This document shows, piece after piece, positions 1 through 64,000 of a stretch of DNA of 64,000 nucleotides. The notes beneath the pieces were generated by a model. It had not been told where the DNA came from. It made no database searches and worked only from the letters and a program-made list of their open reading frames with translations. The translations under genes and the position numbers were made by a program. Each line of letters begins with the position of its first letter. The first letter of the stretch is position 1. The stretch spans positions 1-64,000 of the forward strand of contig NZ_ABCT01000006.1 of assembly GCF_000170915.1 (NCBI RefSeq). Reading direction: 5' to 3'. Origin of the DNA: Limnobacter sp. MED105. Lineage in GTDB: Bacteria; Pseudomonadota; Gammaproteobacteria; Burkholderiales; Burkholderiaceae_B.

Positions 1-1
1 C

Positions 2-532
2 GATGAAGATTACTTGCAGTCGGGAAGGGTGGTGCTGATTGACAGCCACTCGCCATTCAACGTGAAGAATCTGACACTCCACCCTTTTCCTGTGCCACAC
101 GACGCGGCTGAGCCCATTCAAATGTTGATTGAGTCACGGTCTGGTTTTGTGACGGGCATTCTGACTGATTGTGGAAGTTCTACACCGCATTTGGTGACTA
201 TGCTGAACCGTGCGCATGCTTTAATTCTCGAATCCAATCACTGCCCAGACATGTTGTCGAATTCCCCTTATCCACCAAGTCTTAAGAAGAGGGTGGGAGG
301 CGATTATGGTCACCTTAGTAATCAGGTGGCTTGCGATATTCTTCGAAAACTGGATTCTGGAAATTTGCAGTTTGTGGTGGCCGCTCATCTGAGCCAAACT
401 ACAAATTGTCCCAATGTGGTTCAGCAAATGTGGGCAGAGGTGTTGACCCCTCGAGGAATCACGTTTGACATTGCCTGCCAGGCGGAAGGTTTTGCGTGGA
501 CAAACCTTGATACGCGACAATTGGCCGCTTGA
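2..532 (+). CDS. MBL-fold metallo-hydrolase (5' end cut off)
   Basis: C-terminal part of a metallo-beta-lactamase fold hydrolase of the YycJ/WalJ-like kind; the frame is open from the first bases, so the start and the N-terminal HxHxDH metal motif lie outside the window. What remains shows the family's later features: a PHDAAEP stretch, a TDCGSSTPH strand carrying the metal-ligand Asp, an LILESNHC segment followed by an SPYPPSLKKRVGGDYGHLSN block, and an AAHLSQTTN C-terminal His region. Such proteins are cytoplasmic metal-dependent phosphodiesterases, some acting as 5'-3' exonucleases; the exact substrate is not deducible. It ends just before a bidirectional terminator. Confidence 0.85.
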   Translation, partial: DEDYLQSGRVVLIDSHSPFNVKNLTLHPFPVPHDAAEPIQMLIESRSGFVTGILTDCGSSTPHLVTMLNRAHALILESNHCPDMLSNSPYPPSLKKRVGGDYGHLSNQVACDILRKLDSGNLQFVVAAHLSQTTNCPNVVQQMWAEVLTPRGITFDIACQAEGFAWTNLDTRQLAA

Positions 533-550
533 TTTTTATCTAGTTCAATA

Positions 551-582
551 AAAAAGCCCCGGATTTTCATCTGGGGCTTTTT
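551..582. terminator. Bidirectional intrinsic terminator
   Basis: An aaaaagcccc stem pairs with ggggcttttt across a short AT-rich loop, with A-run and T-run on either side. It sits between the plus-strand MBL hydrolase and the minus-strand lipoprotein, so it can serve both convergent transcripts. Confidence 0.85.
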
Positions 583-613
583 GTTTTCAATCGCTTTTAC
601 AAGCGAGTTGAAT

Positions 614-838
614 TTACTTCTTTTCTTCTTCAGCTGGAGCGGCTGCTGGCTCAGTAGCTGCTGGCTCAGTAGCTGCTGGCTCAGTAGCTGCTGGTTCAGC
701 GGCCATTGGCTCAGCTGCAGCAGGAGCTTGTTCAGTAACTGCAGGAGCTGCTGGTTCAACAGGAGCTGCTTCTTCTTTTTTGCCACAAGCGGCCAAAGCA
801 ACTGCAAACAAAGATGCGATCAAAATTGAGTTTTTCAT
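614..838 (-). CDS. Small Ala/Pro/Glu-rich lipoprotein
   Basis: Predicted 74-residue lipoprotein of unknown function. MKNSILIASLFAVALAAC is a short signal with a lipobox (LAAC) at residues 15-18; lipidation is therefore expected on Cys18. The rest is low complexity: a KKEE start, then Ala/Pro/Glu/Thr repeats (AATEP units) and an acidic-basic EEEKK tail. The start was placed at the ATG giving the signal peptide because an AAGGAA ribosome site precedes it; an in-frame start seven codons earlier is less likely. The repeats are encoded by a 15-bp tandem DNA repeat (648-707). Similar tiny lipoproteins are common in Burkholderiales; position +2 is Gly, which favours the outer membrane. Confidence 0.75.
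   Translation of the reverse strand: MKNSILIASLFAVALAACGKKEEAAPVEPAAPAVTEQAPAAAEPMAAEPAATEPAATEPAATEPAAAPAEEEKK
648..707. repeat. 15-bp tandem repeat inside the lipoprotein gene
   Basis: Three perfect copies of ggctcagtagctgct followed by one degenerate copy, in frame, encoding AATEP-like pentapeptide units. Such a unit-of-15 repeat can gain or lose copies without breaking the frame. Confidence 0.85.
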
Positions 839-864
839 GTTTATTCCTTTTGGGGTCACGAACT

Positions 865-889
865 AGACGCCGATTCAAGCGTCTTTTTT
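865..889 (+). other. Terminator-like hairpin in the lipoprotein 5' region
   Basis: agacgc (865-870) pairs with gcgtct (879-884) over an 8-base loop and is followed by a T-run on the plus strand. No plus-strand gene ends here, so on the minus strand it would be a 5' leader hairpin of the lipoprotein mRNA. The rest of 860-1076 shows nothing else I can name. Confidence 0.35.
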
Positions 890-1076
890 AGAGCAAATAG
901 GCTCACAAGAGAACCCAGAATCACCCATTTTCCTGCCGGGTGTTCAAGCACTCAAGCGGAAAACTCTGCAAATTCTATCGAATAGCCTGTCAAATTCAAG
1001 TCATTGTTTCGACCTTATTTTCGAAGCAAAATTCTATTGACTTTGCCGAGTCGTTTCAAATTCTAAATGAAATTAA

Positions 1077-2228
1077 TCATATTAGGGTTTCTACCCAACC
1101 GGCTTTTGCAAAACCAACTAAAAAATACTGAAACTCAGGATTATTTAAAGCTTCTGCAGCGTCGATTGGCTCCATTTCGCGCTGGTTTGCGAGCATTTGC
1201 AGCTGTTTAACGGTAAGCGCACTGGTCGGGTTGACAGCGTCGCCATTGATGTAGAAAACCGCATCTTTGAACAACATTTTAGTTTTCATGCTTAATGCGA
1301 TGCCACGCTCTCCGAGAACACTAATAATTTCATGTATTTCTTGGTCTTCTGTGTTGTTTACAAAATACACATGAGATTTGGGTTCTGTGAGCAAAATCCC
1401 CATGCTGCGCTGGATTTGAGGCGATTGTGCTGAAAATTGCTGAATCAAATTAATTCCAAAATTCAGCAAATCGTCAGGAATCTCTGCGGGGTTTTTCTGT
1501 AACCCGCGAGCTGGGTCAGAAAACAGTGTTTGAGTCTTGGTGGGATCTTGATCGATTTGGTCAGCCATGTCCCGAAGTATGCCGCTGAGAACCTCTGCTT
1601 GCGTGGGTGCCCTAAAGCCGATGCTCAGGGTTGAGCAGCTGCCTTCCGCAATGCCATCGTGCCCATAGTTCGGGGGAAGGTACAGCATGTCGCCTGGCTC
1701 GAGAACAAACTCTTCGGTCGGCTCAAAGTTTTTCAGAATCTTCAGTGGGAGGCCTTCTTCAAGTTCTTTGTCGAGCAAGGGACCAATTTTCCAGCGCCGT
1801 TTGCCGTGCATTTGCAGCAAAAAGACATCGTAGGAGTCATAGTGTGGGCCTACGCCGCCACCGTCGCTTGCCAGGCTCAACATGACATCGTCAAGGCGTG
1901 CATCAGGAATAAACCGGAACAGTTGCAACAGGTCATAGGCCTCTGGCAGGTGATGATCGATGCCCTGAATCAGTACTGTCCAGGCTTTCTTTTTCATGGA
2001 TGGCAGTTCATCAAAGGGGCCGTGCTCAAGAGTCCAACCTGTTTTGCTGTGTTGGATCAGGCGGCTTTCAATGTCCTCATCGGATGCCATTTCGGCAATG
2101 GTGTCAAAATCGCACAGTGGTTCAAAATTTGGAAAGGCCTGACGAAACAAATATGGCTTGATGTGCCAATGTTCGGTCATGAACTTTTCCACGGACAGGT
2201 TTGCAATGTGGGTGAGGGGCTTGATCAT
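1077..2228 (-). CDS. Cupin-domain ribosomal protein oxygenase, RoxA (YcfD)-like
   Basis: 383-residue JmjC/cupin oxygenase resembling E. coli RoxA (about 373 aa), the 2-oxoglutarate/Fe(II) enzyme that hydroxylates an arginine of ribosomal protein uL16. Visible features: GGGVGPHYDSYDVF with the Fe ligands H129 and D131, a RRWKIG strand, EPGDMLYLPP, the third ligand H190 in NYGHDG, and IGFRAPT. The N-terminal HWHIKPYLFRQAF block also matches the family. The C-terminal third is the winged-helix-like dimer region, less conserved. It is divergent from the SlyD-type gene, with 100 bp between. No strong ribosome site is seen before the ATG. Substrate assignment is by family similarity only. Confidence 0.85.
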   Translation of the reverse strand: MIKPLTHIANLSVEKFMTEHWHIKPYLFRQAFPNFEPLCDFDTIAEMASDEDIESRLIQHSKTGWTLEHGPFDELPSMKKKAWTVLIQGIDHHLPEAYDLLQLFRFIPDARLDDVMLSLASDGGGVGPHYDSYDVFLLQMHGKRRWKIGPLLDKELEEGLPLKILKNFEPTEEFVLEPGDMLYLPPNYGHDGIAEGSCSTLSIGFRAPTQAEVLSGILRDMADQIDQDPTKTQTLFSDPARGLQKNPAEIPDDLLNFGINLIQQFSAQSPQIQRSMGILLTEPKSHVYFVNNTEDQEIHEIISVLGERGIALSMKTKMLFKDAVFYINGDAVNPTSALTVKQLQMLANQREMEPIDAAEALNNPEFQYFLVGFAKAGWVETLI

Positions 2229-2328
2229 CTGAAGGGACTTTATTTGGGTGATTTATCGATTACGGGTATCATAGGCCACCTTAAAAGACTGCCCACTGTT
2301 CGGGCGCTGATTTCTGGAGTTATGTACG

Positions 2329-2877
2329 ATGATTGTTGAGCACGGCACGGTGGTTACCCTTGATTTTGAGCTGCGTGATGCGCAGGGTGAACTGATTCAG
2401 GAACACGGTGGCGAGCCGATCATTTATCTGCAAGGCAGCGAGAATGAGGTGTTCCCGAAGCTGCAAGAGGCAGTCGAAGGCAAGGCCATTGGCGATGAGG
2501 TATTTGTTCAACTCGAGCCAGAGGATGCTTTCGGAGATTTTGATCCCGAATTGATGCGGGTAGAAGACGCTGACAGTTTTGCTGAAGATCTTGAAATCGG
2601 TATGCAACTGGAAGAAGTGCCTGTTGAAGATGAAAATGAACCCGACTTGCAGGCCGATGAGGAAAACACTGGATTTGGCCGGGTTTGGACAGTAACTGAC
2701 ATTGCCGAAGGCAAGGTGGTGCTGGATGGTAACCACCCATTCGCGGGTATGGCTTTGCGCTACCATTTGAAGGTACTGGATATTCGTGCTGCAAACGACG
2801 AAGAGAAAGCGCAGGGGGCTGCGGCGCAATCGCTGTTTAGCGTTGCCCCAAACCCTGGAGCAGGCAAGCTCAATTAA
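2329..2877 (+). CDS. FKBP-type peptidyl-prolyl isomerase, SlyD-like
   Basis: 182-residue cytoplasmic FKBP/SlyD-type prolyl isomerase and chaperone. N-terminal FKBP half (VVTLDFELRD, a YLQGSENEVFPKLQEAVEGKAIGDE core), the insert-in-flap chaperone domain around residues 65-145 (EDAFGDFDPELM), and the returning FKBP strand (DGNHPFAGMALRYHLKV). Compared with E. coli SlyD it has an acidic insertion near residues 95-115 and lacks the His/Cys-rich metal-binding tail, so a nickel role is unlikely. Start is the ATG at 2329 preceded by a GGAG-like site. Confidence 0.88.
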   Translation: MIVEHGTVVTLDFELRDAQGELIQEHGGEPIIYLQGSENEVFPKLQEAVEGKAIGDEVFVQLEPEDAFGDFDPELMRVEDADSFAEDLEIGMQLEEVPVEDENEPDLQADEENTGFGRVWTVTDIAEGKVVLDGNHPFAGMALRYHLKVLDIRAANDEEKAQGAAAQSLFSVAPNPGAGKLN

Positions 2878-2886
2878 TTGACTTGT

Positions 2887-3894
2887 TTAGTTGGCTGAAG
2901 TGGGGGCTGGCAGCGATACGCTGCTGGCCTCAAATGGCACCACGCTTCCCGGCATTACCTTTACCCGTACCCAAGTATTCATGAAAGGGTGCCCCCAGCC
3001 TTCCACCCGGTAAAACAGTGCATCTGTATCGTTTGTTCCCCCGAATTCTTTCATACTGGGTCTGTCCCATTTAAACCGGTGTGTGTCACCATGGGCCAGT
3101 AACACCGGCCGTTTGGTGGTGTTGATGTATTTCACCAGTCTTGTCATGAAGCCGGCATAGCCATTTTTCTCGGGGTTGGTACTGCGGCCACCCGAGCCAT
3201 CAATTGGATTGCCCTGAATGGCGATCACGGTCTCCGTGGGACGGGTATTGTTATCCACAAACACGGCCTCAGCTTCGCTCAACCATGCGTCGACTGCTTG
3301 ATCACGCGCTTGCAGCAGTTGCTTTGCTTTTCTTTGGCTCGTTTTTCTGGACTTTGGATTGAGCAAGTCGTTGTTACTGCCCGGTATGTTCAAGCTCACA
3401 AAGAGCGTGCTGCCTTGAATCCACATCAGGTTTTCAGGATAAGGATGACTGGTTTGTTGTCGAATCGGAAAATTTGCTTTGCCCAGTGAGCGGGGCTGCG
3501 AAAATACTAGCTGACGCAAGAAATTCAGGCGTTCCTGGCTGTCGAAATTTCCGTTGGATGGTCTGTGGCAATCCGTCCATTCATTGTCGCCGGGCACATA
3601 GACCAACGGTATTTCGCTTCGCTGCAATTGAGCGATGCGACGTTGTATCAATTCGTCGGCGCAAGGCTCATTCCCGCCCTTGATGTCGCCAACATGTAAT
3701 ATCCAGTGAACACCGGGCTCCTGTGCAATGTGTTGAATCAGGCTGCTGGTGGCGGGCTCGAAGAAGTCGTTGTAGGGTTGGTCGCCGATGAGCGCAAAGC
3801 TGAACGTGTTTTGATTCGGGTTTGCATGCGCGACCGCAATAAAACAGACCAAGGTCGCCGCACAGACTTGGGTGACTGCACGGCGCAGGTTCAT
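2887..3894 (-). CDS. Secreted calcineurin-like metallophosphoesterase
   Basis: 335-residue protein with a signal peptide (residues about 1-24, ending AVAHA) and a calcineurin-like phosphoesterase core. Metal-binding motifs in order: GDQPY (Asp38), HVGDIKGG (Asp70), PGDNEW (Asp103, Asn104) and a late AHGDTHRF. It is therefore expected in the periplasm, or outside, as a di-metal phosphatase or phosphodiesterase; the substrate is unknown. Its ATG overlaps the mutS stop (ATGA), so it is translationally coupled to mutS, an unexpected partner for a cytoplasmic repair protein. Confidence 0.85.
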
Positions 3895-6530
3895 GTTTGT
3901 AGACCCTTGAGCTGAAAAATCAACTGCAGCGCCTCGCGCGGGCTGAGTTCATCGGGATCTATCTCGTTGAGCTTTTCAAGAATCAGGTTCACATGCTGAG
4001 CATTGGGTGCTTGTTCAACCGTGTCCTGGGTTGGAATGTCGAACAAATCGACCTGGGAAGTCATGGCCCGCTTTTCAGCTTCAAGCTGGTCGAGTCTTTT
4101 TTGTGCATTTTTCACAACCAGGGCTGGCAAGCCCGCAAGCTTGGCCACTTGCAGGCCATAACTTTGGCTTGCCGGGCCCGCTTCAATGCGGTGCAAGAAC
4201 ACCAGTTTGCCTTGGTGCTCGGTGGCCGACAAATGGACATTGAATACACTGTCCAATTCATGGCCCAGTGCTGTGATCTCAAAATAATGTGTAGCGAACA
4301 GTGTTAAACATCTGTTGGTGTTGGCCAAGCGTTTTGCGATTTCCCAGGCGAGGGACAAACCATCGAAAGTCGAGGTTCCCCGTCCAATTTCATCCATGAT
4401 GACCAAGCTGCTCGGTGTGGCTTGTCGAACAATCGTGGCGGCCTCGGTCATTTCCACCATGAAAGTAGAGCGCCCACCGGCGATATCATCGGAGGCGCCG
4501 ATGCGGGTGAAAATTCGATCGAGTACGCCAATTTGAGCACTGGCCGCCGGCACGAAGCTACCCATGTGCGCCAGCAGCGCAATGAGCGCGGTTTGGCGCA
4601 TGTAGGTGCTTTTGCCGCCCATGTTGGGGCCGGTGATCAATGCCATGTGCTTGCCTGGGTGCAAGGCGCAATCGTTCGGTGTGAATTGCTCCACTTGCAC
4701 TTCCAGCACCGGGTGTCGGCCTTGCTGAATGTTCAGCAGAGCATGGGGTACCATGTGCGGGCGCACCCAATTGGCCTCAAAAGCTACAATGGCGAGCGCT
4801 GCCATGGCATCGAGCTCCGACAACTCGCGCGCGCAACGTTGAAGAAACGGGGTGAACTGCCCCAGCCACGCCATCAGGTTTTCGTAAATGACTTTTTCAA
4901 GGTTCAGGGCTTTGTCTTTCGCGGAAAGTGCTTTTTCCTCGAAAGCTTTCAGTTCTTCGGTGATGTAGCGCTCGGCGTTCTTCATGGTTTGCCGACGAAT
5001 ATAGTGCGCGGGTACCTTGTCAGCCTGCGCACTACTGACTTCGATGTAAAAACCATGCACGCGGTTGAACTCGACTTTCAGGTTGGCAATGCCGGTGGCC
5101 TCACGCTCCTGTTTTTCCAGTTCAATCAAGAACTGCCCGCTGCCGGTTTGGATATTTCGCAGTTCGTCCAGTTCAGCGTGGTAGCCATCGGCAATCACGC
5201 CGCCGTCCCGAATCAGCACTGGTGGGTTTTCAGCCAGGGCTTGCATCAATTCAGCAAGCAATTCGGGCGGTGCCTGAAATGCGTGCTGTGCAGTTTCAAA
5301 TGCACTGTCGCCAAAGTGGCTGATGAGTTCTGCGACTTGCGGCAGCGCCTGTAGGCTTTCTCGCAGCGCCAGCAAATCCCGAGGCTTTGCGGTTTGCATG
5401 GCCACGCGGCTGCTAATGCGTTCAATGTCGGCCATTGCACGCAGTGTTTTAACCAGGTTGAAACAGACGGGTTCGGGTGCCTGGCCCAGGGTAGAAAGCA
5501 GGTGTTGTATTTTTTTTTGCCGGGCTTCAATGGTGGCGATGTCGCGCAGGGGCTCCAAAAGCCATTGGCGCAAGCGCCGCGCACCCATACCGCTGCCCGT
5601 GCGGTTTAGGCGTGAGAAGAGGGTGGGTGCTGATTCGCCCCGCAGGGTTTCAGTCAACTCCAGATTGCGACGCGCGGCCTCGTCAAGTACCAGAAAGTCT
5701 TGCTCGTGCTCAACCTGAATATCGGATACGTGCTTAAAGGTTTCAATACTAAGGTGCGTTTCCTTGGCATACTGCAGGGCCGCACCCATGGCTGGTATGG
5801 CCAATTTGGCGTTGTGCAGCTCGAGGCTTTCCAGGTTGGCGGCCTGCAGAACGGATTGCAAATGTGATTGGGCAAAGCCTGCATCGAAGTGCCAAGCAGG
5901 ACGCTCGATGCATTGATTGCTACCGCCCGTGATTTGGCTTTGTTGCGCAAACGTACGATTATTCACCAGCACTTCAGCTGCATTGAAACGACTTAAATGC
6001 GCCGCCAGTGAACCTGAGTCACATTCCAGCAACCGAATTGAGCCTGCAGACAGCGCTAAACAGGCCACTCCCCAGTATTTGCCATCCTCGGAGTACAGGC
6101 TGAGCAGGGTCTTGTTTTCCTGATCAGGCAATAAGGTGGATTCCGTGAGTGTGCCTGGTGTAACCACTCGCGCAACTTTGCGTTCCATCGGGCCTTTGGT
6201 AAGGCCCGGGGTTCCTACTTGTTCACAAATGGCCACTGAATGGCCCAGTGCCACCAATTTGGCGAGGTATTGATCGGCCGCGTGGAATGGCACACCCGCC
6301 ATGGGAATGGGTTGGCCTGCCGATTGTCCACGGTGGGTGAGGGTAATTCGTAACAGTTGAGCAGCCAGTTGTGCGTCGTCGAAAAACAGCTCGTAGAAAT
6401 CGCCCATGCGATAAAAGAGCAGCTTGTCGGGGTACTCGGATTTCAGCGTGAGGTACTGCTGCATCATTGGCGTATGGCTTTCAAACGCCTGTGATGCAGC
6501 TTGGTGATTTGTACTCGCTTGTTTGCTCAA
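3891..6530 (-). CDS. mutS: DNA mismatch repair protein MutS
   Basis: Full-length 879-residue MutS (E. coli 853). Mismatch-recognition domain with the F-Y-E motif at residues 45-47 (MGDFYELF), connector and lever regions, and the C-terminal ABC-type ATPase: Walker [10 protein letters not shown] near residue 631, the signature segment [18 protein letters not shown], Walker [16 protein letters not shown], and the H-loop LFATHYFE. It recognises mispairs and recruits MutL. The N-terminus begins [10 protein letters not shown]; the stop overlaps the next gene by 4 bp. suhB lies close downstream on the opposite side (16 bp from the mutS start), so both may share a transcript. Confidence 0.98.
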
Positions 6531-6546
6531 CTGGGTCTCTGTTTGA

Positions 6547-7314
6547 TTATTTGAAGCTCAGGAGGTATTGAAGGGCTTTGGGGTTACCCGCCACTGCATC
6601 ACCAGTGGTCATGAATGTGTCGTTGCCTTGGGGATCGGTGATCAAGCCGCCAGCCTCGGAAACGAGCAAAACGCCCGTTGCCAAATCCCAGGGCTTTAGG
6701 CCAAAGCACATGTAGCCATCCAGGCGGCCACAAGCGACATAAGCCAAATCGAGGACGGCTGAACCAGATTTCCGGATGCCGGCTGTGCTTTCAGTCAGCG
6801 CCAGCATTTTGCGTTTGACGCCCAGGGAGCCTTCATTCTGGCCGCTTGGGAATGCAAAACCTACCAAAAATTCATTCGGTTTACTGCGTTTGGAAACTCG
6901 AATGCGACGGTTGTTTAAAAACGCACCTTCGCCCTTGGAGGCAGTGAACAGATCGTTGGTGGCGGGGTTGTATACCACTGCTTGTTGCACATGGCCGTTG
7001 ACACGCAACGCAATTGAAATGGCGTAATGCGGGTAGCCGTGTATGAAGTTCGCGGTGCCATCGATCGGATCGATGACCCACTCGTAGTCGGATTTGCCGG
7101 ATGCGCCGCTTTCCTCGGCTAGAATGGCGTGGTCAGGAAAGGCTTGCTTGAGTACTTCGATAATGGCGCTTTCAGCGGCTTGGTCGGTTTCGGTAACGAA
7201 ATCGTTGGGCCCTTTGACACCGATTTTTACCTGATCGAGGTCTAGCTCCGCTCGGTTGATGATTTTTCCCGCAGCGCGAGCGGCTTTCACCGCCACGTTC
7301 AACATCGGATGCAT
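6547..7314 (-). CDS. suhB: Inositol-1-monophosphatase family protein SuhB
   Basis: 255-residue Mg-dependent phosphatase of the IMPase/SuhB family. Motifs: AEESG (metal Glu), [15 protein letters not shown] (the DPxDGTxNF core), and [15 protein letters not shown] near the C-terminus. In enterobacteria SuhB also acts as an rRNA transcription antitermination factor; whether this one does is inferred only. Start chosen at the ATG (MHPMLN) with a strong AAGGAAAGG site; a longer upstream reading frame exists but has no support. Divergent from trmJ with only 43 bp between the start codons. Confidence 0.93.
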
Positions 7315-7330
7315 GGCCTTTCCTTTCAAT

Positions 7331-7358
7331 TTGAATACGTTTAACCCAACATTATAAA
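7331..7358 (+). promoter_or_regulatory. Candidate sigma-70 promoter at trmJ
   Basis: TTGAAT (7331-7336), 16-bp spacer, TATAAA (7353-7358). The -10 hexamer touches the annotated trmJ ATG (7358), so a transcript from here would start inside the first codons. Either the promoter is not used or translation starts differently. Confidence 0.3.
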
Positions 7359-8167
7359 TGACCGCAGCCATTTCCCTCGAATCCATTTCAATAGTTCTCG
7401 TAAAAACAAGCCATCCGGGCAATGTTGGTTCGGTGGCACGCGCCATGAAAACCATGGGTTTGAATGATTTGCGCCTGGTTGAACCAAAAACGAAAGATAT
7501 TTGCAGCACCGAGGAAGCCATTTCCCTGGCCAGTGGTGCGAGCGATGTGCTTGAGCAGGCCCGTATTTACAACACCTTGCCAGAGGCGCTTGCGGATCGA
7601 AGCGTTGCGTTTGCTTTGTCTGCGCGTATGCGCGATTTGGGCCCAAGTTTGCAAAGCCCGCAGGAGGCCGCAAGAGAGGCTTTGAATTTGACACAAAGCG
7701 GTATAGGTGCGGCTTTTGTGTTTGGTGCAGAGCGCACGGGCTTGAGCAACGATGAGTTACTGGTGTGCAATCGGCAGGTGACGATTGCCGCCAACCCGGT
7801 TTATAGCTCGCTGAACTTGTCACAAGCCGTACAAATTGTTGCTTACGCCTTGCGTACCGAATGGGCTGCTGGTGAATTCGCCGTGACTGACCAAGGCTCC
7901 CTTGCTGACAGTGTAAGGCAAGGCGGCAAGTTGGCGACTGTGAAGGCAGTGGCCGATTTACAGGCCCATTGGCTTGAAGCGATGGAAGCCGTTGATTTTC
8001 TCAATCCTGATAAGCCAAAAAAAGTGGTGCAGCGTTTGGCGAGAATGTTGGCCAAAACTCCTTTGGAGCAAGAAGAGGTGGACATGCTGCGAGGCTTTTT
8101 TTCCGACGTGATACGGGTGGTCGACAATCGCCTTTATCCGCACGAATTTGAGCGCAAGAAGCCATGA
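7358..8167 (+). CDS. trmJ: tRNA (Cm32/Um32) 2'-O-methyltransferase TrmJ
   Basis: 269-residue SPOUT (TrmH/SpoU) methyltransferase closely resembling TrmJ, which methylates ribose 32 in tRNA using SAM. Knot motifs: SHPGNVGSVARAMKTMGL near the N-terminus, FGAERTGLSNDEL, and IAANPVYSSLNLSQAVQIV. The C-terminal region (QEEVDMLRGFFSDVIRV) is the dimerisation helix found in the family. The ATG at 7358 has no recognisable ribosome site, and E. coli TrmJ begins about five residues later, so the exact start is uncertain. cysE follows after 70 bp. Confidence 0.92.
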   Translation: MTAAISLESISIVLVKTSHPGNVGSVARAMKTMGLNDLRLVEPKTKDICSTEEAISLASGASDVLEQARIYNTLPEALADRSVAFALSARMRDLGPSLQSPQEAAREALNLTQSGIGAAFVFGAERTGLSNDELLVCNRQVTIAANPVYSSLNLSQAVQIVAYALRTEWAAGEFAVTDQGSLADSVRQGGKLATVKAVADLQAHWLEAMEAVDFLNPDKPKKVVQRLARMLAKTPLEQEEVDMLRGFFSDVIRVVDNRLYPHEFERKKP

Positions 8168-8237
8168 TTCAGCCGTGATACACTGCGGCGACTGGCGTTT
8201 CACGCATCAATAACAATTGATTCAGGGTTTTCCGCGC

Positions 8238-9005
8238 ATGTGGATTCGATTACAAGAAGACATTGACACAATTTTGAGAAAGGACCCGGCCGCCCGAGGG
8301 CGTCTGGAGGTTTTTCTGTGCTATCCCGGTTTGCATGCCCTGATTTGGCACCGCTTGGCGCACCGGGCGTGGGTGGCGGGTTTAACCACCCTGGCGCGTT
8401 TTTTGTCGCATTTGGGTCGTTTTTTCACTGGTATTGAAATTCATCCTGGTGCAAGTATTGGCCGACGTGTTTTCATCGACCACGGTATGGGCGTGGTCAT
8501 TGGCGAAACGGCAGAGATTCACGACGATGTCACCATCTATCAGGGCGTTACTTTGGGCGGCACCTCGCTGGCCAAGGGTAAGAGACACCCCACGCTGGAG
8601 AAGGGCGTGGTGGTGGGAGCAGGTGCACAGGTTTTGGGGCCTTTTACCGTGGGAGAGGGCGCCAAGATTGGTTCGAATGCCGTGGTGACCAAACCTGTGC
8701 CCGCGGGTGCAACGGCGGTGGGCAACCCCGCACGCATGATTTTGAAAGCTGAAGAACGCGTGGCCGCCGAAGAATTGACAGGAGCGGCCAAGACTAAAGA
8801 AGAGTTTTCCGCCTACGGAGTGTCAAAAAATGGCGATGATCCACTGATCAAAGCGATGCATGGTTTGATCGACCAGGCCATCGCCCAGCAGCAGCGGATT
8901 GAACAGCTTGAAAAACAACTGAGTCAAGGGAAATCGGAGCCCGATTGTGGTGACTCCGTGGATTGTGAAGAGTTGAAAGCCTTGAACAAGCTGGTGGACA
9001 ACTAG
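8238..9005 (+). CDS. cysE: Serine O-acetyltransferase
   Basis: 255-residue serine acetyltransferase, the first step of cysteine synthesis (serine plus acetyl-CoA to O-acetylserine). N-terminal [17 protein letters not shown] and [17 protein letters not shown] helices, then left-handed beta-helix hexapeptide repeats ([28 protein letters not shown] spans about 72-100), and [18 protein letters not shown] with the catalytic His. The C-terminal extension is hydrophilic and coiled. Start set at the ATG giving MWIRLQED, the usual family start, rather than an upstream in-frame TTG. It is terminated by a hairpin lying inside lpxH. Confidence 0.93.
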
Positions 9006-9009
9006 CCAC

Positions 9010-9837
9010 TTAGTTAAACAGGGTCAGGCTGAATTCCCCGCTGCTTTGTAGTTTCAAGAAACCGCCTTTTGGGCGGTTTTTTTCTGGTTCGTCAAAGTTC
9101 CAGTCGGGTAATACAATGCGCTGACCTAGCTGCAGTTGCCCCTGGGCCGATTCTGGTGCCACTGGTGCCGAGCTATTCAATGTGTGGTGTATGGCACAGC
9201 GGTGGGTATGTCCGTGCAAAATCACATCGCTTTTGCCAATGAAATAGCCATCGGGCCAGTTGCCCTTGAATGTTTCAGTCACAGCTTGCAGGTTGGCGTC
9301 CATGATGCTCATTGCACTGTTGGCTTTGTGCATTTTGCTTTCACTGCGAATGGCTTTGGCCATATCGATTCGTTGCGGCAAGGGCAGTGCAAGAAAGTTT
9401 TTTTGCCATTTTTCGTCTCTGCTTTGAAGTCGGAATTTTTGATAGGCTTTGTCGTCTGTGCAAAGTTGATCGCCATGTGTAATCAGCACCACATGGTGGT
9501 TGACGAGTAAAAATTCCGGATCTGGAAGAATCTCGAAGCCCGCTTCTTCGGCAAATTCATCGCCCAGCAGAAAGTCACGGTTACCATGCATGAAATACAA
9601 TGTGGCACCGGCAGATTTTGCGCTTTGAACGGCTTGGGTCACTCGCTCGCTGGTGCTGTCCCTGTAGTCGTCTCCATACCAAACCTCGAACAGGTCGCCG
9701 AGCAGAAAGATGAGCGTATTGTCCTGAGCCACACTGGCCAGCCAATTTTCGAATGCATCCAGTGTTTTGGGAGTGTCTTCTGACAGGTGCAGGTCGGAGG
9801 CAAAGAATGCAGCACCTTGTTGCGGAATTTCAATCAA
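9010..9837 (-). CDS. lpxH: UDP-2,3-diacylglucosamine diphosphatase LpxH
   Basis: 275-residue membrane-associated metallophosphoesterase that makes lipid X from UDP-diacylglucosamine in lipid A synthesis. Family motifs: SDLHLSED, LLGDLFEVWYGDD, FMHGNRDFLLG, THGDQLCTDD and HGHTHR. It starts with a TTG codon (MIEIPQQ) preceded by an AGGTAA-type site. A 3' insertion (KNRPKGGFLKLQ) overlaps a strong terminator for the convergent cysE gene. Its presence indicates a Gram-negative cell with lipid A. Confidence 0.95.
   Translation of the reverse strand: MIEIPQQGAAFFASDLHLSEDTPKTLDAFENWLASVAQDNTLIFLLGDLFEVWYGDDYRDSTSERVTQAVQSAKSAGATLYFMHGNRDFLLGDEFAEEAGFEILPDPEFLLVNHHVVLITHGDQLCTDDKAYQKFRLQSRDEKWQKNFLALPLPQRIDMAKAIRSESKMHKANSAMSIMDANLQAVTETFKGNWPDGYFIGKSDVILHGHTHRCAIHHTLNSSAPVAPESAQGQLQLGQRIVLPDWNFDEPEKNRPKGGFLKLQSSGEFSLTLFN
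9059..9083 (+). terminator. cysE intrinsic terminator, inside lpxH coding sequence
   Basis: aaaccgcc (9059-9066), loop ttttg, ggcggttt (9072-9079), then an uninterrupted T-run to 9083 on the plus strand. It lies 54 bp past the cysE stop, within the 3' coding part of convergent lpxH. Confidence 0.85.
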
Positions 9838-9862
9838 CTTGTTACCTGATTAAAAAGTCATA

Positions 9863-9892
9863 AAAAAAAGCCCTTGAAAAAGGGCTTTTTTG
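9863..9892. terminator. Intrinsic terminator between lpxH and the cyclophilin gene
   Basis: aaaaaagccctt, loop gaaa, aagggctttttt: a symmetrical stem flanked by A and T runs just after the stop of the minus-strand cyclophilin gene, separating it from lpxH. Confidence 0.88.
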
Positions 9893-9904
9893 ATCGGGGC
9901 AAAC

Positions 9905-10507
9905 TTAAAGTACTTCAACACCCTGAATCACCACATCTTCAAGTGGTACGTCTTGGTGAAAGCCTTTCGAGCCTGTCTTGACGCCTACAATTTTGTCCAC
10001 GACTTCTTTGCCTTCGGTAACTTTGCCGAATACGCAGTAGCCCCAGCCTTGCGGTGTTGGGCTTTTGAAGTTCAGGAATTCATTGTTTTCCACATTGATG
10101 AAAAACTGCGCAGTGGCCGAGTGTGGGTCGTTGGTACGGGCCATGGCAACGGTGTACTTCTCGTTTTTCAAGCCATTGTCAGCCTCGTTCTTTACTGGAT
10201 CTTTGGTGGGCTTTTGTTTCATGCCCGGCTCGAAACCGCCGCCTTGAACCATGAAGCCGCTGATGACGCGGTGAAAAATAGTGTTGGTATAGAAGCCGCT
10301 TTTCGCGTATTCCAGAAAGTTCGCCACAGTGGCCGGTGCTTTTTCAGCGTCCAGGGCGATTGTAATGTCGCCAAAATTTGTTTTAAGTTTAACCATGGTT
10401 CGTTTTTTCGCTTTTGCAAACGCAGAGGAGATTGAAGAATTACCGATGCTAACAGCAATCGCCGAGAACATCGACCACTTGAGAAAAACACGTTTGCCTT
10501 GAGTCAC
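9905..10507 (-). CDS. Cyclophilin-type peptidyl-prolyl isomerase (PpiB core with a signal-like extension)
   Basis: The core, from Met38 (codon at 10394-10396), aligns with cytoplasmic E. coli Ppi[48 protein letters not shown] and [10 protein letters not shown]. It catalyses proline cis-trans isomerisation. However that ATG has no ribosome site, whereas a GTG at 10505-10507 has AAGGA eight bases upstream and would add 37 residues that look like a signal peptide: KR-containing n-region, hydrophobic [11 protein letters not shown] stretch and an AFA cleavage-like end. The GTG form starts 11 bases after the L,D-transpeptidase stop, consistent with an operon of periplasmic proteins. I list the longer form; the short cytoplasmic product may be made instead or as well. 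Confidence 0.8.
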
Positions 10508-10518
10508 AGACTTGTTCC

Positions 10519-11814
10519 TTACAGTTTAGAAGTGTCTTCCTGGACAATTTGCCATCGGGTGCCAACCTTCATCCAGTATTGTTGCTTGCGTATTTCGCCC
10601 GACAATTTGTCCTCTTGCCTGAATGACACGAGCATCATGTCTTTGTCGCTGGGGTATCGCATCACAGTGAGGTCGTCGATGGAAATTTTTCCAAATGACT
10701 TGTTACCGATTTGTTGATTTTGTTGCCACTCAATCAGGCCTTGTCCGTCAATTTTTACATCGCTTGCGTAGTGGTAAATACCTTTAGAGAAACCTTTCTC
10801 GAGATCTTTCTTCCAGGTGTCCACCATTCGCAGGGCCGCTTTGCGGTGGCTTTGCCACACGTCGATTGGTACGAAGTCAAGCCTTTCACTGATCACGACC
10901 TGTGTGGTGCCAATATCGACAAACTTTTTCAAGGCGAGCAAGTCTTGATTGGCCAGCACTACACAGCCATCACTGGCTTTGGGTGGGCGGCTTACATAGT
11001 GCTTGGGCATGCCATGCAGCCAAATACCGTAGCCGGTTTTCCCAAGGCGCTTGTCCCAAGCGTTTGGATAATCGATCGGCAGGGCAATTGGACCATAAAA
11101 GTCGGTCAACTTTTCCTTGGGCAGCAGCTCGGTAATGGTGTACACACCGATTGGCGTGCGTTTGTCACCCTCGCGTACTTTCACTGCCCCCATTTTTCCC
11201 TGTGACACGTAAAAGTCGGTGACAAGGCGGGGTTGCGGAAATGAATTTTCGTACAGGAAAAGCCTGGAACGGGTGGTGTCCACCAAAATAACGTAGCGTT
11301 GATCGTCGTTCAACTCAACCAGTTCTGCGGGTAGCAAATCACGCTGAGGGCGATCTTTCACTGCCTTGAATCGAGCGATTGCTTCTTCGCGCAGTTCCGT
11401 CAGTTCTTCTTGTTTACCTTTGGGAACATCGGGCATGTCACCAATTTTGGTCAGGGGGCGCCCCGCTTTCAGCGACAGAATATCGCCCCTGAGCATGTGA
11501 CCCAGGTAAAAATTGGGAAATTCACTCAACAAGCGATCCGTCAATTCAAGCGCTTTGTTCAACTCATGATTACTGAGCGCCAAGTAAATTTCTTCAACCG
11601 CAGTGTCAATCACCGGTTCGTAGTTTGCAGATTCAAACAACTTGCTGGCCAGTGAGCCCTTTTTCGGCTCCGGGCTGCTGTAGGCCGCCAGGTCAAAGGA
11701 TTCTTCAGAGCCAGGATTCACAAAAGTGGGGGCCGCCGTGAATGCCCAAAACATCAGGGGTGCGGCCAGGCGCAACCCTTTGAACATGCCACGAGGCCCG
11801 GTTCTAAACCACAT
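10519..11814 (-). CDS. L,D-transpeptidase (YkuD) with C-terminal NTF2-like domain
   Basis: 431-residue exported protein. Residues about 11-35 form a hydrophobic export signal. A helical middle region (70-150) precedes the YkuD catalytic domain: [28 protein letters not shown]267 in WLHGMP and the catalytic C284 in SDGCVVL. It should form 3-3 peptidoglycan cross-links or attach proteins to peptidoglycan in the periplasm. The last 110 residues look like an NTF2/SnoaL-like domain of the Cds6 kind ([11 protein letters not shown] to WQIVQED), and a similar domain ends the upstream TPR protein. Its ATG directly follows the upstream stop codon, so translation is coupled. Confidence 0.88.
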
Positions 11815-12912
11815 TTAGCCGCCCACCCTCTCGCTGGTGATTTTCCAGGTGCCGCCTTCTTGTTTCATGGTCAGCGTTTTGCTGGATACGTTGTTCAGGC
11901 GGTTGGAGAAGTAGCTCTGCTTGAATTTCACCACAGCCTCGTTGCCAGTAATGGTGATCAAGGGGTTTTCAACCACCACGCGAATGGTTTCCTTGCCAAC
12001 AATGCGTTGCTCACGCATTTTTTCCCAATTGGAGCGGTTCATTTTGCCAGGTGTTTCAAAGTCTTGGCTGTAGGCGCCCAGGTAGCCAGCCATGTCTTGG
12101 TCGGTCCATGCCTTGGCCCAGGCTTCAACGGCCGCCAACACTTGGCTGTCCATGCCGATGGTATTGGGTTTTGATTCAGCAGGCTTGCTGGCTGTAATTG
12201 CAGGTTCTGCTGGAGCAGGTTTGCTGGGTGCCACGTCAACTGCGGGTGGCGTGGCAGCAACCACTGGCGGGGTAGGCACTACCGCTTGCGCAGTTTTGGC
12301 AGGAGCTGGCTTGCTGGCTTGCGCTGCTGCAGGTGCTGCGGCCACAGCCACTGGCTCGGGTTTGCCTGCAATCAGGTTGCGCACCAATGACAGTTTGGTT
12401 TGTGCTGTGGAGTTGCAGCCGTCTAGCTGGAGGGCTTTGTCGTAGGACTGGCTGGCAAGCTTGGCATACACGTCGCCCAGATTTTCATGCGCAGTGGCAT
12501 AGCTTGGATGCGTGCGAATGGCCATTTCCAGAGATTCTCGGGCCTTTTCATATTCACCACGGCCCGCGTACAACACAGCCAGGTTGTTGTAGGGTTCGGG
12601 CAACTCGGGAAAATCCTCAGTCAGCTTGGTGAAAACTGTAATGGCCTCGGCAGTTTTATTGCGCTCAGTCAGGATCAAGCCCTTCAGGAAACGCATTTGA
12701 GCGTCGTTGGGCCGGTTGGCCAGGTAAGCGTCTGCGCGTGCCTGTGCCTGTTCAAACTGACCGCTCTGGATAAGTTTTGAAACTTCATCTGACTCGTCGG
12801 CATAGCCGGGAGCTCCGGCAAATGCCAAGCCCATGAGAGCGATGAGCAATGCGTATTTGCTTTTCTTGTATTTGCCACTGATTGACGACGTGATTGTTTT
12901 TTTAGCCTGCAT
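11815..12912 (-). CDS. TPR-repeat protein with C-terminal NTF2-like domain
   Basis: 365-residue exported protein. Signal region KKSKYALLIALMGLAFAGAPGYA, then at least four tetratricopeptide repeats (residues about 40-175; PYNNLAVLYAGRGEYEKARESLEMAI is typical), an Ala/Pro linker (about 190-255), and an NTF2-like C-terminal domain (VEAWAKAWTDQDMAGYLGAY onward). TPRs suggest a scaffold for cell-envelope proteins; the adjacent L,D-transpeptidase ends in the same kind of domain, so the two probably work together. Start taken at the ATG giving MQAKKTITS, with an AAGG-like site; longer in-frame starts have no ribosome site. Function beyond this is unknown. Confidence 0.82.
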   Translation of the reverse strand: MQAKKTITSSISGKYKKSKYALLIALMGLAFAGAPGYADESDEVSKLIQSGQFEQAQARADAYLANRPNDAQMRFLKGLILTERNKTAEAITVFTKLTEDFPELPEPYNNLAVLYAGRGEYEKARESLEMAIRTHPSYATAHENLGDVYAKLASQSYDKALQLDGCNSTAQTKLSLVRNLIAGKPEPVAVAAAPAAAQASKPAPAKTAQAVVPTPPVVAATPPAVDVAPSKPAPAEPAITASKPAESKPNTIGMDSQVLAAVEAWAKAWTDQDMAGYLGAYSQDFETPGKMNRSNWEKMREQRIVGKETIRVVVENPLITITGNEAVVKFKQSYFSNRLNNVSSKTLTMKQEGGTWKITSERVGG

Positions 12913-13103
12913 TCGGTTGCGCCTTTGCGGGGTTACCCGTTTCATCTGATTGGTAGGGAAAAACTCGATCATGCGTAATGATATACTCGACCGCTATTGT
13001 AGCAAGCCCTAGAGCGGGTTGGCTTCTGAGCTGGGTTTCCTGAGGGTTCCAGTATCAGATTGTACCGTTTTGGCAAGCTGGGTCCGCTTTTTTTCTGAGT
13101 CCA

Positions 13104-14510
13104 ATGAAATCGTCTCTCCAAATTTACAATTCAATTCTAAGGAAAAAGCAGGCATTTTCACCGCTTGATCCACAGAACGTTCGAATGTACGTGTGTGGCA
13201 TGACAGTCTATGACTTCTGCCACTTGGGCCATGCCCGTGTCATGGTGGTGTTCGATTTGCTCAAACGCTGGTTGCGTGCATCCGGCTACCCGGTCACTTA
13301 TGTACGCAATATCACTGACATTGACGACAAAATTATTCGTCGCGCAGTTGAAAACGGAGAAAGTATCCGTTCGTTGACTGACCGTTTCATTGCCGCTATG
13401 CATGAAGACGCTGATGCTCTGGGTATCGAAAGACCCGACCACGAGCCCCGCGCCACTGAATATGTCGCAGAAATGCAGGACATGATTCAAACTTTGATGA
13501 ACAAAAGGCTCGCTTACCGTGATGATTCAGGTGATGTGAACTTTGCCGTGCGCGCGTTTCCCGAATACGGTCGCTTGTCGGGTAAAAGCCTGGATGAATT
13601 GCGGGCTGGTGAACGTGTGGGGGTTTCAGGCAGCAAGAACGACCCACTGGACTTTGTTCTGTGGAAAAGTGCAAAGGCCGATGAGCCCGCGGATGCAAAA
13701 TGGGACTCTGATTTCGGTGTGGGCCGCCCGGGTTGGCATATTGAGTGTTCAGCCATGAGCTGCAAGTTATTGGGTAATACATTCGACATTCATGGTGGCG
13801 GCGCTGACCTGCAGTTTCCGCACCATGAAAACGAAATTGCTCAAAGCGTGGGTGCCACTGGCGAGGGTTTTGCCCAGTATTGGATGCACAACGGTTTTGT
13901 GCGCGTTGAAACCAACGGACAATCCGAGAAAATGTCGAAATCGCTGAATAACTTCTTCACGATTCGGGACATATTGAAAGTGTATGACGCGGAAGTGGTC
14001 CGCTTTTTCATATTGCGTGCTCAGTACCGCAGTCAACTGACTTACTCAGAGGCGCATGTACAGGATGCAAAAGCGGCCTTGGGTCGACTGTATACGGCTG
14101 TGGGCGATGTTCAGGTTGCGCAATCAATTGATTGGACCCAAGAATTTGAGGCTCGTTTTGCTGAGGCCATGAACGACGACATGAACACGCCAATTGCCGT
14201 GTCTGTGCTGTTTGAAATGGCCAACGAGGTGAACCGCACCGCTGACCAGACTTTGGCTGCTCGCCTGAAAGCTTTGGCGCAAGTACTCGGTTTGTTAGGA
14301 CGGACAGCCGAGGCCTTCCAGAAGGCGGAGGTGGGTGACCAGGCTGGTGCTCTTGACGAAGCAGAGATTCAAGCTTTGATTGATGCCCGAGCTCAGGCCA
14401 AGGCGGATCGGGATTTCTCAAAAGCCGATGCTATACGCCAGCAGTTGCTCGATATGGGTGTAGTACTGGAAGACAAACGGGGCGGTGCCACCGAATGGCG
14501 GCGAGCCTGA
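13104..14510 (+). CDS. cysS: Cysteinyl-tRNA synthetase
   Basis: 468-residue class I aminoacyl-tRNA synthetase charging tRNA-Cys. HLGHAR (HIGH motif, residues 40-45), the zinc-ligand Cys31 in [18 protein letters not shown] with further zinc ligands, [15 protein letters not shown], and KMSKS near residue 276. Length is normal (E. coli 461). The divergent TPR gene begins about 190 bp upstream. The 3' end overlaps the DNA glycosylase gene by 16 bp. Confidence 0.98.
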
Positions 14511-15148
14511 GACTGAACCACGATCCTGATGCGCCTGCCTATTGGCAAGAGGCATGCGAAGCCTTGGCTTTGCAAAGCCCGGTGTGGGTTGAATTGCTGG
14601 CTCGACATTCGGACCGGGCCTTGCGTTCGCGTGGTGCGCCTTATGAAACCATGCTGCGCTCGCTGGTGGGCCAACAAATTTCGGTTAAAGCAGCTGATGC
14701 CGTGTGGGCCCGAGTGGTCGATGCCCTGAATGGAAAAATTACGAGTCGAGCCTTGCTCGCTCTAAGTGATGACACTTTGAAAGCCACAGGTCTGTCTCGC
14801 CAGAAAATTGCGTACTCACGAGCCTTGAGTGAATTTGAGCAGCAAGGTGGGCTTGAATTGGCAGTGCTGGAAGGTATGGACGACGAAGCCTGTACCCGCC
14901 ACCTGTGTGCAATCAAGGGAGTGGGGCGTTGGACTGCCCAAATGTTTTTGATGTTTTGTTTGCGCAGGCCCGATGTTTGGCCTGTGGATGACATTGGTGT
15001 GCAGCGCGGTATCTCGCGCCAATTTTTCGAGGGTGAACCCATCGGACCGAAAGAAGCACTACAATTCGGGGAAAAATTAAAACCTTGGCGGACTGTGGCG
15101 GCGTGGTATTTGTGGCGCAGCCTGGACCCAGCTGTGGTGGACTATTAA
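14495..15148 (+). CDS. DNA-3-methyladenine glycosylase, AlkA-like (HhH-GPD)
   Basis: 217-residue base-excision glycosylase of the HhH-GPD superfamily. [15 protein letters not shown] is the characteristic helix, followed by the helix-hairpin-helix [16 protein letters not shown] and the catalytic Asp region [11 protein letters not shown]. It lacks the N-terminal domain of E. coli AlkA, as is usual for the short bacterial form. It should remove alkylated purines. Overlaps cysS and sits 9 bp before accA, so the three probably share a transcript. Confidence 0.9.
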
Positions 15149-15157
15149 GAGAACCTC

Positions 15158-16120
15158 ATGAAGCAAACATTTCTAGATTTTGAAGCGCCCATTGCCGAAT
15201 TGAAAGGCAAAATCGAGGAGCTACGCCTGGTACAAGATGGCTCGGCTGTTGATTTGTCTGAAGAAATTCGCCGCCTGGAAGGCAAAAGTGATGTGCTGAC
15301 CAAAGAGCTGTACAGCAAGCTGACGCCCTGGCAGGTCTCGCAGGTGGCGCGTCACCCCCAGCGCCCTTACACCTTGGACTACATTGCCCACGCATTCACC
15401 GACTTTCAAGAGTTGCATGGCGACAGGCACTTTGCCGATGATCCCTCGATTGTGGGGGGTCTTGCTCGCCTGGAGGGTGAAAGTGTCATGGTGATTGGTC
15501 ATCAAAAAGGCCGTGACGTGAAAGAACGCACCTTGCGTAACTTCGGTATGCCACGCCCGGAGGGCTATCGCAAAGCGCTTCGCTTGATGAAAACTGCTGA
15601 AAAGTTTGGTATTCCGATTGTTACCCTTGTCGACACCCCAGGGGCATATCCCGGTATTGATGCTGAGGAACGTGGGCAATCCGAGGCAATCGGCAGAAAC
15701 TTGATTGAAATGGCACAAATCCAGGTGCCGATTGTGAGTGCAATTATTGGTGAGGGCGGTTCTGGCGGTGCTTTGGCTTTGGCTGTGGCCGACCACGTCA
15801 TCATGTTGGAAAATGCCACTTATTCCGTGATCTCGCCGGAAGGATGTGCCTCCATTTTGTGGCGCAGCGCCGAAAGGGCATCGGATGCCGCAGAGGCTTT
15901 GGGCATTACCGCCAAACGCCTGCGCGATTTGGGTCTGATTCAGGAAATCGTGAAAGAAAGTTTTGGTGGAGCGCACCGTGATCACGCGCAAACAGCCAAC
16001 AATTTGAAAACAGCCATCAAGGCAGCCTTAAACATGCTTGTCACCTACAAGCCAAAAACCCTATTGGATGCTCGCCATGACCGGCTGATGAGTTATGGCC
16101 ACTTCAAGGTGAGCAAGTAA
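15158..16120 (+). CDS. accA: Acetyl-CoA carboxylase carboxyltransferase subunit alpha
   Basis: 320-residue AccA, which with AccD transfers carboxyl from carboxybiotin to acetyl-CoA to start fatty acid synthesis. N-terminal [18 protein letters not shown], the crotonase-like core with [39 protein letters not shown] (about 112-142) and [14 protein letters not shown] (oxyanion-hole glycines). Length matches E. coli (319). Adjacent to tilS with no gap. Confidence 0.98.
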
Positions 16121-17113
16121 TTGAAGCGGTCGCTTGAAACCTTTTTAAGCGACTTCAACCGCCACGCTCCAACCCCGGCCTGTTTTGTGGTGGCCTACTC
16201 TGGCGGCGTCGACTCAACAGTGTTGCTTCACGCATTGCATGTGATGGGCTTGCCCCTGCATGCGGTGCATGTAAACCATCAAATTCAGACGCAAGCCGAC
16301 GCGTGGGAAGCGCACTGTAAAAGCCAGTGCGAACAATGGGGTGTGCCTTTCACTGCATTGAGGGTGAAAGTTGAACCCAGCGATTCAGGCCTTGAAGGCC
16401 AGGCCCGTGTAGAGCGTTACCGTGCCATTTTCAACTGGATGAAGGCCAATCAACACCACGTTTTACTGTGTGCCCACCACCGGGACGATCAATTGGAAAC
16501 AGTGCTATTGCAACTTCTGCGTGGTTCAGGCTTGAGGGGGGTTGGCGGAATGCGTGCGGTGGGCCCAGTGGGCGTAGACCGTCACCTGCACCCTGAGTTG
16601 CTGTTGTGCCGCCCCTTGTTGAATTGCAGCAAACCGAGTCTGCTGGATTATGCGCGTGAGAATCGCCTGCAACACATTGAAGACCCCAGCAACCATGACA
16701 CTGCGTTGCGCCGCAACTGGGTGCGCCATGAATTATTGCCTAGCCTCGAAGAACACTTTCCACAAAGCCCGAAGGCCTTGTTGCAACTGGCTGAATTTTT
16801 TCAGGCACACTATTCTGCAGAAGATTCTGACACGCAAGCCATGGCACCACAGGTGATCTCTGACACTGGCGGTTTACAACTGATTCAATGGCGGGTAATG
16901 GATGACTCAGCCCAGCTTAATTCACTGAGACATTGGTTGCTAAGCCAGGGCGTGCGTTGTGGCAAACTGAAATTGATTGAGTTGGCTCGTCAATTGCGAA
17001 TTAATAAAGGTGGAATTCGCGAAGTCAAAAAAGGCTGGCAGGTGAAAGTAAGCCGACAGCAGGCCCACTTGGTGCACTCTGACCCAAAGGACAAATCGAT
17101 TGAAACACGATGA
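16121..17113 (+). CDS. tilS: tRNA(Ile)-lysidine synthase
   Basis: 330-residue PP-loop enzyme that turns C34 of tRNA-Ile(CAU) into lysidine with ATP and lysine. SGGVDS PP-loop at residues 27-32, HVNHQIQ, CAHHRDDQLETVLLQLLRGSG and RRNWVRHELLP are family signatures. It is shorter than E. coli TilS (432), with a reduced C-terminal domain. The start is a TTG directly after the accA stop, with AAGGTG eight bases upstream (inside accA). The 3' end overlaps the exonuclease gene by 14 bp. Confidence 0.95.
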   Translation: MKRSLETFLSDFNRHAPTPACFVVAYSGGVDSTVLLHALHVMGLPLHAVHVNHQIQTQADAWEAHCKSQCEQWGVPFTALRVKVEPSDSGLEGQARVERYRAIFNWMKANQHHVLLCAHHRDDQLETVLLQLLRGSGLRGVGGMRAVGPVGVDRHLHPELLLCRPLLNCSKPSLLDYARENRLQHIEDPSNHDTALRRNWVRHELLPSLEEHFPQSPKALLQLAEFFQAHYSAEDSDTQAMAPQVISDTGGLQLIQWRVMDDSAQLNSLRHWLLSQGVRCGKLKLIELARQLRINKGGIREVKKGWQVKVSRQQAHLVHSDPKDKSIETR

Positions 17114-18026
17114 ACTAAGCAACATTGACCCGGAAACAGTGGCCCGGTGGCTGGAAAGCAGTGGCAACTACAAGGTGCTACGTCGCATTCAGATGCGCAG
17201 CAGTTTTGGTGGGCAAATTAACAGCCCGGTGAAGGTGTTGGTGGTAGACACTGAGACCACAGGTCTTGATTATGCGACCTGTGAAGTCATCGAAGTGGGC
17301 GCTGTGTTGATTGAAGTGGACCAGGACACCGGAGCCATCGGCGCAGTGTTGGGTACTTTCGGCGGACTTGAAGAACCCAAAGTGGCAATTACACCCGAGA
17401 ACTCAGCCATTCACGGGATCACCAATGAGATGGTCAAAGGCCAGCGGTTTGATGAAGCAGCCCTGAAGGCCCTGTGCAGTGAGGCCGCTTTGTTTGTGGC
17501 TCACAACGCCGCCTTCGACAAGCCTTTCATGCTGCGCCGTTTCCCGTGGCTTGAAAAGTCAATTTGGGCCTGTACGTTTCGGGAGTTGCCCTGGACCCAG
17601 GAAAACTATTCAGGACGCAAACTGGAATATCTTTTGTCAGATTGCGGTTACTTTCACGGCGCTCACCGGGCGGTTGAAGATTGCAATGCACTGGTACATG
17701 TGTTGGCTCAACCCATGAAAACATCTCAGCGAATGCCGTTTCAGGTGCTGTTTGACAGTGCTAACGAATCGATTTATCAAATCGCTGCACTGAAAGCACC
17801 CTTCGAGAAAAAAGATTTTCTGAAATCCAAAGGCTTTCGCTGGAATGCGGAGGACCGAGTTTGGGAATTCGAGGCAGTGGGTTTTTCGGAAGGAAAAGAA
17901 GTCATCGAATGGCTGCGGGAGCAGGTGTATTGCACCACCGGGAAAATCATGTTGGGCTTTCGCATTCAGACCGGGGTTGATCGTTACTCTGGCACTGCGC
18001 TGAAGCAACAATTCAAAGAGGTGTAA
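17100..18026 (+). CDS. DEDDh-family 3'-5' exonuclease (DnaQ/RNase T-like)
   Basis: 308-residue exonuclease. Exo I motif VVDTETTGL (D50, E52), Exo II HNAAFDKPFM, and Exo III HRAVEDCNAL with the general-base His. It resembles the DNA polymerase III epsilon family but has its own N-terminal helix (PETVARWLESSGNYKVLRRI) and a C-terminal domain with FLKSKGFRWNAEDRVWEFE, a small nucleic-acid-linked module seen in some repair and helicase proteins. It starts with TTG inside the end of tilS. With the helicase that follows 3 bp later it looks like a processing pair acting on DNA ends; the substrate is not known. Confidence 0.85.
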   Translation: MKHDELSNIDPETVARWLESSGNYKVLRRIQMRSSFGGQINSPVKVLVVDTETTGLDYATCEVIEVGAVLIEVDQDTGAIGAVLGTFGGLEEPKVAITPENSAIHGITNEMVKGQRFDEAALKALCSEAALFVAHNAAFDKPFMLRRFPWLEKSIWACTFRELPWTQENYSGRKLEYLLSDCGYFHGAHRAVEDCNALVHVLAQPMKTSQRMPFQVLFDSANESIYQIAALKAPFEKKDFLKSKGFRWNAEDRVWEFEAVGFSEGKEVIEWLREQVYCTTGKIMLGFRIQTGVDRYSGTALKQQFKEV

Positions 18027-18029
18027 GGC

Positions 18030-19709
18030 GTGCCCGCCAAGGTTTATCCTTCAGACACCAGTGCACTCGCACTAGACGGTGCACAAGCCCGTGAAAGGGA
18101 TGTGTTGCTTCAATTGCAGGCGCAGTTGCCCGACAACTACACCATTTATCACGGTATACATTGGTCACGAATCGAGCATGGGTTGACAGTCACTGGACGG
18201 ATCCAGTTCCTGGTGCTGGGCCCCAGCGGTATTGTTTACAGCATCTTGATGAAAACCGGTTTGATGAAAGTGGACCAAGGCCGGGTGATCAAACAGTTGG
18301 GTGAACAGCGTCAAGACGTATTCAATGCGCTGGCCGAACAGGGCGTCTTGCTGAACCAGAAGTTCAGGTTGCAACACCAGGGTACCCTTCGGGTTGAACC
18401 TATTTTTTACTGTCCTGACTTCACTGTGCCCGATCCAGGCGGACTGACTGTGAATGCTGAGCGTGTACTGGATGCCCGCCATAAAGATGAATTGGCTGCC
18501 CTGATACAAACGATCGACATCACAGCAGACCTGTTCAGCAGCCACTCGAATCCCAAAGCCATCCACGCATTTTTGTGCAATGAATTAAATCTGGTTCCTG
18601 AAGTCGGGGCTTTGTCACAAGCTGCCGAAACTTTGGTAACGCGCTTGTCGCACGGTCTCGAACAATGGGTTTCAAGACTGAGCTTCGAGCCTTTTCGCTT
18701 ACGCGTTACGGGCACTGCAGGTAGCGGAAAATCACAATTGGCTTTTAGTGAACTGCAGCGCAACCATGGTTTAAAAGCCCGAACTTTATACGTGTGTTAC
18801 AACCGACCGCTGTCCTCGCACATGGCGCAGCAGGTTCGGGAAGCAGGCTTGATTGGCGCAGTTGTTTTTAACTTTCATGCATTGTGTGACCGAATGTTGC
18901 GTGATGCAGGTCTTGATGTCGATTATGCGTCGCCCGGGGTCTTCGGTCGCTTGGCCGAGCAAGTACTTGCTACACCTGTGGACAAGCGCTGGATATTTGA
19001 TTCAATTGTGGTGGATGAAGGCCAGGACTTTGATCAAAGCTGGTTGCCAGTGCTTCAGCGTTGTGCGCATTCTGGCACTCGGTGGCTGTGGCTGGAGGAT
19101 CCGATACAGAATCTGTATGCCAAACCAACAGTCAGCTTGCCCGGTTGGGTCAGCCTGCATACGCCCATGAATTATCGAAATCCAAAACGCGTAGTGCAGG
19201 CAGTGCAGCTGGTTCAACATGAATTCAAGTTTGAATCGCCTTTGCCGCTGGACGTTGAAGCCGCTTGCCCGCTGGAAGGTTTGCCACTTGAGTTTTTTGA
19301 GTATGACAATGATGAGTCGTTATTTAGTCAAACTGCCAAGGCGATTACGGCGTGTTTGCGGCACGGTTTTACCCGAGACAAAATTGCGGTGCTCAGCATG
19401 CGTGGGCACGAAAAATCAAAAGTATTGGCGCAAGCCAGTCTGGGGCCGCATACCTTGAGACACTTTACCGGTCGATATGATGACAATGGCAGCCAGGTTT
19501 TCACCGAGGGCAATGTACATGCGGAGTCGGTTTACCGTTTTAAAGGGCAGGCAGCACAAGCTGTGGTGGTGACCGAGTTGGCTTTTGTGGAGTTTAATGA
19601 AGCTGATTTTCGCAAGTTGTTCGTGGCTATGACCCGGGCCAAATTGCTGTTGGTTCTGGTTGGTCATTCGGATACCCTTCAGCGTTTGCGAAGGGCAGTG
19701 TTTTGCTGA
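18030..19709 (+). CDS. UvrD-like superfamily I helicase with N-terminal NERD-like region
   Basis: 559-residue protein. Residues about 20-150 look like a NERD (nuclease-related) domain (TIYHGIHWSRIE, GRIQFLVLGPSGIVYSI). Then a superfamily I ATPase: Walker A GTAGSGKS (about 229-236), Walker B VVDEGQDF (about 328), LWLEDPIQNLY (motif III-like), and C-terminal motifs ESVYRFKGQAAQAVVV and FVAMTRAKLLLVLVG (motifs V and VI). It starts with GTG behind a good ribosome site and is tightly linked to the exonuclease gene. Likely a DNA helicase/translocase for repair or defence; the exact role is unknown. Confidence 0.82.
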   Translation: MPAKVYPSDTSALALDGAQARERDVLLQLQAQLPDNYTIYHGIHWSRIEHGLTVTGRIQFLVLGPSGIVYSILMKTGLMKVDQGRVIKQLGEQRQDVFNALAEQGVLLNQKFRLQHQGTLRVEPIFYCPDFTVPDPGGLTVNAERVLDARHKDELAALIQTIDITADLFSSHSNPKAIHAFLCNELNLVPEVGALSQAAETLVTRLSHGLEQWVSRLSFEPFRLRVTGTAGSGKSQLAFSELQRNHGLKARTLYVCYNRPLSSHMAQQVREAGLIGAVVFNFHALCDRMLRDAGLDVDYASPGVFGRLAEQVLATPVDKRWIFDSIVVDEGQDFDQSWLPVLQRCAHSGTRWLWLEDPIQNLYAKPTVSLPGWVSLHTPMNYRNPKRVVQAVQLVQHEFKFESPLPLDVEAACPLEGLPLEFFEYDNDESLFSQTAKAITACLRHGFTRDKIAVLSMRGHEKSKVLAQASLGPHTLRHFTGRYDDNGSQVFTEGNVHAESVYRFKGQAAQAVVVTELAFVEFNEADFRKLFVAMTRAKLLLVLVGHSDTLQRLRRAVFC

Positions 19710-19711
19710 GA

Positions 19712-20206
19712 TTACTGCTGAATTTGCCAGGCACCTTTGCTGGGCGAGCATACTTCGCCCCTGAACTTTGTTTTTTCACCGTTGACAATCGTGACGCCCA
19801 AGTAGGTTCGGCAAGTGTCTGATTTGGCACCTGGCGACAGGTAAACTCCAACCCCGTTCACTGGGTTTAGCCAGCGTACCGCTTGCCCCGAGGGCACTAG
19901 CTCCATGGTGTGTCCGAAGCAATGGGAGTCGACTGCGAATGCATCAACCAGCTGGGTTTCCGTGAAAATTGCTTTGAAAGCGTCGGTCGATTCCACATAG
20001 GCCATTTGATCTGTCAGGGTGCCTTTAAGTGCCTCGCTTTGAACCAATTTGGCATCGCATTGCCCGCGAAGTACGCCAAAGTCGTTGTTCCAGCCTTTGC
20101 CCGTGTAACCAATGAAGTTTTTGGCGTTGGCCACATGAAACGGAAGCGCCGTCACAAGCACAAGCAGGCAAAGAACAGTTTTAGAGCGTACTTTGGCTAT
20201 GGGCAT
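19712..20206 (-). CDS. Secreted protein with 17-kDa surface-antigen-like C-terminus
   Basis: 164-residue exported protein with a signal peptide (MPIAKVRSKT then LCLLVLVTALPFHVANA). The mature part begins KNFIGYTGKGWNN. The C-terminal 60 residues (AVRWLNPVNGVGVYLSPG, CRTYLGVTIVNGEKTKFRGEVC, GAWQIQ) resemble the RT0821/Lpp0805 surface-antigen fold: a Trp-x-Asn-Pro start, a Cys pair likely forming a disulphide, and a W-Q-I end. Function unknown; probably cell-envelope. Only 2 bp separate its stop from the convergent helicase stop. The start is at the signal-peptide Met; no clear ribosome site. Confidence 0.62.
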   Translation of the reverse strand: MPIAKVRSKTVLCLLVLVTALPFHVANAKNFIGYTGKGWNNDFGVLRGQCDAKLVQSEALKGTLTDQMAYVESTDAFKAIFTETQLVDAFAVDSHCFGHTMELVPSGQAVRWLNPVNGVGVYLSPGAKSDTCRTYLGVTIVNGEKTKFRGEVCSPSKGAWQIQQ

Positions 20207-20334
20207 GGAAGAATACTTAACTGGGCAGCCTGATGACATTGATAAAAACGGTGTGTACGCGAATTTCGTTGACCCAAAGAGTGTATCTTTTTCTGTATAA
20301 AAAAACACGAGACAGCAGCCGGAGACCGCACAAA

Positions 20335-22104
20335 ATGACAGTTCAGGGCAAAACAGTATCCGCAATTGACATTGCCAAAGGAGCCTTGGGTTTTCTGCCT
20401 GACGTACCGCATATTCTTCCTTCGCTGGCCAGTCTGGCACTTCTCCGGCCACATTCCCGCCGTTCGCTGGGTTTGTTGTTTCAAGAAACTGCGCGCAAGT
20501 ATGCAAAATCGGCATTCCTGAAAAGCGAGCAGCAGTCTTGGACCTATGGGCAGGCCAATTCCATTTGCAACCAAATGGCGCGAGGTTTGCTGTCCATGGG
20601 AGTGAAGCCTGGTGACACCGTGGGTTTGTTGTCGGCCAACCGCCCGGAAACCCTGCTTGCTGTTATTGCTTGCGCCAAGTTGGGCGCGGTTGCTGCGTTG
20701 CTGAACATCAATCAGCAAGGTGCCGTGCAGGCGCACAGCTTGAAGCTGGTGAAGCCGCGAATTATTTTGGCTTGTGATCGTGGTCTGGATATTCTCAAGC
20801 AAATGGAAGCGGAAGACAGCGCCTTACTCAAAGGTATTGAATTGCTCTCTTTGCAAACCAGCAGTGCTCATTTAAGGGTGAGCGATTTTCGCAGCGCCTG
20901 GTGCACGCAGCCCGTGCACAACTTGGCGCAAACAGCACAAATTACTGCCAGCTCTCCCTGTTTCTATATTTTTACCTCTGGTACTACCGGCTTGCCCAAA
21001 GCCTCCGTGATGAGCCATTACCGCTGGTTGCAAGCGGCCTCGGGTATGAGTACAGCAGTGCGTTTGACGGCTACCGATGTGTTTTACTGCTGCCTGCCGC
21101 TGTATCACAACAATGCACTTACCGTGTCATTGGGGGTAGTGTTGGCTTCTGGCGCTTGTTTTGCCCTGGATGAGAAATTCAGTGCCAGTCAGTTCTGGCG
21201 CCGTATTTCACATTACCGGGCAACGGCCTTTTGTTACATTGGGGAATTGTTGAGATACCTCTTGAATCAAGCGCCCCACATGGACGACCAAAACCATGAA
21301 ATCCGTTTGATTTTGGGCAATGGCCTGCGCCCTGAAATATGGGATGACTTTGAAAACCGGTTCGGCATTCATCAAATCTTTGAGTTTTATGGTGCGAGCG
21401 AATCCAACCTTGGATTCATGAATGCTTTTGGCCTCAAAGAGACTGTGGGCTTTTGCCCCATGCCGTTTGAAGTGATTGCCTGCGATACAGACACGGAACA
21501 GGTGGTGCGAAACTCGCATGGTTTTTGTGAAACAGTGGGGCGCGGTGAAGTGGGTTTGTTGATCAGCGAAGTGACTGAGCTACGCCCCTTCGATGGTTAC
21601 ACCGATCCGAAAGCCAATGAAGGCAAGTTGCTGCGCAATGTATTCAAGCGCGGCGATTGTTGGTTCAACTCAGGCGACTTGGTGCGCCGGCAAGGGTGGC
21701 AACACATTCAGTTTGTCGACCGTCTGGGCGACACATTTCGATGGAAAGGTGAGAACGTTGCAACTTCAGAAGTTGAAGGCGTTTTGGCCAAGCTGCCATT
21801 TCTTGAGCATGCCGTGGTTTACGGTGTGAAACTGGAGGGGTTCGACGGCCGCGCTGGCATGGCGGCAGTGGCTGTAAAACCCGGAGCCAAGCTGGACTTG
21901 AAAGCGCTGGCCGCGCATGTAACAAGTCATTTACCCAGCTACGCAGTGCCGATGTATGTGCGGGTACTGCAAGCTGTAGAAACCACGGGTACTTTCAAAT
22001 ACCAAAAGACGCAGCTGAAAAAAGAGGGCATTGACCGAAATGTTGTCGACGATCCTCTCTACTGTTTCAATGCCACAACCCGAAGTTATGTTGCCTTAGT
22101 TTGA
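20335..22104 (+). CDS. Long/very-long-chain acyl-CoA synthetase (FATP/FadD6-like)
   Basis: 589-residue AMP-forming ligase. ANL motifs: FYIFTSGTTGLPKASVMSH (P-loop-like), EFYGASE, YTDPKANEGKLLRNVFKRGDCW, and VDRLGDTFRWKGENVATSEVE, the latter typical of FATP-type very-long-chain acyl-CoA synthetases. It converts a fatty acid, ATP and CoA to acyl-CoA. N-terminal residues about 15-40 are hydrophobic and may associate with the membrane. Start is an ATG with GGAGA nine bases upstream. Its 3' end overlaps the convergent lipase gene by 9 bp, so the two stop codons lie inside each other's genes. Confidence 0.88.
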   Translation: MTVQGKTVSAIDIAKGALGFLPDVPHILPSLASLALLRPHSRRSLGLLFQETARKYAKSAFLKSEQQSWTYGQANSICNQMARGLLSMGVKPGDTVGLLSANRPETLLAVIACAKLGAVAALLNINQQGAVQAHSLKLVKPRIILACDRGLDILKQMEAEDSALLKGIELLSLQTSSAHLRVSDFRSAWCTQPVHNLAQTAQITASSPCFYIFTSGTTGLPKASVMSHYRWLQAASGMSTAVRLTATDVFYCCLPLYHNNALTVSLGVVLASGACFALDEKFSASQFWRRISHYRATAFCYIGELLRYLLNQAPHMDDQNHEIRLILGNGLRPEIWDDFENRFGIHQIFEFYGASESNLGFMNAFGLKETVGFCPMPFEVIACDTDTEQVVRNSHGFCETVGRGEVGLLISEVTELRPFDGYTDPKANEGKLLRNVFKRGDCWFNSGDLVRRQGWQHIQFVDRLGDTFRWKGENVATSEVEGVLAKLPFLEHAVVYGVKLEGFDGRAGMAAVAVKPGAKLDLKALAAHVTSHLPSYAVPMYVRVLQAVETTGTFKYQKTQLKKEGIDRNVVDDPLYCFNATTRSYVALV

Positions 22105-22968
22105 GGCTGTTCGTATTGATTGACCCTGAACCAGCTTGACAATCAAATCAAGCGTTTCGGTGTCGTAAAGCATGCCACTGTGCGACACCCGTTTGCCTGG
22201 AAGCAGATCTTGAATGTAGATGTTTTGCACGCCAGGCTCTTTGACAAATTGGTTTTCAACAGGCACTACCACTTTGTCATTTTTGGTCACTAAAACACTG
22301 TATTGCACACCTGGCATTGTGATGGCCCCAGTTTTCAATTCGCGCAGCAAGGCGGAACGGGGGTGCTGGTCGGCACAAGCCAGGCAATATTCCACCAGGT
22401 CCCGATTGGGGGTTTTTGCAATTGAAGTGCCGTTCACACTGGGGGCCAAAGCCACGAAGCGGTCCACATGGGCAGCCCCTTGCAACATTTTCAGGTAATA
22501 AAAGCCAATAAGACCACCTTGGGAATGACCCACGAGGGTCACTTTGTCCCGACCTGTTGTTGTCTTCACAAACTTCACAAATTCAGCAATACGTTGCGCC
22601 GATTCATCCACCGGGCCCACACCCTTGAACCAGTCGCTCGGTTCGGCTGCACCGTAGTCGATGGAGTAAACGCACAGGTTCTGGTTGGCAAGTGCCGGGC
22701 CCAAGGCCCCGAATGAATACATGCTGGAAGAAAAGGTGCCGTGAATCAGTACGACCGGGTTTTGGTTCTCTGCTGGGCGGCATGCCCAGTTGTTCACACC
22801 GTCGGGCATGGTTTGACCACCCAACACCTGACTTAAAAATGAACTGGTCCAGTTCGCCTTGGCTTGGTACTGACCGGACAAACTGGCTGGGTTTGTGGTG
22901 CTACATGCTGCAAGGGTTAATAGAGCGGATGCGGCAAGTATCCAACGACGGGTGAACTGTATAGCCAT
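22096..22968 (-). CDS. Alpha/beta-hydrolase lipase, predicted lipoprotein
   Basis: 290-residue lipase-like hydrolase. Signal with lipobox: FTRRWILAASALLTLAAC, lipid Cys near residue 22. Core: VVLIHGTFSSSMYSFGALGPAL (oxyanion HG), catalytic Ser in LVGHSQGGLIGFYYL, and a late SHSGMLYD that may hold the catalytic His. Resembles secreted triacylglycerol lipases of the EstA/LipA kind. CAGGAA ribosome site before the chosen ATG. Follows the small membrane-protein gene by 34 bp, probably co-transcribed. Confidence 0.85.
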   Translation of the reverse strand: MAIQFTRRWILAASALLTLAACSTTNPASLSGQYQAKANWTSSFLSQVLGGQTMPDGVNNWACRPAENQNPVVLIHGTFSSSMYSFGALGPALANQNLCVYSIDYGAAEPSDWFKGVGPVDESAQRIAEFVKFVKTTTGRDKVTLVGHSQGGLIGFYYLKMLQGAAHVDRFVALAPSVNGTSIAKTPNRDLVEYCLACADQHPRSALLRELKTGAITMPGVQYSVLVTKNDKVVVPVENQFVKEPGVQNIYIQDLLPGKRVSHSGMLYDTETLDLIVKLVQGQSIRTASN

Positions 22969-23002
22969 TGTGCGGTTTTCCTGGGGTAGGTCTGTTTGGA
23001 AT

Positions 23003-23467
23003 TTAAGACCAGAATTGCAGCAAAGGGTTCTGTAAAGCGCCAAGAAACAAATAGAGCGTGCCTCCAATTTCTGCAAACACCAAGGCCACCATAAATGTTG
23101 CCAGACCAGCGCGGGGCATCGGATGTTGTCCCAGTTTGTGGGGTTGTCGCAACTGATTGTCGGGTCCGTTCAGCGCGGCCTGCATTAAATAGCCGGCCAC
23201 AGCCAAACCAAAAAATGCAATTACCACGGCTACTGCAAACAAATTGTAGTTGGGGTTGTAGGTGCTGAAATAAGCCAATACTGCCAAGGTAATACAAGCG
23301 AAACCGTAGAGCAGACTGGCTCTGTGTGCGATGTCCACGTAAGGGTGGGCCAAACCTTGTTCACTGCGCCACATTTGTAAAAACTTCCACAATCCGCTGA
23401 GAAGACCAACGAGCAAAAATACGCCTGCGGAAACAATCGCAAATGCACTGGCAGAACTGAATGTCAT
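23003..23467 (-). CDS. Four-helix inner-membrane protein, unknown function
   Basis: 154-residue hydrophobic protein. Four predicted transmembrane helices: about 8-28, 52-70, 76-97 and 123-146; a hydrophilic His/Pro loop (NQLRQPHKLGQHPMPRAG) lies between helices 3 and 4. No catalytic motif is recognised. It precedes the lipase lipoprotein in the same direction, so an envelope or lipid link is possible. The start ATG at 23467 has a GAGGTAA-type site (ccaagaggtaaccaccatg). Confidence 0.65.
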   Translation of the reverse strand: MTFSSASAFAIVSAGVFLLVGLLSGLWKFLQMWRSEQGLAHPYVDIAHRASLLYGFACITLAVLAYFSTYNPNYNLFAVAVVIAFFGLAVAGYLMQAALNGPDNQLRQPHKLGQHPMPRAGLATFMVALVFAEIGGTLYLFLGALQNPLLQFWS

Positions 23468-23563
23468 GGTGGTTACCTCTTGGGGGTAGTCGAATAAGGT
23501 GGCCCCCTTTGTGGGAAAGACTCACCTGTGTTTTTGCACTTAAATAGAGGCATCAACACACAT

Positions 23564-23576
23564 GTGCATTATGCAC
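23564..23576. promoter_or_regulatory. 13-bp palindrome before the 41-residue membrane protein
   Basis: gtgcat-t-atgcac, a perfect dyad, lies three bases before the GGGAG ribosome site of the small gene. It could be an operator or a small mRNA hairpin next to the ribosome site. The surrounding 23468-23589 region is otherwise AT-rich with no clear promoter pair. Confidence 0.4.
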
Positions 23577-23589
23577 CGGGAGTATTGCC

Positions 23590-23715
23590 ATGGACGACTT
23601 TGCAAACAAGAGCTTTGATGTAACCATGCTGGGCGAATTGGAAACAAAAAGAGAATGGTACATAGGTGTTCTAGGTGCCACGGTGTGCTACGGCCTGATT
23701 TTATGGCTATTGTGA
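23590..23715 (+). CDS. Small single-pass membrane protein (41 residues)
   Basis: A short gene not obvious from length filters. ATG with GGGAG seven bases upstream, 41 codons, TGA, and a strong terminator 28 bp later. The protein starts MDDFANKSFDVTMLGELETK, hydrophilic, and ends WYIGVLGATVCYGLILWLL, a single C-terminal membrane helix with one Cys. The ribosome site, the helix and the terminator together argue that it is real. It is divergent from the four-helix membrane protein. Function unknown; small proteins of this design often modulate larger membrane complexes. Confidence 0.6.
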   Translation: MDDFANKSFDVTMLGELETKREWYIGVLGATVCYGLILWLL

Positions 23716-23743
23716 CATCCACCTGAAAGGTGATAACACCCAT

Positions 23744-23776
23744 AAAAAAGCCCTCGAAAATTCGAGGGCTTTTTTT
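23744..23776. terminator. Strong bidirectional intrinsic terminator
   Basis: aaaaaagccctcgaa, two-base loop, ttcgagggctttttt. A near-perfect stem flanked by A and T runs between the small membrane protein (plus) and the phasin gene (minus). Confidence 0.9.
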
Positions 23777-23810
23777 ATTCAAAGCTCAGCTCAAGCTGGG
23801 CCATGTCTTT

Positions 23811-24386
23811 TCAGACTGAGGCCTTTGGTGCAGCTGCAGCGCGCTTAGCGCGTGGGGCAGCAGCTTTCTTGGCAGCAGGCTTCTTGGCAGCTTTCTTCGC
23901 GCCAGCTTCACCTTTTACGCCAATTTTTTCAAACAACTGGGCCGCGATTTGCTCAGCTTGTTCAATGGCGGGCTTCAGGGTTTCATTTTTTTTGGCTTGT
24001 TCCAGAGCGCTTACACCCATGGTGATTGCGTTTTCGGTCAAAGACTCGGCTTGTGATAAAGCCAAAGCAGCATAAGAGAAACCTTTGTCGATTACCACGG
24101 GCAGTTGCTGTTCAAACAGCTCAACGCCTTTCTGTGTATAAACCTGGCTTACGCCAACTACTTTTTCCAAGCCTTGCTTGATCTCGGTGCGAGCGTTAAC
24201 AACCACTGGCTTGTCGGCCAAAGGCAGCTTTTCAGCAGCGGTGAATGCGTTGCCCAAACCTTGTGACAACAAGCCGAATTGCGCTTGTACCAGGCTGTTC
24301 AGAGCCTTGGCAGCAACTTGGTGTTGGTTCTTCAGTTCGGTGTTGGTTTTGGTCAGCAGTTCAGCTGTTTTTTCGAAAGCGTACAT
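23811..24386 (-). CDS. Phasin-family protein with basic Ala/Lys-rich tail
   Basis: 191-residue mostly helical protein. MYAFEKTAELLTKTNTELKN and the following amphipathic helices (residues 1-155) match the phasin-2 style of granule-associated proteins. The tail (about 160-191) is histone-H1-like: AKKAAKKPAAKKAAAPRAKR, suited to DNA binding as in PhaF-type phasins that tie polymer granules to the nucleoid. Start has a perfect AAGGAG eight bases upstream. Coats polyhydroxyalkanoate or other lipid granules by family inference; no PHA synthase is in the window. Confidence 0.8.
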   Translation of the reverse strand: MYAFEKTAELLTKTNTELKNQHQVAAKALNSLVQAQFGLLSQGLGNAFTAAEKLPLADKPVVVNARTEIKQGLEKVVGVSQVYTQKGVELFEQQLPVVIDKGFSYAALALSQAESLTENAITMGVSALEQAKKNETLKPAIEQAEQIAAQLFEKIGVKGEAGAKKAAKKPAAKKAAAPRAKRAAAAPKASV

Positions 24387-24476
24387 CGTGAGATCTCCTT
24401 GGGGTAGCGGGTAGTCAAATTTCGTGACACTTCGCACTATAGGGAAATCGATTAAGCAATGAAAGGGTTTGAACCT

Positions 24477-24510
24477 GAGGCTCTACACTAAAAAAGGGTG
24501 TAGAAGCCTC
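24477..24510. other. Long hairpin after the TRAP permease gene
   Basis: gaggct-ctacac pairs with gtgtag-a-agcctc (12 bp with one bulged A) over the loop taaaaaagg. It lies 15 bp beyond the permease stop on the minus strand and could end or protect the transporter mRNA, although the T-run sits in the loop rather than after the stem. Confidence 0.5.
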
Positions 24511-24524
24511 AAGGCATTGCGTTT

Positions 24525-26714
24525 TTAATCCATTCCCTTGGTCTGAACCATGGGTTCCGGCGCCGGTTTTCCTTTAAAGAATTTATTAAGAACAATCGCT
24601 ACAACAGCCAGTACTGCACCGCCGATATCGGTGTACAACCCGCCTTCAATCATGCACAGCGCCGCGATCAGCAAGATACCGCGTACTACCCAATTTGAAT
24701 GTGCTCCCCAGAACCAACCCTGAATTGCAGCCGCCAGGAAAAACACGCCAATACACGCTGTAACAAATGCACGCAAGATCACAAACCATTCACCTTCCAT
24801 GAGCAGGGCTGCGTTGTAAAAAAACATGAACGGCACGATGAATGCAGTGAGGCCTATTTTGAAGGATGTGAACGAAGTTGCCATTGGGTTGGCCCCGGAA
24901 ATACCGGCTGCTGCGTAAGACGCCAGTGCAACCGGCGGTGTGATGGCCGATATCACTGCAAAGTAGAACACAAAGAAGTGAGCCACCAGTGGCTGAATAC
25001 CCAACTCGATCAGGCCTGGTGCGACAACCGATGCTGCCACTGCATAGGCAGCTGTAGTCGGCATGCCCATGCCCAACAGAATTGCAATGCACATCGCAAA
25101 GAACAAGGCGATTAGCTGTGAGTTTTCTGCAATGTCCAACAAAATGGAGGAGAACCTAGCACCTACACCAGTCAGTGCAATGACGCCGACGATGATGCCC
25201 GCACAGGCGCACACCGTGATGATTTGAATGGACATTACACCGGCCAAATCAAAGGCTTTGAAAATACTTTTAGGCCCCATTTTGAATGGCGACAGCCAGC
25301 TCACCACGGCAGCCGCTGCGGTAGCCAAAGTGCCTGCACGAATGACGGAATAGCCCATGAACAGCGCCACAATCAGAATGATGATGGGAATGAACAAGTA
25401 AACCTGTTTCACCATCTTAGAGAACTGAGGCAACTCATCAGAACGCATGCCTCGCATGCCTAGTTTGGCGGCCTCGAAGTCGACCATCAAGTAGGTGGAC
25501 AGGAAGTACAACACTGCCGGAATAATGGCCGCAATTGCGATTTCTGAATACGGAATACCCGTGATTTCAGCCATGATGAACGCTCCTGCACCCATGATGG
25601 GCGGCATGATTTGCCCACCTGTGGATGCTGCAGCTTCAATTGCTCCAGCGGTTTTTCCGTTGTATCCAACCTTTTTCATCAGCGGGATGGTCAGTGAGCC
25701 TGTTGCGACCACATTGCCCGCACTTGTCCCGTTGATCATGCCCATCAGGCCCGATGCAAACACGGCCACTTTGGCGGGGCCACCGCGTGAGCGGCCCGCA
25801 GCTGCAAATGCAAAATTTACGAAATAGTCGCCAACTTTCGATGCCTGCAAGAACGCTGCAAAAACAATGAACAGAATGATGTATGTGGACGACACCGCGG
25901 TGGTTGCGCCAAGTACGCCTGCGTCGGTGTACATGTAAGAAAAGAAGCGGCTGAAGGTGAAACCATCGTGAGTCAAAAAGCCTGGAAGGTAAGGGCCCAC
26001 GAAAGAGTAAATAACAAAAATAACTGAAATAATGACCAGCGCGGTGCCAGCAACGCGGCGAGTCAGTTCAAGAATCAGTGCAATGCCAACCAAAGCAGCC
26101 CAAGCGTTGCCAGGAGAAGCAAACGGAGTGCCCGCGCGCATGCGCATGGCTGTGCCATCCAGATGCACCATCAGGTAGGCGGTACTGGCAATAACTGCAA
26201 GTACCAAAGTCGCATCCAACCAATTGAATTTGTTCCCGGCTGGTCGCAAAAACATAGAGGCAACAATGGCTATGAATGTGCCCACTGCCAGTGGAATGCC
26301 AAAGTGATTAACTTCCAATTCTGGCGAAATCATTTCACCGTTGGCGATGATCTGGCTCATCTCGAAGACCATGTAAAGGGAATACAAGATGGGTAAGGCC
26401 AAAATTCCAGCCAGTATTTTGATCAGATTCTGATTGCCTCGGGCAGGGTGCTCAGTGGTGCTGGAACTGTAGGCGATGAAGCCAATCACCAAAGCGCCCG
26501 CGACGTGGAGGATTCGAAAGGCCCATGTTTCAACTGGCGCAACGTTCAGCGAGAATACGTGCCAAAAGGCGTAGGCTGCCGAAATTATCGATACAAATAA
26601 TGCGGCTTTTTGCGTGAATGTGCGCTGATTGTTCGCAAGTGGTTCGTCATCAACGCCTTGGGCGATAAGACGGTCCTCTTCTGCGGTTCGAGCTGCGCTA
26701 GATGGTGTGGTCAT
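24525..26714 (-). CDS. TRAP transporter fused permease (4TM/12TM), TAXI type
   Basis: 729-residue inner-membrane protein with about 18 helices, fusing the small (DctQ-like) and large (DctM-like) TRAP subunits. Signature regions: VFASGLMGMINGTSAGNVVATGS, the GAIEAAASTGGQIMPPIMGAGAF stretch, and GMGMPTTAAYAVAASV with the conserved PTTAAY loop. It imports small acids, driven by an ion gradient, together with the TAXI binding protein encoded just upstream. The cytoplasmic N-terminus (residues 1-35) is hydrophilic. No strong ribosome site before the ATG. Substrate not determinable. Confidence 0.93.
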   Translation of the reverse strand: MTTPSSAARTAEEDRLIAQGVDDEPLANNQRTFTQKAALFVSIISAAYAFWHVFSLNVAPVETWAFRILHVAGALVIGFIAYSSSTTEHPARGNQNLIKILAGILALPILYSLYMVFEMSQIIANGEMISPELEVNHFGIPLAVGTFIAIVASMFLRPAGNKFNWLDATLVLAVIASTAYLMVHLDGTAMRMRAGTPFASPGNAWAALVGIALILELTRRVAGTALVIISVIFVIYSFVGPYLPGFLTHDGFTFSRFFSYMYTDAGVLGATTAVSSTYIILFIVFAAFLQASKVGDYFVNFAFAAAGRSRGGPAKVAVFASGLMGMINGTSAGNVVATGSLTIPLMKKVGYNGKTAGAIEAAASTGGQIMPPIMGAGAFIMAEITGIPYSEIAIAAIIPAVLYFLSTYLMVDFEAAKLGMRGMRSDELPQFSKMVKQVYLFIPIIILIVALFMGYSVIRAGTLATAAAAVVSWLSPFKMGPKSIFKAFDLAGVMSIQIITVCACAGIIVGVIALTGVGARFSSILLDIAENSQLIALFFAMCIAILLGMGMPTTAAYAVAASVVAPGLIELGIQPLVAHFFVFYFAVISAITPPVALASYAAAGISGANPMATSFTSFKIGLTAFIVPFMFFYNAALLMEGEWFVILRAFVTACIGVFFLAAAIQGWFWGAHSNWVVRGILLIAALCMIEGGLYTDIGGAVLAVVAIVLNKFFKGKPAPEPMVQTKGMD

Positions 26715-26756
26715 GATGAAACCGATTAAAAGTGATAATTGAATTGATTCTTAGAA

Positions 26757-26808
26757 AACGCCGAGCCCTTCAGCAGGACCCGGCGTTAATTCGATCATGT
26801 TGATCGAA
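26757..26808 (-). other. Two hairpins between the TAXI and permease genes
   Basis: Outer repeat aacgccg (26757-26763) / cggcgtt (26781-26787), and a perfect ttcgatca-tgt-tgatcgaa (26790-26808). On the minus strand the second hairpin starts 7 bases after the binding-protein stop. Such structures often stabilise the upstream mRNA, giving more binding protein than permease. Confidence 0.55.
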
Positions 26809-26814
26809 GCTTGA

Positions 26815-27795
26815 TTACTTCAGCTTCAGATTCGCTGGAATCTTGATGCCTTTTTCTTCGTAGTACTTCACTGCACCAGGGTGGAATGGAATGAAAGTGT
26901 TCTTGTCCCAATTCTCGGCCAATGTGGTGCGGGCGCCTTTGTGGATATTCAACATTTTCGCATTGTTGTCCAAAACAGCCTTGGTCGCCTCATACACAAA
27001 GCTTTCGGGCAAGTCGCAGTTGGCAATGGCATAGTTCCACATGGACACGGCGCGTGCGTCTTTCTTCAAGGTTTTGTAGGTGCTGGCTTTGATCGGAAAC
27101 GCAGACACGGGGTAGGTGTCCATGATCTTTTTCTGTTCGGCTTCCGTAAACTCGAGAATGTTGATTTCGGTTTGAACCTCAAGCTGGGTTACGGCCGGAA
27201 TGGGTACGCCAGCGGCAAAGGCAACCACATCGATCAGGCCGTCTTGTAACTGGCCACCTAAATCGCTCCAACCGCCGTTACGGCGCTCAAATTTAACGCC
27301 CAATGTTTCCAGCATTTTCGGGAAATAGGTGTCGGAAGTAGAGCCGGCTGGGCCAAAGCCGATTTTTGAGCCGGGTGGAATGTCTTTGATCGACTTGATG
27401 CCACTAGAGGAGAGCACTGTCACTGAGAACGGGGTTTGATACATGGGGAACATGGCACAGACCTTGTTCATTTTAAGACCGGGAGCCAGGGGGCTTTTGC
27501 CATCCAGTGCTTCACGGGCCGGACCCATGGTAGTCATGCCAAAGGCCAGTTTGCCGGTGTGAACCAGTGCGAGGTTCTGTGTGGGACCGCCTGTTACTTC
27601 CGCGCCACCTGTGATGCCCACAGTTTCTGCTACCAGGTTTGCCCAGCCGGCACCGTATGCATAATAAGTTCCGCCTTGTGAGGCTGTGCCTACTGTAAAG
27701 CTTTTGGGCCACTTGGATTTGTCTGCGTGAGCTGCACCCATGGCCAATGCGGCCAGGCTGATTGCAACGGCGGATTTTGCCAGAATTGCTTTCAT
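26815..27795 (-). CDS. TAXI-family TRAP transporter solute-binding protein
   Basis: 326-residue periplasmic protein. Signal peptide MKAILAKSAVAISLAALAMG ending AHA before Asp25. TAXI fold: FTVGTASQGGTYYAYGAGWANLV, GGPTQNLALVHTGKLAFG, a GFGPAGSTSD segment, and a C-terminal NWDKNTFIPFHPGAVKYYEEKG. It captures the ligand and hands it to the permease. AGGGGA ribosome site. Upstream (27796-28051) is a 256-bp divergent gap with an inverted repeat cgttc-N7-gaacg at 27857-27873 that might be an operator. Confidence 0.93.
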   Translation of the reverse strand: MKAILAKSAVAISLAALAMGAAHADKSKWPKSFTVGTASQGGTYYAYGAGWANLVAETVGITGGAEVTGGPTQNLALVHTGKLAFGMTTMGPAREALDGKSPLAPGLKMNKVCAMFPMYQTPFSVTVLSSSGIKSIKDIPPGSKIGFGPAGSTSDTYFPKMLETLGVKFERRNGGWSDLGGQLQDGLIDVVAFAAGVPIPAVTQLEVQTEINILEFTEAEQKKIMDTYPVSAFPIKASTYKTLKKDARAVSMWNYAIANCDLPESFVYEATKAVLDNNAKMLNIHKGARTTLAENWDKNTFIPFHPGAVKYYEEKGIKIPANLKLK

Positions 27796-27990
27796 TGGTA
27801 TCCCCTATGATTTGATGAAACTGCGCCCATTGGGTATTGGGCTTTGTGATTATTATCGTTCTTTAGTTGAACGAATCGATTGTGCAAAAACACCATCATA
27901 ATGTCTTATTTATAATCAAAATGGGCAATACGGGATGTCCGCAACAGGGTTTCCATTAGGTTATTGATTCATATATCGATATGAAAATGA

Positions 27991-28012
27991 AAGGGGGTGA
28001 ATTTAACCCCTT
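27991..28012. other. Hairpin in the prfC 5' region
   Basis: aagggg pairs with cccctt around ggtgaatttaa, 40 bp before the prfC start. No T-run follows. A leader structure or relic of a terminator are both possible. Confidence 0.3.
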
Positions 28013-28051
28013 GGGCGTGTAAAATCACGGCTTTTGCGCCAAAGGGCTGCT

Positions 28052-29653
28052 GTGTCGATTGAATCTGAAGTCAAGCGTCGCCGAACGTTTGCAATTATTT
28101 CCCACCCCGATGCGGGCAAAACAACGCTGACCGAGAAGCTATTGCTGTTTGCGGGTGCCATTCAAATTGCGGGTAGCGTGAAGGCACGTAAGGCAAGTCG
28201 CCACGCCACCTCTGACTGGATGGAAATTGAAAAGCAGCGCGGCATTTCTGTGGCCAGTTCAGTGATGCAGATGGAGTATCGCGATCAGGTAATCAACCTG
28301 CTCGACACACCAGGTCACCAAGATTTTTCTGAAGACACTTATCGAGTGCTGACGGCGGTGGACGCCGCATTGATGGTGATCGATGCTGCCAACGGTGTTG
28401 AACCTCAAACGCTGCGCTTGATCGAGGTGTGCCGCGCCCGCAATACGCCTATTATCACCTTTGTAAATAAAATGGACCGCGAGGTTCGCGATCCGCTTGA
28501 GTTGATGGACGAGATTGAAAGCACGTTGGGTATTCCCTGTGTGCCATTTGCCTGGCCAGTGGGGCAGGGCAAGTTATTCCACGGTATTTTCGACATTCGC
28601 AAGAACCACATGCGTGTGTTTACTCCGGGCGCTGACCGTCGCCGCGAGGACGACGAGGTGGTGGACGGTGACAACCGCGATTTGCTGAGAAGCCGGTTTG
28701 GTGCCGAATTCAAACAGGCCGAGCAAGAAATTGAGTTGGTCACTGGTGCTGCGCCCAGTTTTGATGAGAAAGAGTTTCTGGCCGGCAAGCAAACCCCGAT
28801 GTTCTTTGGGTCAGCGGTGAACAACTTCGGCGTTCAGGAGGTGCTGGACGCCTTGGTCGATGTGGCACCACACCCGGGCCCGCGCAAAGCGATTGAGCGT
28901 GAGGTGGCCCCCACCGAAAGCAAGTTCAGTGGGGTGGTGTTCAAGATTCAGGCCAATATGGATCCTTCCCACCGCGATCGAATTGCCTTTGTGCGGGTGC
29001 TGTCCGGGCGGTTCGAACATGGCATGAAGTTCAAGGTGCTTCGCACCGGTAAAGACTTCCGCCCCACCAGCGTGGTGACATTTCTTTCCCAGCGCCGTGA
29101 CCGGGTGGACGAAGCGTACGCCGGTGACATCATAGGCTTGACCACCCATGGCGGCTTGCAGTTGGGTGACTCCCTGAGCGAAGGGGAAGGTTTGCAGTTC
29201 ACTGGCCTGCCATTCTTTGCGCCAGAGCTGTTTGCATCCGTTGAATTGAAAGACCCCATGCGCAGCAAACAATTGCAGAAGGGCTTGATGGAATTGGGTC
29301 AAGAAGGGGCGATTCAGGTATTTAAACCACTGTTGGGCTCGGAAATGTTGCTGGGTGCCATTGGTCAGCTTCAATTTGAAGTGGTGCAGGCTCGATTGAA
29401 AGGCGAGTATGGAGTCGAGGTTCGTTTGGCGCCTAGCCGTTACAGTTGCGCTCGTTGGGTTACCAGTAAAAATGCCAATGATTTGCGCCGCTTTATGGAT
29501 GCCAATGTGGGTCGAATGGTGACTGACGCAGCAGACACGCATGCATTTCTGGCCACCTCAAGGTTCGATCTGGATGTCATGCAGAAGCGCTGGGAAACCA
29601 TCGAGTTCCACCCCATGCGAGAGCACGCCGGGCTGTTGTTGGCCAATCATTGA
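28052..29653 (+). CDS. prfC: Peptide chain release factor 3
   Basis: 533-residue GTPase that recycles RF1/RF2 after termination. G1 SHPDAGKTTLTEKLL, G2 region EKQRGISVASSVMQ, G3 DTPGHQDFSEDTYR, G4 FVNKMDRE. C-terminal domains follow EF-G style (SQRRDRVDEAYAGDIIGL, GQLQFEVVQARLKGEYG). Start placed at a GTG with AAAGGG upstream (MSIESEVKRRRTFAI); an upstream in-frame TTG would add six residues. Length fits the family (E. coli 529). Confidence 0.95.
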   Translation: MSIESEVKRRRTFAIISHPDAGKTTLTEKLLLFAGAIQIAGSVKARKASRHATSDWMEIEKQRGISVASSVMQMEYRDQVINLLDTPGHQDFSEDTYRVLTAVDAALMVIDAANGVEPQTLRLIEVCRARNTPIITFVNKMDREVRDPLELMDEIESTLGIPCVPFAWPVGQGKLFHGIFDIRKNHMRVFTPGADRRREDDEVVDGDNRDLLRSRFGAEFKQAEQEIELVTGAAPSFDEKEFLAGKQTPMFFGSAVNNFGVQEVLDALVDVAPHPGPRKAIEREVAPTESKFSGVVFKIQANMDPSHRDRIAFVRVLSGRFEHGMKFKVLRTGKDFRPTSVVTFLSQRRDRVDEAYAGDIIGLTTHGGLQLGDSLSEGEGLQFTGLPFFAPELFASVELKDPMRSKQLQKGLMELGQEGAIQVFKPLLGSEMLLGAIGQLQFEVVQARLKGEYGVEVRLAPSRYSCARWVTSKNANDLRRFMDANVGRMVTDAADTHAFLATSRFDLDVMQKRWETIEFHPMREHAGLLLANH

Positions 29654-29659
29654 GCAATC

Positions 29660-29681
29660 ACCCCCGTGTGAAAACGGGGGT
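29660..29681 (+). other. Hairpin between prfC and the ArsR gene
   Basis: acccccgt-gtgaaa-acgggggt starts 7 bases after the prfC stop. GC-rich 8-bp stem without a following T-run; possibly an imperfect terminator or mRNA end protector. Confidence 0.45.
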
Positions 29682-29694
29682 ACAATCATTTCAA

Positions 29695-29700
29695 TATAAT
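29695..29700 (+). promoter_or_regulatory. Candidate -10 box for the ArsR gene
   Basis: Perfect TATAAT 18 bp before the ATG of the regulator. No good -35 hexamer is seen at 17 bp upstream, which falls in the preceding hairpin. Confidence 0.35.
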
Positions 29701-29717
29701 AATTACGCGGTCATGCT

Positions 29718-30062
29718 ATGAGTGAACTGGATACCCTGCTGGAACAAGTGTCTGGCTACTTCGCAGTGCTGTCTGAACCCACGCGATTGAAAATTATCCA
29801 TGCCTTGTGCAATGGAGAAAAATCTGTCAACGACATCGTGGAAGAAGTGGATTCCACCCAATCGAATATTTCTCGCCACCTGAATTTGATGTACCGTGCG
29901 GGTGTTTTACAGCGCCGCAAAGAAGGAACTTTGGTGTTGTATCAGGTGAAAGAGCCCACTGTGGTAGAGCTTTGCCGCACTGTGTGCGTTCATGTTGCAG
30001 CGAAACTCGACACTGTGCCCGTTGATTCCAGGCAACTGCCTGATTTTTTCAAGCAGCCATAA
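29718..30062 (+). CDS. ArsR/SmtB-family transcriptional regulator
   Basis: 114-residue winged-helix repressor. ALSEPTRL-like start (VLSEPTRLKIIHALCNGEKS), recognition helix DSTQSNISRHLNLMYRAGVL, beta-wing RRKEGTLVLYQV. Three Cys: C31 next to the NGE turn, and C86 and C90 in the C-terminal helix (ELCRTVCVH). This Cys layout might bind metal or sense thiol chemistry, but does not exactly match the CxC of ArsR or the Cys pair of BigR/SqrR. The gene stands alone, between prfC and a terminator, so its target is probably elsewhere or itself. Confidence 0.88.
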   Translation: MSELDTLLEQVSGYFAVLSEPTRLKIIHALCNGEKSVNDIVEEVDSTQSNISRHLNLMYRAGVLQRRKEGTLVLYQVKEPTVVELCRTVCVHVAAKLDTVPVDSRQLPDFFKQP

Positions 30063-30090
30063 AAAAACCGGCCTTCAAAGCCGGTTTTCT
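30061..30090. terminator. Bidirectional intrinsic terminator
   Basis: aaaaccggc (30064-30072), loop cttcaaa, gccggtttt (30080-30088), flanked by A and T runs. Between the ArsR gene (plus) and the acyl-CoA-binding protein gene (minus). Confidence 0.88.
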
Positions 30091-30110
30091 ATTTCCAGAC
30101 AGTTTCTGGT

Positions 30111-30365
30111 TTACTTCAACGACTCGATCAAGTCGATGTAATTCTGCATGGCTTGGTCGTTGCTTGTGCCTTCGAGTCCCTTCCATGCGTCGTATTTTGC
30201 GCGCCCGACAATATCAGTGAATCCTGGGCGTTTGCCGGTATTGTCACCTTCCGTAGATTGTTTGAACAGGGCGTAAATTTTCAACAGAGTTTGGTTGTCA
30301 GGGCGGGCGGGCAGTGATTTTGATTCCGCAACAGCCTTTTCAAAACGGGCTTTCAAGTCGCTCAT
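30111..30365 (-). CDS. Acyl-CoA-binding protein (ACBP)
   Basis: 84-residue four-helix ACBP. LKARFEKAVAESKSLPARPDNQTLLKIYALFKQ and the ligand-contact region GKRPGFTDIVGRAKYDAWKGLEG match the family, including the Tyr and Lys residues that hold the CoA phosphate. It buffers long-chain acyl-CoA in the cytosol. AGGAG ribosome site eight bases upstream. It lies 18 bp after the tetR gene, so both are probably one transcript. Its position at the edge of the lipid island suggests it feeds acyl-CoA to the enzymes there. Confidence 0.93.
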   Translation of the reverse strand: MSDLKARFEKAVAESKSLPARPDNQTLLKIYALFKQSTEGDNTGKRPGFTDIVGRAKYDAWKGLEGTSNDQAMQNYIDLIESLK

Positions 30366-30383
30366 AAGTTCTCCTAAGTCTTG

Positions 30384-31052
30384 TTATGTGTTTTCTTCAG
30401 TAATAAAAGATTGGGCCAGGCTTTCGAACAGCTCTTTGGCATTGCCCTGCAAATAGGGGGCAAGCAGGCACATCACTTGGTACACGCCATTGGCCAAGGC
30501 TGCGCTCATGGTGGCTTCGTCATTAAAATGCCGGGGGTCACGCACATACTCAAACGACAGCCAGTAGGTGGCAACTACTACCATGTTGGTGGCCAGTGCA
30601 TTGATTTGTGCTTGCGAGGCCATCATGTCGCCAGACTCAACCAGACCCTGGCACAGGCGTCGTGCAACATCTACTTTGTGTTTCAGAATGCGTTTGAAGT
30701 GAATTTCAAGGGTACGGTTGCGAGACAGCAAATCATTCAGGTCGCGGTACAAAAAACGATAGCGCCAAATCAGTTCGAATGACACTTGAAGATACAGCCA
30801 TGCATCTTCAATGTTGGCCTGGCGGTTACCAGGCACGTCGAGCAGGCCATCAATTTCTTTCTCGAAACTGGCAAAAATACTGTTGACGATGTCGTCTTTG
30901 TTGCGGAAGTGATAATACAGATTACCGGGGCTGATGTTCATCTCATCGGCGATCACGGTGGTCGTAATATTCGGCTCCCCGAATTCATTGAATAGCCTTA
31001 GCGACAAATCAAGAATTCGTTCTCTTGTTCTTCTTGGAGGCTTGCGTTCCAT
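30384..31052 (-). CDS. TetR/AcrR-family transcriptional regulator
   Basis: 222-residue regulator. N-terminal helix-turn-helix: RRTRERILDLSLRLFNEFGEPNITTTVIADEMNISPGNLYYHFRNKDDI (about 8-56). The ligand domain has a FELIWRYRFLYRDLNDLLSRN segment like the regulators of fatty-acid genes (PsrA/FadR-type TetRs with a C-terminal lid). It probably responds to an acyl-CoA or fatty acid, inferred from its operon with ACBP and from the neighbours. A palindrome upstream (31121-31137) is a fitting operator. Confidence 0.88.
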   Translation of the reverse strand: MERKPPRRTRERILDLSLRLFNEFGEPNITTTVIADEMNISPGNLYYHFRNKDDIVNSIFASFEKEIDGLLDVPGNRQANIEDAWLYLQVSFELIWRYRFLYRDLNDLLSRNRTLEIHFKRILKHKVDVARRLCQGLVESGDMMASQAQINALATNMVVVATYWLSFEYVRDPRHFNDEATMSAALANGVYQVMCLLAPYLQGNAKELFESLAQSFITEENT

Positions 31053-31120
31053 GTTCTGGTCGTCTCCTGTCTGGCCAAAGTCCTGATCAAGCTAAAGACT
31101 TCATGCAGCAAGTCTGTTAT

Positions 31121-31137
31121 TGGTATTTTTAATACCA
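31121..31137. promoter_or_regulatory. Candidate TetR operator
   Basis: TGGTATT-ttt-AATACCA, a perfect 7-3-7 dyad, about 70 bp upstream of the tetR start. Position and symmetry fit an autoregulatory TetR site. Confidence 0.5.
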
Positions 31138-31205
31138 TTAGTCTACGTTGTTTTGACAAGTATTTGGGGCTTCACTGCCCTTGTTACCAGTGAGTAATGG
31201 CGTCA

Positions 31206-32459
31206 TTAAGCGGCATTTCTGGTTTTTGCAATCCGTATGTAACGATCAAGTTCATTCAGCGAGTCCTCAAGCTGATCAAATTTGGACACCATTGATCCCG
31301 CACGGGCCGGTTTTTTACTGACCTTGTTACTCAAATGCAGGGTAGGATCTTTTAAAACATCGAGATTCAATTCCAGTCCGTGCCTTGAAAGCCGCTCGGC
31401 CAGATCGTACCGACGTGCCCACAATTCCTCACGGGTGCGTTGGTAAGCATGCTCGCACAAACGGCGTCGGCTGGCGTAACTGAACGGGTTGGTGAAAAAA
31501 AACTCACCATCACCATGTTGGGGTTCAAACAATACAATATCGGCGTTGGGGTAGAGGTGCCCGTAGCGTTCCATGCCGATGTCCATGCGTGAATGGATAA
31601 TAGATCTGAATGTTTGTGACAGCACCAAGGGCAAACCACCTTCATACAGGCGCGAACCGGGCTGGAAAGCCTTGCCCTTGGCGCGGCGGCGATGGTTTTT
31701 GGGGTTCAGCCTGTCATCGTAAGGTACTAGCGGATTCAGACAAATCAGCAGTTCTACGCCTTCCTTCAAAGCGGTGGACGCATGCAGGGTTTTTTTCAGC
31801 GCACCGTCCACATAATGCCGGTTGGCAATACGTGTCGGTGGGAACAGGCCTGGCAGCGATGCGGAGGCCTGAACCGCTTTGGAGATTGGAACATCATCAA
31901 ACCCGGGCATGCCAAAAGGAATCGAATCGCCCGAATCCAGATCAGTGGCCACCAGAATAAGACGGTTGCGCAGGCTTCTGAAATCGTTCGTGCCGCCACC
32001 TTTGGCAATCAGGTCGGCCATCCATTCATGTAATTCGTCACCATTGAACAAACCTGTGGGAATTGCAGCCCCCAAGCGTTCAATGCAACTGACCCATGTG
32101 GCGTCATCGCGCAAAAAATAATCAGAAACAGCGGTGCCCAGTAAACTAGGTACCTTGCGAAGGCGCATCCAGTACTCTTTCCAGGCTGGGCGCAACAAAA
32201 TGGAAGGGTCGAAGGCGAGTTCTTCGGGCTCACCTTCAATAAACAACTTGTAGATTTGATGCGGGGTTAGATCGTGGGCCAGACCGGTTGCAACAATGCC
32301 TCCAGCAGACACGCCCACGTAGACACTCATGTCATTCAGGTCAAGTCCGTCGATGGCCTCGGAGAGTGCTACCAGTGCGCCAATTTCATAAATTGCGCCC
32401 AAGGGGCCGCCACCAGCCAAGGCCAACCCGATCTTCGGGCCAGAGTTGTGATTGTTCAT
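31206..32459 (-). CDS. Patatin-like phospholipase/lipase
   Basis: 417-residue cytoplasmic or membrane-surface lipid acyl hydrolase. Oxyanion motif ALAGGGPLGAIYEIG (about 13-27), nucleophile S51 in GVSAGG, and catalytic D218 in YVDGALKK. The rest contains VATDLDSGDSIPFG and ASASLPGLFPPTRI, as in the family. Ends with a basic helical tail. Start set at the ATG giving MNNHNSGPK; an in-frame TTG eight codons earlier also has context. It sits downstream of the phaI gene, with a hairpin between, within the lipid island; it may release fatty acids from stored or membrane lipid. Confidence 0.88.
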   Translation of the reverse strand: MNNHNSGPKIGLALAGGGPLGAIYEIGALVALSEAIDGLDLNDMSVYVGVSAGGIVATGLAHDLTPHQIYKLFIEGEPEELAFDPSILLRPAWKEYWMRLRKVPSLLGTAVSDYFLRDDATWVSCIERLGAAIPTGLFNGDELHEWMADLIAKGGGTNDFRSLRNRLILVATDLDSGDSIPFGMPGFDDVPISKAVQASASLPGLFPPTRIANRHYVDGALKKTLHASTALKEGVELLICLNPLVPYDDRLNPKNHRRRAKGKAFQPGSRLYEGGLPLVLSQTFRSIIHSRMDIGMERYGHLYPNADIVLFEPQHGDGEFFFTNPFSYASRRRLCEHAYQRTREELWARRYDLAERLSRHGLELNLDVLKDPTLHLSNKVSKKPARAGSMVSKFDQLEDSLNELDRYIRIAKTRNAA

Positions 32460-32490
32460 GCGGGTTGTGAGCTCCAGCCCCAAAGAGTGT

Positions 32491-32518
32491 TCGACAAGAC
32501 CGCCGTTGGCCTTGTCGA
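32491..32518 (-). other. Hairpin between phaI and the patatin gene
   Basis: tcgacaag and cttgtcga form an 8-bp stem over a 12-base loop just past the phaI stop (32531), on the transcript leading into the patatin gene. No T-run. Could attenuate or protect phaI mRNA. Confidence 0.45.
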
Positions 32519-32530
32519 TTCAGGATTCAA

Positions 32531-32977
32531 TTACTCAGCAGATTTTTTGGTTCGCGCGGTAGTGCGCTTTGCGGTGGTCGCTTTGGTGTCCACTTTTTTG
32601 CCAGTCAGTTCGGCAATCGCTGCCGACAATTGGTCAATACGTTCAGAAAGCTGCTGAACGTCCTTGTTGGTAGGAACGCCCAGGCGACCCAAGGCACGAG
32701 CAACGCGTTCTTCGAAAACCTGTTCCAGTTTGTCCCAGTGCTGTGTTGCCTTGCTGGATACAGAGCCAGCAAGCTTGCTGACCTTGCCTGTCACTTCAAC
32801 TACTTTTTGATCTGCAAATTTCACGGTTCGCTCCTGAATTTCATGGCCTTCCTTGACCAGGTTTTCCAAAACACGGTTGCTTTCTTCTTGCGCTTTGGTG
32901 ATAGCACCCACGCCTGCTGTCCACAATTGTTGTGCGCTGTCTACGGCGCCTTTGATGGGCTTTTTCTTACCGGCCAT
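32531..32977 (-). CDS. PhaI/PhaF-type granule-associated phasin
   Basis: 148-residue phasin. MAGKKKPIKGAVDSAQQLW, AGVGAITKAQEESNRVLENLVKEG, and a leucine-zipper-like segment (VQQLSERIDQLSAAIAEL) are typical of the PhaF/PhaI family that coats polyester or lipid granules. The tail is basic (TTAKRTTARTKKSAE) and may touch DNA. Start has AAGGAG upstream. It is divergent from the fatty acyl-CoA reductase gene, with about 250 bp between, which is the second granule protein in the window. Confidence 0.88.
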   Translation of the reverse strand: MAGKKKPIKGAVDSAQQLWTAGVGAITKAQEESNRVLENLVKEGHEIQERTVKFADQKVVEVTGKVSKLAGSVSSKATQHWDKLEQVFEERVARALGRLGVPTNKDVQQLSERIDQLSAAIAELTGKKVDTKATTAKRTTARTKKSAE

Positions 32978-33141
32978 GTTGTCTCTCCTTGTGATGGCGA
33001 AATGGCCCGTTGGGGACCGATGCCTTTTTTGTTTATTGTAGTAGTTTATCGAGGCCACACTAGAGAAGGCACACTAAACCCTACCTCGTGTTTTCCCGTA
33101 AGCACGGTGCTGACAAAACATCGTTACAGCCCGCATGGAGT

Positions 33142-33169
33142 TTGAGAATTTCGGGCGGGCAGTTATAGT
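33142..33169 (+). promoter_or_regulatory. Candidate sigma-70 promoter for the acyl-CoA reductase
   Basis: TTGAGA (33142-33147), 16-bp spacer, TATAGT (33164-33169), 55 bp before the reductase ATG, followed by a GGAGA ribosome site. Confidence 0.45.
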
Positions 33170-33223
33170 AAGCCTTCCAAAGACGTATCTTCCATAAAAA
33201 AACCCCGCGCGGAGAAGACATAC

Positions 33224-35209
33224 ATGAATTATTTTGTGACCGGAGCCACTGGCTTCATCGGTAAACGCTTGGTGAAGCGCTTGGTTGAGCAAAAGCGCAA
33301 AGGCACCATTTACTTTCTGATTCGTGAATCAAGCCTGGACAAAGTACCCGAGCTGCAAAAGTATTGGGGTGCCAAAAAAGGACAGTGTGTACCCGTGGTT
33401 GGTGACCTGACCAAACCCAAGCTTGGTTTGAAGGCCGCCGAGATCAAAGAACTGAGCAAAAACATCGCCCATTTCTTTCACCTGGCTGCGATCTATGATC
33501 TGGCTGCTGATGCGGAAAGCCAGCAGGAAACCAATATCAAGGGCACGGAGAATGCTGTGGATCTCGCCAATGCGATTGGCGCAGGCTGCTTTCAGCTAAC
33601 GTCCTCGATCGCGGCTGCCGGTCTGTATGAAGGCATCTTCCGTGAAGACATGTTTGAAGAAGCCGAAAACCTGGATCATCCTTACTTTCGTACCAAGCAC
33701 GATTCTGAAGCGATCGTGCGCAAGAAGATCAAAGGTGCATGGCGTGTGTATCGCCCCGGCTTTGTGGTGGGTGACTCCAAGACTGGTGAGATGGACAAAA
33801 TTGACGGGCCTTACTACCTGTTCAAGTTGATCCAGAAAATGCGCAAGTTGTTACCATCTTGGGTGCCCACAATTGGCATCGAAGGTGGCCGAATCAACAT
33901 TGTGCCTGTCGATTTTGTGGTCAATGCCATGGATTACATTGCGCATCAGCCCGATCTGGACGGCAAGGCTTTTCACCTTGTTGACCCGAGCCCGGGCCGA
34001 ATTGGCGATGTGCTGAACACCTTTGCACGTGCGGCCCATGCGCCAAAAATGGAAATGCGGATTAATGCAGCCATGTTTGGTTTTGTACCTGGTGCGGTGA
34101 AAAAAGGCTTGATGAGCCTGACTCCTGTTCGTCGCATTCGCAACGCCCTGCTGAAAGACCTGGCCTTGCCGGAAGAGGTATTTGGTTACATCAATTGGCC
34201 GACCCGTTACGATTGCCGCCAAACTTTGGCTGTGCTCGATGGCAGTGGCATTGAGTGTCCGCGACTTGAAGATTACGCTTGGGCAATTTGGGATTACTGG
34301 GAGCGTCACCTGGATCCCGATTTGTTCATTGACCGCAGCTTGAACGGCCAGGTGAAAGACAAGGTGGTGCTGATCACGGGTGGTTCATCCGGTATTGGTT
34401 TGGCTGCAGCACAGAAATTTGCAGCCGCTGGCGCAATCACTGTAATTTGTGGTCGTGATGAAGAGAAGCTGGCAGAGGCCAAGGCTTTGGTGAAGGCCGA
34501 CGGTTTTGATCTGCACACCTACTCGGTCGATATTGCTGATATGCAGGATTGCGACCGCTTTGTTGCTCAACTGCTGGCTGACTTCGGTCATGTGGATATT
34601 TTGGTGAACAACGCAGGTCGTTCAATTCGGCGTGGTATTGAAAACAGCTTTGATCGTTTCCATGATCTGGAGCGCACCATGCAGTTGAACTACTTCGGTG
34701 CCTTGCGTGTTACTTACGGTTTACTGCCAAAAATGATGGAGCGCCGAAAAGGCCACGTGGTGAACATTTCATCGATCGGTGTGTTGACCAATGCGCCCCG
34801 TTTCTCAGCCTATGTGGCCTCGAAAGGCGCGCTGGACGCCTGGACGCGTTGTGCTGCTTCCGAGTTCGCCGACTTGAACATCACCTTCACGACCATCAAC
34901 ATGCCGCTGGTGCGTACACCCATGATTGCGCCCACCAAGTTGTACAACAACGTACCAACGCTAAGCCCCGAGCAGGCCGCTGACTTGATTGCGCAGGCGG
35001 TCATTCACAAGCCGGTTCGCATTGCTACGCGCCTGGGTGTATTGGGTCAAGTTATGCATGCGCTGATACCGAAACCAGCTCAAATTTTGATGAACACGTC
35101 TTTCCGCATGTTCCCTGATTCAGAATCTGCTGCGAAAGGCAAGAAGGGTGGTGGTCCATCCGCAGAACAGGTTGCTTTCTCAACCCTCATGCAAGGTATC
35201 CACTTCTAA
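33224..35209 (+). CDS. Two-domain fatty acyl-CoA reductase (alcohol-forming), Marinobacter type
   Basis: 661-residue protein made of two Rossmann domains. N-terminal extended SDR: TGATGFIG (residues 6-13), HLAAIYDL, and YFRTK as the YxxxK pair (Y154, K158). C-terminal classical SDR: TGGSSGIG (about 385-392), NNAG, SSIG, and YVASK (Y530, K534). From memory it matches the Marinobacter enzyme of the same length along both halves, including EDMFEEAENLDHPYFRTKHD, GIEGGRINIVPVDFVV and IRRGIENSFDRFHD. That enzyme reduces fatty acyl-CoA (or acyl-ACP) to the fatty alcohol in two NADPH steps, for wax ester making. Convergent with the alcohol-oxidising operon. Confidence 0.9.
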   Translation: MNYFVTGATGFIGKRLVKRLVEQKRKGTIYFLIRESSLDKVPELQKYWGAKKGQCVPVVGDLTKPKLGLKAAEIKELSKNIAHFFHLAAIYDLAADAESQQETNIKGTENAVDLANAIGAGCFQLTSSIAAAGLYEGIFREDMFEEAENLDHPYFRTKHDSEAIVRKKIKGAWRVYRPGFVVGDSKTGEMDKIDGPYYLFKLIQKMRKLLPSWVPTIGIEGGRINIVPVDFVVNAMDYIAHQPDLDGKAFHLVDPSPGRIGDVLNTFARAAHAPKMEMRINAAMFGFVPGAVKKGLMSLTPVRRIRNALLKDLALPEEVFGYINWPTRYDCRQTLAVLDGSGIECPRLEDYAWAIWDYWERHLDPDLFIDRSLNGQVKDKVVLITGGSSGIGLAAAQKFAAAGAITVICGRDEEKLAEAKALVKADGFDLHTYSVDIADMQDCDRFVAQLLADFGHVDILVNNAGRSIRRGIENSFDRFHDLERTMQLNYFGALRVTYGLLPKMMERRKGHVVNISSIGVLTNAPRFSAYVASKGALDAWTRCAASEFADLNITFTTINMPLVRTPMIAPTKLYNNVPTLSPEQAADLIAQAVIHKPVRIATRLGVLGQVMHALIPKPAQILMNTSFRMFPDSESAAKGKKGGGPSAEQVAFSTLMQGIHF

Positions 35210-35218
35210 GCAATCCGC

Positions 35219-36229
35219 TTAGGCTCGGTTTTCTGCCAAGGGGTAGGCCTGTGCATCTTCTGCAAGCCAGTTGAGAATCAGGTCTTCCGTGGTGGAGTCG
35301 TTCAGCAAAGCCACGTGCCCGCAACCGGGCACGGCGGTGTTTTTTCCAAACTCCAGTTTGCTGGATACTGGTGGGCACACAATGTTGTCTTGTGGGCTCC
35401 ACAGTGACCAAATCTTTTGCTGAAACTCTCTGTCGGTGGGGTGCTCTCGCAGCGTTTTCAAGAAGAAACTTCCCCACGCCATTTGTTTCACATTCTTGCC
35501 AATACCCAGGGTAGACAAAGCCGTACCGTAATGCGGGCTGCCAATCGTGATCATGCCCGCAATTCGATGATGACCGTATTCAGTGGCGTGGTAACGCACA
35601 GCCACACCGCCCATGCTGTGCGCAATAATTTTCACTTGGGGTGCGCCAGTGGCCACCAACAATTCGTCGATTGCCTCATGAATCGCTTCAGAGTAACTGC
35701 GAATAGAGCCAATGGCCGGCTCCAGTGTGATGGCGTGGGTACTAACTTCAGCACGGTCAAGCAGGGCGCGGGTACCTGCCCACACAGCCGAATTGCACAA
35801 ATAGCCATGCACCAGCAACACAGGCAAAGGCTTTTTCTTGCGCCAGGTTTTACCAGCCAATTGAATACCGTCAGGGTTGGGGGCCCAGGGTTGCAGCAAC
35901 GTGATCAGTTTGAGCGATGCAATACTTTCAACCAACACTGCTTTAACCCAACGTGCCAGGCTCAGTCGGTGAAACCCTTCACCCTCGGTGCTGTGAAAGT
36001 GCAAGCCCTTGTCCCGCACCTGTGGAATTTGGCGAACGCTGTAGGAAAGGGCAAATCCCGAGATATTGAATCCGACATGCGCCGAGAAAAGAACGCCCAC
36101 CACCAGGCAAATGGCAGCCACGGCGGCATTGTCACTTCTAGCACCAAACCAGTGATGAAGAAGCCAGTACAGGCCGAACATGACTGAAATGTAGCCAATC
36201 CAGTACAGTCTGTTCAGGTGGCGAATCAT
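35219..36229 (-). CDS. Membrane-anchored alpha/beta hydrolase
   Basis: 336-residue lipase/esterase-like protein. Two N-terminal transmembrane helices (about 9-26 and 34-52), then an alpha/beta hydrolase: VLLVHGYLCNSAVW, nucleophile S205 in AHSMGGVAVRYHA, ITIGSPHYGT, and CGHVALLND with the catalytic His. The GTA and HGYL motifs recall triacylglycerol lipases. Last gene of the operon (5 bp after the GMC gene). It could hydrolyse wax or steryl esters to feed the alcohol oxidation genes; that link is by position only. Confidence 0.83.
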   Translation of the reverse strand: MIRHLNRLYWIGYISVMFGLYWLLHHWFGARSDNAAVAAICLVVGVLFSAHVGFNISGFALSYSVRQIPQVRDKGLHFHSTEGEGFHRLSLARWVKAVLVESIASLKLITLLQPWAPNPDGIQLAGKTWRKKKPLPVLLVHGYLCNSAVWAGTRALLDRAEVSTHAITLEPAIGSIRSYSEAIHEAIDELLVATGAPQVKIIAHSMGGVAVRYHATEYGHHRIAGMITIGSPHYGTALSTLGIGKNVKQMAWGSFFLKTLREHPTDREFQQKIWSLWSPQDNIVCPPVSSKLEFGKNTAVPGCGHVALLNDSTTEDLILNWLAEDAQAYPLAENRA

Positions 36230-36234
36230 GCTCT

Positions 36235-37878
36235 TTAAGCCAGTGCGGTGGCGGCCTGGCCAGTCAGTTCTGCGACCAGTTGCTGGCTTAGTTTGTTGGT
36301 CAGGCCATAAATAGACAGTTGAGGATTGGCACCAATGCTGGTCGGAAATAGCGAGCCGTCGTGAATGGACAGGTTTTCGATTTGCCAGTGGCGACCATCC
36401 GGGCGCGCAACGCCCAGCTTTTCCTCACCAGCCATGGCGCACCCACCCATCACGTGGGCGGAAACCACTTTCATGCTCAGCGGTTTCATGTCAAGCGCGT
36501 TGATCTGCTTTAGGGCTTCGTCAATATTGTTGGCAGGCTTGGAAAACTCATGCACAGGCAGCGTGCTGAGCGCACCTGCAGCGTGTTGCAACTCAGCCAT
36601 GGCGACCAAGGCACGGCGTGCCGCATCCCAAATTGCCGGGGTTAGCTTGTAGTCCAGCACCGGGCTGCCGTCGCTGTTCAAGCGCACTTGCCCGCCCACA
36701 CTGCCGGAATTGAAACCATCGCGCAGCAAAGCCAGTTGCATGTGCGTTTTCGAGAAATTCTTCATGATGTCGGCATGCTTTTTTGCAAAGCCTGGCAGGG
36801 TCGAGGCAAAAATTACGGGGTGCAGGGGTGGTGCCTCAAGTTTGAAGCCGACAGGTCCGTCAATCGGATCCGTGTGCAAATAATGGTCGCTGTAAATGGT
36901 TTGGGGCGCGCCTGCATCTGCGCGAACTTCCTGCTCCATCATGGCAGCTGAAATGACCACAGGGTGCAAAAAGGTACGTTCGCCCAAGCGGTCATAGGGG
37001 TCGGTCGCATTTGAACGTAGCAGCACGGCCGGGCTATTGATTGATCCGCCAGCCAATACAAAATGCCTGGCTGTGATTTCCACTTCTTTGCCTGAAGGCA
37101 GTACACCGTCGGCATTCATGACCTGGCAGCGCAGGGTGCGGATTCGACCTTGAGAAATCTTGAAAGAATGGGCACGCAAGGAAGCGATCAGCTCTGCACC
37201 GTGATCAAGCGCAGCGGGAATGGTTGAAACTAGCATGGATTGCTTGGCATTGGTCGGGCAACCCATGCCGCAGTAGCCAAGGTTCCAGCAGTCTTTTACA
37301 TTGCGTCGAATTGCACCCCAGGAAATTCCTTTGGCTTCTGCGCCACGGCGCAGAATGTCGTTGTTTTCATTCGGTGGCACTTGCCAGTCGGCAATGTTCA
37401 AGCGTCTTTCTGCTTGTTCAAACCACGGGGCCATGGCTTCCACGGTCATGTCTTTCAGAGCAAACTGGTTTTGCCAGAATGCCAGCGTGTCGGCCGGGGT
37501 CCTGAAGCTCGATGTCCAGTTTACGGTGGTGGAACCGCCCACTGTGCGACCCTGCAGAATGTTGATGGCTTTGTCAGCTGTTTTGCGGCCAGCGCTTTCC
37601 TGGTACAGCGTGGGATAGGCCACGGATTCCAGCATTTTGAAATCTTTTGAAGTCTTTAGCGGACCTTCCTCGATCAACAACACCTTCAAGCCTGCCTTGG
37701 CGCATATTTCAGCGGTAATGCCGCCACCCGCGCCGGTGCCAACGATGACTACATCGGCACTCATTTGCTTGGGCATTTCGCGCTTGTGTGCCTCATAGGC
37801 TTTCCAGCCGTTTGCGATGCCGACTGCAAAAAGGTCGGGCACTAAGGAACCCATGGGTTTGATTTCTTGTTCAATCAT
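36235..37878 (-). CDS. GMC-family FAD oxidoreductase, long-chain alcohol oxidase-like
   Basis: 547-residue FAD enzyme. N-terminal dinucleotide fold VVIVGTGAGGGITAEICAKAG (about 43-63), GRTVGGSTTVNW, a cysteine-rich NLGYCGMGCPTNAKQSM, and the C-terminal substrate side SAHVMGGCAM and HDGSLFPTSIGANPQLSIYGL. It resembles plant and yeast long-chain fatty alcohol oxidases and gluconate-2-dehydrogenase-type GMC subunits. It should oxidise an alcohol to an aldehyde with quinone or oxygen as acceptor. It has no signal peptide of its own, but its partner upstream has a Tat signal. GMC type is certain; substrate inferred. Confidence 0.87.
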   Translation of the reverse strand: MIEQEIKPMGSLVPDLFAVGIANGWKAYEAHKREMPKQMSADVVIVGTGAGGGITAEICAKAGLKVLLIEEGPLKTSKDFKMLESVAYPTLYQESAGRKTADKAINILQGRTVGGSTTVNWTSSFRTPADTLAFWQNQFALKDMTVEAMAPWFEQAERRLNIADWQVPPNENNDILRRGAEAKGISWGAIRRNVKDCWNLGYCGMGCPTNAKQSMLVSTIPAALDHGAELIASLRAHSFKISQGRIRTLRCQVMNADGVLPSGKEVEITARHFVLAGGSINSPAVLLRSNATDPYDRLGERTFLHPVVISAAMMEQEVRADAGAPQTIYSDHYLHTDPIDGPVGFKLEAPPLHPVIFASTLPGFAKKHADIMKNFSKTHMQLALLRDGFNSGSVGGQVRLNSDGSPVLDYKLTPAIWDAARRALVAMAELQHAAGALSTLPVHEFSKPANNIDEALKQINALDMKPLSMKVVSAHVMGGCAMAGEEKLGVARPDGRHWQIENLSIHDGSLFPTSIGANPQLSIYGLTNKLSQQLVAELTGQAATALA

Positions 37879-37893
37879 TGGTGAAGGCGAAGG

Positions 37894-38409
37894 TCAGAGA
37901 ACTTGGAAAGGCGGGCCGGGGTAGCCCATGTCGGCCCACTGCTCGGGCAGTCCGTACCAGCCAGCCATCATCAGGTCGTGAAGTGCATGGTAGCCGGGTT
38001 GAAGGGCTGGAATGGGGTGATCCCGGAAAGACACCAAAAAGGCTTGCACCTGGGCTGGTGTCGCTTGTTCCCAGCTGGTACCCAAATCGGCAATCAGTCT
38101 TCGACCAACCGGGTTCTCGAGAATATTCAGCAGTTGACCCAACTCTGCTTGTGCGCTGGCTGCGAGAGTTTTGGTGGCATCTACGAATGCATTCACGGCC
38201 GATTCAATGGATTGCGTTCTTCCTGTGGTGGGTAATGCCGGATCCAGCAGACCTTCGGCGATGGCCTTCAGCATCGGTATGTGCTGTTGTTGCACCACAG
38301 ACTGACCTGCGACCACCTCCACCTTGGCAAAGTGTTTGCCCAACCAACTCAGGCCGCCGGCCAACAGCAGGCCGGCAGCACCGAATTTAAAAAATTGACG
38401 TCTGTTCAT
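37894..38409 (-). CDS. Tat-signal small subunit (gluconate 2-dehydrogenase subunit 3-like)
   Basis: 171-residue protein with a twin-arginine signal: MNRRQFFKFGAAGLLLAGGL. The mature part is helical, with LKAIAEGLLDP near its start, QLLNILENPVGRRL, and YHALHDLMMAGWYGLPEQW, matching the small gamma subunit of GMC dehydrogenases. Such subunits carry the flavin subunit through the Tat pore. It precedes the GMC gene by 15 bp and follows the aldehyde dehydrogenase gene by 11 bp. No cytochrome c subunit is present here. Confidence 0.8.
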   Translation of the reverse strand: MNRRQFFKFGAAGLLLAGGLSWLGKHFAKVEVVAGQSVVQQQHIPMLKAIAEGLLDPALPTTGRTQSIESAVNAFVDATKTLAASAQAELGQLLNILENPVGRRLIADLGTSWEQATPAQVQAFLVSFRDHPIPALQPGYHALHDLMMAGWYGLPEQWADMGYPGPPFQVL

Positions 38410-38420
38410 GAAGCTTCTGT

Positions 38421-39875
38421 TTATACCTTGCGGGTCAGCAGTTTGGTCATGAAGGCAAACATTTTGTTGTCATAGGGTGGCGACAACATTTCCATGACAT
38501 GGAAACGGCTTTGTTTAAAAATCGGCTTCAATTTGGTCATGGTGTCAAAACCAAACTTGCCATGGTAATGGCCCATACCCGAGTCGCCAACGCCGCCAAA
38601 TGGCAGATTTTCCTGAGCAATATGAAACAGGGTTTCATTCAGGCATACACCACCGGCGATTGTTTGCTTCATCACCATGTCTTGGGTTTTTGATTCATCG
38701 TCGAACAAATACAAAGCCAGTGGGCGAGGGCGGTCGTTGATGTAATCAAGCGCCTCATCCAGTCGTTTGTAGGTGATCACCGGCAACACGGGGCCAAAAA
38801 TCTCTTCCTGCATCAGCATGGAATCGGGCTTGGCGTTGAACACCAAAGTCATTGGAATTTTACGGCCCGGGCTGTCAGCAGTTTTCATGAGTGTTACCAC
38901 ACGCGCACCTTGTTCCGCCGCTTCGTCAATTAAACGCTGTAAGCGGGTGGCATGGCGGTCAGAAACAATACCGGTGAAGTCCTTGGACAGTATTCCCTCC
39001 GGGAAACGGCGATCAATAATGGCCTTGGCGTGTGAAATCAATTGCTCTTCGCAACCTTCCGGAACCATCAGGTAGTCGGGTGCAATACAGGTTTGCCCGG
39101 CATTGATCGACTTGCCAGACAATGTGCGTGCAATCGCATTTTCGAAGCGGCCCGGGTTGGCCACCGTGGGCGCGGTGATGATTACAGGGCTTTTGCCGCC
39201 CAGTTCAAGTGTTACCGGCACCAGGTTTTCACTGGCTGCCTTCATGACCATTTTGCCCACTGGAGTTGAGCCGGTGAACAGCAAATGGTCGAATGGCAGA
39301 CGGGAAAACTCGGCAGCAACCTCTGGGCCACCATTGATGACCTGTACCACCTCGCGGCCCAGGGCTTTGGCCAGCAGCTCGTCAAGCAGCGCGCTGAAGC
39401 GGGGGGTGTACTCGCTCATTTTGATAAAAACACGATTGCCTGCGGTCAACGCGGCAATCATAGGGCCGATAGACAAAAACAAAGGGTAATTCCAGGGCAC
39501 GATAACGCCCACCACGCCCAAAGGCTGTGGCATCAGGCAGGTGCTGGCCGGCTTGAACCAAATGCTGGCGCCTTCATTGCGAGGCTTCATCCAGCCTTTA
39601 CCGTGTTTGATGGCGTGGCGAATGCCTTCCAGTGAGGGGAATACTTCTGCCAACAAGGTGTCATTTTTTGAGCGGTAGCCGAAGTCCTCTGAAATGGCTT
39701 CAGCAATTCTCAGCTTGTTGTCGTAAATCATGTCGCTCAACGCCATTAGCCAGGCTTTGCGCTGGCTCCATTCCGGGAAGGGGTTGATGCGGTAAGCTTG
39801 CTTCAAGGACTCCAAAGTTGCTTTTAGTTCTGCTGCTGTCAATTCTTGGCCGTGTGCTTTGGATGGGGCGTTCAT
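38421..39875 (-). CDS. Aldehyde dehydrogenase, coniferyl-aldehyde-dehydrogenase-like
   Basis: 484-residue NAD(P)-dependent ALDH of the class often called coniferyl aldehyde dehydrogenase, which also includes long-chain aldehyde enzymes. PWNYP (N129), LELGGKSP with E224, and catalytic C263 in NAGQTCIAPDY, plus EEIFGPVLPV. C-terminal FKQSRFHVMEMLSPPYDNKMF then a basic KLLTRKV that may touch membranes, as in fatty aldehyde dehydrogenases. Start is the ATG giving MNAPSKAHG with GGAGAG upstream; a further start 14 codons earlier has no site. First gene of the operon with the GMC subunits; likely oxidises the aldehyde they make. Confidence 0.9.
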   Translation of the reverse strand: MNAPSKAHGQELTAAELKATLESLKQAYRINPFPEWSQRKAWLMALSDMIYDNKLRIAEAISEDFGYRSKNDTLLAEVFPSLEGIRHAIKHGKGWMKPRNEGASIWFKPASTCLMPQPLGVVGVIVPWNYPLFLSIGPMIAALTAGNRVFIKMSEYTPRFSALLDELLAKALGREVVQVINGGPEVAAEFSRLPFDHLLFTGSTPVGKMVMKAASENLVPVTLELGGKSPVIITAPTVANPGRFENAIARTLSGKSINAGQTCIAPDYLMVPEGCEEQLISHAKAIIDRRFPEGILSKDFTGIVSDRHATRLQRLIDEAAEQGARVVTLMKTADSPGRKIPMTLVFNAKPDSMLMQEEIFGPVLPVITYKRLDEALDYINDRPRPLALYLFDDESKTQDMVMKQTIAGGVCLNETLFHIAQENLPFGGVGDSGMGHYHGKFGFDTMTKLKPIFKQSRFHVMEMLSPPYDNKMFAFMTKLLTRKV

Positions 39876-40003
39876 TGTTGTCTCACTCTCCGGTTTAACA
39901 TTAACGGATGTAAACATAAATTTTGACTATTTTCCATGTCTGATTTGTGCTGCTGTGCAGCAAACGACGTGGAGCTTTACCATTCAACTGCAATTGAATC
40001 GCC

Positions 40004-40711
40004 ATGATTGATATTCAAAGTTCACCCCTGGAGTTACAAAAAGCCATCACGGCCCTTCGACAAGGACAGGGGCGTACTGCTGAATTTTTGAGATTAAAAA
40101 ACGAGATAAAAGTATTTCAAAACAGTAGATTGGAAAGTACATATAAGGATTTGCTTGAAGACAAGGGCATGCGTGCAGCCTGTCGTTTTTTCCTAGATCA
40201 GCTCTATTGCACCCACGATGTCAGCACGAGGGACCATCAAGTAGAAAGAGTGCTGCCCAAGCTGGAGAAATTGCTGCCCGGTGGCGCGGTAGATACGGTC
40301 AAAAAAGTGATTTATATGGATTATCTCGCCGAGCTTCTAGATGATGAAATAACACTTTTTATCAATGAGAAAGACTTTAATTCTGATAATTCACTTAAAG
40401 AAATTGCCTACATGGAGGCCTTCAGAAAACAGGGGCAATTCGACTTGCGGGAGCAGCAAATTCTGTTGGTTCGAGAGGTGGGTGAATCCTTGCGCAAGTT
40501 GATGCGCCTGCCGTTTTTACGGCCACTGATGAAGATGACACGTGGTGCAGCGCAAAAGGCGAATTTAGAGGATTTCCACGATTTTCTAAGCCAAGGGCTG
40601 GATGCCTTTGCCTCGCTCGAGAGGCCAACCCTGTTTTTCCAGTTGATTCAAGAACGTGAAATGTCCATTCTGGAAGGGATTCGACAAGGAACCTTGTCGA
40701 AATTTCCTTGA
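40004..40711 (+). CDS. Conserved helical protein of unknown function
   Basis: 235-residue soluble, mostly helical protein; I do not recognise a named family with certainty. A distinctive patch is MRAACRFFLDQLYCTHDVST followed by RDHQVERVLPKLEKLLPG, with arginines and aspartates that look conserved. No signal peptide, membrane helix, or nucleotide motif. It is divergent from the aldehyde dehydrogenase (128-bp gap) and lies just ahead of the fadD-type ligase, so a lipid-related accessory role is possible. Its first part is AT-richer than its neighbours. Start is the first ATG; the ribosome site is poor. Confidence 0.65.
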   Translation: MIDIQSSPLELQKAITALRQGQGRTAEFLRLKNEIKVFQNSRLESTYKDLLEDKGMRAACRFFLDQLYCTHDVSTRDHQVERVLPKLEKLLPGGAVDTVKKVIYMDYLAELLDDEITLFINEKDFNSDNSLKEIAYMEAFRKQGQFDLREQQILLVREVGESLRKLMRLPFLRPLMKMTRGAAQKANLEDFHDFLSQGLDAFASLERPTLFFQLIQEREMSILEGIRQGTLSKFP

Positions 40712-40777
40712 CTGTGCCTTCCGTGCAGGTACACATCGCAATCGTAGTGCATTAGAATCCATGCTCTTTGATATTCC

Positions 40778-40798
40778 GGTATTGTTTTCCATCAATAC
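40778..40798. promoter_or_regulatory. Imperfect inverted repeat upstream of the acyl-CoA ligase
   Basis: ggtattg-N8-caatac, 45 bp before the ligase GTG. The arms ggtatt/aatac resemble the arms of the candidate TetR operator at 31121-31137 but with wider spacing. Confidence 0.25.
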
Positions 40799-40843
40799 AA
40801 AACAGTTGCGAAGCACGGCAGTGCCCACAAGAAGGAGACATTT

Positions 40844-42535
40844 GTGACAGATAAAGCCTGGATTCAGAGCTACCCACCGGGCGTACCTACGTCGGTTGAT
40901 TTGGATCAGTACCCCTCTATTCGGGATATTTTTGAGGACGCAAGTCGCAAGTTCGCCGATAAAACCGCATTCAGCAACATGGGTACAGCGCTGACCTACG
41001 AGCGCTTGGATTCTTTGACCCGTGATTTCGGTGCCTACCTTCAAAGCTTGCCCGGCATGAAAAAAGGCGACCGTGTCGCCTTCATGATGCCCAATCTGCT
41101 GCAATACCCTGTGGCCATGCTTGGCGCAATTCGCGCTGGCTTTGTGGCCGTGAATGTGAATCCGCTTTACACACCCACGGAGCTGGAACACCAGCTGCGG
41201 GATTCTGGTGCCAAGGTGATCGTGGTGTTCGAGAATGTGGCCCACACGCTCGAAAAAGTGATCAAAAACACCCCGGTTGAGCACATCGTGCTGGCCTCAA
41301 TGGGTGAAATGCACGGTTTCTTCAAGCGCGTGTTGCTGAATTTTGTAGTGCGATATGTCAAGAAGTTGGTGCCCGCGTTCAACATTGCCGGGGCCATTAC
41401 CTTCAAGAAAGCCTTGGCACAAGGGCGCAACAATGAGCTACGCAAGGTCAATATTACCCACGATGATCTTGCGTTTCTGCAGTACACAGGTGGTACCACT
41501 GGTGTCGCCAAAGGTGCCATGTTGACTCATGGCAATATTGTGGCCAACTTGCAGCAGGCTTCAAGCTGGTTGAACCAGGACATCGAAGAAGGCAAGGAAA
41601 TTGCGATTACTGCGCTGCCGATGTACCACATCTTTTGTCTGACAGCGAACATTCTGGTGTTCATCAAGGTGGGCGGGCATTGCCTGCTGATTACCGATCC
41701 ACGCAACATGAAAACCTTTGTGAAAACTCTGGGCGCAGTGCCTTTCACGGCTTTGACCGGCGTGAATACCCTGTTCAACGGCCTGTTGAATACACCTGGG
41801 TTCGAGCAGGTTGATTTTTCGCATGTGAAGCTGGTGCTGGGTGGTGGTGCTGCCATTGAACCCGCCGTGGCCGACCGGTGGAAGAAAGTGACAGGCACCA
41901 GGCTGTCCGAGGCCTATGGTTTAACCGAGGCTTCGCCGGCCGTGTGTATCAATCCTTTACACGAGGAGTACAACGGATCGATTGGTTTGCCTGTGCCATC
42001 GACGGAAGTCACTATTCGCGACGACGATTTCAATGAGTTGCCGGTGGGGCAGGAAGGCGAGTTGTGTGTGAAAGGCCCGCAGGTCATGCGCGGTTACTGG
42101 AACAAGCCACGCGAAACTGCTGAAATTCTGACGCAGGATGGCTGGTTAAAGACCGGCGATATCGCCTACATGGATGAAAACGGCTACTTTTACATCACCG
42201 ATCGCAAGAAGGACATGATTCTGGTCTCGGGCTTCAATGTGTACCCCAAAGAGATTGAGGCCGTGGCAACGCTGCTTGGCGGTATTTTTGAAGCAGCTGC
42301 TGTTGGTGTACCCGACAGCAAAACCGGTGAGGCCGTGAAGCTGTTTGTGGTTAAAAAAGACCCGGATCTAACGGCGGAGCAGGTCATTGAACACTGTCGT
42401 AAACACATGACGGCTTACAAAATTCCACGTCACGTGGAATTCATGAAAGAGCTGCCCAAAAGCCCGGTTGGCAAAGTATTGCGCCGAGAGCTTCGCGACA
42501 TGGAAAAAAAGCGCTTGCAAGACCAAGCCAGCTGA
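40844..42535 (+). CDS. fadD: Long-chain fatty acid-CoA ligase (FadD-like)
   Basis: 563-residue AMP-forming ligase. P-loop YTGGTTGVAKGAMLTHGN, EAYGLTEASP, a GWLKTGDIAYMDENGYFYITDRKKDMI stretch (about 430-457), and PKSPVGKVLRRELRD with the catalytic Lys. It activates free fatty acids to acyl-CoA at the inner membrane face. GTG start with a perfect AAGGAG-type site eight bases upstream. Very close to E. coli FadD (561 aa). It stands at the end of the lipid island, where it would refeed acids made by the aldehyde dehydrogenase into acyl-CoA. Confidence 0.95.
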   Translation: MTDKAWIQSYPPGVPTSVDLDQYPSIRDIFEDASRKFADKTAFSNMGTALTYERLDSLTRDFGAYLQSLPGMKKGDRVAFMMPNLLQYPVAMLGAIRAGFVAVNVNPLYTPTELEHQLRDSGAKVIVVFENVAHTLEKVIKNTPVEHIVLASMGEMHGFFKRVLLNFVVRYVKKLVPAFNIAGAITFKKALAQGRNNELRKVNITHDDLAFLQYTGGTTGVAKGAMLTHGNIVANLQQASSWLNQDIEEGKEIAITALPMYHIFCLTANILVFIKVGGHCLLITDPRNMKTFVKTLGAVPFTALTGVNTLFNGLLNTPGFEQVDFSHVKLVLGGGAAIEPAVADRWKKVTGTRLSEAYGLTEASPAVCINPLHEEYNGSIGLPVPSTEVTIRDDDFNELPVGQEGELCVKGPQVMRGYWNKPRETAEILTQDGWLKTGDIAYMDENGYFYITDRKKDMILVSGFNVYPKEIEAVATLLGGIFEAAAVGVPDSKTGEAVKLFVVKKDPDLTAEQVIEHCRKHMTAYKIPRHVEFMKELPKSPVGKVLRRELRDMEKKRLQDQAS

Positions 42536-42570
42536 TTTTCTGCGTTTTAGCAGGCAACTACCACTCAACG

Positions 42571-42599
42571 TTGCCTGTTTCTGAAAAACCCACTATAAT
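42571..42599 (+). promoter_or_regulatory. Sigma-70 promoter of the rpsF operon
   Basis: TTGCCT (42571-42576), 17-bp spacer, TATAAT (42594-42599). Near-consensus, with a transcript start expected near 42606, leaving a leader of about 70 bases before rpsF. Confidence 0.75.
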
Positions 42600-42611
42600 T
42601 TTGGGTTACCT

Positions 42612-42656
42612 GCTGCTGCACCACGGGGGTGCGGCGGCTTTTCCAATTGTGGAAAA
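42612..42656 (+). promoter_or_regulatory. rpsF mRNA leader hairpins (possible S6:S18 autoregulatory element)
   Basis: First hairpin: gctgctgcacc (42612-42622), loop acggg, ggtgcggcggc (42628-42638), 11 pairs with two G-U. Second: ttttcca-attg-tggaaaa (42639-42656). Many bacteria have an rpsF leader hairpin bound by S6:S18 to repress the operon; the position and shape fit, the exact CCG signature was not confirmed. Confidence 0.5.
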
Positions 42657-42673
42657 TCCATAGGAGTTAATCA

Positions 42674-43078
42674 ATGCGTCACTATGAAATTGCTTTCATC
42701 GTGCATCCCGACCAAAGCGAGCAAGTGCCTGCCATGGTTGAGAAGTATCGTGGAACCATCGAAGCCAACGGCGGCAAAGTACACCGCCACGAAGATTGGG
42801 GTCGCCGTCAATTGGCCTACCCAATCCAGAAACTGGCCAAAGCACACTATGTGTTGTTGAACATTGAATGCAGTCAGGAAGTTCTTGAAGAACTGGAAAC
42901 CGCATTCAAATTCAACGATGCCGTACTGCGTCACTTGACAGTGAAGATGAAAAAAGCTGAAACAGCTCCTTCTCCAATGATGAAGGAAGTTCAGCGTGAG
43001 CAAGAGCGCAAAGCTGCTTCTGCCACCGCGTCTGCAAGCGATGACAGTTCCGATTCAGACGAGGGTGACGACGAGTAA
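42674..43078 (+). CDS. rpsF: 30S ribosomal protein S6
   Basis: 134-residue bS6. [42 protein letters not shown] and AHYVLLNIE are typical. The C-terminal extension (about 100-134) is acidic and Ser-rich ([13 protein letters not shown]); E. coli S6 also has a Glu tail. It binds S18 on the small-subunit platform. AGGAG-type site (ataggagttaatc). The first gene of rpsF-priB-rpsR-rplI, and its 5' leader holds two hairpins. Confidence 0.98.
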
Positions 43079-43103
43079 ATCGTCTTCGCACAACACTGAA
43101 TCA

Positions 43104-43454
43104 ATGAATCAGGAGGAAGCAGCGGAAAATCCAAACAAGTTTGGGGAAGCGGGAAAAGCTGGTGAGAATCAGTTCAACCTGACCGCCATATTGGTTGCAA
43201 AATCAATATTGCGATACACCCCGGCAGGTTTACCCATTTGCGAATTTGAGCTTGAACACGAAAGTGAGCAACTTGAAGCCAGCAAGCCAAGAATGGTGAA
43301 GTGCACAGTTTCAGCGGTCGCGCTGGGTGTGGCAGCCAACCAAGTCAACGGCCTGGAAGTGGGGAGCCTGAAAAACTGGTCCGGTTTTATAGCGCTTCGT
43401 TCGCACAAATCAAAAAGTCTTCGATTCCATGTTTGCGCAGTGCGCGAATGTTGA
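43104..43454 (+). CDS. priB: Primosomal replication protein N (PriB)
   Basis: 116-residue OB-fold single-strand DNA-binding protein that helps reload DnaB at stalled forks. Core: NQFNLTAILVAKSILRYTPAGLP, ICEFELEHESEQ, VKCTVSAVALGVAAN and GFIALRSHKSKSLRFHV. It is usually found between rpsF and rpsR in betaproteobacteria. The start is uncertain: the ATG at 43104 has no site upstream, a GTG at 43065 overlaps rpsF, and the good AGGAGG lies just inside the coding region. The extra N-terminal stretch (MNQEEAAENPNKFGEAGKAG) is absent from E. coli PriB. Confidence 0.88.
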   Translation: MNQEEAAENPNKFGEAGKAGENQFNLTAILVAKSILRYTPAGLPICEFELEHESEQLEASKPRMVKCTVSAVALGVAANQVNGLEVGSLKNWSGFIALRSHKSKSLRFHVCAVREC

Positions 43455-43479
43455 AGACTTGAAATAGTTGGAGAATATT

Positions 43480-43749
43480 ATGGCTTTTGGTCGTAAAAAT
43501 GATCGCAAGGGACGTCGTCCACAACAGAACCCCTTGTTCAAGCGCAAGAAGTTTTGCCGCTTCACAGTGGGCAAGGTAGAGCAAATCGATTACAAAGACA
43601 TCGACACGCTCAAGGATTTCATCAGCGAAAACGGCAAGATCATGCCCGCTCGTATCACTGGTACCAAGGCGAACTATCAGCGCCAGTTGGACACAGCGAT
43701 CAAGCGCGCACGTTTCCTGGCTTTGCTGCCTTACACCGACAACCACTAA
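43480..43749 (+). CDS. rpsR: 30S ribosomal protein S18
   Basis: 89-residue bS18. [41 protein letters not shown] and [20 protein letters not shown] are diagnostic. GGAG site six bases upstream. It partners S6 in the ribosome and possibly in regulating this operon. Confidence 0.98.
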
Positions 43750-43767
43750 GCAGTACGGGAGAACACC

Positions 43768-44220
43768 ATGCAAGTAATTCTTCTTGAGAAAATGCCCAAT
43801 TTGGGTCAACTGGGTGACGTGGTTCGCGTAAAAGACGGCTACGCACGTAACTTCCTGATTCCTTATGGCAAAGCCAAGCGCGCCACAGAATCAGCAATCG
43901 CTGAATTCCAGGCACGCCGTGCCGAACTGGAAAAAGCAGCTGCTGAGAAGCTGACTGCTGCCCAGGCCCTGGGTGCAAAGTTGAGCGCGACAACTGTTCA
44001 ACTGAGCGAAAAAGCTGCTGTGGATGGTCGTTTGTTTGGTTCTGTAACCAACCACGACATCGCCGCTGCCTTGAACGCTTCTGGTTTGAAAGTTGAAAAA
44101 GCACAAGTACGCATGCCCAACGGCGCGCTGAAAATTGCTGGCGAGCACACTGTGACTGTTGCCCTGCACCCCGACGTGGTTGTAGACGTGAAAGTAGTTG
44201 TGGCTGGCGAAGCTGCTTAA
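43768..44220 (+). CDS. rplI: 50S ribosomal protein L9
   Basis: 150-residue bL9: [36 protein letters not shown], then the connecting helix and a C-terminal domain ending [17 protein letters not shown]-type site 8 bases upstream. Last gene of the ribosomal operon before a terminator. Confidence 0.98.
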
Positions 44221-44314
44221 GTAATAAGTTAAGGCAAGTCTTAGGTTTTAGGGCGAATAAGATCCAAGGGTTTGACCGCATTCGGTTATACTTTTTGGTC
44301 TGCCTGAACCCACA

Positions 44315-44343
44315 AAAAAGGTCACCTCAGGGTGGCCTTTTTC
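44315..44343 (+). terminator. Intrinsic terminator after rplI
   Basis: aaggtcacc (44319-44327), loop tcag, ggtggcctt with one G-U, then TTTTT. It lies 95 bp after rplI and ends only 12 bases before the dnaB ATG. Confidence 0.75.
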
Positions 44344-44355
44344 TATTGCGAAACT

Positions 44356-45741
44356 ATGTCCGAGAATCGACTTACAGAACAAGAAATGACTGGCTTGCGT
44401 GTTCCGCCCCACTCGCTTGAATCAGAGCAATCGGTGGTGGGGGGTCTGCTGCTGGACAACCAGGCCTGGGACAAAATCGGGGATGTGATTCGTGCCGACG
44501 ATTTTTACCGCTATGATCATCGCGTTATTTTTGAGCACATTGCCAAGCTGATTGACGGCTCCAAACCGGCTGACGTCATCACTGTCTATGAATCGCTGCA
44601 GTCTTCTGGGAAGGCCGAAGACGTAGGCGGACTGGCCTATCTGAACACCTTGGCCACCAACACGCCCTCGGCTGCCAACATTCGCCGCTACGCGGAAATT
44701 GTGCGCGATCGCGCCGTGCTGCGCAGGCTGATTACGATCAGCGACGACATTGCAACCACTGCGCTCAACCCGCAGGGCAAAGACACCAAAACCATTCTTG
44801 ACGAAGCTGAAAGCAAGATTTTCAAGATTGCTGAAGATGGCGCCCGTGGCGCAGGCGGCTTTCAAGACCTTCAGCCAGTACTAAGCAAAGTGGTGGAGCG
44901 AATTGACGAGCTTTACCATCGCGACAGCACCAGTGACATCACCGGTATTTCGACTGGTTTCGTGGATCTTGATGGCAAAACATCAGGCTTGCAGCCCGGT
45001 GACTTGATTATTGTGGCTGGAAGACCCTCAATGGGGAAGACAGCATTCAGCTTGAACATCGGCGAACACGTGGCTGTAGAAGAGGGTCATGCAGTGGCTG
45101 TGTTCTCCATGGAAATGGGCGCCACCCAATTGGCGATGCGTTTGTTGGGCTCCGTGGGGCGTTTGGATCAACACCGCCTAAGAACCGGGCGATTGACGGA
45201 TGAGGACTGGCCACGACTGACCTACGCAGTCGAGAAGATGCAGAATGCGCAATTGTTTATTGATGAAACGCCTGCCTTGTCGTCCATGGAAGTGCGCGCG
45301 CGTTGCCGGCGCTTGGCACGCCAATGTGGTCAGCTTGGTTTGGTGATCATCGACTATTTGCAATTGATGGGCTCTTCCTCTCCTGGGGAAAACCGTGCCA
45401 CCGAGATTTCAGAAATTTCACGTTCATTGAAAGGTTTGGCGAAAGAGTTGAATTGCCCGGTGATCGCACTTTCGCAGTTGAACCGTTCACTGGAACAGCG
45501 ACCGAACAAGCGTCCGGTGATGAGTGACTTGCGGGAATCAGGCGCGATTGAACAGGATGCTGACGTTATTTTGTTTATTTACCGCGATGAGGTTTACAAC
45601 CCCGATTCACCCGACAAAGGCACGGCTGAAATTATTATCGGCAAGCAGCGTAACGGACCTATTGGTACGGTGCGCGTAACCTTCCTGGGTATGTACACCA
45701 AGTTTGAGAACTACGCAGGGATGCAGCCCGAGGGCGATTAA
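44356..45741 (+). CDS. dnaB: Replicative DNA helicase DnaB
   Basis: 461-residue hexameric RecA-like helicase. N-terminal LRVPPHSLESEQSVVGGLLLDN and AEIVRDRAVLRRLI, the linker LYHRDSTSDITGISTGFVDLD, Walker A GRPSMGKTAFSLNIG, FSMEMGATQLAMRLL, and Walker B VIIDYLQLM. It opens the fork and binds DnaG. Start taken at ATG giving MSENRL; the region in front is the terminator of the ribosomal operon and has no ribosome site, so initiation here is odd. PriB, its loader helper, is encoded three genes upstream. Confidence 0.95.
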   Translation: MSENRLTEQEMTGLRVPPHSLESEQSVVGGLLLDNQAWDKIGDVIRADDFYRYDHRVIFEHIAKLIDGSKPADVITVYESLQSSGKAEDVGGLAYLNTLATNTPSAANIRRYAEIVRDRAVLRRLITISDDIATTALNPQGKDTKTILDEAESKIFKIAEDGARGAGGFQDLQPVLSKVVERIDELYHRDSTSDITGISTGFVDLDGKTSGLQPGDLIIVAGRPSMGKTAFSLNIGEHVAVEEGHAVAVFSMEMGATQLAMRLLGSVGRLDQHRLRTGRLTDEDWPRLTYAVEKMQNAQLFIDETPALSSMEVRARCRRLARQCGQLGLVIIDYLQLMGSSSPGENRATEISEISRSLKGLAKELNCPVIALSQLNRSLEQRPNKRPVMSDLRESGAIEQDADVILFIYRDEVYNPDSPDKGTAEIIIGKQRNGPIGTVRVTFLGMYTKFENYAGMQPEGD

Positions 45742-45790
45742 GGCTTCTTGTGACATCCTAGCTTTGGTCGGTTTGAATGCCATATCACCC

Positions 45791-45855
45791 CGCCTGAAGC
45801 AAGGCGTTGCGACTTCGCGAATGAATTAATAGGGCATGCAATTTCTTACATGCCC
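45791..45855. other. Hairpins between convergent dnaB and phoH genes
   Basis: cgcct-gaagca-aggcg (45791-45806) and gggcatg-N10-catgccc (45832-45855). Neither has a T-run; they may end one or both transcripts in this 123-bp convergent gap. Confidence 0.4.
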
Positions 45856-45864
45856 ATCAATACG

Positions 45865-47520
45865 TCAAAGGTTATCTGACGCAAAATCAGCCAACCTTGA
45901 ACGCTCACCACGCTGCAGTGTGATGTGTCCCGCATGTGGCCAGCCCTTGAAACGATCCACCACATAGGTAAGGCCTGAAGAACCCTCGGTCAGGTATGGC
46001 GTATCGATCTGCGCCAGGTTACCCAGACAAATTACCTTTGTGCCGGGGCCTGCCCGGGTAATCAGGGTTTTCATTTGTTTGGGGGACAGGTTTTGCGCTT
46101 CATCAATAATCAAAAACTTGTTGATGAACGTACGGCCGCGCATGAAGTTCATCGACTTAATCCGGATCTTTGTGCGGATCAAATCGGTGGTCGCCGAACG
46201 GCCCCAATCGCCACTGCTGGGGTCGGGTTTGTTGAGCACTTCCAGGTTGTCTTCAAATGCGCCCATCCAGGGGGCCATTTTTTCCTCTTCTGTACCCGGC
46301 AAGAAGCCAATGTCTTCACCCACCGGTACAGTGGCACGGGTCACAATAATTTCGGAGTACTGTTTACTTTCAAGTACTTGCGACAAACCTGCGGCCAAGG
46401 CCAGCAGGGTTTTGCCGGTGCCGGCCTGGCCCAACAGGGTTACGAAATCGCATTCCGGGTTCATCAACAGGTTCAGCGCGAAGTTTTGTTCGCGGTTGCG
46501 CGCAGTAATACCCCACACGCTGTTTTTGTTGTGACTGAAGTCGCGCAGTGTTTTCAGCACGGCTGTTCTGCCGCTTACTTCAAGCACCTGCGCGATCAGC
46601 GGAATACCAGTTTCGCAATAGACAAACTGGTTCACCATCATGTCTTTCACAGCGGGACCGCTGATGCGGTAGAAGGTACTGCCACCTTGCTGCCAGCTTT
46701 CAATGCCTTTGCTGTTCTTTTCCCAGAAGTCCGAGGGCAATTCCATGATGCCCGAGTACAGCAGGTCACGGTCTTCCAACACCTGGTCATTGAAGTAATC
46801 TTCGGCCAGCAAACCCAAGGCGCGGGCCTTGATGCGCATGTTGATGTCTTTGGAAACCAACGCCACTTCGCGTTCAGGGTGTAGTTTGCTCAGCGCAAAC
46901 ACCACACCCAAAATTTGGTTGTCGGCTTTGCCCACTGGCAGTGTCTTGGGTAGTTCGGCAGAAAGCTCTGTGGTTTGAACCAGCAGGCGACCCAAAGCGT
47001 CCACATTGCCCAAACGGTCCAGCGCCACGCCTTTTTCGATGTCCTCGATGTTTTCCATCAATGCGTCCAGCGAACGGCTTACTTGCCGTGCGTGACGGGC
47101 TACTTCGGACATGCCTTTCTTGTGGTTATCCAGTTCTTCCAGCGTAATCAACGGCAAAAACACGTCGTGCTCTTCGAAGCGGAAAAGCGATGTGGGATCG
47201 TGCATCAACACGTTGGTGTCAAGCACGAAAATCTTTTTGCCGGTCAAAGAAACCTGGCGCTTGCTCTTGGCGATTGGCGTGGCATTGGGCTTGCGCGCCT
47301 TGCCCGAAGCCGCAGCCGGTATGTTTCGTGTGCGGTTTGTTTCGGGGGCTTTCGCAGTCACTGTGTTATCCGCGGCCAAAGTCAAAGGTGCTTTGCCTGC
47401 CGAAGATGCGTTGTCTGAAACTTCTGTTTTCTTGGTCGGCTTTCTGGGTTTGGGCGCCGTGATTGGAGGAATTTCGTTCAGTGTGGTTGCGGGTTTGCTG
47501 GGTTCTTTGGGAAGTGGCAT
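45865..47520 (-). CDS. PIN-PhoH ATPase (PhoH2/YlaK-like)
   Basis: 551-residue fusion of an N-terminal PIN-type RNase fold and a PhoH ATPase. The first 90 residues are Pro/Lys/Thr rich and disordered. PIN: KKIFVLDTNVLMHDPTSLF with acidic metal ligands, LEELDN, VALVSKDINMRIKARALGL. PhoH: GQAGTGKTLLALAAGLSQ (Walker A), ATVPVGEDIGFLPGTEEEKM, and IIDEAQNLSPKQMKTLITRAGPGTK (Walker B region). PhoH2-type proteins are RNA helicase plus RNase. Start at the ATG two codons into the longer frame; an in-frame TTG lies just before. Alone between convergent dnaB and bcp. Confidence 0.9.
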   Translation of the reverse strand: MPLPKEPSKPATTLNEIPPITAPKPRKPTKKTEVSDNASSAGKAPLTLAADNTVTAKAPETNRTRNIPAAASGKARKPNATPIAKSKRQVSLTGKKIFVLDTNVLMHDPTSLFRFEEHDVFLPLITLEELDNHKKGMSEVARHARQVSRSLDALMENIEDIEKGVALDRLGNVDALGRLLVQTTELSAELPKTLPVGKADNQILGVVFALSKLHPEREVALVSKDINMRIKARALGLLAEDYFNDQVLEDRDLLYSGIMELPSDFWEKNSKGIESWQQGGSTFYRISGPAVKDMMVNQFVYCETGIPLIAQVLEVSGRTAVLKTLRDFSHNKNSVWGITARNREQNFALNLLMNPECDFVTLLGQAGTGKTLLALAAGLSQVLESKQYSEIIVTRATVPVGEDIGFLPGTEEEKMAPWMGAFEDNLEVLNKPDPSSGDWGRSATTDLIRTKIRIKSMNFMRGRTFINKFLIIDEAQNLSPKQMKTLITRAGPGTKVICLGNLAQIDTPYLTEGSSGLTYVVDRFKGWPHAGHITLQRGERSRLADFASDNL

Positions 47521-47587
47521 TGTCAACGATCTGAAGTAAGAAGCTCATAAATCGCGCGGGGTCGTCACTCCTGCGCCCGTGGAGATA

Positions 47588-48058
47588 TTAGTCCCCGATT
47601 GTGCGTACAAAGTCAAGCACAGCTTGCGCATGGCCCGGCACCTTCAAGCCGCGCCACTCCTGCACAAGAATGCCTTTCTTGTTGATTACAAAGGTACTTC
47701 TTTCAACGCCACGCACTTGTTTTCCGTACATGTTTTTCAATTTCATCACGTCGAAAATTGTGCATACCTTCTCGTCCGGATCTGAAATCAATTCAAACGG
47801 CATTTCCAGTTTGGCTTTGAAGTTTTCATGCGATTTCATGGAATCGCGTGAAACACCAAAAACAAGGCAGTCAGCTTTTAAAAACTCGGGGTGTAGGTCG
47901 CGAAAGTTTTCGCCCTCGGTGGTGCAGCCTGGCGTGCTGTCTTTGGGATAAAAATAGATGACCAGGTTTTTGCCAGCGTGGGCTGACAGGGTAAAATCGG
48001 CGCCGCCTGTGCAAGCTGCTGAAAAATCAGGCACTTTGCTGTTAACTTCAAGTGACAC
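47588..48058 (-). CDS. bcp: Thioredoxin-dependent peroxiredoxin, Bcp/PrxQ type
   Basis: 156-residue peroxide reductase. Peroxidatic Cys45 in FYPKDSTPGCTTEGENF, VFGVSRDSMKSHENF, and FVINKKGILVQEW. The resolving Cys used by E. coli Bcp (five residues after the first) is absent here, as is the one near residue 81 used by other PrxQ, so it may act as a 1-Cys enzyme. Other Cys: C16, C64, C99. It removes H2O2 and organic peroxides in the cytosol. Confidence 0.92.
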   Translation of the reverse strand: MSLEVNSKVPDFSAACTGGADFTLSAHAGKNLVIYFYPKDSTPGCTTEGENFRDLHPEFLKADCLVFGVSRDSMKSHENFKAKLEMPFELISDPDEKVCTIFDVMKLKNMYGKQVRGVERSTFVINKKGILVQEWRGLKVPGHAQAVLDFVRTIGD

Positions 48059-48139
48059 GGTACTGCTCCCTGAGGTGTGTTGTTTGTGCGTGTGGGATTC
48101 AGTATAACCACAGCTTTTGACAGCAAAATGCAGGAAGTG

Positions 48140-48511
48140 TCAGGAACGCGCCAAAAGCGCCACACCCAGTACGATCACCCCGATTGCCACCCAGCGTTGC
48201 AGGCTGACGGGTTCATTCAAAAAATATTGTGCCGCAAAGGCGTTGATCACATACCCAATTGCCAGCATGGGGTACGCCAGCGTGACGTCGACTCGCGACA
48301 GCGCCATCAGCCAAATGAGCAGTGAAAATCCGTAGCAAAACAGCCCCAGAATCATTGGCCACTGAAGAAACAGGGCCGACATGGCACCCAGGCTAAGCGC
48401 ACTGGATGCCTCGATCACCCCCACTTTGTTGGTGGCCATTTTCAACAACAGTTGGGCCAGTGCATTCAAAATGACGCCCGAGAGCACCAGCATTGCAGCG
48501 TAGGTGGTCAT
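48140..48511 (-). CDS. Small EamA/SMR-like membrane transporter
   Basis: 123-residue four-helix membrane protein: helices about 3-24, 46-68, 76-95 and 100-120. ILNALAQLLLKMA and VDVTLAYPMLAIGYVINAFAAQYFLNEPVS match the small DMT/EamA half-size transporters (ArnE/ArnF and YnfA-like kind). Probably works as a dimer, exporting a lipid-linked sugar or small molecule; the substrate is unknown. Its ATG overlaps the stop of the Mth938 gene (ATGA). Confidence 0.8.
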   Translation of the reverse strand: MTTYAAMLVLSGVILNALAQLLLKMATNKVGVIEASSALSLGAMSALFLQWPMILGLFCYGFSLLIWLMALSRVDVTLAYPMLAIGYVINAFAAQYFLNEPVSLQRWVAIGVIVLGVALLARS

Positions 48512-48885
48512 AGCAGAATCGCGGCAATCACGTGCCGGCCCTCACCGATCAAAATATTGTAGGTGCGGCAGGCAGCCTGGCTGTCCATGTATTCGACCGG
48601 GCAGCGCTTGTTGGCAAAAAACTTGCGAATGTCCATGCCAGGAAACACCTGTTTGGCGCCCGTGCCTATTAGCAGCACTTCCATGCTTTCAGGGCACTGC
48701 GTGTATAGCCACTCGCAGTGGGCCAATTCCAGTGGGCCCGAGCCCGCGTTTTCCCAAATTCTGGGGGTGAAATCGGTGCCGAACACCACGCTTTCAGTTT
48801 GAAGCCTGCCGCTGATCACGACACCTTCTTCGTCATACCGCTGAACGACGAATTGATTGTCGAGCGATTCAGGTTGAAATTTCAT
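48508..48885 (-). CDS. Mth938-like domain protein (NDUFAF3 family)
   Basis: 125-residue small protein of the Mth938/DUF498 fold. FVVQRYDEEGVVISGR, SVVFGTDFTPRIW, EVLLIGTGAKQVFPGM, and VEYMDSQAACRTYNILIGEGRHVIAAIL are typical. The human relative helps assemble complex I; the bacterial role is unclear. Start taken at the ATG (MKFQPESLDN) with CTGGAG upstream. Coupled by 4 bp overlap to the transporter gene. Confidence 0.83.
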   Translation of the reverse strand: MKFQPESLDNQFVVQRYDEEGVVISGRLQTESVVFGTDFTPRIWENAGSGPLELAHCEWLYTQCPESMEVLLIGTGAKQVFPGMDIRKFFANKRCPVEYMDSQAACRTYNILIGEGRHVIAAILL

Positions 48886-49014
48886 TCGAAAGATGCTCCA
48901 GGATGGGGCCAAAGCCTAGCAGGCACTGGCCTAAACGGTTAAATTATAAGACTTTGCGCGAGCAAAAGAATAAGCACATTAATAACCACCACAACAATCC
49001 ACACACAGGTCGAC

Positions 49015-50241
49015 ATGAAACCCATTCTCAAATCTGCCAAGCTGGCCAATGTTTGCTACGACATCCGCGGACCGGTGATGCAGCGAGCGCGCCAGTTGGA
49101 AGAGGAAGGGCACCGAATCCTGAAGCTGAACATCGGTAATCTGGCTCCCTTCGGTTTCGAGGCGCCCGATGAAGTTCGGCAAGACGTAATCATGAACCTG
49201 GGCGATGCTTCGGGCTACAGCGACAGCAAAGGCCTGTTTGCTGCGCGCAAGGCCATCATGCATTACACCCAGCAAAAGAAAATCAAGGGTGTAACGCTCG
49301 ACGACATCATTGTGGGCAACGGTGTGTCCGAGCTGATCGTGATGAGCATGCAGGGCTTGCTGAACAACGGCGACGAAGTGCTGGTGCCCGCGCCTGATTA
49401 CCCTTTGTGGACCGCCGCTGTGAGTATTTCCGGTGGCACGCCACGCCATTATCTATGCGATGAGCAAAGCGACTGGTATCCCGATACCAAACACCTGCGT
49501 AGCCTGATCAATGAAAAAACCAAGGCCATGGTGATCATCAACCCCAACAACCCCACGGGTGCTTTGTACCCCGAGGAGGTGTTGCAAGAGCTGGTGCAAA
49601 TCGCCCGTGAACACCAACTGATCATTTTTGCAGACGAAATCTACGACAAAATGTTGTACGACGGTGCCGAGCACACGTCCATCGCGTCGTTGGCCGACGA
49701 TGTGCTGTTTATCACCATGAACGGCTTGTCCAAGAACTACCGTGCCTGTGGTTACCGGGCCGGGTGGATGGTTATTTCTGGCGACAAACGCCACGCCACA
49801 GATTACATCGACGGCCTGGGCATCATGGCCTCCATGCGTCTGTGTGCCAACGTGCCAGGGCAGTACGCCATCCAAACTTCGCTGGGTGGCTACCAAAGCA
49901 TCAACGATTTGGTGGGTCCCGGTGGGCGCCTTACCCGTCAGCGTGATCTGGCTTACGACCTGATGACTTCCATTCCCGGCGTTACCTGCGTGAAGCCAAA
50001 GGCTGCTCTGTACCTATTCCCGCGGCTAGATCCAAAAATTTACCCCATCAAGAATGACCAGCGCTTTGTGCTGGAGTTGTTGGAGGCTGAAAAGGTGCTG
50101 GTGGTGCAGGGCACGGGCTTTAATTGGATTAATCCGGATCATTTCCGGGTGGTTTTCCTACCCAACACCGATGATTTGACGGACGCAGTTGGTAGAATTG
50201 CACGCTTCCTGGAAAGTTATCGAAAACAACACCTTGGCTGA
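49015..50241 (+). CDS. alaA: Glutamate-pyruvate aminotransferase AlaA-like
   Basis: 408-residue PLP-dependent aminotransferase, very close to E. coli AlaA (YfbQ). NVCYDIRGPVMQRARQLEEEG, VGNGVSELIVMSMQ, APDYPLWTAAVSIS, INPNNPTGALY, DEIYDKMLYDG, and the PLP Lys in NGLSKNYRACGYRAGW. It makes alanine from pyruvate and glutamate. Followed after 7 bp by hom and thrC in the common betaproteobacterial order. One odd residue: NLAPF where the E. coli protein has NPAPF. Confidence 0.92.
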   Translation: MKPILKSAKLANVCYDIRGPVMQRARQLEEEGHRILKLNIGNLAPFGFEAPDEVRQDVIMNLGDASGYSDSKGLFAARKAIMHYTQQKKIKGVTLDDIIVGNGVSELIVMSMQGLLNNGDEVLVPAPDYPLWTAAVSISGGTPRHYLCDEQSDWYPDTKHLRSLINEKTKAMVIINPNNPTGALYPEEVLQELVQIAREHQLIIFADEIYDKMLYDGAEHTSIASLADDVLFITMNGLSKNYRACGYRAGWMVISGDKRHATDYIDGLGIMASMRLCANVPGQYAIQTSLGGYQSINDLVGPGGRLTRQRDLAYDLMTSIPGVTCVKPKAALYLFPRLDPKIYPIKNDQRFVLELLEAEKVLVVQGTGFNWINPDHFRVVFLPNTDDLTDAVGRIARFLESYRKQHLG

Positions 50242-50248
50242 TTTAAAA

Positions 50249-51562
50249 ATGAACAAACCTCTACGAGTGGCCCTACTGGGTTTGGGTACTGTCGGTTCCG
50301 GCACTTTCAATGTGCTGAAAGACAATGCGAGTGAAATTGAACGCCGTGTGGGGTTTCCCATTCAGATCAAAGTCATCGCTGACCTGAACACTGAAAAAGC
50401 CCGTGAACTGGCTGGCCCAGGCGTTGAGGTGCTGGGTGACGCGTTTGAAGCGGTCAAGCGCGACGACATCGATGTGGTGGTCGAACTGATTGGCGGCTAC
50501 ACCATTGCGAAGCAACTGGTACTGGCTGCGATTAATGCTGGCAAGCATGTGGTTACGGCCAACAAGGCTTTGCTGGCAGTGCATGGCGATGAAATTTTTG
50601 CAGCGGCTGAAGCCAACAACGTGATGGTGGCTTTTGAAGCGGCCGTCGCCGGTGGCATACCGGTCATCAAGGCTGTCAAGGAAGGTTTGGCCGCCAATAA
50701 AATCGAATATGTGGCTGGCATTATCAACGGCACTTGCAACTTCATTTTGTCGGAAATGCGGGACAAAGGCCTGCCTTTTGCTGAAGTGCTGGCGCAAGCC
50801 CAGGCGTTTGGCTATGCCGAAGCGGACCCCACTTTTGACATTGAAGGGGTGGATGCCGCCCACAAGATCAGCCTGCTGAGTTCACTGGCTTTTGGCGTGC
50901 CCGTGCAGTTTGAGAAAGCTTACATTGAAGGCATTACCAAGCTGACCAAAGAAGACATTCAGTTTGCTGAGCAACTGGGCTACCGCGTGAAATTGTTGGG
51001 CATCGCCAAACGTACTGATCAAGGTGTTGAGTTGCGCGTGCACCCAACCCTGATTCCCGGCAAGCGCCTGATCGCCAATGTGGAAGGTGTCATGAATGCG
51101 GTGTTGGTGAAAGCCAATGCGGTGGGCCCAACCCTGTACTACGGCGCTGGCGCTGGCAGTTTACCGACGGCCTCGGCGGTGGTTGCCGACTTGATCGAAA
51201 TTGCACGCTCAAGCCAAGCCCCTTTGGCCAGCCGTGTGCCGGTTCTGGCTTTCCAGAAAGCGGGCATTCAAAACCTTGAAGTGTTGCCCATGGAAAAGGT
51301 GGTTACGGCCTTCTACCTGCGCTTGGCTGTGGACGACAAGCCCGGCGTTTTGGCCGAAGTCACTCGTTTGCTGGCTGACAATCAAATCTCGATTGAAGCC
51401 ATGATTCAACGCCAGGCCACCAGCGAAAAAGAAACCGCTGAAATTGTGTTGTTGACCCACCGCTGTGTGGAAGGTGATGTGAACAAGGCCATCGCCAAGA
51501 TCGAGGCTTTGGACAGCGTGCATGGCCCCTTGACCCGAATTCGCGTAGAGGACTTGAGCTGA
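50249..51562 (+). CDS. hom: Homoserine dehydrogenase
   Basis: 437-residue enzyme turning aspartate semialdehyde to homoserine. Rossmann GLGTVGSGTFNVL at the start, GGYTIAKQLV, NKALLAVHG, AVAGGIPVIKAVKEGLAANK, GIINGTCNFILSEM, and PTFDIEGVDAAHKI with the catalytic Lys/Asp region. The C-terminal ACT domain (KPGVLAEVTRLLADNQISIEAMIQR) suggests threonine feedback. Start is the ATG 8 bp after alaA (MNKPLRVALLG). Confidence 0.96.
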   Translation: MNKPLRVALLGLGTVGSGTFNVLKDNASEIERRVGFPIQIKVIADLNTEKARELAGPGVEVLGDAFEAVKRDDIDVVVELIGGYTIAKQLVLAAINAGKHVVTANKALLAVHGDEIFAAAEANNVMVAFEAAVAGGIPVIKAVKEGLAANKIEYVAGIINGTCNFILSEMRDKGLPFAEVLAQAQAFGYAEADPTFDIEGVDAAHKISLLSSLAFGVPVQFEKAYIEGITKLTKEDIQFAEQLGYRVKLLGIAKRTDQGVELRVHPTLIPGKRLIANVEGVMNAVLVKANAVGPTLYYGAGAGSLPTASAVVADLIEIARSSQAPLASRVPVLAFQKAGIQNLEVLPMEKVVTAFYLRLAVDDKPGVLAEVTRLLADNQISIEAMIQRQATSEKETAEIVLLTHRCVEGDVNKAIAKIEALDSVHGPLTRIRVEDLS

Positions 51563-51563
51563 A

Positions 51564-52979
51564 ATGAAATACTTCAGCAGCCGTGGGGGCATGGAACCCC
51601 AAGATTTTTCTGAAATTTTGCTGGAAGGCTTGGCTCCCGATGGTGGCCTGGCCGTGCCCGAGTTTTATCCGCAAGTGGCTTTGCATGTGTTGGAAAGCTG
51701 GAAGACTCTGAGCTATGGTGAACTGGCATTCGAGGTGTTGAAGCCTTATGCCACTGACATTCCCGAAGCCGACCTGAAAGCGCTGACCACCAAAACCTAC
51801 ACCAAGGCGGTGTATGGCACTGAAGAAATTACGCCAGTGCGCGAGCTGTTCGATGGCATGAAGGTCTTGGAGCTTTCCAATGGCCCTACGCTGGCCTTTA
51901 AAGACATGGCCATGCAATTGCTGGGCAATCTGTTTGAATACCAGCTGGCTCGCACCAACCGTGAATTGAATATCTTGGGCGCGACCAGTGGTGACACCGG
52001 TTCTGCTGCTGAATACGCCATGCGCGGCAAGAAGGGTGTGCGCGTGTTCATGCTCAGCCCCTTGGGCAAAATGAGTGCATTTCAGCGCGCCCAAATGTAC
52101 AGCCTGCAAGACCCGAATATCTTCAACATTGCGATTGAAGGCCTCTTTGATGATTGCCAGGACATTGTGAAGGCAGTCAGCGAAGACCTTGAATACAAGG
52201 CACGCCAGAAAATTGGTACGGTGAACTCGATCAACTGGGGCCGCATTTCCGCCCAGGTGGTTTATTACTTTAATGCCTACCTTCGCACTGCCGAGAAAAT
52301 TGGCGATCCGGTTAGCTTTGCAGTGCCATCAGGTAACTTTGGCAATGTCTTGGCTGGTCATATTGCACGTCAAATGGGTTTGCCCATTCGCAAGCTGATT
52401 GTGGCCACCAACGAAAACAATGTGCTGGATGAATTCTTTAAAACCGGTGTTTACCGGCCAAGAAAGTCGGCTGAAACGTACATCACTTCCAGCCCATCCA
52501 TGGACATTTCCAAAGCCTCGAACTTCGAGCGCTTTGTCTATGACCTGTTGGGCCGCGACCCCAAGGCCTTGAAAGCCTTGTGGCAAGATTTGGCAGCCAA
52601 CGATCAGTTCGATCTTTCCGAAGACCCACGTTTCAAGCGGGTTGAGGAAGACTTTGGTTTTCAGTCAGGTTCTTCGAACCATCAAAATCGCTTGGACACC
52701 ATCAAGGAAGTTTTTGCCCGCACGGGTACCTTGATTGATACCCACACGGCCGACGCTGTGAAAGTGGCGCGAAATCTGGTGGAGCCCGGCGTCCCCATGG
52801 TAATTCTTGAGACCGCCCTGGCGGTGAAGTTTGCCGAAACCATTGAAGAAGCCACGGGACAAACACCTCCGGTGCCCGCGCAGTTTCAGGGCATCGAAAA
52901 GTTGCCACAGCGGGTTGTTGAAATGCCTATATCCGTGGAGCAGGTCAAGGCTTTTATTGCCGAGAACACCGGGCTTTAA
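51564..52979 (+). CDS. thrC: Threonine synthase
   Basis: 471-residue PLP enzyme making threonine from phosphohomoserine. MKYFSSRGG, LELSNGPTLAFKDMAMQLLG with the PLP Lys, LGATSGDTGSAAEYAMRG, NSINWGRISAQVVYY and PSGNFGNVLAG. The stop of hom and the start here are one base apart, so they are coupled. With hom and alaA this is an amino acid operon. Confidence 0.97.
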   Translation: MKYFSSRGGMEPQDFSEILLEGLAPDGGLAVPEFYPQVALHVLESWKTLSYGELAFEVLKPYATDIPEADLKALTTKTYTKAVYGTEEITPVRELFDGMKVLELSNGPTLAFKDMAMQLLGNLFEYQLARTNRELNILGATSGDTGSAAEYAMRGKKGVRVFMLSPLGKMSAFQRAQMYSLQDPNIFNIAIEGLFDDCQDIVKAVSEDLEYKARQKIGTVNSINWGRISAQVVYYFNAYLRTAEKIGDPVSFAVPSGNFGNVLAGHIARQMGLPIRKLIVATNENNVLDEFFKTGVYRPRKSAETYITSSPSMDISKASNFERFVYDLLGRDPKALKALWQDLAANDQFDLSEDPRFKRVEEDFGFQSGSSNHQNRLDTIKEVFARTGTLIDTHTADAVKVARNLVEPGVPMVILETALAVKFAETIEEATGQTPPVPAQFQGIEKLPQRVVEMPISVEQVKAFIAENTGL

Positions 52980-53012
52980 GCGAGATAAGCTTGGTTTTCA
53001 AACAATCGTTTG

Positions 53013-53045
53013 CCTGCAAGTAATAGGGTTTACCTAACTTGCAGG
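53013..53045. promoter_or_regulatory. Strong dyad between thrC and the two-component genes
   Basis: cctgcaagt (53013-53021) and acttgcagg (53037-53045) form a 9-bp stem, with an inner tagg/ccta pair. No T-run follows, so it is not a normal terminator; it might be an operator upstream of the response regulator. Confidence 0.45.
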
Positions 53046-53102
53046 TCAAAGCGGAATCATGAACAATGGCAGGGTTAAGTAACACCCCATGAAGCCACTG
53101 TT

Positions 53103-54515
53103 TTGACCTCTCAATCCAACACTGTTGACCTCCCTCAAGTTGCCACAGGCCAAGGCATAGATGCCCAGCCCAGAAAGGGTTTGTCCGCACTGGCGGTAGA
53201 TGATGAGCCCGGCATGCGTCATTTTCTGGAAAAGGCGCTGGAGACACGTTTTGCCCGTGTAGACACTGCTGGTTCTGTTGAAATGGCCCAAGCCTTGTTC
53301 GACAGCCATGACTACAGCACGGTGGTGCTGGATGTGAGCCTACCTGGAAAAAGCGGTCTGCAATGGCTGAACGAGTTGCGCCAAGGTGGTTATGAGGGCG
53401 ACGTGATCCTGATTACCGGCTACGCCGACATGGACACTGCGATTGGCGCGTTGCGAGCAGGCGCGCAAGATTTTCTGCAAAAACCATTTCGGATTGACCA
53501 GCTTTGGTACGCACTTGATCGCGCCGCAGATCAAAATCGTTTAAAGCGTGAAAACTTTGTATTGAAGAGGGCCGTATCTAACCTGCAGCAAAACGAGCAG
53601 GTGATGGTGGGTGAAAGCCCGATCGTACGTCAGCTTCGAAAGCTCGTGGCCAAGGTGGCCCCCACCGACTCAACCGTCTTGCTCACCGGCGAATCTGGCT
53701 CAGGCAAAGAAGTGTTGGCGCGAACGCTACATGGAATGAGCTTGCGCAGCGAACGTCCTTTTGTGCCGATCAACTGTGGTGCGATTTCCCCAGAATTGAT
53801 TGAAAGCGAGTTGTTTGGTCATGCCAAGGGTGCATTCACGGGTGCCAATGAGTCCCATCAGGGCTTGTTCTACTATGCGCAAGGTGGCACCTTGTTTCTC
53901 GACGAAATTGGCGAGTTGCCGCTCAGCATGCAAACCAAGTTGTTGCGCGTTCTTGAAGACCGGCGCATTCGCCCAGTGGGCAGTACCAAGGAAGTGGATG
54001 TAGACGTTCGCATCGTGGCTGCCACCAACGTGAATCTGGATGTTGAGGTAAAGCGCGGACGCTTCCGGCAAGACTTGTATTATCGCTTGCAGGTCATGCC
54101 GATTGAAATGCCACCATTGCGTAGCCGCCCCGAAGACATTGAGCTTTTGGCCAACTATTTCATTAAGGTGTTTGCCAAAAAGCTACGCATCGATCCCTTA
54201 AAAATAAGCCCGGACATGTTGGCTCGTCTTCAAGCGTATGAATGGCCAGGCAACGTGCGAGAGCTACGTAACTTCATTGAGCGCTCATTGATTTTGGGTT
54301 ATTTCCCCAAAGAAGATTTGCCTTTGAATTTGGATCTCGATGAGCGGGAGCACACCGCCGAGGACCCTCAGAACGAGTCGCTTGAACAAGTTGAAAAGAC
54401 CCACATTCTTCGCGTACTGAATGCCTGCAGTGGCAATAAATCCGAGGCAGCACGCCGCTTGGGCGTGTCCCGAAAAACGCTTGAACGAAAGTGCATGGCG
54501 TGGAGCCAAGAATAG
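53103..54515 (+). CDS. Sigma-54-dependent response regulator, NtrC family
   Basis: 470-residue activator. Receiver domain (about 27-145): acidic pair D33/D34, phosphoacceptor D77 in VVLDVSLPG, and LQKPF. AAA+ domain with Walker A GESGSGKE, GAFTGA (sigma-54 contact) and LFLDEIGELPLSMQ. Fis-type HTH at the C-terminus (NKSEAARRLGVSRKTLERK). The start is uncertain: the only in-frame start after an upstream stop is TTG at 53103, with a poor site, followed by a Q/T-rich stretch. It overlaps the kinase gene by 25 bp. Input signal unknown. Confidence 0.9.
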   Translation: MTSQSNTVDLPQVATGQGIDAQPRKGLSALAVDDEPGMRHFLEKALETRFARVDTAGSVEMAQALFDSHDYSTVVLDVSLPGKSGLQWLNELRQGGYEGDVILITGYADMDTAIGALRAGAQDFLQKPFRIDQLWYALDRAADQNRLKRENFVLKRAVSNLQQNEQVMVGESPIVRQLRKLVAKVAPTDSTVLLTGESGSGKEVLARTLHGMSLRSERPFVPINCGAISPELIESELFGHAKGAFTGANESHQGLFYYAQGGTLFLDEIGELPLSMQTKLLRVLEDRRIRPVGSTKEVDVDVRIVAATNVNLDVEVKRGRFRQDLYYRLQVMPIEMPPLRSRPEDIELLANYFIKVFAKKLRIDPLKISPDMLARLQAYEWPGNVRELRNFIERSLILGYFPKEDLPLNLDLDEREHTAEDPQNESLEQVEKTHILRVLNACSGNKSEAARRLGVSRKTLERKCMAWSQE

Positions 54516-56662
54516 GTCAGCGGCCGTTTCCGCCTCGCGGGCATTTTTGGCCCAGCCACTGGACTGTTAAAACCAAACTGGTTGTTACAGCCTGTATTCC
54601 TTTGCTGGTCCTGATTCCAATTGTGGCCATGCTGGTTTGGTCGGCTGGGCAGGCCGCTTATACAAAAATTCTGATTTCAAAAGTGCGCAGTGATTTGGTG
54701 CTTGCGCAGCAAGAGTTCACCAATGTGCAGGAGAGTAGATCACAGGCTTTGAAAGCCTGGTCTGAAAGCGCTTACCTTCGAAGTTTGCTGAGTCAGCGGG
54801 GCGGTAAACTGAACAACAAAGACTTGCAGGCTCAAGCTGAGCGACTCGGTTTTGCTTACTTGCGTTTGATCAGTCCAACCGGAATGGTGTTGAGTTCGTT
54901 TCCCTCACGCTTGCCGTACATGCTTGATCCTGAGGTGCAAAAGTCGGTGAAGTTCCGCGAGTCGGGCAGTTACACCGTATTGTTGTCGAATAAAGAGCTG
55001 ATGGATATCTCGCCTGATCTAGCCTCTCGCGCTGTTCAGGCGATCATTCCCACATCCAACGCCACGCCATCACCCAAAAGTGCTGAAGATCGTGGCTTGG
55101 TCGTTCAGGTTTTGCAACCTGTGTTTAACGATGGAAACATGTTGGGTTACCTGGAGGGCGGGCTGCTGTTAAACGGCAACCTGGGCTTGGTGGATGAAAT
55201 CAATAACCTGATTTATTCGCCGAATACTTTGCTGGAGGGTTCCATTGGCACTACCACCATTTTTCTGGAGGATGTGCGCGTGGCGACTACAGTTCGTCGC
55301 GACGGCGAATCGCGTGCGCTGGGCACTCGAGTGTCCGATGTGGTTCGGCAAAGCGTCTTGGGCCGTGGAGAGGTATGGCTGGAGCGCGCATTTGTCGTGA
55401 ACGACTGGTACGTAGCCGCTTACGCGCCGCTGCTTAGCCCGGAAGGTGCCCGAATCGGTATGTTCTATGTGGGTTTTTTGGAGGCCCCCTATGCCAACAT
55501 AAAAACCCAGTTGCTCATTTTGTTTTTGTTGGCTGTGGGCGCCGCCATGGTGTTGGGCGCCATGATGGTGGTGCGTTTGACATCCGGAATTTTTTATCCC
55601 CTTCGCCGCATGAATTACATCATGAGCCTGCAGGAACGTGGGGATACTGCAGCCCGAGTGGGTGATCTTCGCCGTGAAGACGAATTTGCTGACCTTGCCA
55701 ATCATTTTGATGCCTTGCTGGATCAGTTGGATGCACGACGCAGCGAACTACTTGGATTGAATGAGCAACTGGATGAGCGAGTACGGCAGCGAACCGCCGA
55801 CTTGCAGGCCGCCAATCAAAAACTGCATCAGGCGGTGGAGCAGTTGTTGGCCTCAGAAAAGCTGGCAGCCTTGGGGCAATTGACTGCCGGTATTGCGCAT
55901 GAATTCAACAATCCGTTGGCAATTATGATGGGGCATCTGGATTTGATCCGAATGACCTTGAACGATCCAGAAAGCCTGAAAACAGTGCGTTTGCTGGATG
56001 AGCAAGTACACCGCATGCGTAATATCGTACAAAAGCTGCTGCAGTTTTGCCGGCCAGATGAATACGCTTCCTATACCGAAGAAATCAATGTCAATGAAAT
56101 CATTCAGGACAGCATTTTGTTTGTTCGGAATGAAATTGACATGGCCCGTGCGCAATTGAAGTTTGATTTCTCGGCACAACAAACCGTTCAAATCAGCAAA
56201 ACTGAATTGCAGCAAGTCATGGTGAATTTGTTGATCAATGCAACCCATGCTCTGGAAGGACAGTTCGATGCGCAGTTTGCCGCATTGAACGAGGGCCCCA
56301 CCATTTCAATAAAAACTGCCGACGTTCGTCTAAGTGACGGTCAGCCCGCAGTGCAGATTCTGGTGCAAAACAACGGCGAAGCAATTCCCCCGGATCGTCT
56401 GCAGCTTATTTTTAAAATGTTTTACACCAGCAAACAGGCGGGTCGCGGAACAGGTCTGGGTCTGCCTGTGTCGCGTATGCTGGTACAACGTTATGGCGGT
56501 GATTTGTGGGCCACTAGCCCGGTAGTGCCGGAAGTTGAGCCACAATTCGGTGCATGTTTTGAAATTGTATTGCGTTGCAAGGCTCGCCCGTCCGCAGATA
56601 TTTTGAAAGAAACAGGTCAACAACTTTTGTTGATTGAAAAGCAACTGTCAGAAGGAAACTGA
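54491..56662 (+). CDS. Membrane sensor histidine kinase (partner of the sigma-54 regulator)
   Basis: 723-residue sensor. TM1 about 33-55, a periplasmic double-Cache-type sensor (about 60-335, with LRLISPTGMVLSSFPSR), TM2 about 338-360, HAMP, coiled coil (RSELLGLNEQLDERVRQRT), HisKA with H470 in TAGIAHEFNNPLAIMMGH, and HATPase_c (NLLINATHALEG, GRGTGLGLPVSRML). It should phosphorylate the regulator encoded just upstream. The GTG start lies inside the regulator gene; a second GTG three codons on is also possible. Sensors of this design often detect organic acids. Confidence 0.9.
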   Translation: MHGVEPRIGQRPFPPRGHFWPSHWTVKTKLVVTACIPLLVLIPIVAMLVWSAGQAAYTKILISKVRSDLVLAQQEFTNVQESRSQALKAWSESAYLRSLLSQRGGKLNNKDLQAQAERLGFAYLRLISPTGMVLSSFPSRLPYMLDPEVQKSVKFRESGSYTVLLSNKELMDISPDLASRAVQAIIPTSNATPSPKSAEDRGLVVQVLQPVFNDGNMLGYLEGGLLLNGNLGLVDEINNLIYSPNTLLEGSIGTTTIFLEDVRVATTVRRDGESRALGTRVSDVVRQSVLGRGEVWLERAFVVNDWYVAAYAPLLSPEGARIGMFYVGFLEAPYANIKTQLLILFLLAVGAAMVLGAMMVVRLTSGIFYPLRRMNYIMSLQERGDTAARVGDLRREDEFADLANHFDALLDQLDARRSELLGLNEQLDERVRQRTADLQAANQKLHQAVEQLLASEKLAALGQLTAGIAHEFNNPLAIMMGHLDLIRMTLNDPESLKTVRLLDEQVHRMRNIVQKLLQFCRPDEYASYTEEINVNEIIQDSILFVRNEIDMARAQLKFDFSAQQTVQISKTELQQVMVNLLINATHALEGQFDAQFAALNEGPTISIKTADVRLSDGQPAVQILVQNNGEAIPPDRLQLIFKMFYTSKQAGRGTGLGLPVSRMLVQRYGGDLWATSPVVPEVEPQFGACFEIVLRCKARPSADILKETGQQLLLIEKQLSEGN

Positions 56663-56663
56663 A

Positions 56664-57164
56664 GTGCCCAAGGTGTTTGGCTTTGCCGGATTCTCCGGCG
56701 TGGGTAAAACCACATTGATTGAACAGCTTTTGCCTATTTTGATTGGCGAGGGCGTCCGGGTGTCTGTCATTAAACACGCGCATCATGATTTTGACATCGA
56801 CCGGCCCGGCAAAGACTCCTACAGACATCGAGAAGCGGGTGCCTATGAAGTACTGATTACCGCGAACAAACGTTGGGTGTTAATGCACGAGTTGCGCAAC
56901 GAAGAGGAGCCTACACTCGAGGAGCAACTTGAAAAACTGTCGCCTTGTGACCTGGTTATTGTTGAAGGATTTAAGCGGGCAGATATTCCTAAAATTGAAA
57001 TTTGGCGCGAGGCCAATGGCAAGCCGATGTTGTATCCTCAAGACCCGAACATTATTGCGGTCGCCTGCGACAATGAAATTGAATGTCGCGGCTTGCCAGT
57101 GCTTCCCTTGAATGACCCGGCATCGATTGCGAAATTTATATTGAAACGGTTTGTGAATGATTGA
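56664..57164 (+). CDS. mobB: Molybdopterin-guanine dinucleotide biosynthesis adapter MobB
   Basis: 166-residue GTP-binding protein that helps MobA attach GMP to molybdopterin. P-loop GFSGVGKTTLIEQLL, VIKHAHHDFDIDRPGKDSYRHREAGA (about 37-62), and DLVIVEGFKRADIPKIEI. GTG start one base after the kinase stop, with AAGGA upstream. Overlaps moeA by 8 bp. Confidence 0.94.
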   Translation: MPKVFGFAGFSGVGKTTLIEQLLPILIGEGVRVSVIKHAHHDFDIDRPGKDSYRHREAGAYEVLITANKRWVLMHELRNEEEPTLEEQLEKLSPCDLVIVEGFKRADIPKIEIWREANGKPMLYPQDPNIIAVACDNEIECRGLPVLPLNDPASIAKFILKRFVND

Positions 57165-58377
57165 TTTGAATGATCTGCTTGAGCAGGTGTGGCCGATTGC
57201 CGCCCAGCAGGCAACACCGACTGAGTACGTCAGTTTGAACGTTGCGCTTAACCGGGTTTTGGCGCAGGACATTCTCTCCAGTTTGAATGTACCGCAACAC
57301 GACAACAGTGGTATGGATGGGTATGCAGTTCGTCGTGCGGATATTCAGCCTTCCTCATGCTATCAGGTATCACAACGCGTGCCGGCGGGTGCCTCACCCC
57401 AGCCCTTGCAGCCCGGTACCGTGGCGCGAATATTTACCGGTGCGCCAATTCCGCCCGGCGCAGATTCCGTGGTGATGCAGGAAGATGTTGTGGTGAATGA
57501 CGAAGCCAGCGTAACGTTCAACGCCACGCCAAGGCTTGGGCAGTGGATACGGCGAACTGGCGAAGACATTGCCACAGGGCAGGTGGTATTGGCCAAAGGC
57601 ACCCGCCTGGATGCGATTCACGTGGGTTTGCTCGCTTCGATTGGTGTATCAACCGTGTTGGTTAGCAAGCGCCTGAAAGTGGGGGTCATGGTTACTGGCA
57701 GCGAGCTTCAAAGTCCTGGTCAGGTTTTACAGCCCGGTCAAATTTACAATTCCAACGAGTATGTGTGGTGCGGTCTTCTTGAATCGATGAATGTTGAGGT
57801 GCGCTCAGTGGGTATCGTTCCTGACAACCTCGAGGCCACATGCTCTGCGTTTCAGTCCCTGGCCGATTGCGATGCTGTCATCAGCTCGGGTGGGGTGTCG
57901 GTGGGCGAAGAAGACCACGTGAAACCGGCGATTGAGAAAGTAGGGCAGTTGCGCTCATGGAAAGTGGCGATGAAGCCCGGCAAGCCGATTGCATTTGGCC
58001 ACATCAATCGCCAGGGTGGCGGGCAAAGCTGGTTTTTCGGATTGCCTGGTAACCCGGTGTCCAGCGCTGTTGCTTTTCAATTGATTGTGAAGCCTTTTTT
58101 GGGTTTGCTGGAAGGGCAAACCCGAGAAAAAGTCGATTGGCGTTCGCGCACAAGAAAGGTTCAGGCCGAATTTGCCTGGCCTACGCCTGATTCTCGCCGA
58201 GAGGAGTTTTTACGCGCAGATGTACAATCGGACAAAGCAAAATTATTTGAAAACCAGAGCTCGGGTGTATTAACCTCGCTGGCCAGATCCACCGGCTTGA
58301 TCCGGCTGGCCAAAGGACAGCGAGTCAACCCAGGTGACTGGGTTGATTACGTGGCGTATCAGGATTTGATGAGATGA
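57157..58377 (+). CDS. moeA: Molybdopterin molybdenumtransferase MoeA
   Basis: 406-residue enzyme inserting molybdate into adenylated molybdopterin. VPQHDNSGMDGYAVR, RVPAGASPQPLQPGTVARIFTGAP (about 70-93), GADSVVMQED, VTGSELQSPGQ, SSGGVSVGEEDHVKPAIEKVG, KPGKPIAFG and GLPGNPVSSAVAFQL. Overlaps mobB and, by ATGA, moaD. Confidence 0.96.
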   Translation: MIDLNDLLEQVWPIAAQQATPTEYVSLNVALNRVLAQDILSSLNVPQHDNSGMDGYAVRRADIQPSSCYQVSQRVPAGASPQPLQPGTVARIFTGAPIPPGADSVVMQEDVVVNDEASVTFNATPRLGQWIRRTGEDIATGQVVLAKGTRLDAIHVGLLASIGVSTVLVSKRLKVGVMVTGSELQSPGQVLQPGQIYNSNEYVWCGLLESMNVEVRSVGIVPDNLEATCSAFQSLADCDAVISSGGVSVGEEDHVKPAIEKVGQLRSWKVAMKPGKPIAFGHINRQGGGQSWFFGLPGNPVSSAVAFQLIVKPFLGLLEGQTREKVDWRSRTRKVQAEFAWPTPDSRREEFLRADVQSDKAKLFENQSSGVLTSLARSTGLIRLAKGQRVNPGDWVDYVAYQDLMR

Positions 58378-58631
58378 AAGTAAAAGTGCGGTTTTTTGCC
58401 AGTTTGAAAGAACAGTTAGGGCAAGACAGCTTAGAGGTAAATGCGGCGTTTTCACCAGCAACTGTGGCGGGTTTGCGTGCGCATTTGTGCGCCGAGTATC
58501 CTGGTTTTGCCAAGGCCATTGCCGAGGTCGGGCGTCTGCGTGCCGCTGTTGATCAAGATATGGCTGACGATGAAACACCAGTAGGCGAGCAGGCTGAAGT
58601 CGCTTTTTTCCCGCCGGTGACAGGGGGTTAA
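58374..58631 (+). CDS. moaD: Molybdopterin synthase small subunit MoaD
   Basis: 85-residue ubiquitin-fold sulphur carrier. KVKVRFFASLKEQLGQDSLEV at the start and the C-terminal FFPPVTGG, whose last Gly is thiocarboxylated. Coupled to moeA by a 4-bp overlap and one base from moaE. Confidence 0.95.
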   Translation: MKVKVRFFASLKEQLGQDSLEVNAAFSPATVAGLRAHLCAEYPGFAKAIAEVGRLRAAVDQDMADDETPVGEQAEVAFFPPVTGG

Positions 58632-58632
58632 A

Positions 58633-59100
58633 ATGAAACGTTCCAAGGTGTTGGTTCAAGAGGCAGACTTTGATGTGACCGAAGAAATTCGTTGGCTTCG
58701 CCAGGGTTTGCCTGAGATTGGTGCAGTGGCTACCTTCATTGGCACCGTACGCGACATCAACGAAAACAGCGCTGTAAGTGCCATGACACTGGAACATTAT
58801 CCGGGCATGACTGAAAAAGCCCTTGAAAATATTCTGCAGGTGGCTGATGCGCGGTTCGACATTACCTCGGCGATGATCATTCACCGTGTGGGCCCCCTGT
58901 ATCCCGAGGATCAAATCGTGTTTGCCGCGGCCACCAGCGAACATCGTCAGCAGGCCTTTCTGGCTTGCGAGTTCATGATGGACTATCTGAAAACCGAGGC
59001 CCCTTTCTGGAAAAAAGAGGACACGCCTGAGGGCTCTCGCTGGGTGTCGGCTCGCGACAGCGACGACTCTGCCAAAGAGCGTTGGGAGCAAGCCCAGTGA
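58633..59100 (+). CDS. moaE: Molybdopterin synthase large subunit MoaE
   Basis: 155-residue catalytic subunit of molybdopterin synthase. GAVATFIGTVRDINEN, LEHYPGMTEKALENIL, IIHRVGPLYPEDQIVFAA, SEHRQQAFLACEFMMDYLKTEAPFWKKE with the active-site lysines. The stop overlaps the crcB GTG (GTGA). Together with moeA-moaD this is the last part of the Moco operon. Confidence 0.96.
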   Translation: MKRSKVLVQEADFDVTEEIRWLRQGLPEIGAVATFIGTVRDINENSAVSAMTLEHYPGMTEKALENILQVADARFDITSAMIIHRVGPLYPEDQIVFAAATSEHRQQAFLACEFMMDYLKTEAPFWKKEDTPEGSRWVSARDSDDSAKERWEQAQ

Positions 59101-59480
59101 ATGCGTTTAATGCACTTGCAGTATTTATAGGGGCTGGCTTGGGCGGAGTGGGGCGGTATGGGCTTGGCCTGTTGTTGGTTCAGCCCGCGTGGTTGCCGTT
59201 TCAAATAGGCACTTTAATGGCCAACCTGATTGGTGGTTTTGTCGCGGGTGTGTTGTTTTCAGTGTTGGGGCCAGCTTGGCTGAAGGCTAATCCGCTCGGA
59301 CTCTTTCTGATGACAGGCGTATTGGGTGGGTTAACCACGTTCTCCGCCTTCACCGCCGAAGGAGCCAATCTGCTATTGGACAAGCCCCTGCTGGCTCTGG
59401 GTCATGCCCTCGTTCATGTGTTGGGTTGTCTGGCTGCATTCTTGTTGGCCGGAAAGTTGTTTGGTCTTTTCGGCCAATAA
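59097..59480 (+). CDS. crcB: Fluoride channel CrcB/Fluc
   Basis: 127-residue dual-topology fluoride channel with four membrane helices. GAGLGGVGRYGLGLL, GTLMANLIGGFVAG (the conserved Asn), GVLGGLTTFSAFTAE (the Phe box and Thr/Ser). It lets F- leave the cell. GTG start with GGGAG eight bases upstream; the GTGA overlap with moaE means it is translated with the Moco genes. No fluoride riboswitch is seen in front, so it is probably constitutive. Confidence 0.93.
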   Translation: MNAFNALAVFIGAGLGGVGRYGLGLLLVQPAWLPFQIGTLMANLIGGFVAGVLFSVLGPAWLKANPLGLFLMTGVLGGLTTFSAFTAEGANLLLDKPLLALGHALVHVLGCLAAFLLAGKLFGLFGQ

Positions 59481-59501
59481 AAATAGCGATCATCACGCTG
59501 T

Positions 59502-59969
59502 TTAATGTTGTTCCCATGGCAAGCCGTGGAAACGCCAGCCGTTCACACTTGAACGTTGGTGAAAATCGTTCTTGTCGCCTTCAAATCCTTCAAGCACATT
59601 GATCGCAAACTCAAAACCGTGCTTGGCTGCCAGCGCTGCTGCATGATGTGATCGGGCCCCACTACGACAGATGAAAAGTACTGGTTGGTGTTTCTCGACC
59701 CTTGCCTCAATTTGAGCAATGAAATCGGGATTGCGTATGCCATCGGGATAGTTATTCCACTCGACGTGAAATGATCGGTCTTCTGAAAAACTTACCTGTC
59801 CAACCCAGTCCAGTTCGGCATCGGTTCGCACATCGATCAACACGGCGTTCTCGTCGATATTCAGTAGTTCCCATGCCTCTTTGGGGGTTAAAGCACCCAA
59901 ATAGCCCAGTCCTTTTTCAGAGGCGTAACTTTTCGCCAAGTCGATCAATTGTTGTGAAGTGGATGACAT
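59502..59969 (-). CDS. Rhodanese-domain protein
   Basis: 155-residue single-domain rhodanese. ALTPKEAWELLNIDENAVLIDVRT, VGQVSFSEDRSFHVEW, and active-site Cys in LFICRSGARSHHAA, followed by NVLEGFEGD. Likely a cytosolic sulphur transferase or thiosulphate:cyanide type enzyme. Start at the ATG giving MSSTSQQLI; a longer in-frame start is not supported. Convergent with crcB and divergent from glnA. Confidence 0.88.
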   Translation of the reverse strand: MSSTSQQLIDLAKSYASEKGLGYLGALTPKEAWELLNIDENAVLIDVRTDAELDWVGQVSFSEDRSFHVEWNNYPDGIRNPDFIAQIEARVEKHQPVLFICRSGARSHHAAALAAKHGFEFAINVLEGFEGDKNDFHQRSSVNGWRFHGLPWEQH

Positions 59970-60047
59970 GAAAGAGTGTTCGCAAGTGATTTTATTGTTG
60001 AGTATATTGTAATACAAGCATGTGATCGATTAGGCAAAATACTAATC

Positions 60048-60084
60048 TGCACGATAATGGTGCGTAGTGCACTGTTATGGTGCA
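60048..60084 (+). promoter_or_regulatory. Two NtrC-binding sites (enhancer of glnA)
   Basis: Site 1 TGCAC-gataatg-GTGCG (60048-60064) and site 2 TGCAC-tgttatg-GTGCA (60068-60084), both close to the NtrC consensus, starting exactly 20 bp apart (two helical turns). They lie about 65-100 bp ahead of the sigma-54 -24 element. The remaining part of the 59970-60305 gap holds AT-rich sequence and nothing else clear. Confidence 0.8.
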
Positions 60085-60146
60085 AAAGAATTGAGGATGC
60101 TTCAAGATCGTCTGTCGAGAGCCTTGATTTAAGGTCGGTCTCAAGT

Positions 60147-60162
60147 TGGTATGGTCTTTGCT
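60147..60162 (+). promoter_or_regulatory. Sigma-54 promoter of glnA
   Basis: TGGTAT-ggtct-TTGCT: GG at 60148-60149 and GC at 60160-60161 with the required 10-bp gap. Transcript start is expected near 60173, 130 bp before the glnA ATG. Confidence 0.8.
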
Positions 60163-60305
60163 TTATCACTCCACGTCGAAGATTGAATTCGCGCTGAGCG
60201 TCATATATAGCGGTATCGAACGTGCTATTGTTTCGCTTAAATCGAAGAGTTCAACTCAAATTTTTTTTAGATCACTATTCCACCTCACGTACCAGGAGAT
60301 TTTCA

Positions 60306-61718
60306 ATGGCGACCGCCCAAGATGTAATGAAGATGGTTGCGGAAAATGAAGTGAAGTTTGTTGACTTCCGCTTCACCGACACCAAAGGCAAAGAACAGCA
60401 CGTGTCTGTGCCAGTTAAGATGTTTGACGAAGACAAGTTCGAGTCTGGCCACGCATTCGACGGCTCTTCCATCGCCGGCTGGAAAGGCATTGAAGCCTCT
60501 GACATGCTGTTGATGCCTGATCCTGATACAGCTCGCATGGACCCATTCCGTGAAGAGCCGACACTGATTTTGACCTGTGACGTAATCGAGCCAACTGACG
60601 GCAAGGGTTACGACCGCGATCCACGCTCCATCGCACGTCGCGCTGAAGCCTACCTGAAGTCCTCTGGCCTGGGCGACACTGCCTACTTCGGTCCAGAACC
60701 CGAATTCTTCATTTTCGACAGCATCACCTGGGGTGATGAAATGTCTGGCTGTTTCTTCAAGATCAAGTCTGAAGAAGCTGCATGGTCTACCGGCATCGAT
60801 TACGAGCACGGTAACCTGGGTCACCGTCCCACAGTGAAAGGTGGTTACTTCCCAGTGTCCCCAACCGATTCATTCCAGGACATCCGTTCTGAAATGTGTC
60901 TGTTGCTGGAACAGCAGGGCGTACCGGTTGAAGTGCACCACCACGAAGTGGCTGGCGCTGGTCAAAACGAAATCGGCACCATGTTCTCTACGCTGACAAA
61001 GCGCGCTGACTGGACACAGATTTTGAAGTACACCGTATGGAACGTTGCTGCCAGCTATGGCAAAACAGCCACCTTCATGCCCAAGCCAATGTGGGGTGAC
61101 AACGGTTCCGGCATGCACGTTCACCAGTCAGTCTGGAAAGATGGCGTGAACCTGTTTGCAGGCAATGGCTATGCAGGCTTGTCTGATTTCGCCTTGTACT
61201 ACATCGGCGGTATCATCAAGCACGCCCGTGCCCTGAACGCGATCACCAACCCATCGACCAACTCCTACAAGCGTTTGGTACCTGGCTACGAAGCACCGGT
61301 CAAGTTGGCTTACTCCGCCAAGAACCGTTCTGCTTCCATTCGCATTCCACACGTGGCCAACCCCAAGGGTCGCCGTATTGAGGCGCGTTTCCCGGATCCC
61401 ATGGCCAACCCATACCTGGCATTCTCTGCCTTGTTGATGGCTGGTCTGGACGGTGTTCAGAACAAGATTCACCCAGGTGAAGCAGCAACAAAGAACCTGT
61501 ACGACTTGCCACCAGAAGAAGACGCATTGGTACCAACCGTGTGTCACAGCCTCGAGCAGGCTTTGGAAGCCCTGCAGGCTGACAATGAGTTCTTGACTCG
61601 TGGTGGCGTGTTCAGCAAGGAAATGATCGATGCATACATCGACTTGAAGATGGAAGAAGTTCAGCGCATGCGCATGACTCCACACCCCATCGAATACGAT
61701 ATGTACTACGGCCTGTAA
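60306..61718 (+). CDS. glnA: Glutamine synthetase type I
   Basis: 470-residue dodecameric [82 protein letters not shown], and the adenylylation Tyr in NLYDLPPEE (near residue 399). It fixes ammonia into glutamine. ATG with AGGAG upstream. Driven by a sigma-54 promoter with tandem NtrC sites; its regulators ntrB and ntrC follow. Confidence 0.98.
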
Positions 61719-61746
61719 TTTAGACCGCATGCATTGATCGAATGTG

Positions 61747-61785
61747 AAAATGGCCCTGTACTGATTAAGTGCAGGGCCATTTTTC
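61747..61785 (+). terminator. Intrinsic terminator after glnA
   Basis: aaaatggccctgta pairs with tgcagggccattttt over a short loop, followed by T-rich sequence. Separates glnA from the ntrB branch, allowing high glnA and low ntrBC expression. Confidence 0.85.
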
Positions 61786-61907
61786 ATTTTCAGTTATTTG
61801 TAAAGGATCTACCCCGTCTGGTATCAGCACTCGCCTTCCGTGGGGAGGGGTTGCGCAAGGGGATCAAGTATCATGAAAGTCGTCCGGAATTTTTTAGAGA
61901 TGCAATC

Positions 61908-62435
61908 ATGGTGAAGTCGAGCCTTATTCAATATCCACTCATCGTCTTGTTGTCAGGGCTACTTGTTGTGCCCAAGGCGTACGCCAAAGGAACCGAGATG
62001 TTTGTGTGTACCGGTGCAGACGGCGTGCGGACTTATCAAAACTCGGACGGTGGTGATGGTTGTGTTCCCTTGAACCTGAATCCAATTACTGTGGTACCTG
62101 CTCCGCGCTCAGCCTCGAAGAGTGGCGGTATTTCTGACCCAGTCTCGGCTGGCGGGTCAGGGCGACGAGCCACAGCGGCCTATGACAATCGATCGGCCGC
62201 AGATTTCAATGCCAAAGATGATCGAATGAAAATTTTGCAAGAAGAATTGCGCATTGAAGAAAGCAAATTGAAGTCTTTGCAAGACGAATACAAAAAAGGT
62301 CAACCTGATCGTTTGGGCAGTGAGAAAAATTATCAAAAATATTTGGACCGGGTTTCGCGATTGGAACAAGAAATCATGGTGACCAATGACAATATTGAAA
62401 TACTTAAAACTGAATTGATCCGGCTGTCAAAATAG
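61908..62435 (+). CDS. Secreted DUF4124-like protein between glnA and ntrB
   Basis: 175-residue exported protein. Signal peptide MVKSSLIQYPLIVLLSGLLV ending AYA. N-terminal mature FVCTGADGVRTYQNSDGGDGC is a DUF4124-like Cys-containing segment, then a Ser/Gly linker, and a long coiled coil (about 105-175: ILQEELRIEESKLKSLQDEYKK). Genes of this kind recur between glnA and ntrB in Burkholderiales. Role unknown. Start set at the Met that begins the signal. Confidence 0.72.
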   Translation: MVKSSLIQYPLIVLLSGLLVVPKAYAKGTEMFVCTGADGVRTYQNSDGGDGCVPLNLNPITVVPAPRSASKSGGISDPVSAGGSGRRATAAYDNRSAADFNAKDDRMKILQEELRIEESKLKSLQDEYKKGQPDRLGSEKNYQKYLDRVSRLEQEIMVTNDNIEILKTELIRLSK

Positions 62436-62471
62436 AGATATTGAAACCAGTCGTATCGCTACGAGGACGAA

Positions 62472-63548
62472 GTGAAAAAAGAACGGTTTCAAGGTCTGGA
62501 GTTGTTGGCCACTGCGGTGGTGGTAAGTAATCTCGAAGGTGTGGTGTTGTACGCCAACCTGTCAGCCGAAACCCTGCTGGAAGTCTCCCGGCGCAGTCTG
62601 GACGGGCAGGCACTGGCAGCTTTGTTCGTTGAGGCCAATGCGTTTCGGGAATTTCTCAACAAATCCCATGCCGATCCTTTCGGCGTGAAGCGGCAGGTGT
62701 TCGAGTTGATTCGACCCAGTGGCACCTCCGAGCATGTGCACGTCACATTGTCTTGTCCCGATGGTGCCAACGGAGTGACCATCATTGAACTGCGTGAAAT
62801 TGAGCAGCAGTTGAAGGTAGACCGTGAGGCCAGGATGATGGATCAGTCACTGGCCAACAAAGAGCTGATTCGCAACTTGGCGCATGAAATCAAGAATCCG
62901 CTCGGCGGCATTCGTGGCGCAGCCCAGTTACTCGAAATTGAATTGCCTTCACCTGAACTGAAAGAATACACACAGGTGGTGATTAAAGAATCCGATCGTC
63001 TGCAAACCTTGGTTGATCGCCTGCTTGCCCCTCATAGAAAACCACACATTGTGTCCATGATGAACATTCACGAGGTGTGCGAGCGTGTACGTTCGGTCAT
63101 TCTGGCTGAGCACCCCAAGGGCCTGAAATTCATCCGAGACTACGACATTTCGATCCCCGAGTTCCTGGGGGATCTGGAGCAACTTATTCAGGCAATCCTG
63201 AATATAGTGCGCAATGCTGCACAAGCTTTGGCACCTCAAATCGCGGAAGGCACCGCGCAAATAACACTATGCACCAGAGTGGTGCGTAGGGTAACCTTAA
63301 ACCGCAAACAACACAGGCTGGCATTAGACTTGCAAGTGATCGACAACGGACCCGGCATACCCACCGAGATTATGGAAAGAATTTTTTTCCCATTGGTCTC
63401 GGGGCGTGAGGGTGGCAGTGGTTTGGGCTTGACGTTGGCTCAAACTTTCGTGCAACAACACGAAGGCATTATTGAATGCAGCTCCACACCGGGAAGAACA
63501 CTTTTTAAAGTCACATTGCCGCTGCAGTTTGATCACGCTACCAGCTGA
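62472..63548 (+). CDS. ntrB: Nitrogen regulation sensor kinase NtrB (GlnL)
   Basis: 358-residue cytosolic kinase controlled by PII. N-terminal PAS (residues about 5-110), H138 in IRNLAHEIKNPLGGIRGAAQLL, N-box ILNIVRNAAQAL, and GSGLGLTLAQTFV. It phosphorylates and dephosphorylates NtrC. GTG start with GAGG six bases upstream. ntrC follows after 23 bp. Confidence 0.95.
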   Translation: MKKERFQGLELLATAVVVSNLEGVVLYANLSAETLLEVSRRSLDGQALAALFVEANAFREFLNKSHADPFGVKRQVFELIRPSGTSEHVHVTLSCPDGANGVTIIELREIEQQLKVDREARMMDQSLANKELIRNLAHEIKNPLGGIRGAAQLLEIELPSPELKEYTQVVIKESDRLQTLVDRLLAPHRKPHIVSMMNIHEVCERVRSVILAEHPKGLKFIRDYDISIPEFLGDLEQLIQAILNIVRNAAQALAPQIAEGTAQITLCTRVVRRVTLNRKQHRLALDLQVIDNGPGIPTEIMERIFFPLVSGREGGSGLGLTLAQTFVQQHEGIIECSSTPGRTLFKVTLPLQFDHATS

Positions 63549-63571
63549 GCGGTTTTAAGGAACCACAATTA

Positions 63572-64000
63572 ATGCGTCCAATTTGGGTTGTTGATGATGA
63601 CCACTCCATTCGTTGGGTCTTGCAGAAAGCAATTTCCCGCGAAGGAATTCCTTGCGAAATTTTTTCGTCAGCCGCCGAAGTTCTGGAGCGACTGGAAACT
63701 GAGGTGCCACAAGTTTTGGTCTCGGACATTCGAATGCCCGGGCAAAGTGGGCTAACCCTGTTGTCCAAGGTGCGCGAGTTGCAGCCCGATTTGCCAGTCA
63801 TCATCATGACTGCGTATTCTGATCTGGACAGCGCGGTATCTGCCTTTCAGGGTGGGGCGTTTGAGTACTTGCCCAAACCTTTTGATATTGAAAAGGCGGT
63901 TGAGCTGATTTTACGCGCGGTGCGTGAATCTCAAACTGAAGAGTTTGTTGAGGAAGCCGATTCAAGTGCACCTGAAATTCTGGGGCAAGCGCCTGCCATG
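63572..64000 (+). CDS. ntrC: Nitrogen regulator NtrC (3' end cut off)
   Basis: First 143 residues of the sigma-54 activator NtrC; it runs off the window. Receiver domain: IWVVDDDHSIRWVLQKA with acidic residues 8-10, phosphoacceptor D52 in VLVSDIRMPG, T/A switch in IIMTAYSDLDSAVSAF, and the Lys in YLPKPFDI. The linker (ESQTEEFVEEAD) is acidic, then LGQAPAM begins the AAA+ domain. AAGGA-type site upstream. It activates glnA by the sites at 60048-60084. Confidence 0.93.
   Translation, partial: MRPIWVVDDDHSIRWVLQKAISREGIPCEIFSSAAEVLERLETEVPQVLVSDIRMPGQSGLTLLSKVRELQPDLPVIIMTAYSDLDSAVSAFQGGAFEYLPKPFDIEKAVELILRAVRESQTEEFVEEADSSAPEILGQAPAM

Follow-up and report, generated by a model that had tools for sequence, protein, structure and literature searches.

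A probable Maqu_2507-type fatty acyl-CoA reductase within a putative neutral-lipid island of Limnobacter

The window, i.e., the whole stretch of 64,000 nucleotides of Limnobacter sp. MED105 DNA analysed here, contains a reductase gene whose frame is intact as read, with an ATG start and one stop at its end, and which is flanked on both sides by the genes listed in Table 1. The genes for the acyl-CoA-binding protein (ACBP), the TetR regulator, the patatin-like protein and the phasin lie in this order on the minus strand, and the reductase is encoded divergently from the phasin, on the plus strand. PF00887 has a single match in the genome, namely this ACBP, and the phasin is likewise present in a single copy (PF05597). 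The phasin start, ATG at 32977 behind AAGGAG, was picked by eye in an open frame that extends to 33058, and the protein scored 94.8 bits against TIGR01837, for which the cut-off is 94.7. The part that the patatin-like protein may play in the island is putative.

Table 1. Features of the reductase island and their coordinates in the window
Feature	Coordinates	Strand	Support or remark
ACBP, 84 aa	30111..30365	-	PF00887, E 3.6e-28
TetR-family regulator, 222 aa	30384..31052	-	PF13972, PF00440
Patatin-like lipase/phospholipase	31206..32483	-	PF01734, 2.1e-25
Phasin PF05597, candidate wax-inclusion coat protein	32531..32977	-	PF05597, 5.5e-39
Conserved non-coding element ACTAGAGAAnnnnnACTAAA	33059..33078		Phasin/reductase intergenic region; in L040-L044
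Maqu_2507-type fatty acyl-CoA reductase (PRK07201)	33224..35209	+	661 aa
N half (extended SDR, resembling thioester reductases), residues 1-360	33224..34303	+	NAD_binding_4
C half, residues 376-661, classical SDR	34349..35206	+	adh_short
Alpha/beta hydrolase, candidate ester hydrolase (putative role)	35219..36229	-	PF00561, 1.4e-07
GMC oxidoreductase, LaoA-like long-chain alcohol dehydrogenase	36235..37878	-	PF00732, PF05199; lao-operon gene order
Small LaoB-like protein, twin-arginine N terminus (NRRQFFK, by eye)	37894..38409	-	No match in Pfam or in NCBIfam
Aldehyde dehydrogenase, LaoC-like by position	38421..39917	-	PF00171, 6.2e-81
FFLEE-family protein	40004..40711	+	NF047641, 192.6 bits, cut-off 55
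FadD-like ligase	40844..42535	+	PF00501, 4.1e-95; best NCBIfam models FadD-type, each under its cut-off

The two halves of the reductase were recognized by Pfam as different domains, residues 5-236 matching NAD_binding_4 (5.1e-45) and residues 380-570 matching adh_short (1e-53). The initial annotation had described 661 residues and two domains, each with a YxxxK and a TGxxGxG motif; the length, the domains and the two YxxxK motifs were borne out, whereas the glycine motifs are actually of two kinds. The N half has TGATGFIG (residues 6-13; 33239-33262) and the C half has TGGSSGIG (residues 385-392; 34376-34399), which we take to be the TGxxGxxG motif of extended SDRs and the TGxxxGxG motif of classical SDRs, respectively. 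The YxxxK of the N half is Y154-F-R-T-K158 (33683-33697), while the C half has N489, S516/S517 and the YxxxK motif Y530-V-A-S-K534 (34811-34825). Residues Y154, K158, N489, Y530 and K534 were invariant in both alignments, of 16 and 25 sequences, and so were Arg34 and Arg411, positions at which a basic residue is presumably frequent in NADPH-preferring SDRs. At the level of the entire protein, residues 1-661 aligned to positions 1-657 of the NCBIfam model PRK07201 (NF005539) with 976.3 bits; since the cut-off is 549 and the alignment runs from end to end, this is no chance match. The N half also matched TIGR01746 (Thioester-redct, 1.4e-33), although under the cut-off of that model. A PF07993 profile search of the genome, directed at further fatty-alcohol reductases, returned seven matches, of which the reductase gene was the first (157.3 bits) and a 362-aa frame the next (57.7 bits). 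The predicted structure of the reductase was of moderate confidence (mean pLDDT 71.5, pTM 0.55), and its top six Foldseek matches were thioester-reductase (R) domains of PKS/NRPS proteins (rmsd 8.3-9.7, TM by query 0.39-0.40); the superposition is poor, so that this resemblance of the N half of the model to thioester-reductase domains offers only a hint. Among 60 of 589 sequence matches with solved structures, none covered both halves as one such protein, the top one being a two-domain hydroxyacyl-CoA dehydrogenase that matched the C half only (97.3 bits).

In agreement with the function first suggested, the best-matching family was the two-domain PRK07201, and neither a single-domain SDR nor a family of other function. 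Two Marinobacter enzymes come into consideration as counterparts, of which Maqu_2507 presumably has the same length as the Limnobacter reductase, and Maqu_2220 is taken by us to have about 513 residues, with one reductase domain followed by a Sterile C-terminal domain. The Sterile domain, PF03015, had no match in the reductase at E 0.001 (Pfam), nor any in the genome, where the same search gave none in control genomes either. A Maqu_2220-type identity was rejected on the two-domain PRK07201 architecture and the lack of a Sterile domain, and the Acr1-type single-domain class was rejected on the presence of the second, N-terminal reductase half. The available text of two papers indeed distinguishes MaFAR (Maqu_2220) from Maqu_2507 (PMC7744569; PMC3522743), and the initial annotation, which had named Maqu_2220, chose the wrong one: the two-domain architecture corresponds to Maqu_2507, and Maqu_2220 is the other Marinobacter enzyme as described there (PMC7744569), which makes fatty alcohol in Marinobacter too, but is a different protein. 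Betaproteobacterial homologues with 59.2% and 58.8% identity to Maqu_2507 are in print (PMC10351704, available text). Named Marinobacter loci were found neither among the best 80 of 578 relatives nor among the plasmid matches. Taking together the family model, the published identities of relatives and a tree that holds no named Marinobacter row, the gene most likely encodes a Maqu_2507-type reductase. Maqu_2507 itself is reported to convert acyl-CoA or acyl-ACP with NADPH to fatty alcohol (PMC7744569, available text, citing Willis 2011). As the Limnobacter protein belongs to the same NCBI family, the same substrate, cofactor and product are expected of it; it differs in belonging to another lineage and in lying inside a phasin-ACBP-lipase island. 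FCR1 (Rv3391) of Mycobacterium tuberculosis, a multi-domain acyl-CoA reductase that is 40% identical to Maqu_2507, is linked to wax esters and, when present in E. coli, yielded both the aldehyde and the alcohol (PMC3522743, available text); it is a distant relative, likened to the Limnobacter reductase only through this published description.

The relatives scan kept the best 80 of 578 as named loci, and is therefore biased towards close kin. The closest among these 80 were in Limnobacter sp. CACIAM 66H1 (98% identity), L. parvus (97%) and L. humi (88%), and the Rhodoferax-labelled loci of the same set (L077, L079, L084, L091, L108, L118) were 67-69% identical. Full-length homologues of 46-62% identity were found in 10 genomes outside the order, and a plasmid search with the reductase returned six records, two of which (Tsukamurella, 40-42% identity) covered at least 80% of it and four of which (Acinetobacter) matched the C half only. 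The reductase exceeded the family cut-off in 40 of the 300 genomes of the order sample (Burkholderiales) and in 12 of the 369 genomes of the class sample; it is thus an ordinary part of the lineage, and the rarity in a betaproteobacterium that had been implied finds no support. In the tree of 45 sequences, the five Limnobacter rows formed one group (support 100), which was nested in a larger one comprising 30 beta rows (support 99). Some reductases of the order branched outside the latter, and a pair from beyond the order (L122, L123) fell between order rows; since the order reductases are not one group, simple vertical descent lacks proof from the tree. It is to be noted that one locus (L042) is a MAG contig labelled Gammaproteobacteria, which holds the Limnobacter island in the same gene order, with a 97% identical reductase; it is probably mislabelled or contaminated. 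The reductase is a well-supported further member of a known enzyme family. Betaproteobacterial copies that adjoin wax-ester-synthase genes have already been published, and its setting is partly in print (PMC10351704, available text). Limnobacter offers a named and cultured genus in which wax-ester storage can be sought; no open-access paper was found that treats both Limnobacter and wax ester.

Co-occurrence with the wax-ester synthase/acyltransferase (WS/DGAT) was pronounced. This enzyme was found in 42 of the 300 order genomes, namely in 39 of the 40 reductase carriers versus 3 of the 260 non-carriers (Fisher p 3e-44, uncorrected for kinship), and at the genus level in 18/18 reductase genera. 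In the nine families that hold both states, it was present in 20/21 carriers and 1/44 non-carriers. The two genes were no more than 12 kb apart in 27 of the 40 carriers. The sole order carrier without a WS/DGAT is a genome of 84% completeness (G052), and three order genomes (G083, G159, G195) have a WS/DGAT without the reductase. Limnobacter sp. MED105 encodes two WS/DGATs, scoring 466.6 and 479.2 bits against TIGR02946 (cut-off 309.95), each with the HHxxxDG motif and both on contigs other than that of the reductase. WS/DGATs can also form triacylglycerol in place of wax. In the class sample, WS/DGAT accompanied the reductase in 10 of 12 carriers; the other two (G310, G508) had no match, and the reductase may therefore have a use without wax synthesis. 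The proposal that the fatty alcohols of this enzyme go into wax esters is strengthened at the genome level by the 39/40 co-occurrence, the two WS/DGATs of the organism itself and the ACBP of the island; as far as sequences can tell, we consider the genomic evidence for a wax-ester role to be strong.

On these grounds, it is highly probable that this Maqu_2507-type reductase makes the fatty alcohol that WS/DGATs would use for wax esters, within a neutral-lipid island that in Limnobacter includes a candidate recovery arm. In the proposed pathway, long-chain acyl-CoA (or acyl-ACP) would be reduced with NADPH to the aldehyde and then to the fatty alcohol, both steps taking place on a single polypeptide that has two reductase sites. 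One of the two WS/DGATs, whose genes lie on other contigs, would then join the alcohol and an acyl-CoA to wax ester. During mobilization of the store, the hydrolase, the Lao-like operon and the nearby FadD-like ligase may return the alcohol to acyl-CoA. The order of reactions from acyl-CoA through aldehyde to alcohol with NADPH is assumed because the characterised family proceeds in this way (PMC7744569, available text). Catalytic activity, the assignment of one step to each half, the accumulation of wax ester and the recovery of alcohol through the Lao-like genes are all predicted.

Around the reductase, the best 80 of 578 loci had a TetR gene in 68/80, a patatin in 60/80, an ACBP in 31/80 and a WS/DGAT in 27/80, contig ends limiting all these counts; ACBP and WS/DGAT occurred together upstream in 26/80. 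The five Limnobacter-like loci (L040-L044) kept the ACBP in the island and not the WS/DGAT, from which we infer that Limnobacter has lost or displaced the WS/DGAT of its own island. One further locus (L074) had the WS/DGAT downstream and no ACBP. Outside the order, among 11 loci of the class sample for which flanks of 1.5 kb were considered, the reductase was adjoined by TetR and ACBP in L121, and by TetR, phasin and FFLEE in L120. Published Burkholderiales scaffolds have a common set of ACBP, ws/dgat and a Maqu_2507-like SDR, with a phasin on another scaffold, which the available text does not treat as a wax protein (PMC10351704). The Limnobacter island differs from those scaffolds in that it lacks the WS/DGAT, keeps the ACBP, and is followed by a Lao-like operon.

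The interest of the island lies in its phasin association and its make-and-recover layout. A phasin, being filed as a PHA-granule protein, is a less expected neighbour for such a reductase. It was present in 78 of the best 80 of 578 loci, and the upstream region of the other two (L098, L105) was unreadable because their sequences begin 11-12 bases before the reductase; of the 78 loci in this set with enough flank, 77 had the phasin divergent from the reductase and within 1.5 kb of it. In the order sample, PF05597 scored above its cut-off in 46/300 genomes and PhaC was found in 203/300. The phasin occurred in all 43 genomes with the reductase or WS/DGAT, versus only 3 (G234, G288, G298) of the 160 PhaC genomes that have neither. 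In the nine mixed families, it was found in 21/21 reductase carriers and in 4/44 non-carriers, even though PhaC is present in 41 of the latter. Within the reductase carriers, it lay no more than 15 kb from the reductase in 34/40, and divergent within 1 kb in 24/40. PF05597, annotated as PHA-specific, thus tracks the wax genes far better than it tracks PHA synthase in this sample.

These distributions allow a tentative proposal, which we advance with reservation, that the Burkholderiales PF05597 phasin is a coat of wax-ester (neutral-lipid) inclusions, and that the island is a module to make, coat and recover the store under one TetR regulator. In such a module, the reductase and the ACBP would supply the acyltransferase, the phasin would coat the inclusion, and the lipases would open the store; the alcohol would then be converted back to acyl-CoA through the Lao-like operon and FadD. 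To our knowledge, little has been learned of the coat proteins of bacterial wax-ester inclusions; a Ralstonia phasin has reportedly been targeted to triacylglycerol inclusions. No proposal of a wax-ester role for a PF05597 phasin was found in the open-access literature, and such a role, if true, would alter the annotation of this family in Burkholderiales. The competing explanation is that PHA storage is the function of the island, with the phasin residing on PHA granules and the reductase being a chance neighbour. The family is indeed named after PHA granules, and the MED105 genome encodes a PHA synthase. Moreover, all 43 order genomes with the reductase or WS/DGAT have PhaC, the phasin occurred in 0/97 genomes without PhaC, and none of the 300 order genomes combined WS/DGAT and phasin without PhaC; the phasin could therefore coat PHA granules, or PHA and wax-ester inclusions alike. 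In addition, a phasin, the family of which is unstated in the available text, ranks among the most highly expressed genes in a Zoogloea for which no wax-ester synthase is predicted (PMC5648520). Nonetheless, a purely PHA-related island with the reductase as bystander appears rather unlikely in view of the above phasin counts, both in PhaC genomes with and without the wax genes and within the mixed families.

On the other side of the reductase, the downstream genes include a Lao-like set, in which the GMC dehydrogenase is encoded in one operon with the small Tat-signal protein and the aldehyde dehydrogenase. LaoABCR of Pseudomonas aeruginosa is a long-chain alcohol oxidation system according to the available text of three papers (PMC6107682, PMC10779009, PMC13291428). 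The Limnobacter operon shares the order of PP_5120-PP_5122 (aldehyde dehydrogenase, small Tat-signal protein, GMC dehydrogenase); the likeness to LaoABCR is one of gene order, and the operon differs in ending in a hydrolase and in adjoining a reductase of opposite chemistry. Its location downstream of the reductase means that the island may combine the making and the recovery of fatty alcohol. A recovery role is put forward conditionally because deletion of the laoAB homologues of Pseudomonas putida left growth on long-chain alcohols unimpaired (PMC13291428, available text). Among the best 80 of 578 loci, the GMC was found in 12/80, the small protein in 11/80, the aldehyde dehydrogenase in 10/80 (far from the reductase in L046) and all three in 7/80; in L. 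humi (L043) and L044, the aldehyde dehydrogenase was present and the GMC and LaoB had no match. The oxidative arm is therefore variable, being patchy across loci and even within Limnobacter. In plasmid searches, LaoB had no match, and the GMC gave 14 records, all of less than 31% identity. The FFLEE protein, whose gene separates that of the aldehyde dehydrogenase from that of the FadD-like ligase, had a homologue in 11 of the best 80 of 578 loci.

The adjoining GMC, Tat partner and aldehyde dehydrogenase could also be taken to mean that the reductase, together with the Lao-like operon, mainly acts in alcohol/aldehyde turnover, in detoxification or in a cofactor-balancing cycle, wax ester being incidental, and the two class-sample carriers without a WS/DGAT match agree with this. 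We regard such a main role as quite unlikely, since WS/DGAT accompanies all but one of the 40 order carriers, and the Lao-like genes are absent from the available flank of most loci, the GMC occurring within 5 kb downstream in only 9 of the 61 loci with that flank (among the best 80 of 578). That the reductase stops at the aldehyde, as Acr1-type enzymes do (PMC3522743, available text), leaving a separate reductase to form the alcohol, is very unlikely: the C half shares 53.6% identity, across residues 376-636, with a stand-alone Acinetobacter SDR from the plasmid search, but the catalytic residues are intact in both halves in both alignments, and the two-domain relative Maqu_2507 is reported to yield alcohol (PMC7744569, available text).

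Lastly, the non-coding sequences of the island were considered. The core of the conserved element between the phasin and the reductase, GGCACACTAAA, occurred with at most one mismatch in 15 of 78 loci (of the best 80 of 578), versus 0.1 expected from base-shuffled copies, and always on the same strand; four of its 15 loci are Limnobacter-like and were the source of its definition. The element near 33059 was missing from the two WS/DGAT loci of the genome. A near-perfect palindrome, TATTGGTATTTTTAATACCATTA, lies upstream of the TetR gene at 31118-31140 and is a candidate operator; the remaining upstream regions of the island had no copy of it. A shared TetR operator was rejected, since the upstream regions of the TetR gene, the phasin/reductase pair and the aldehyde dehydrogenase had no common palindrome or word of at least 10 bases. 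One 9-base word was common to the phasin/reductase and FFLEE-FadD upstream regions.
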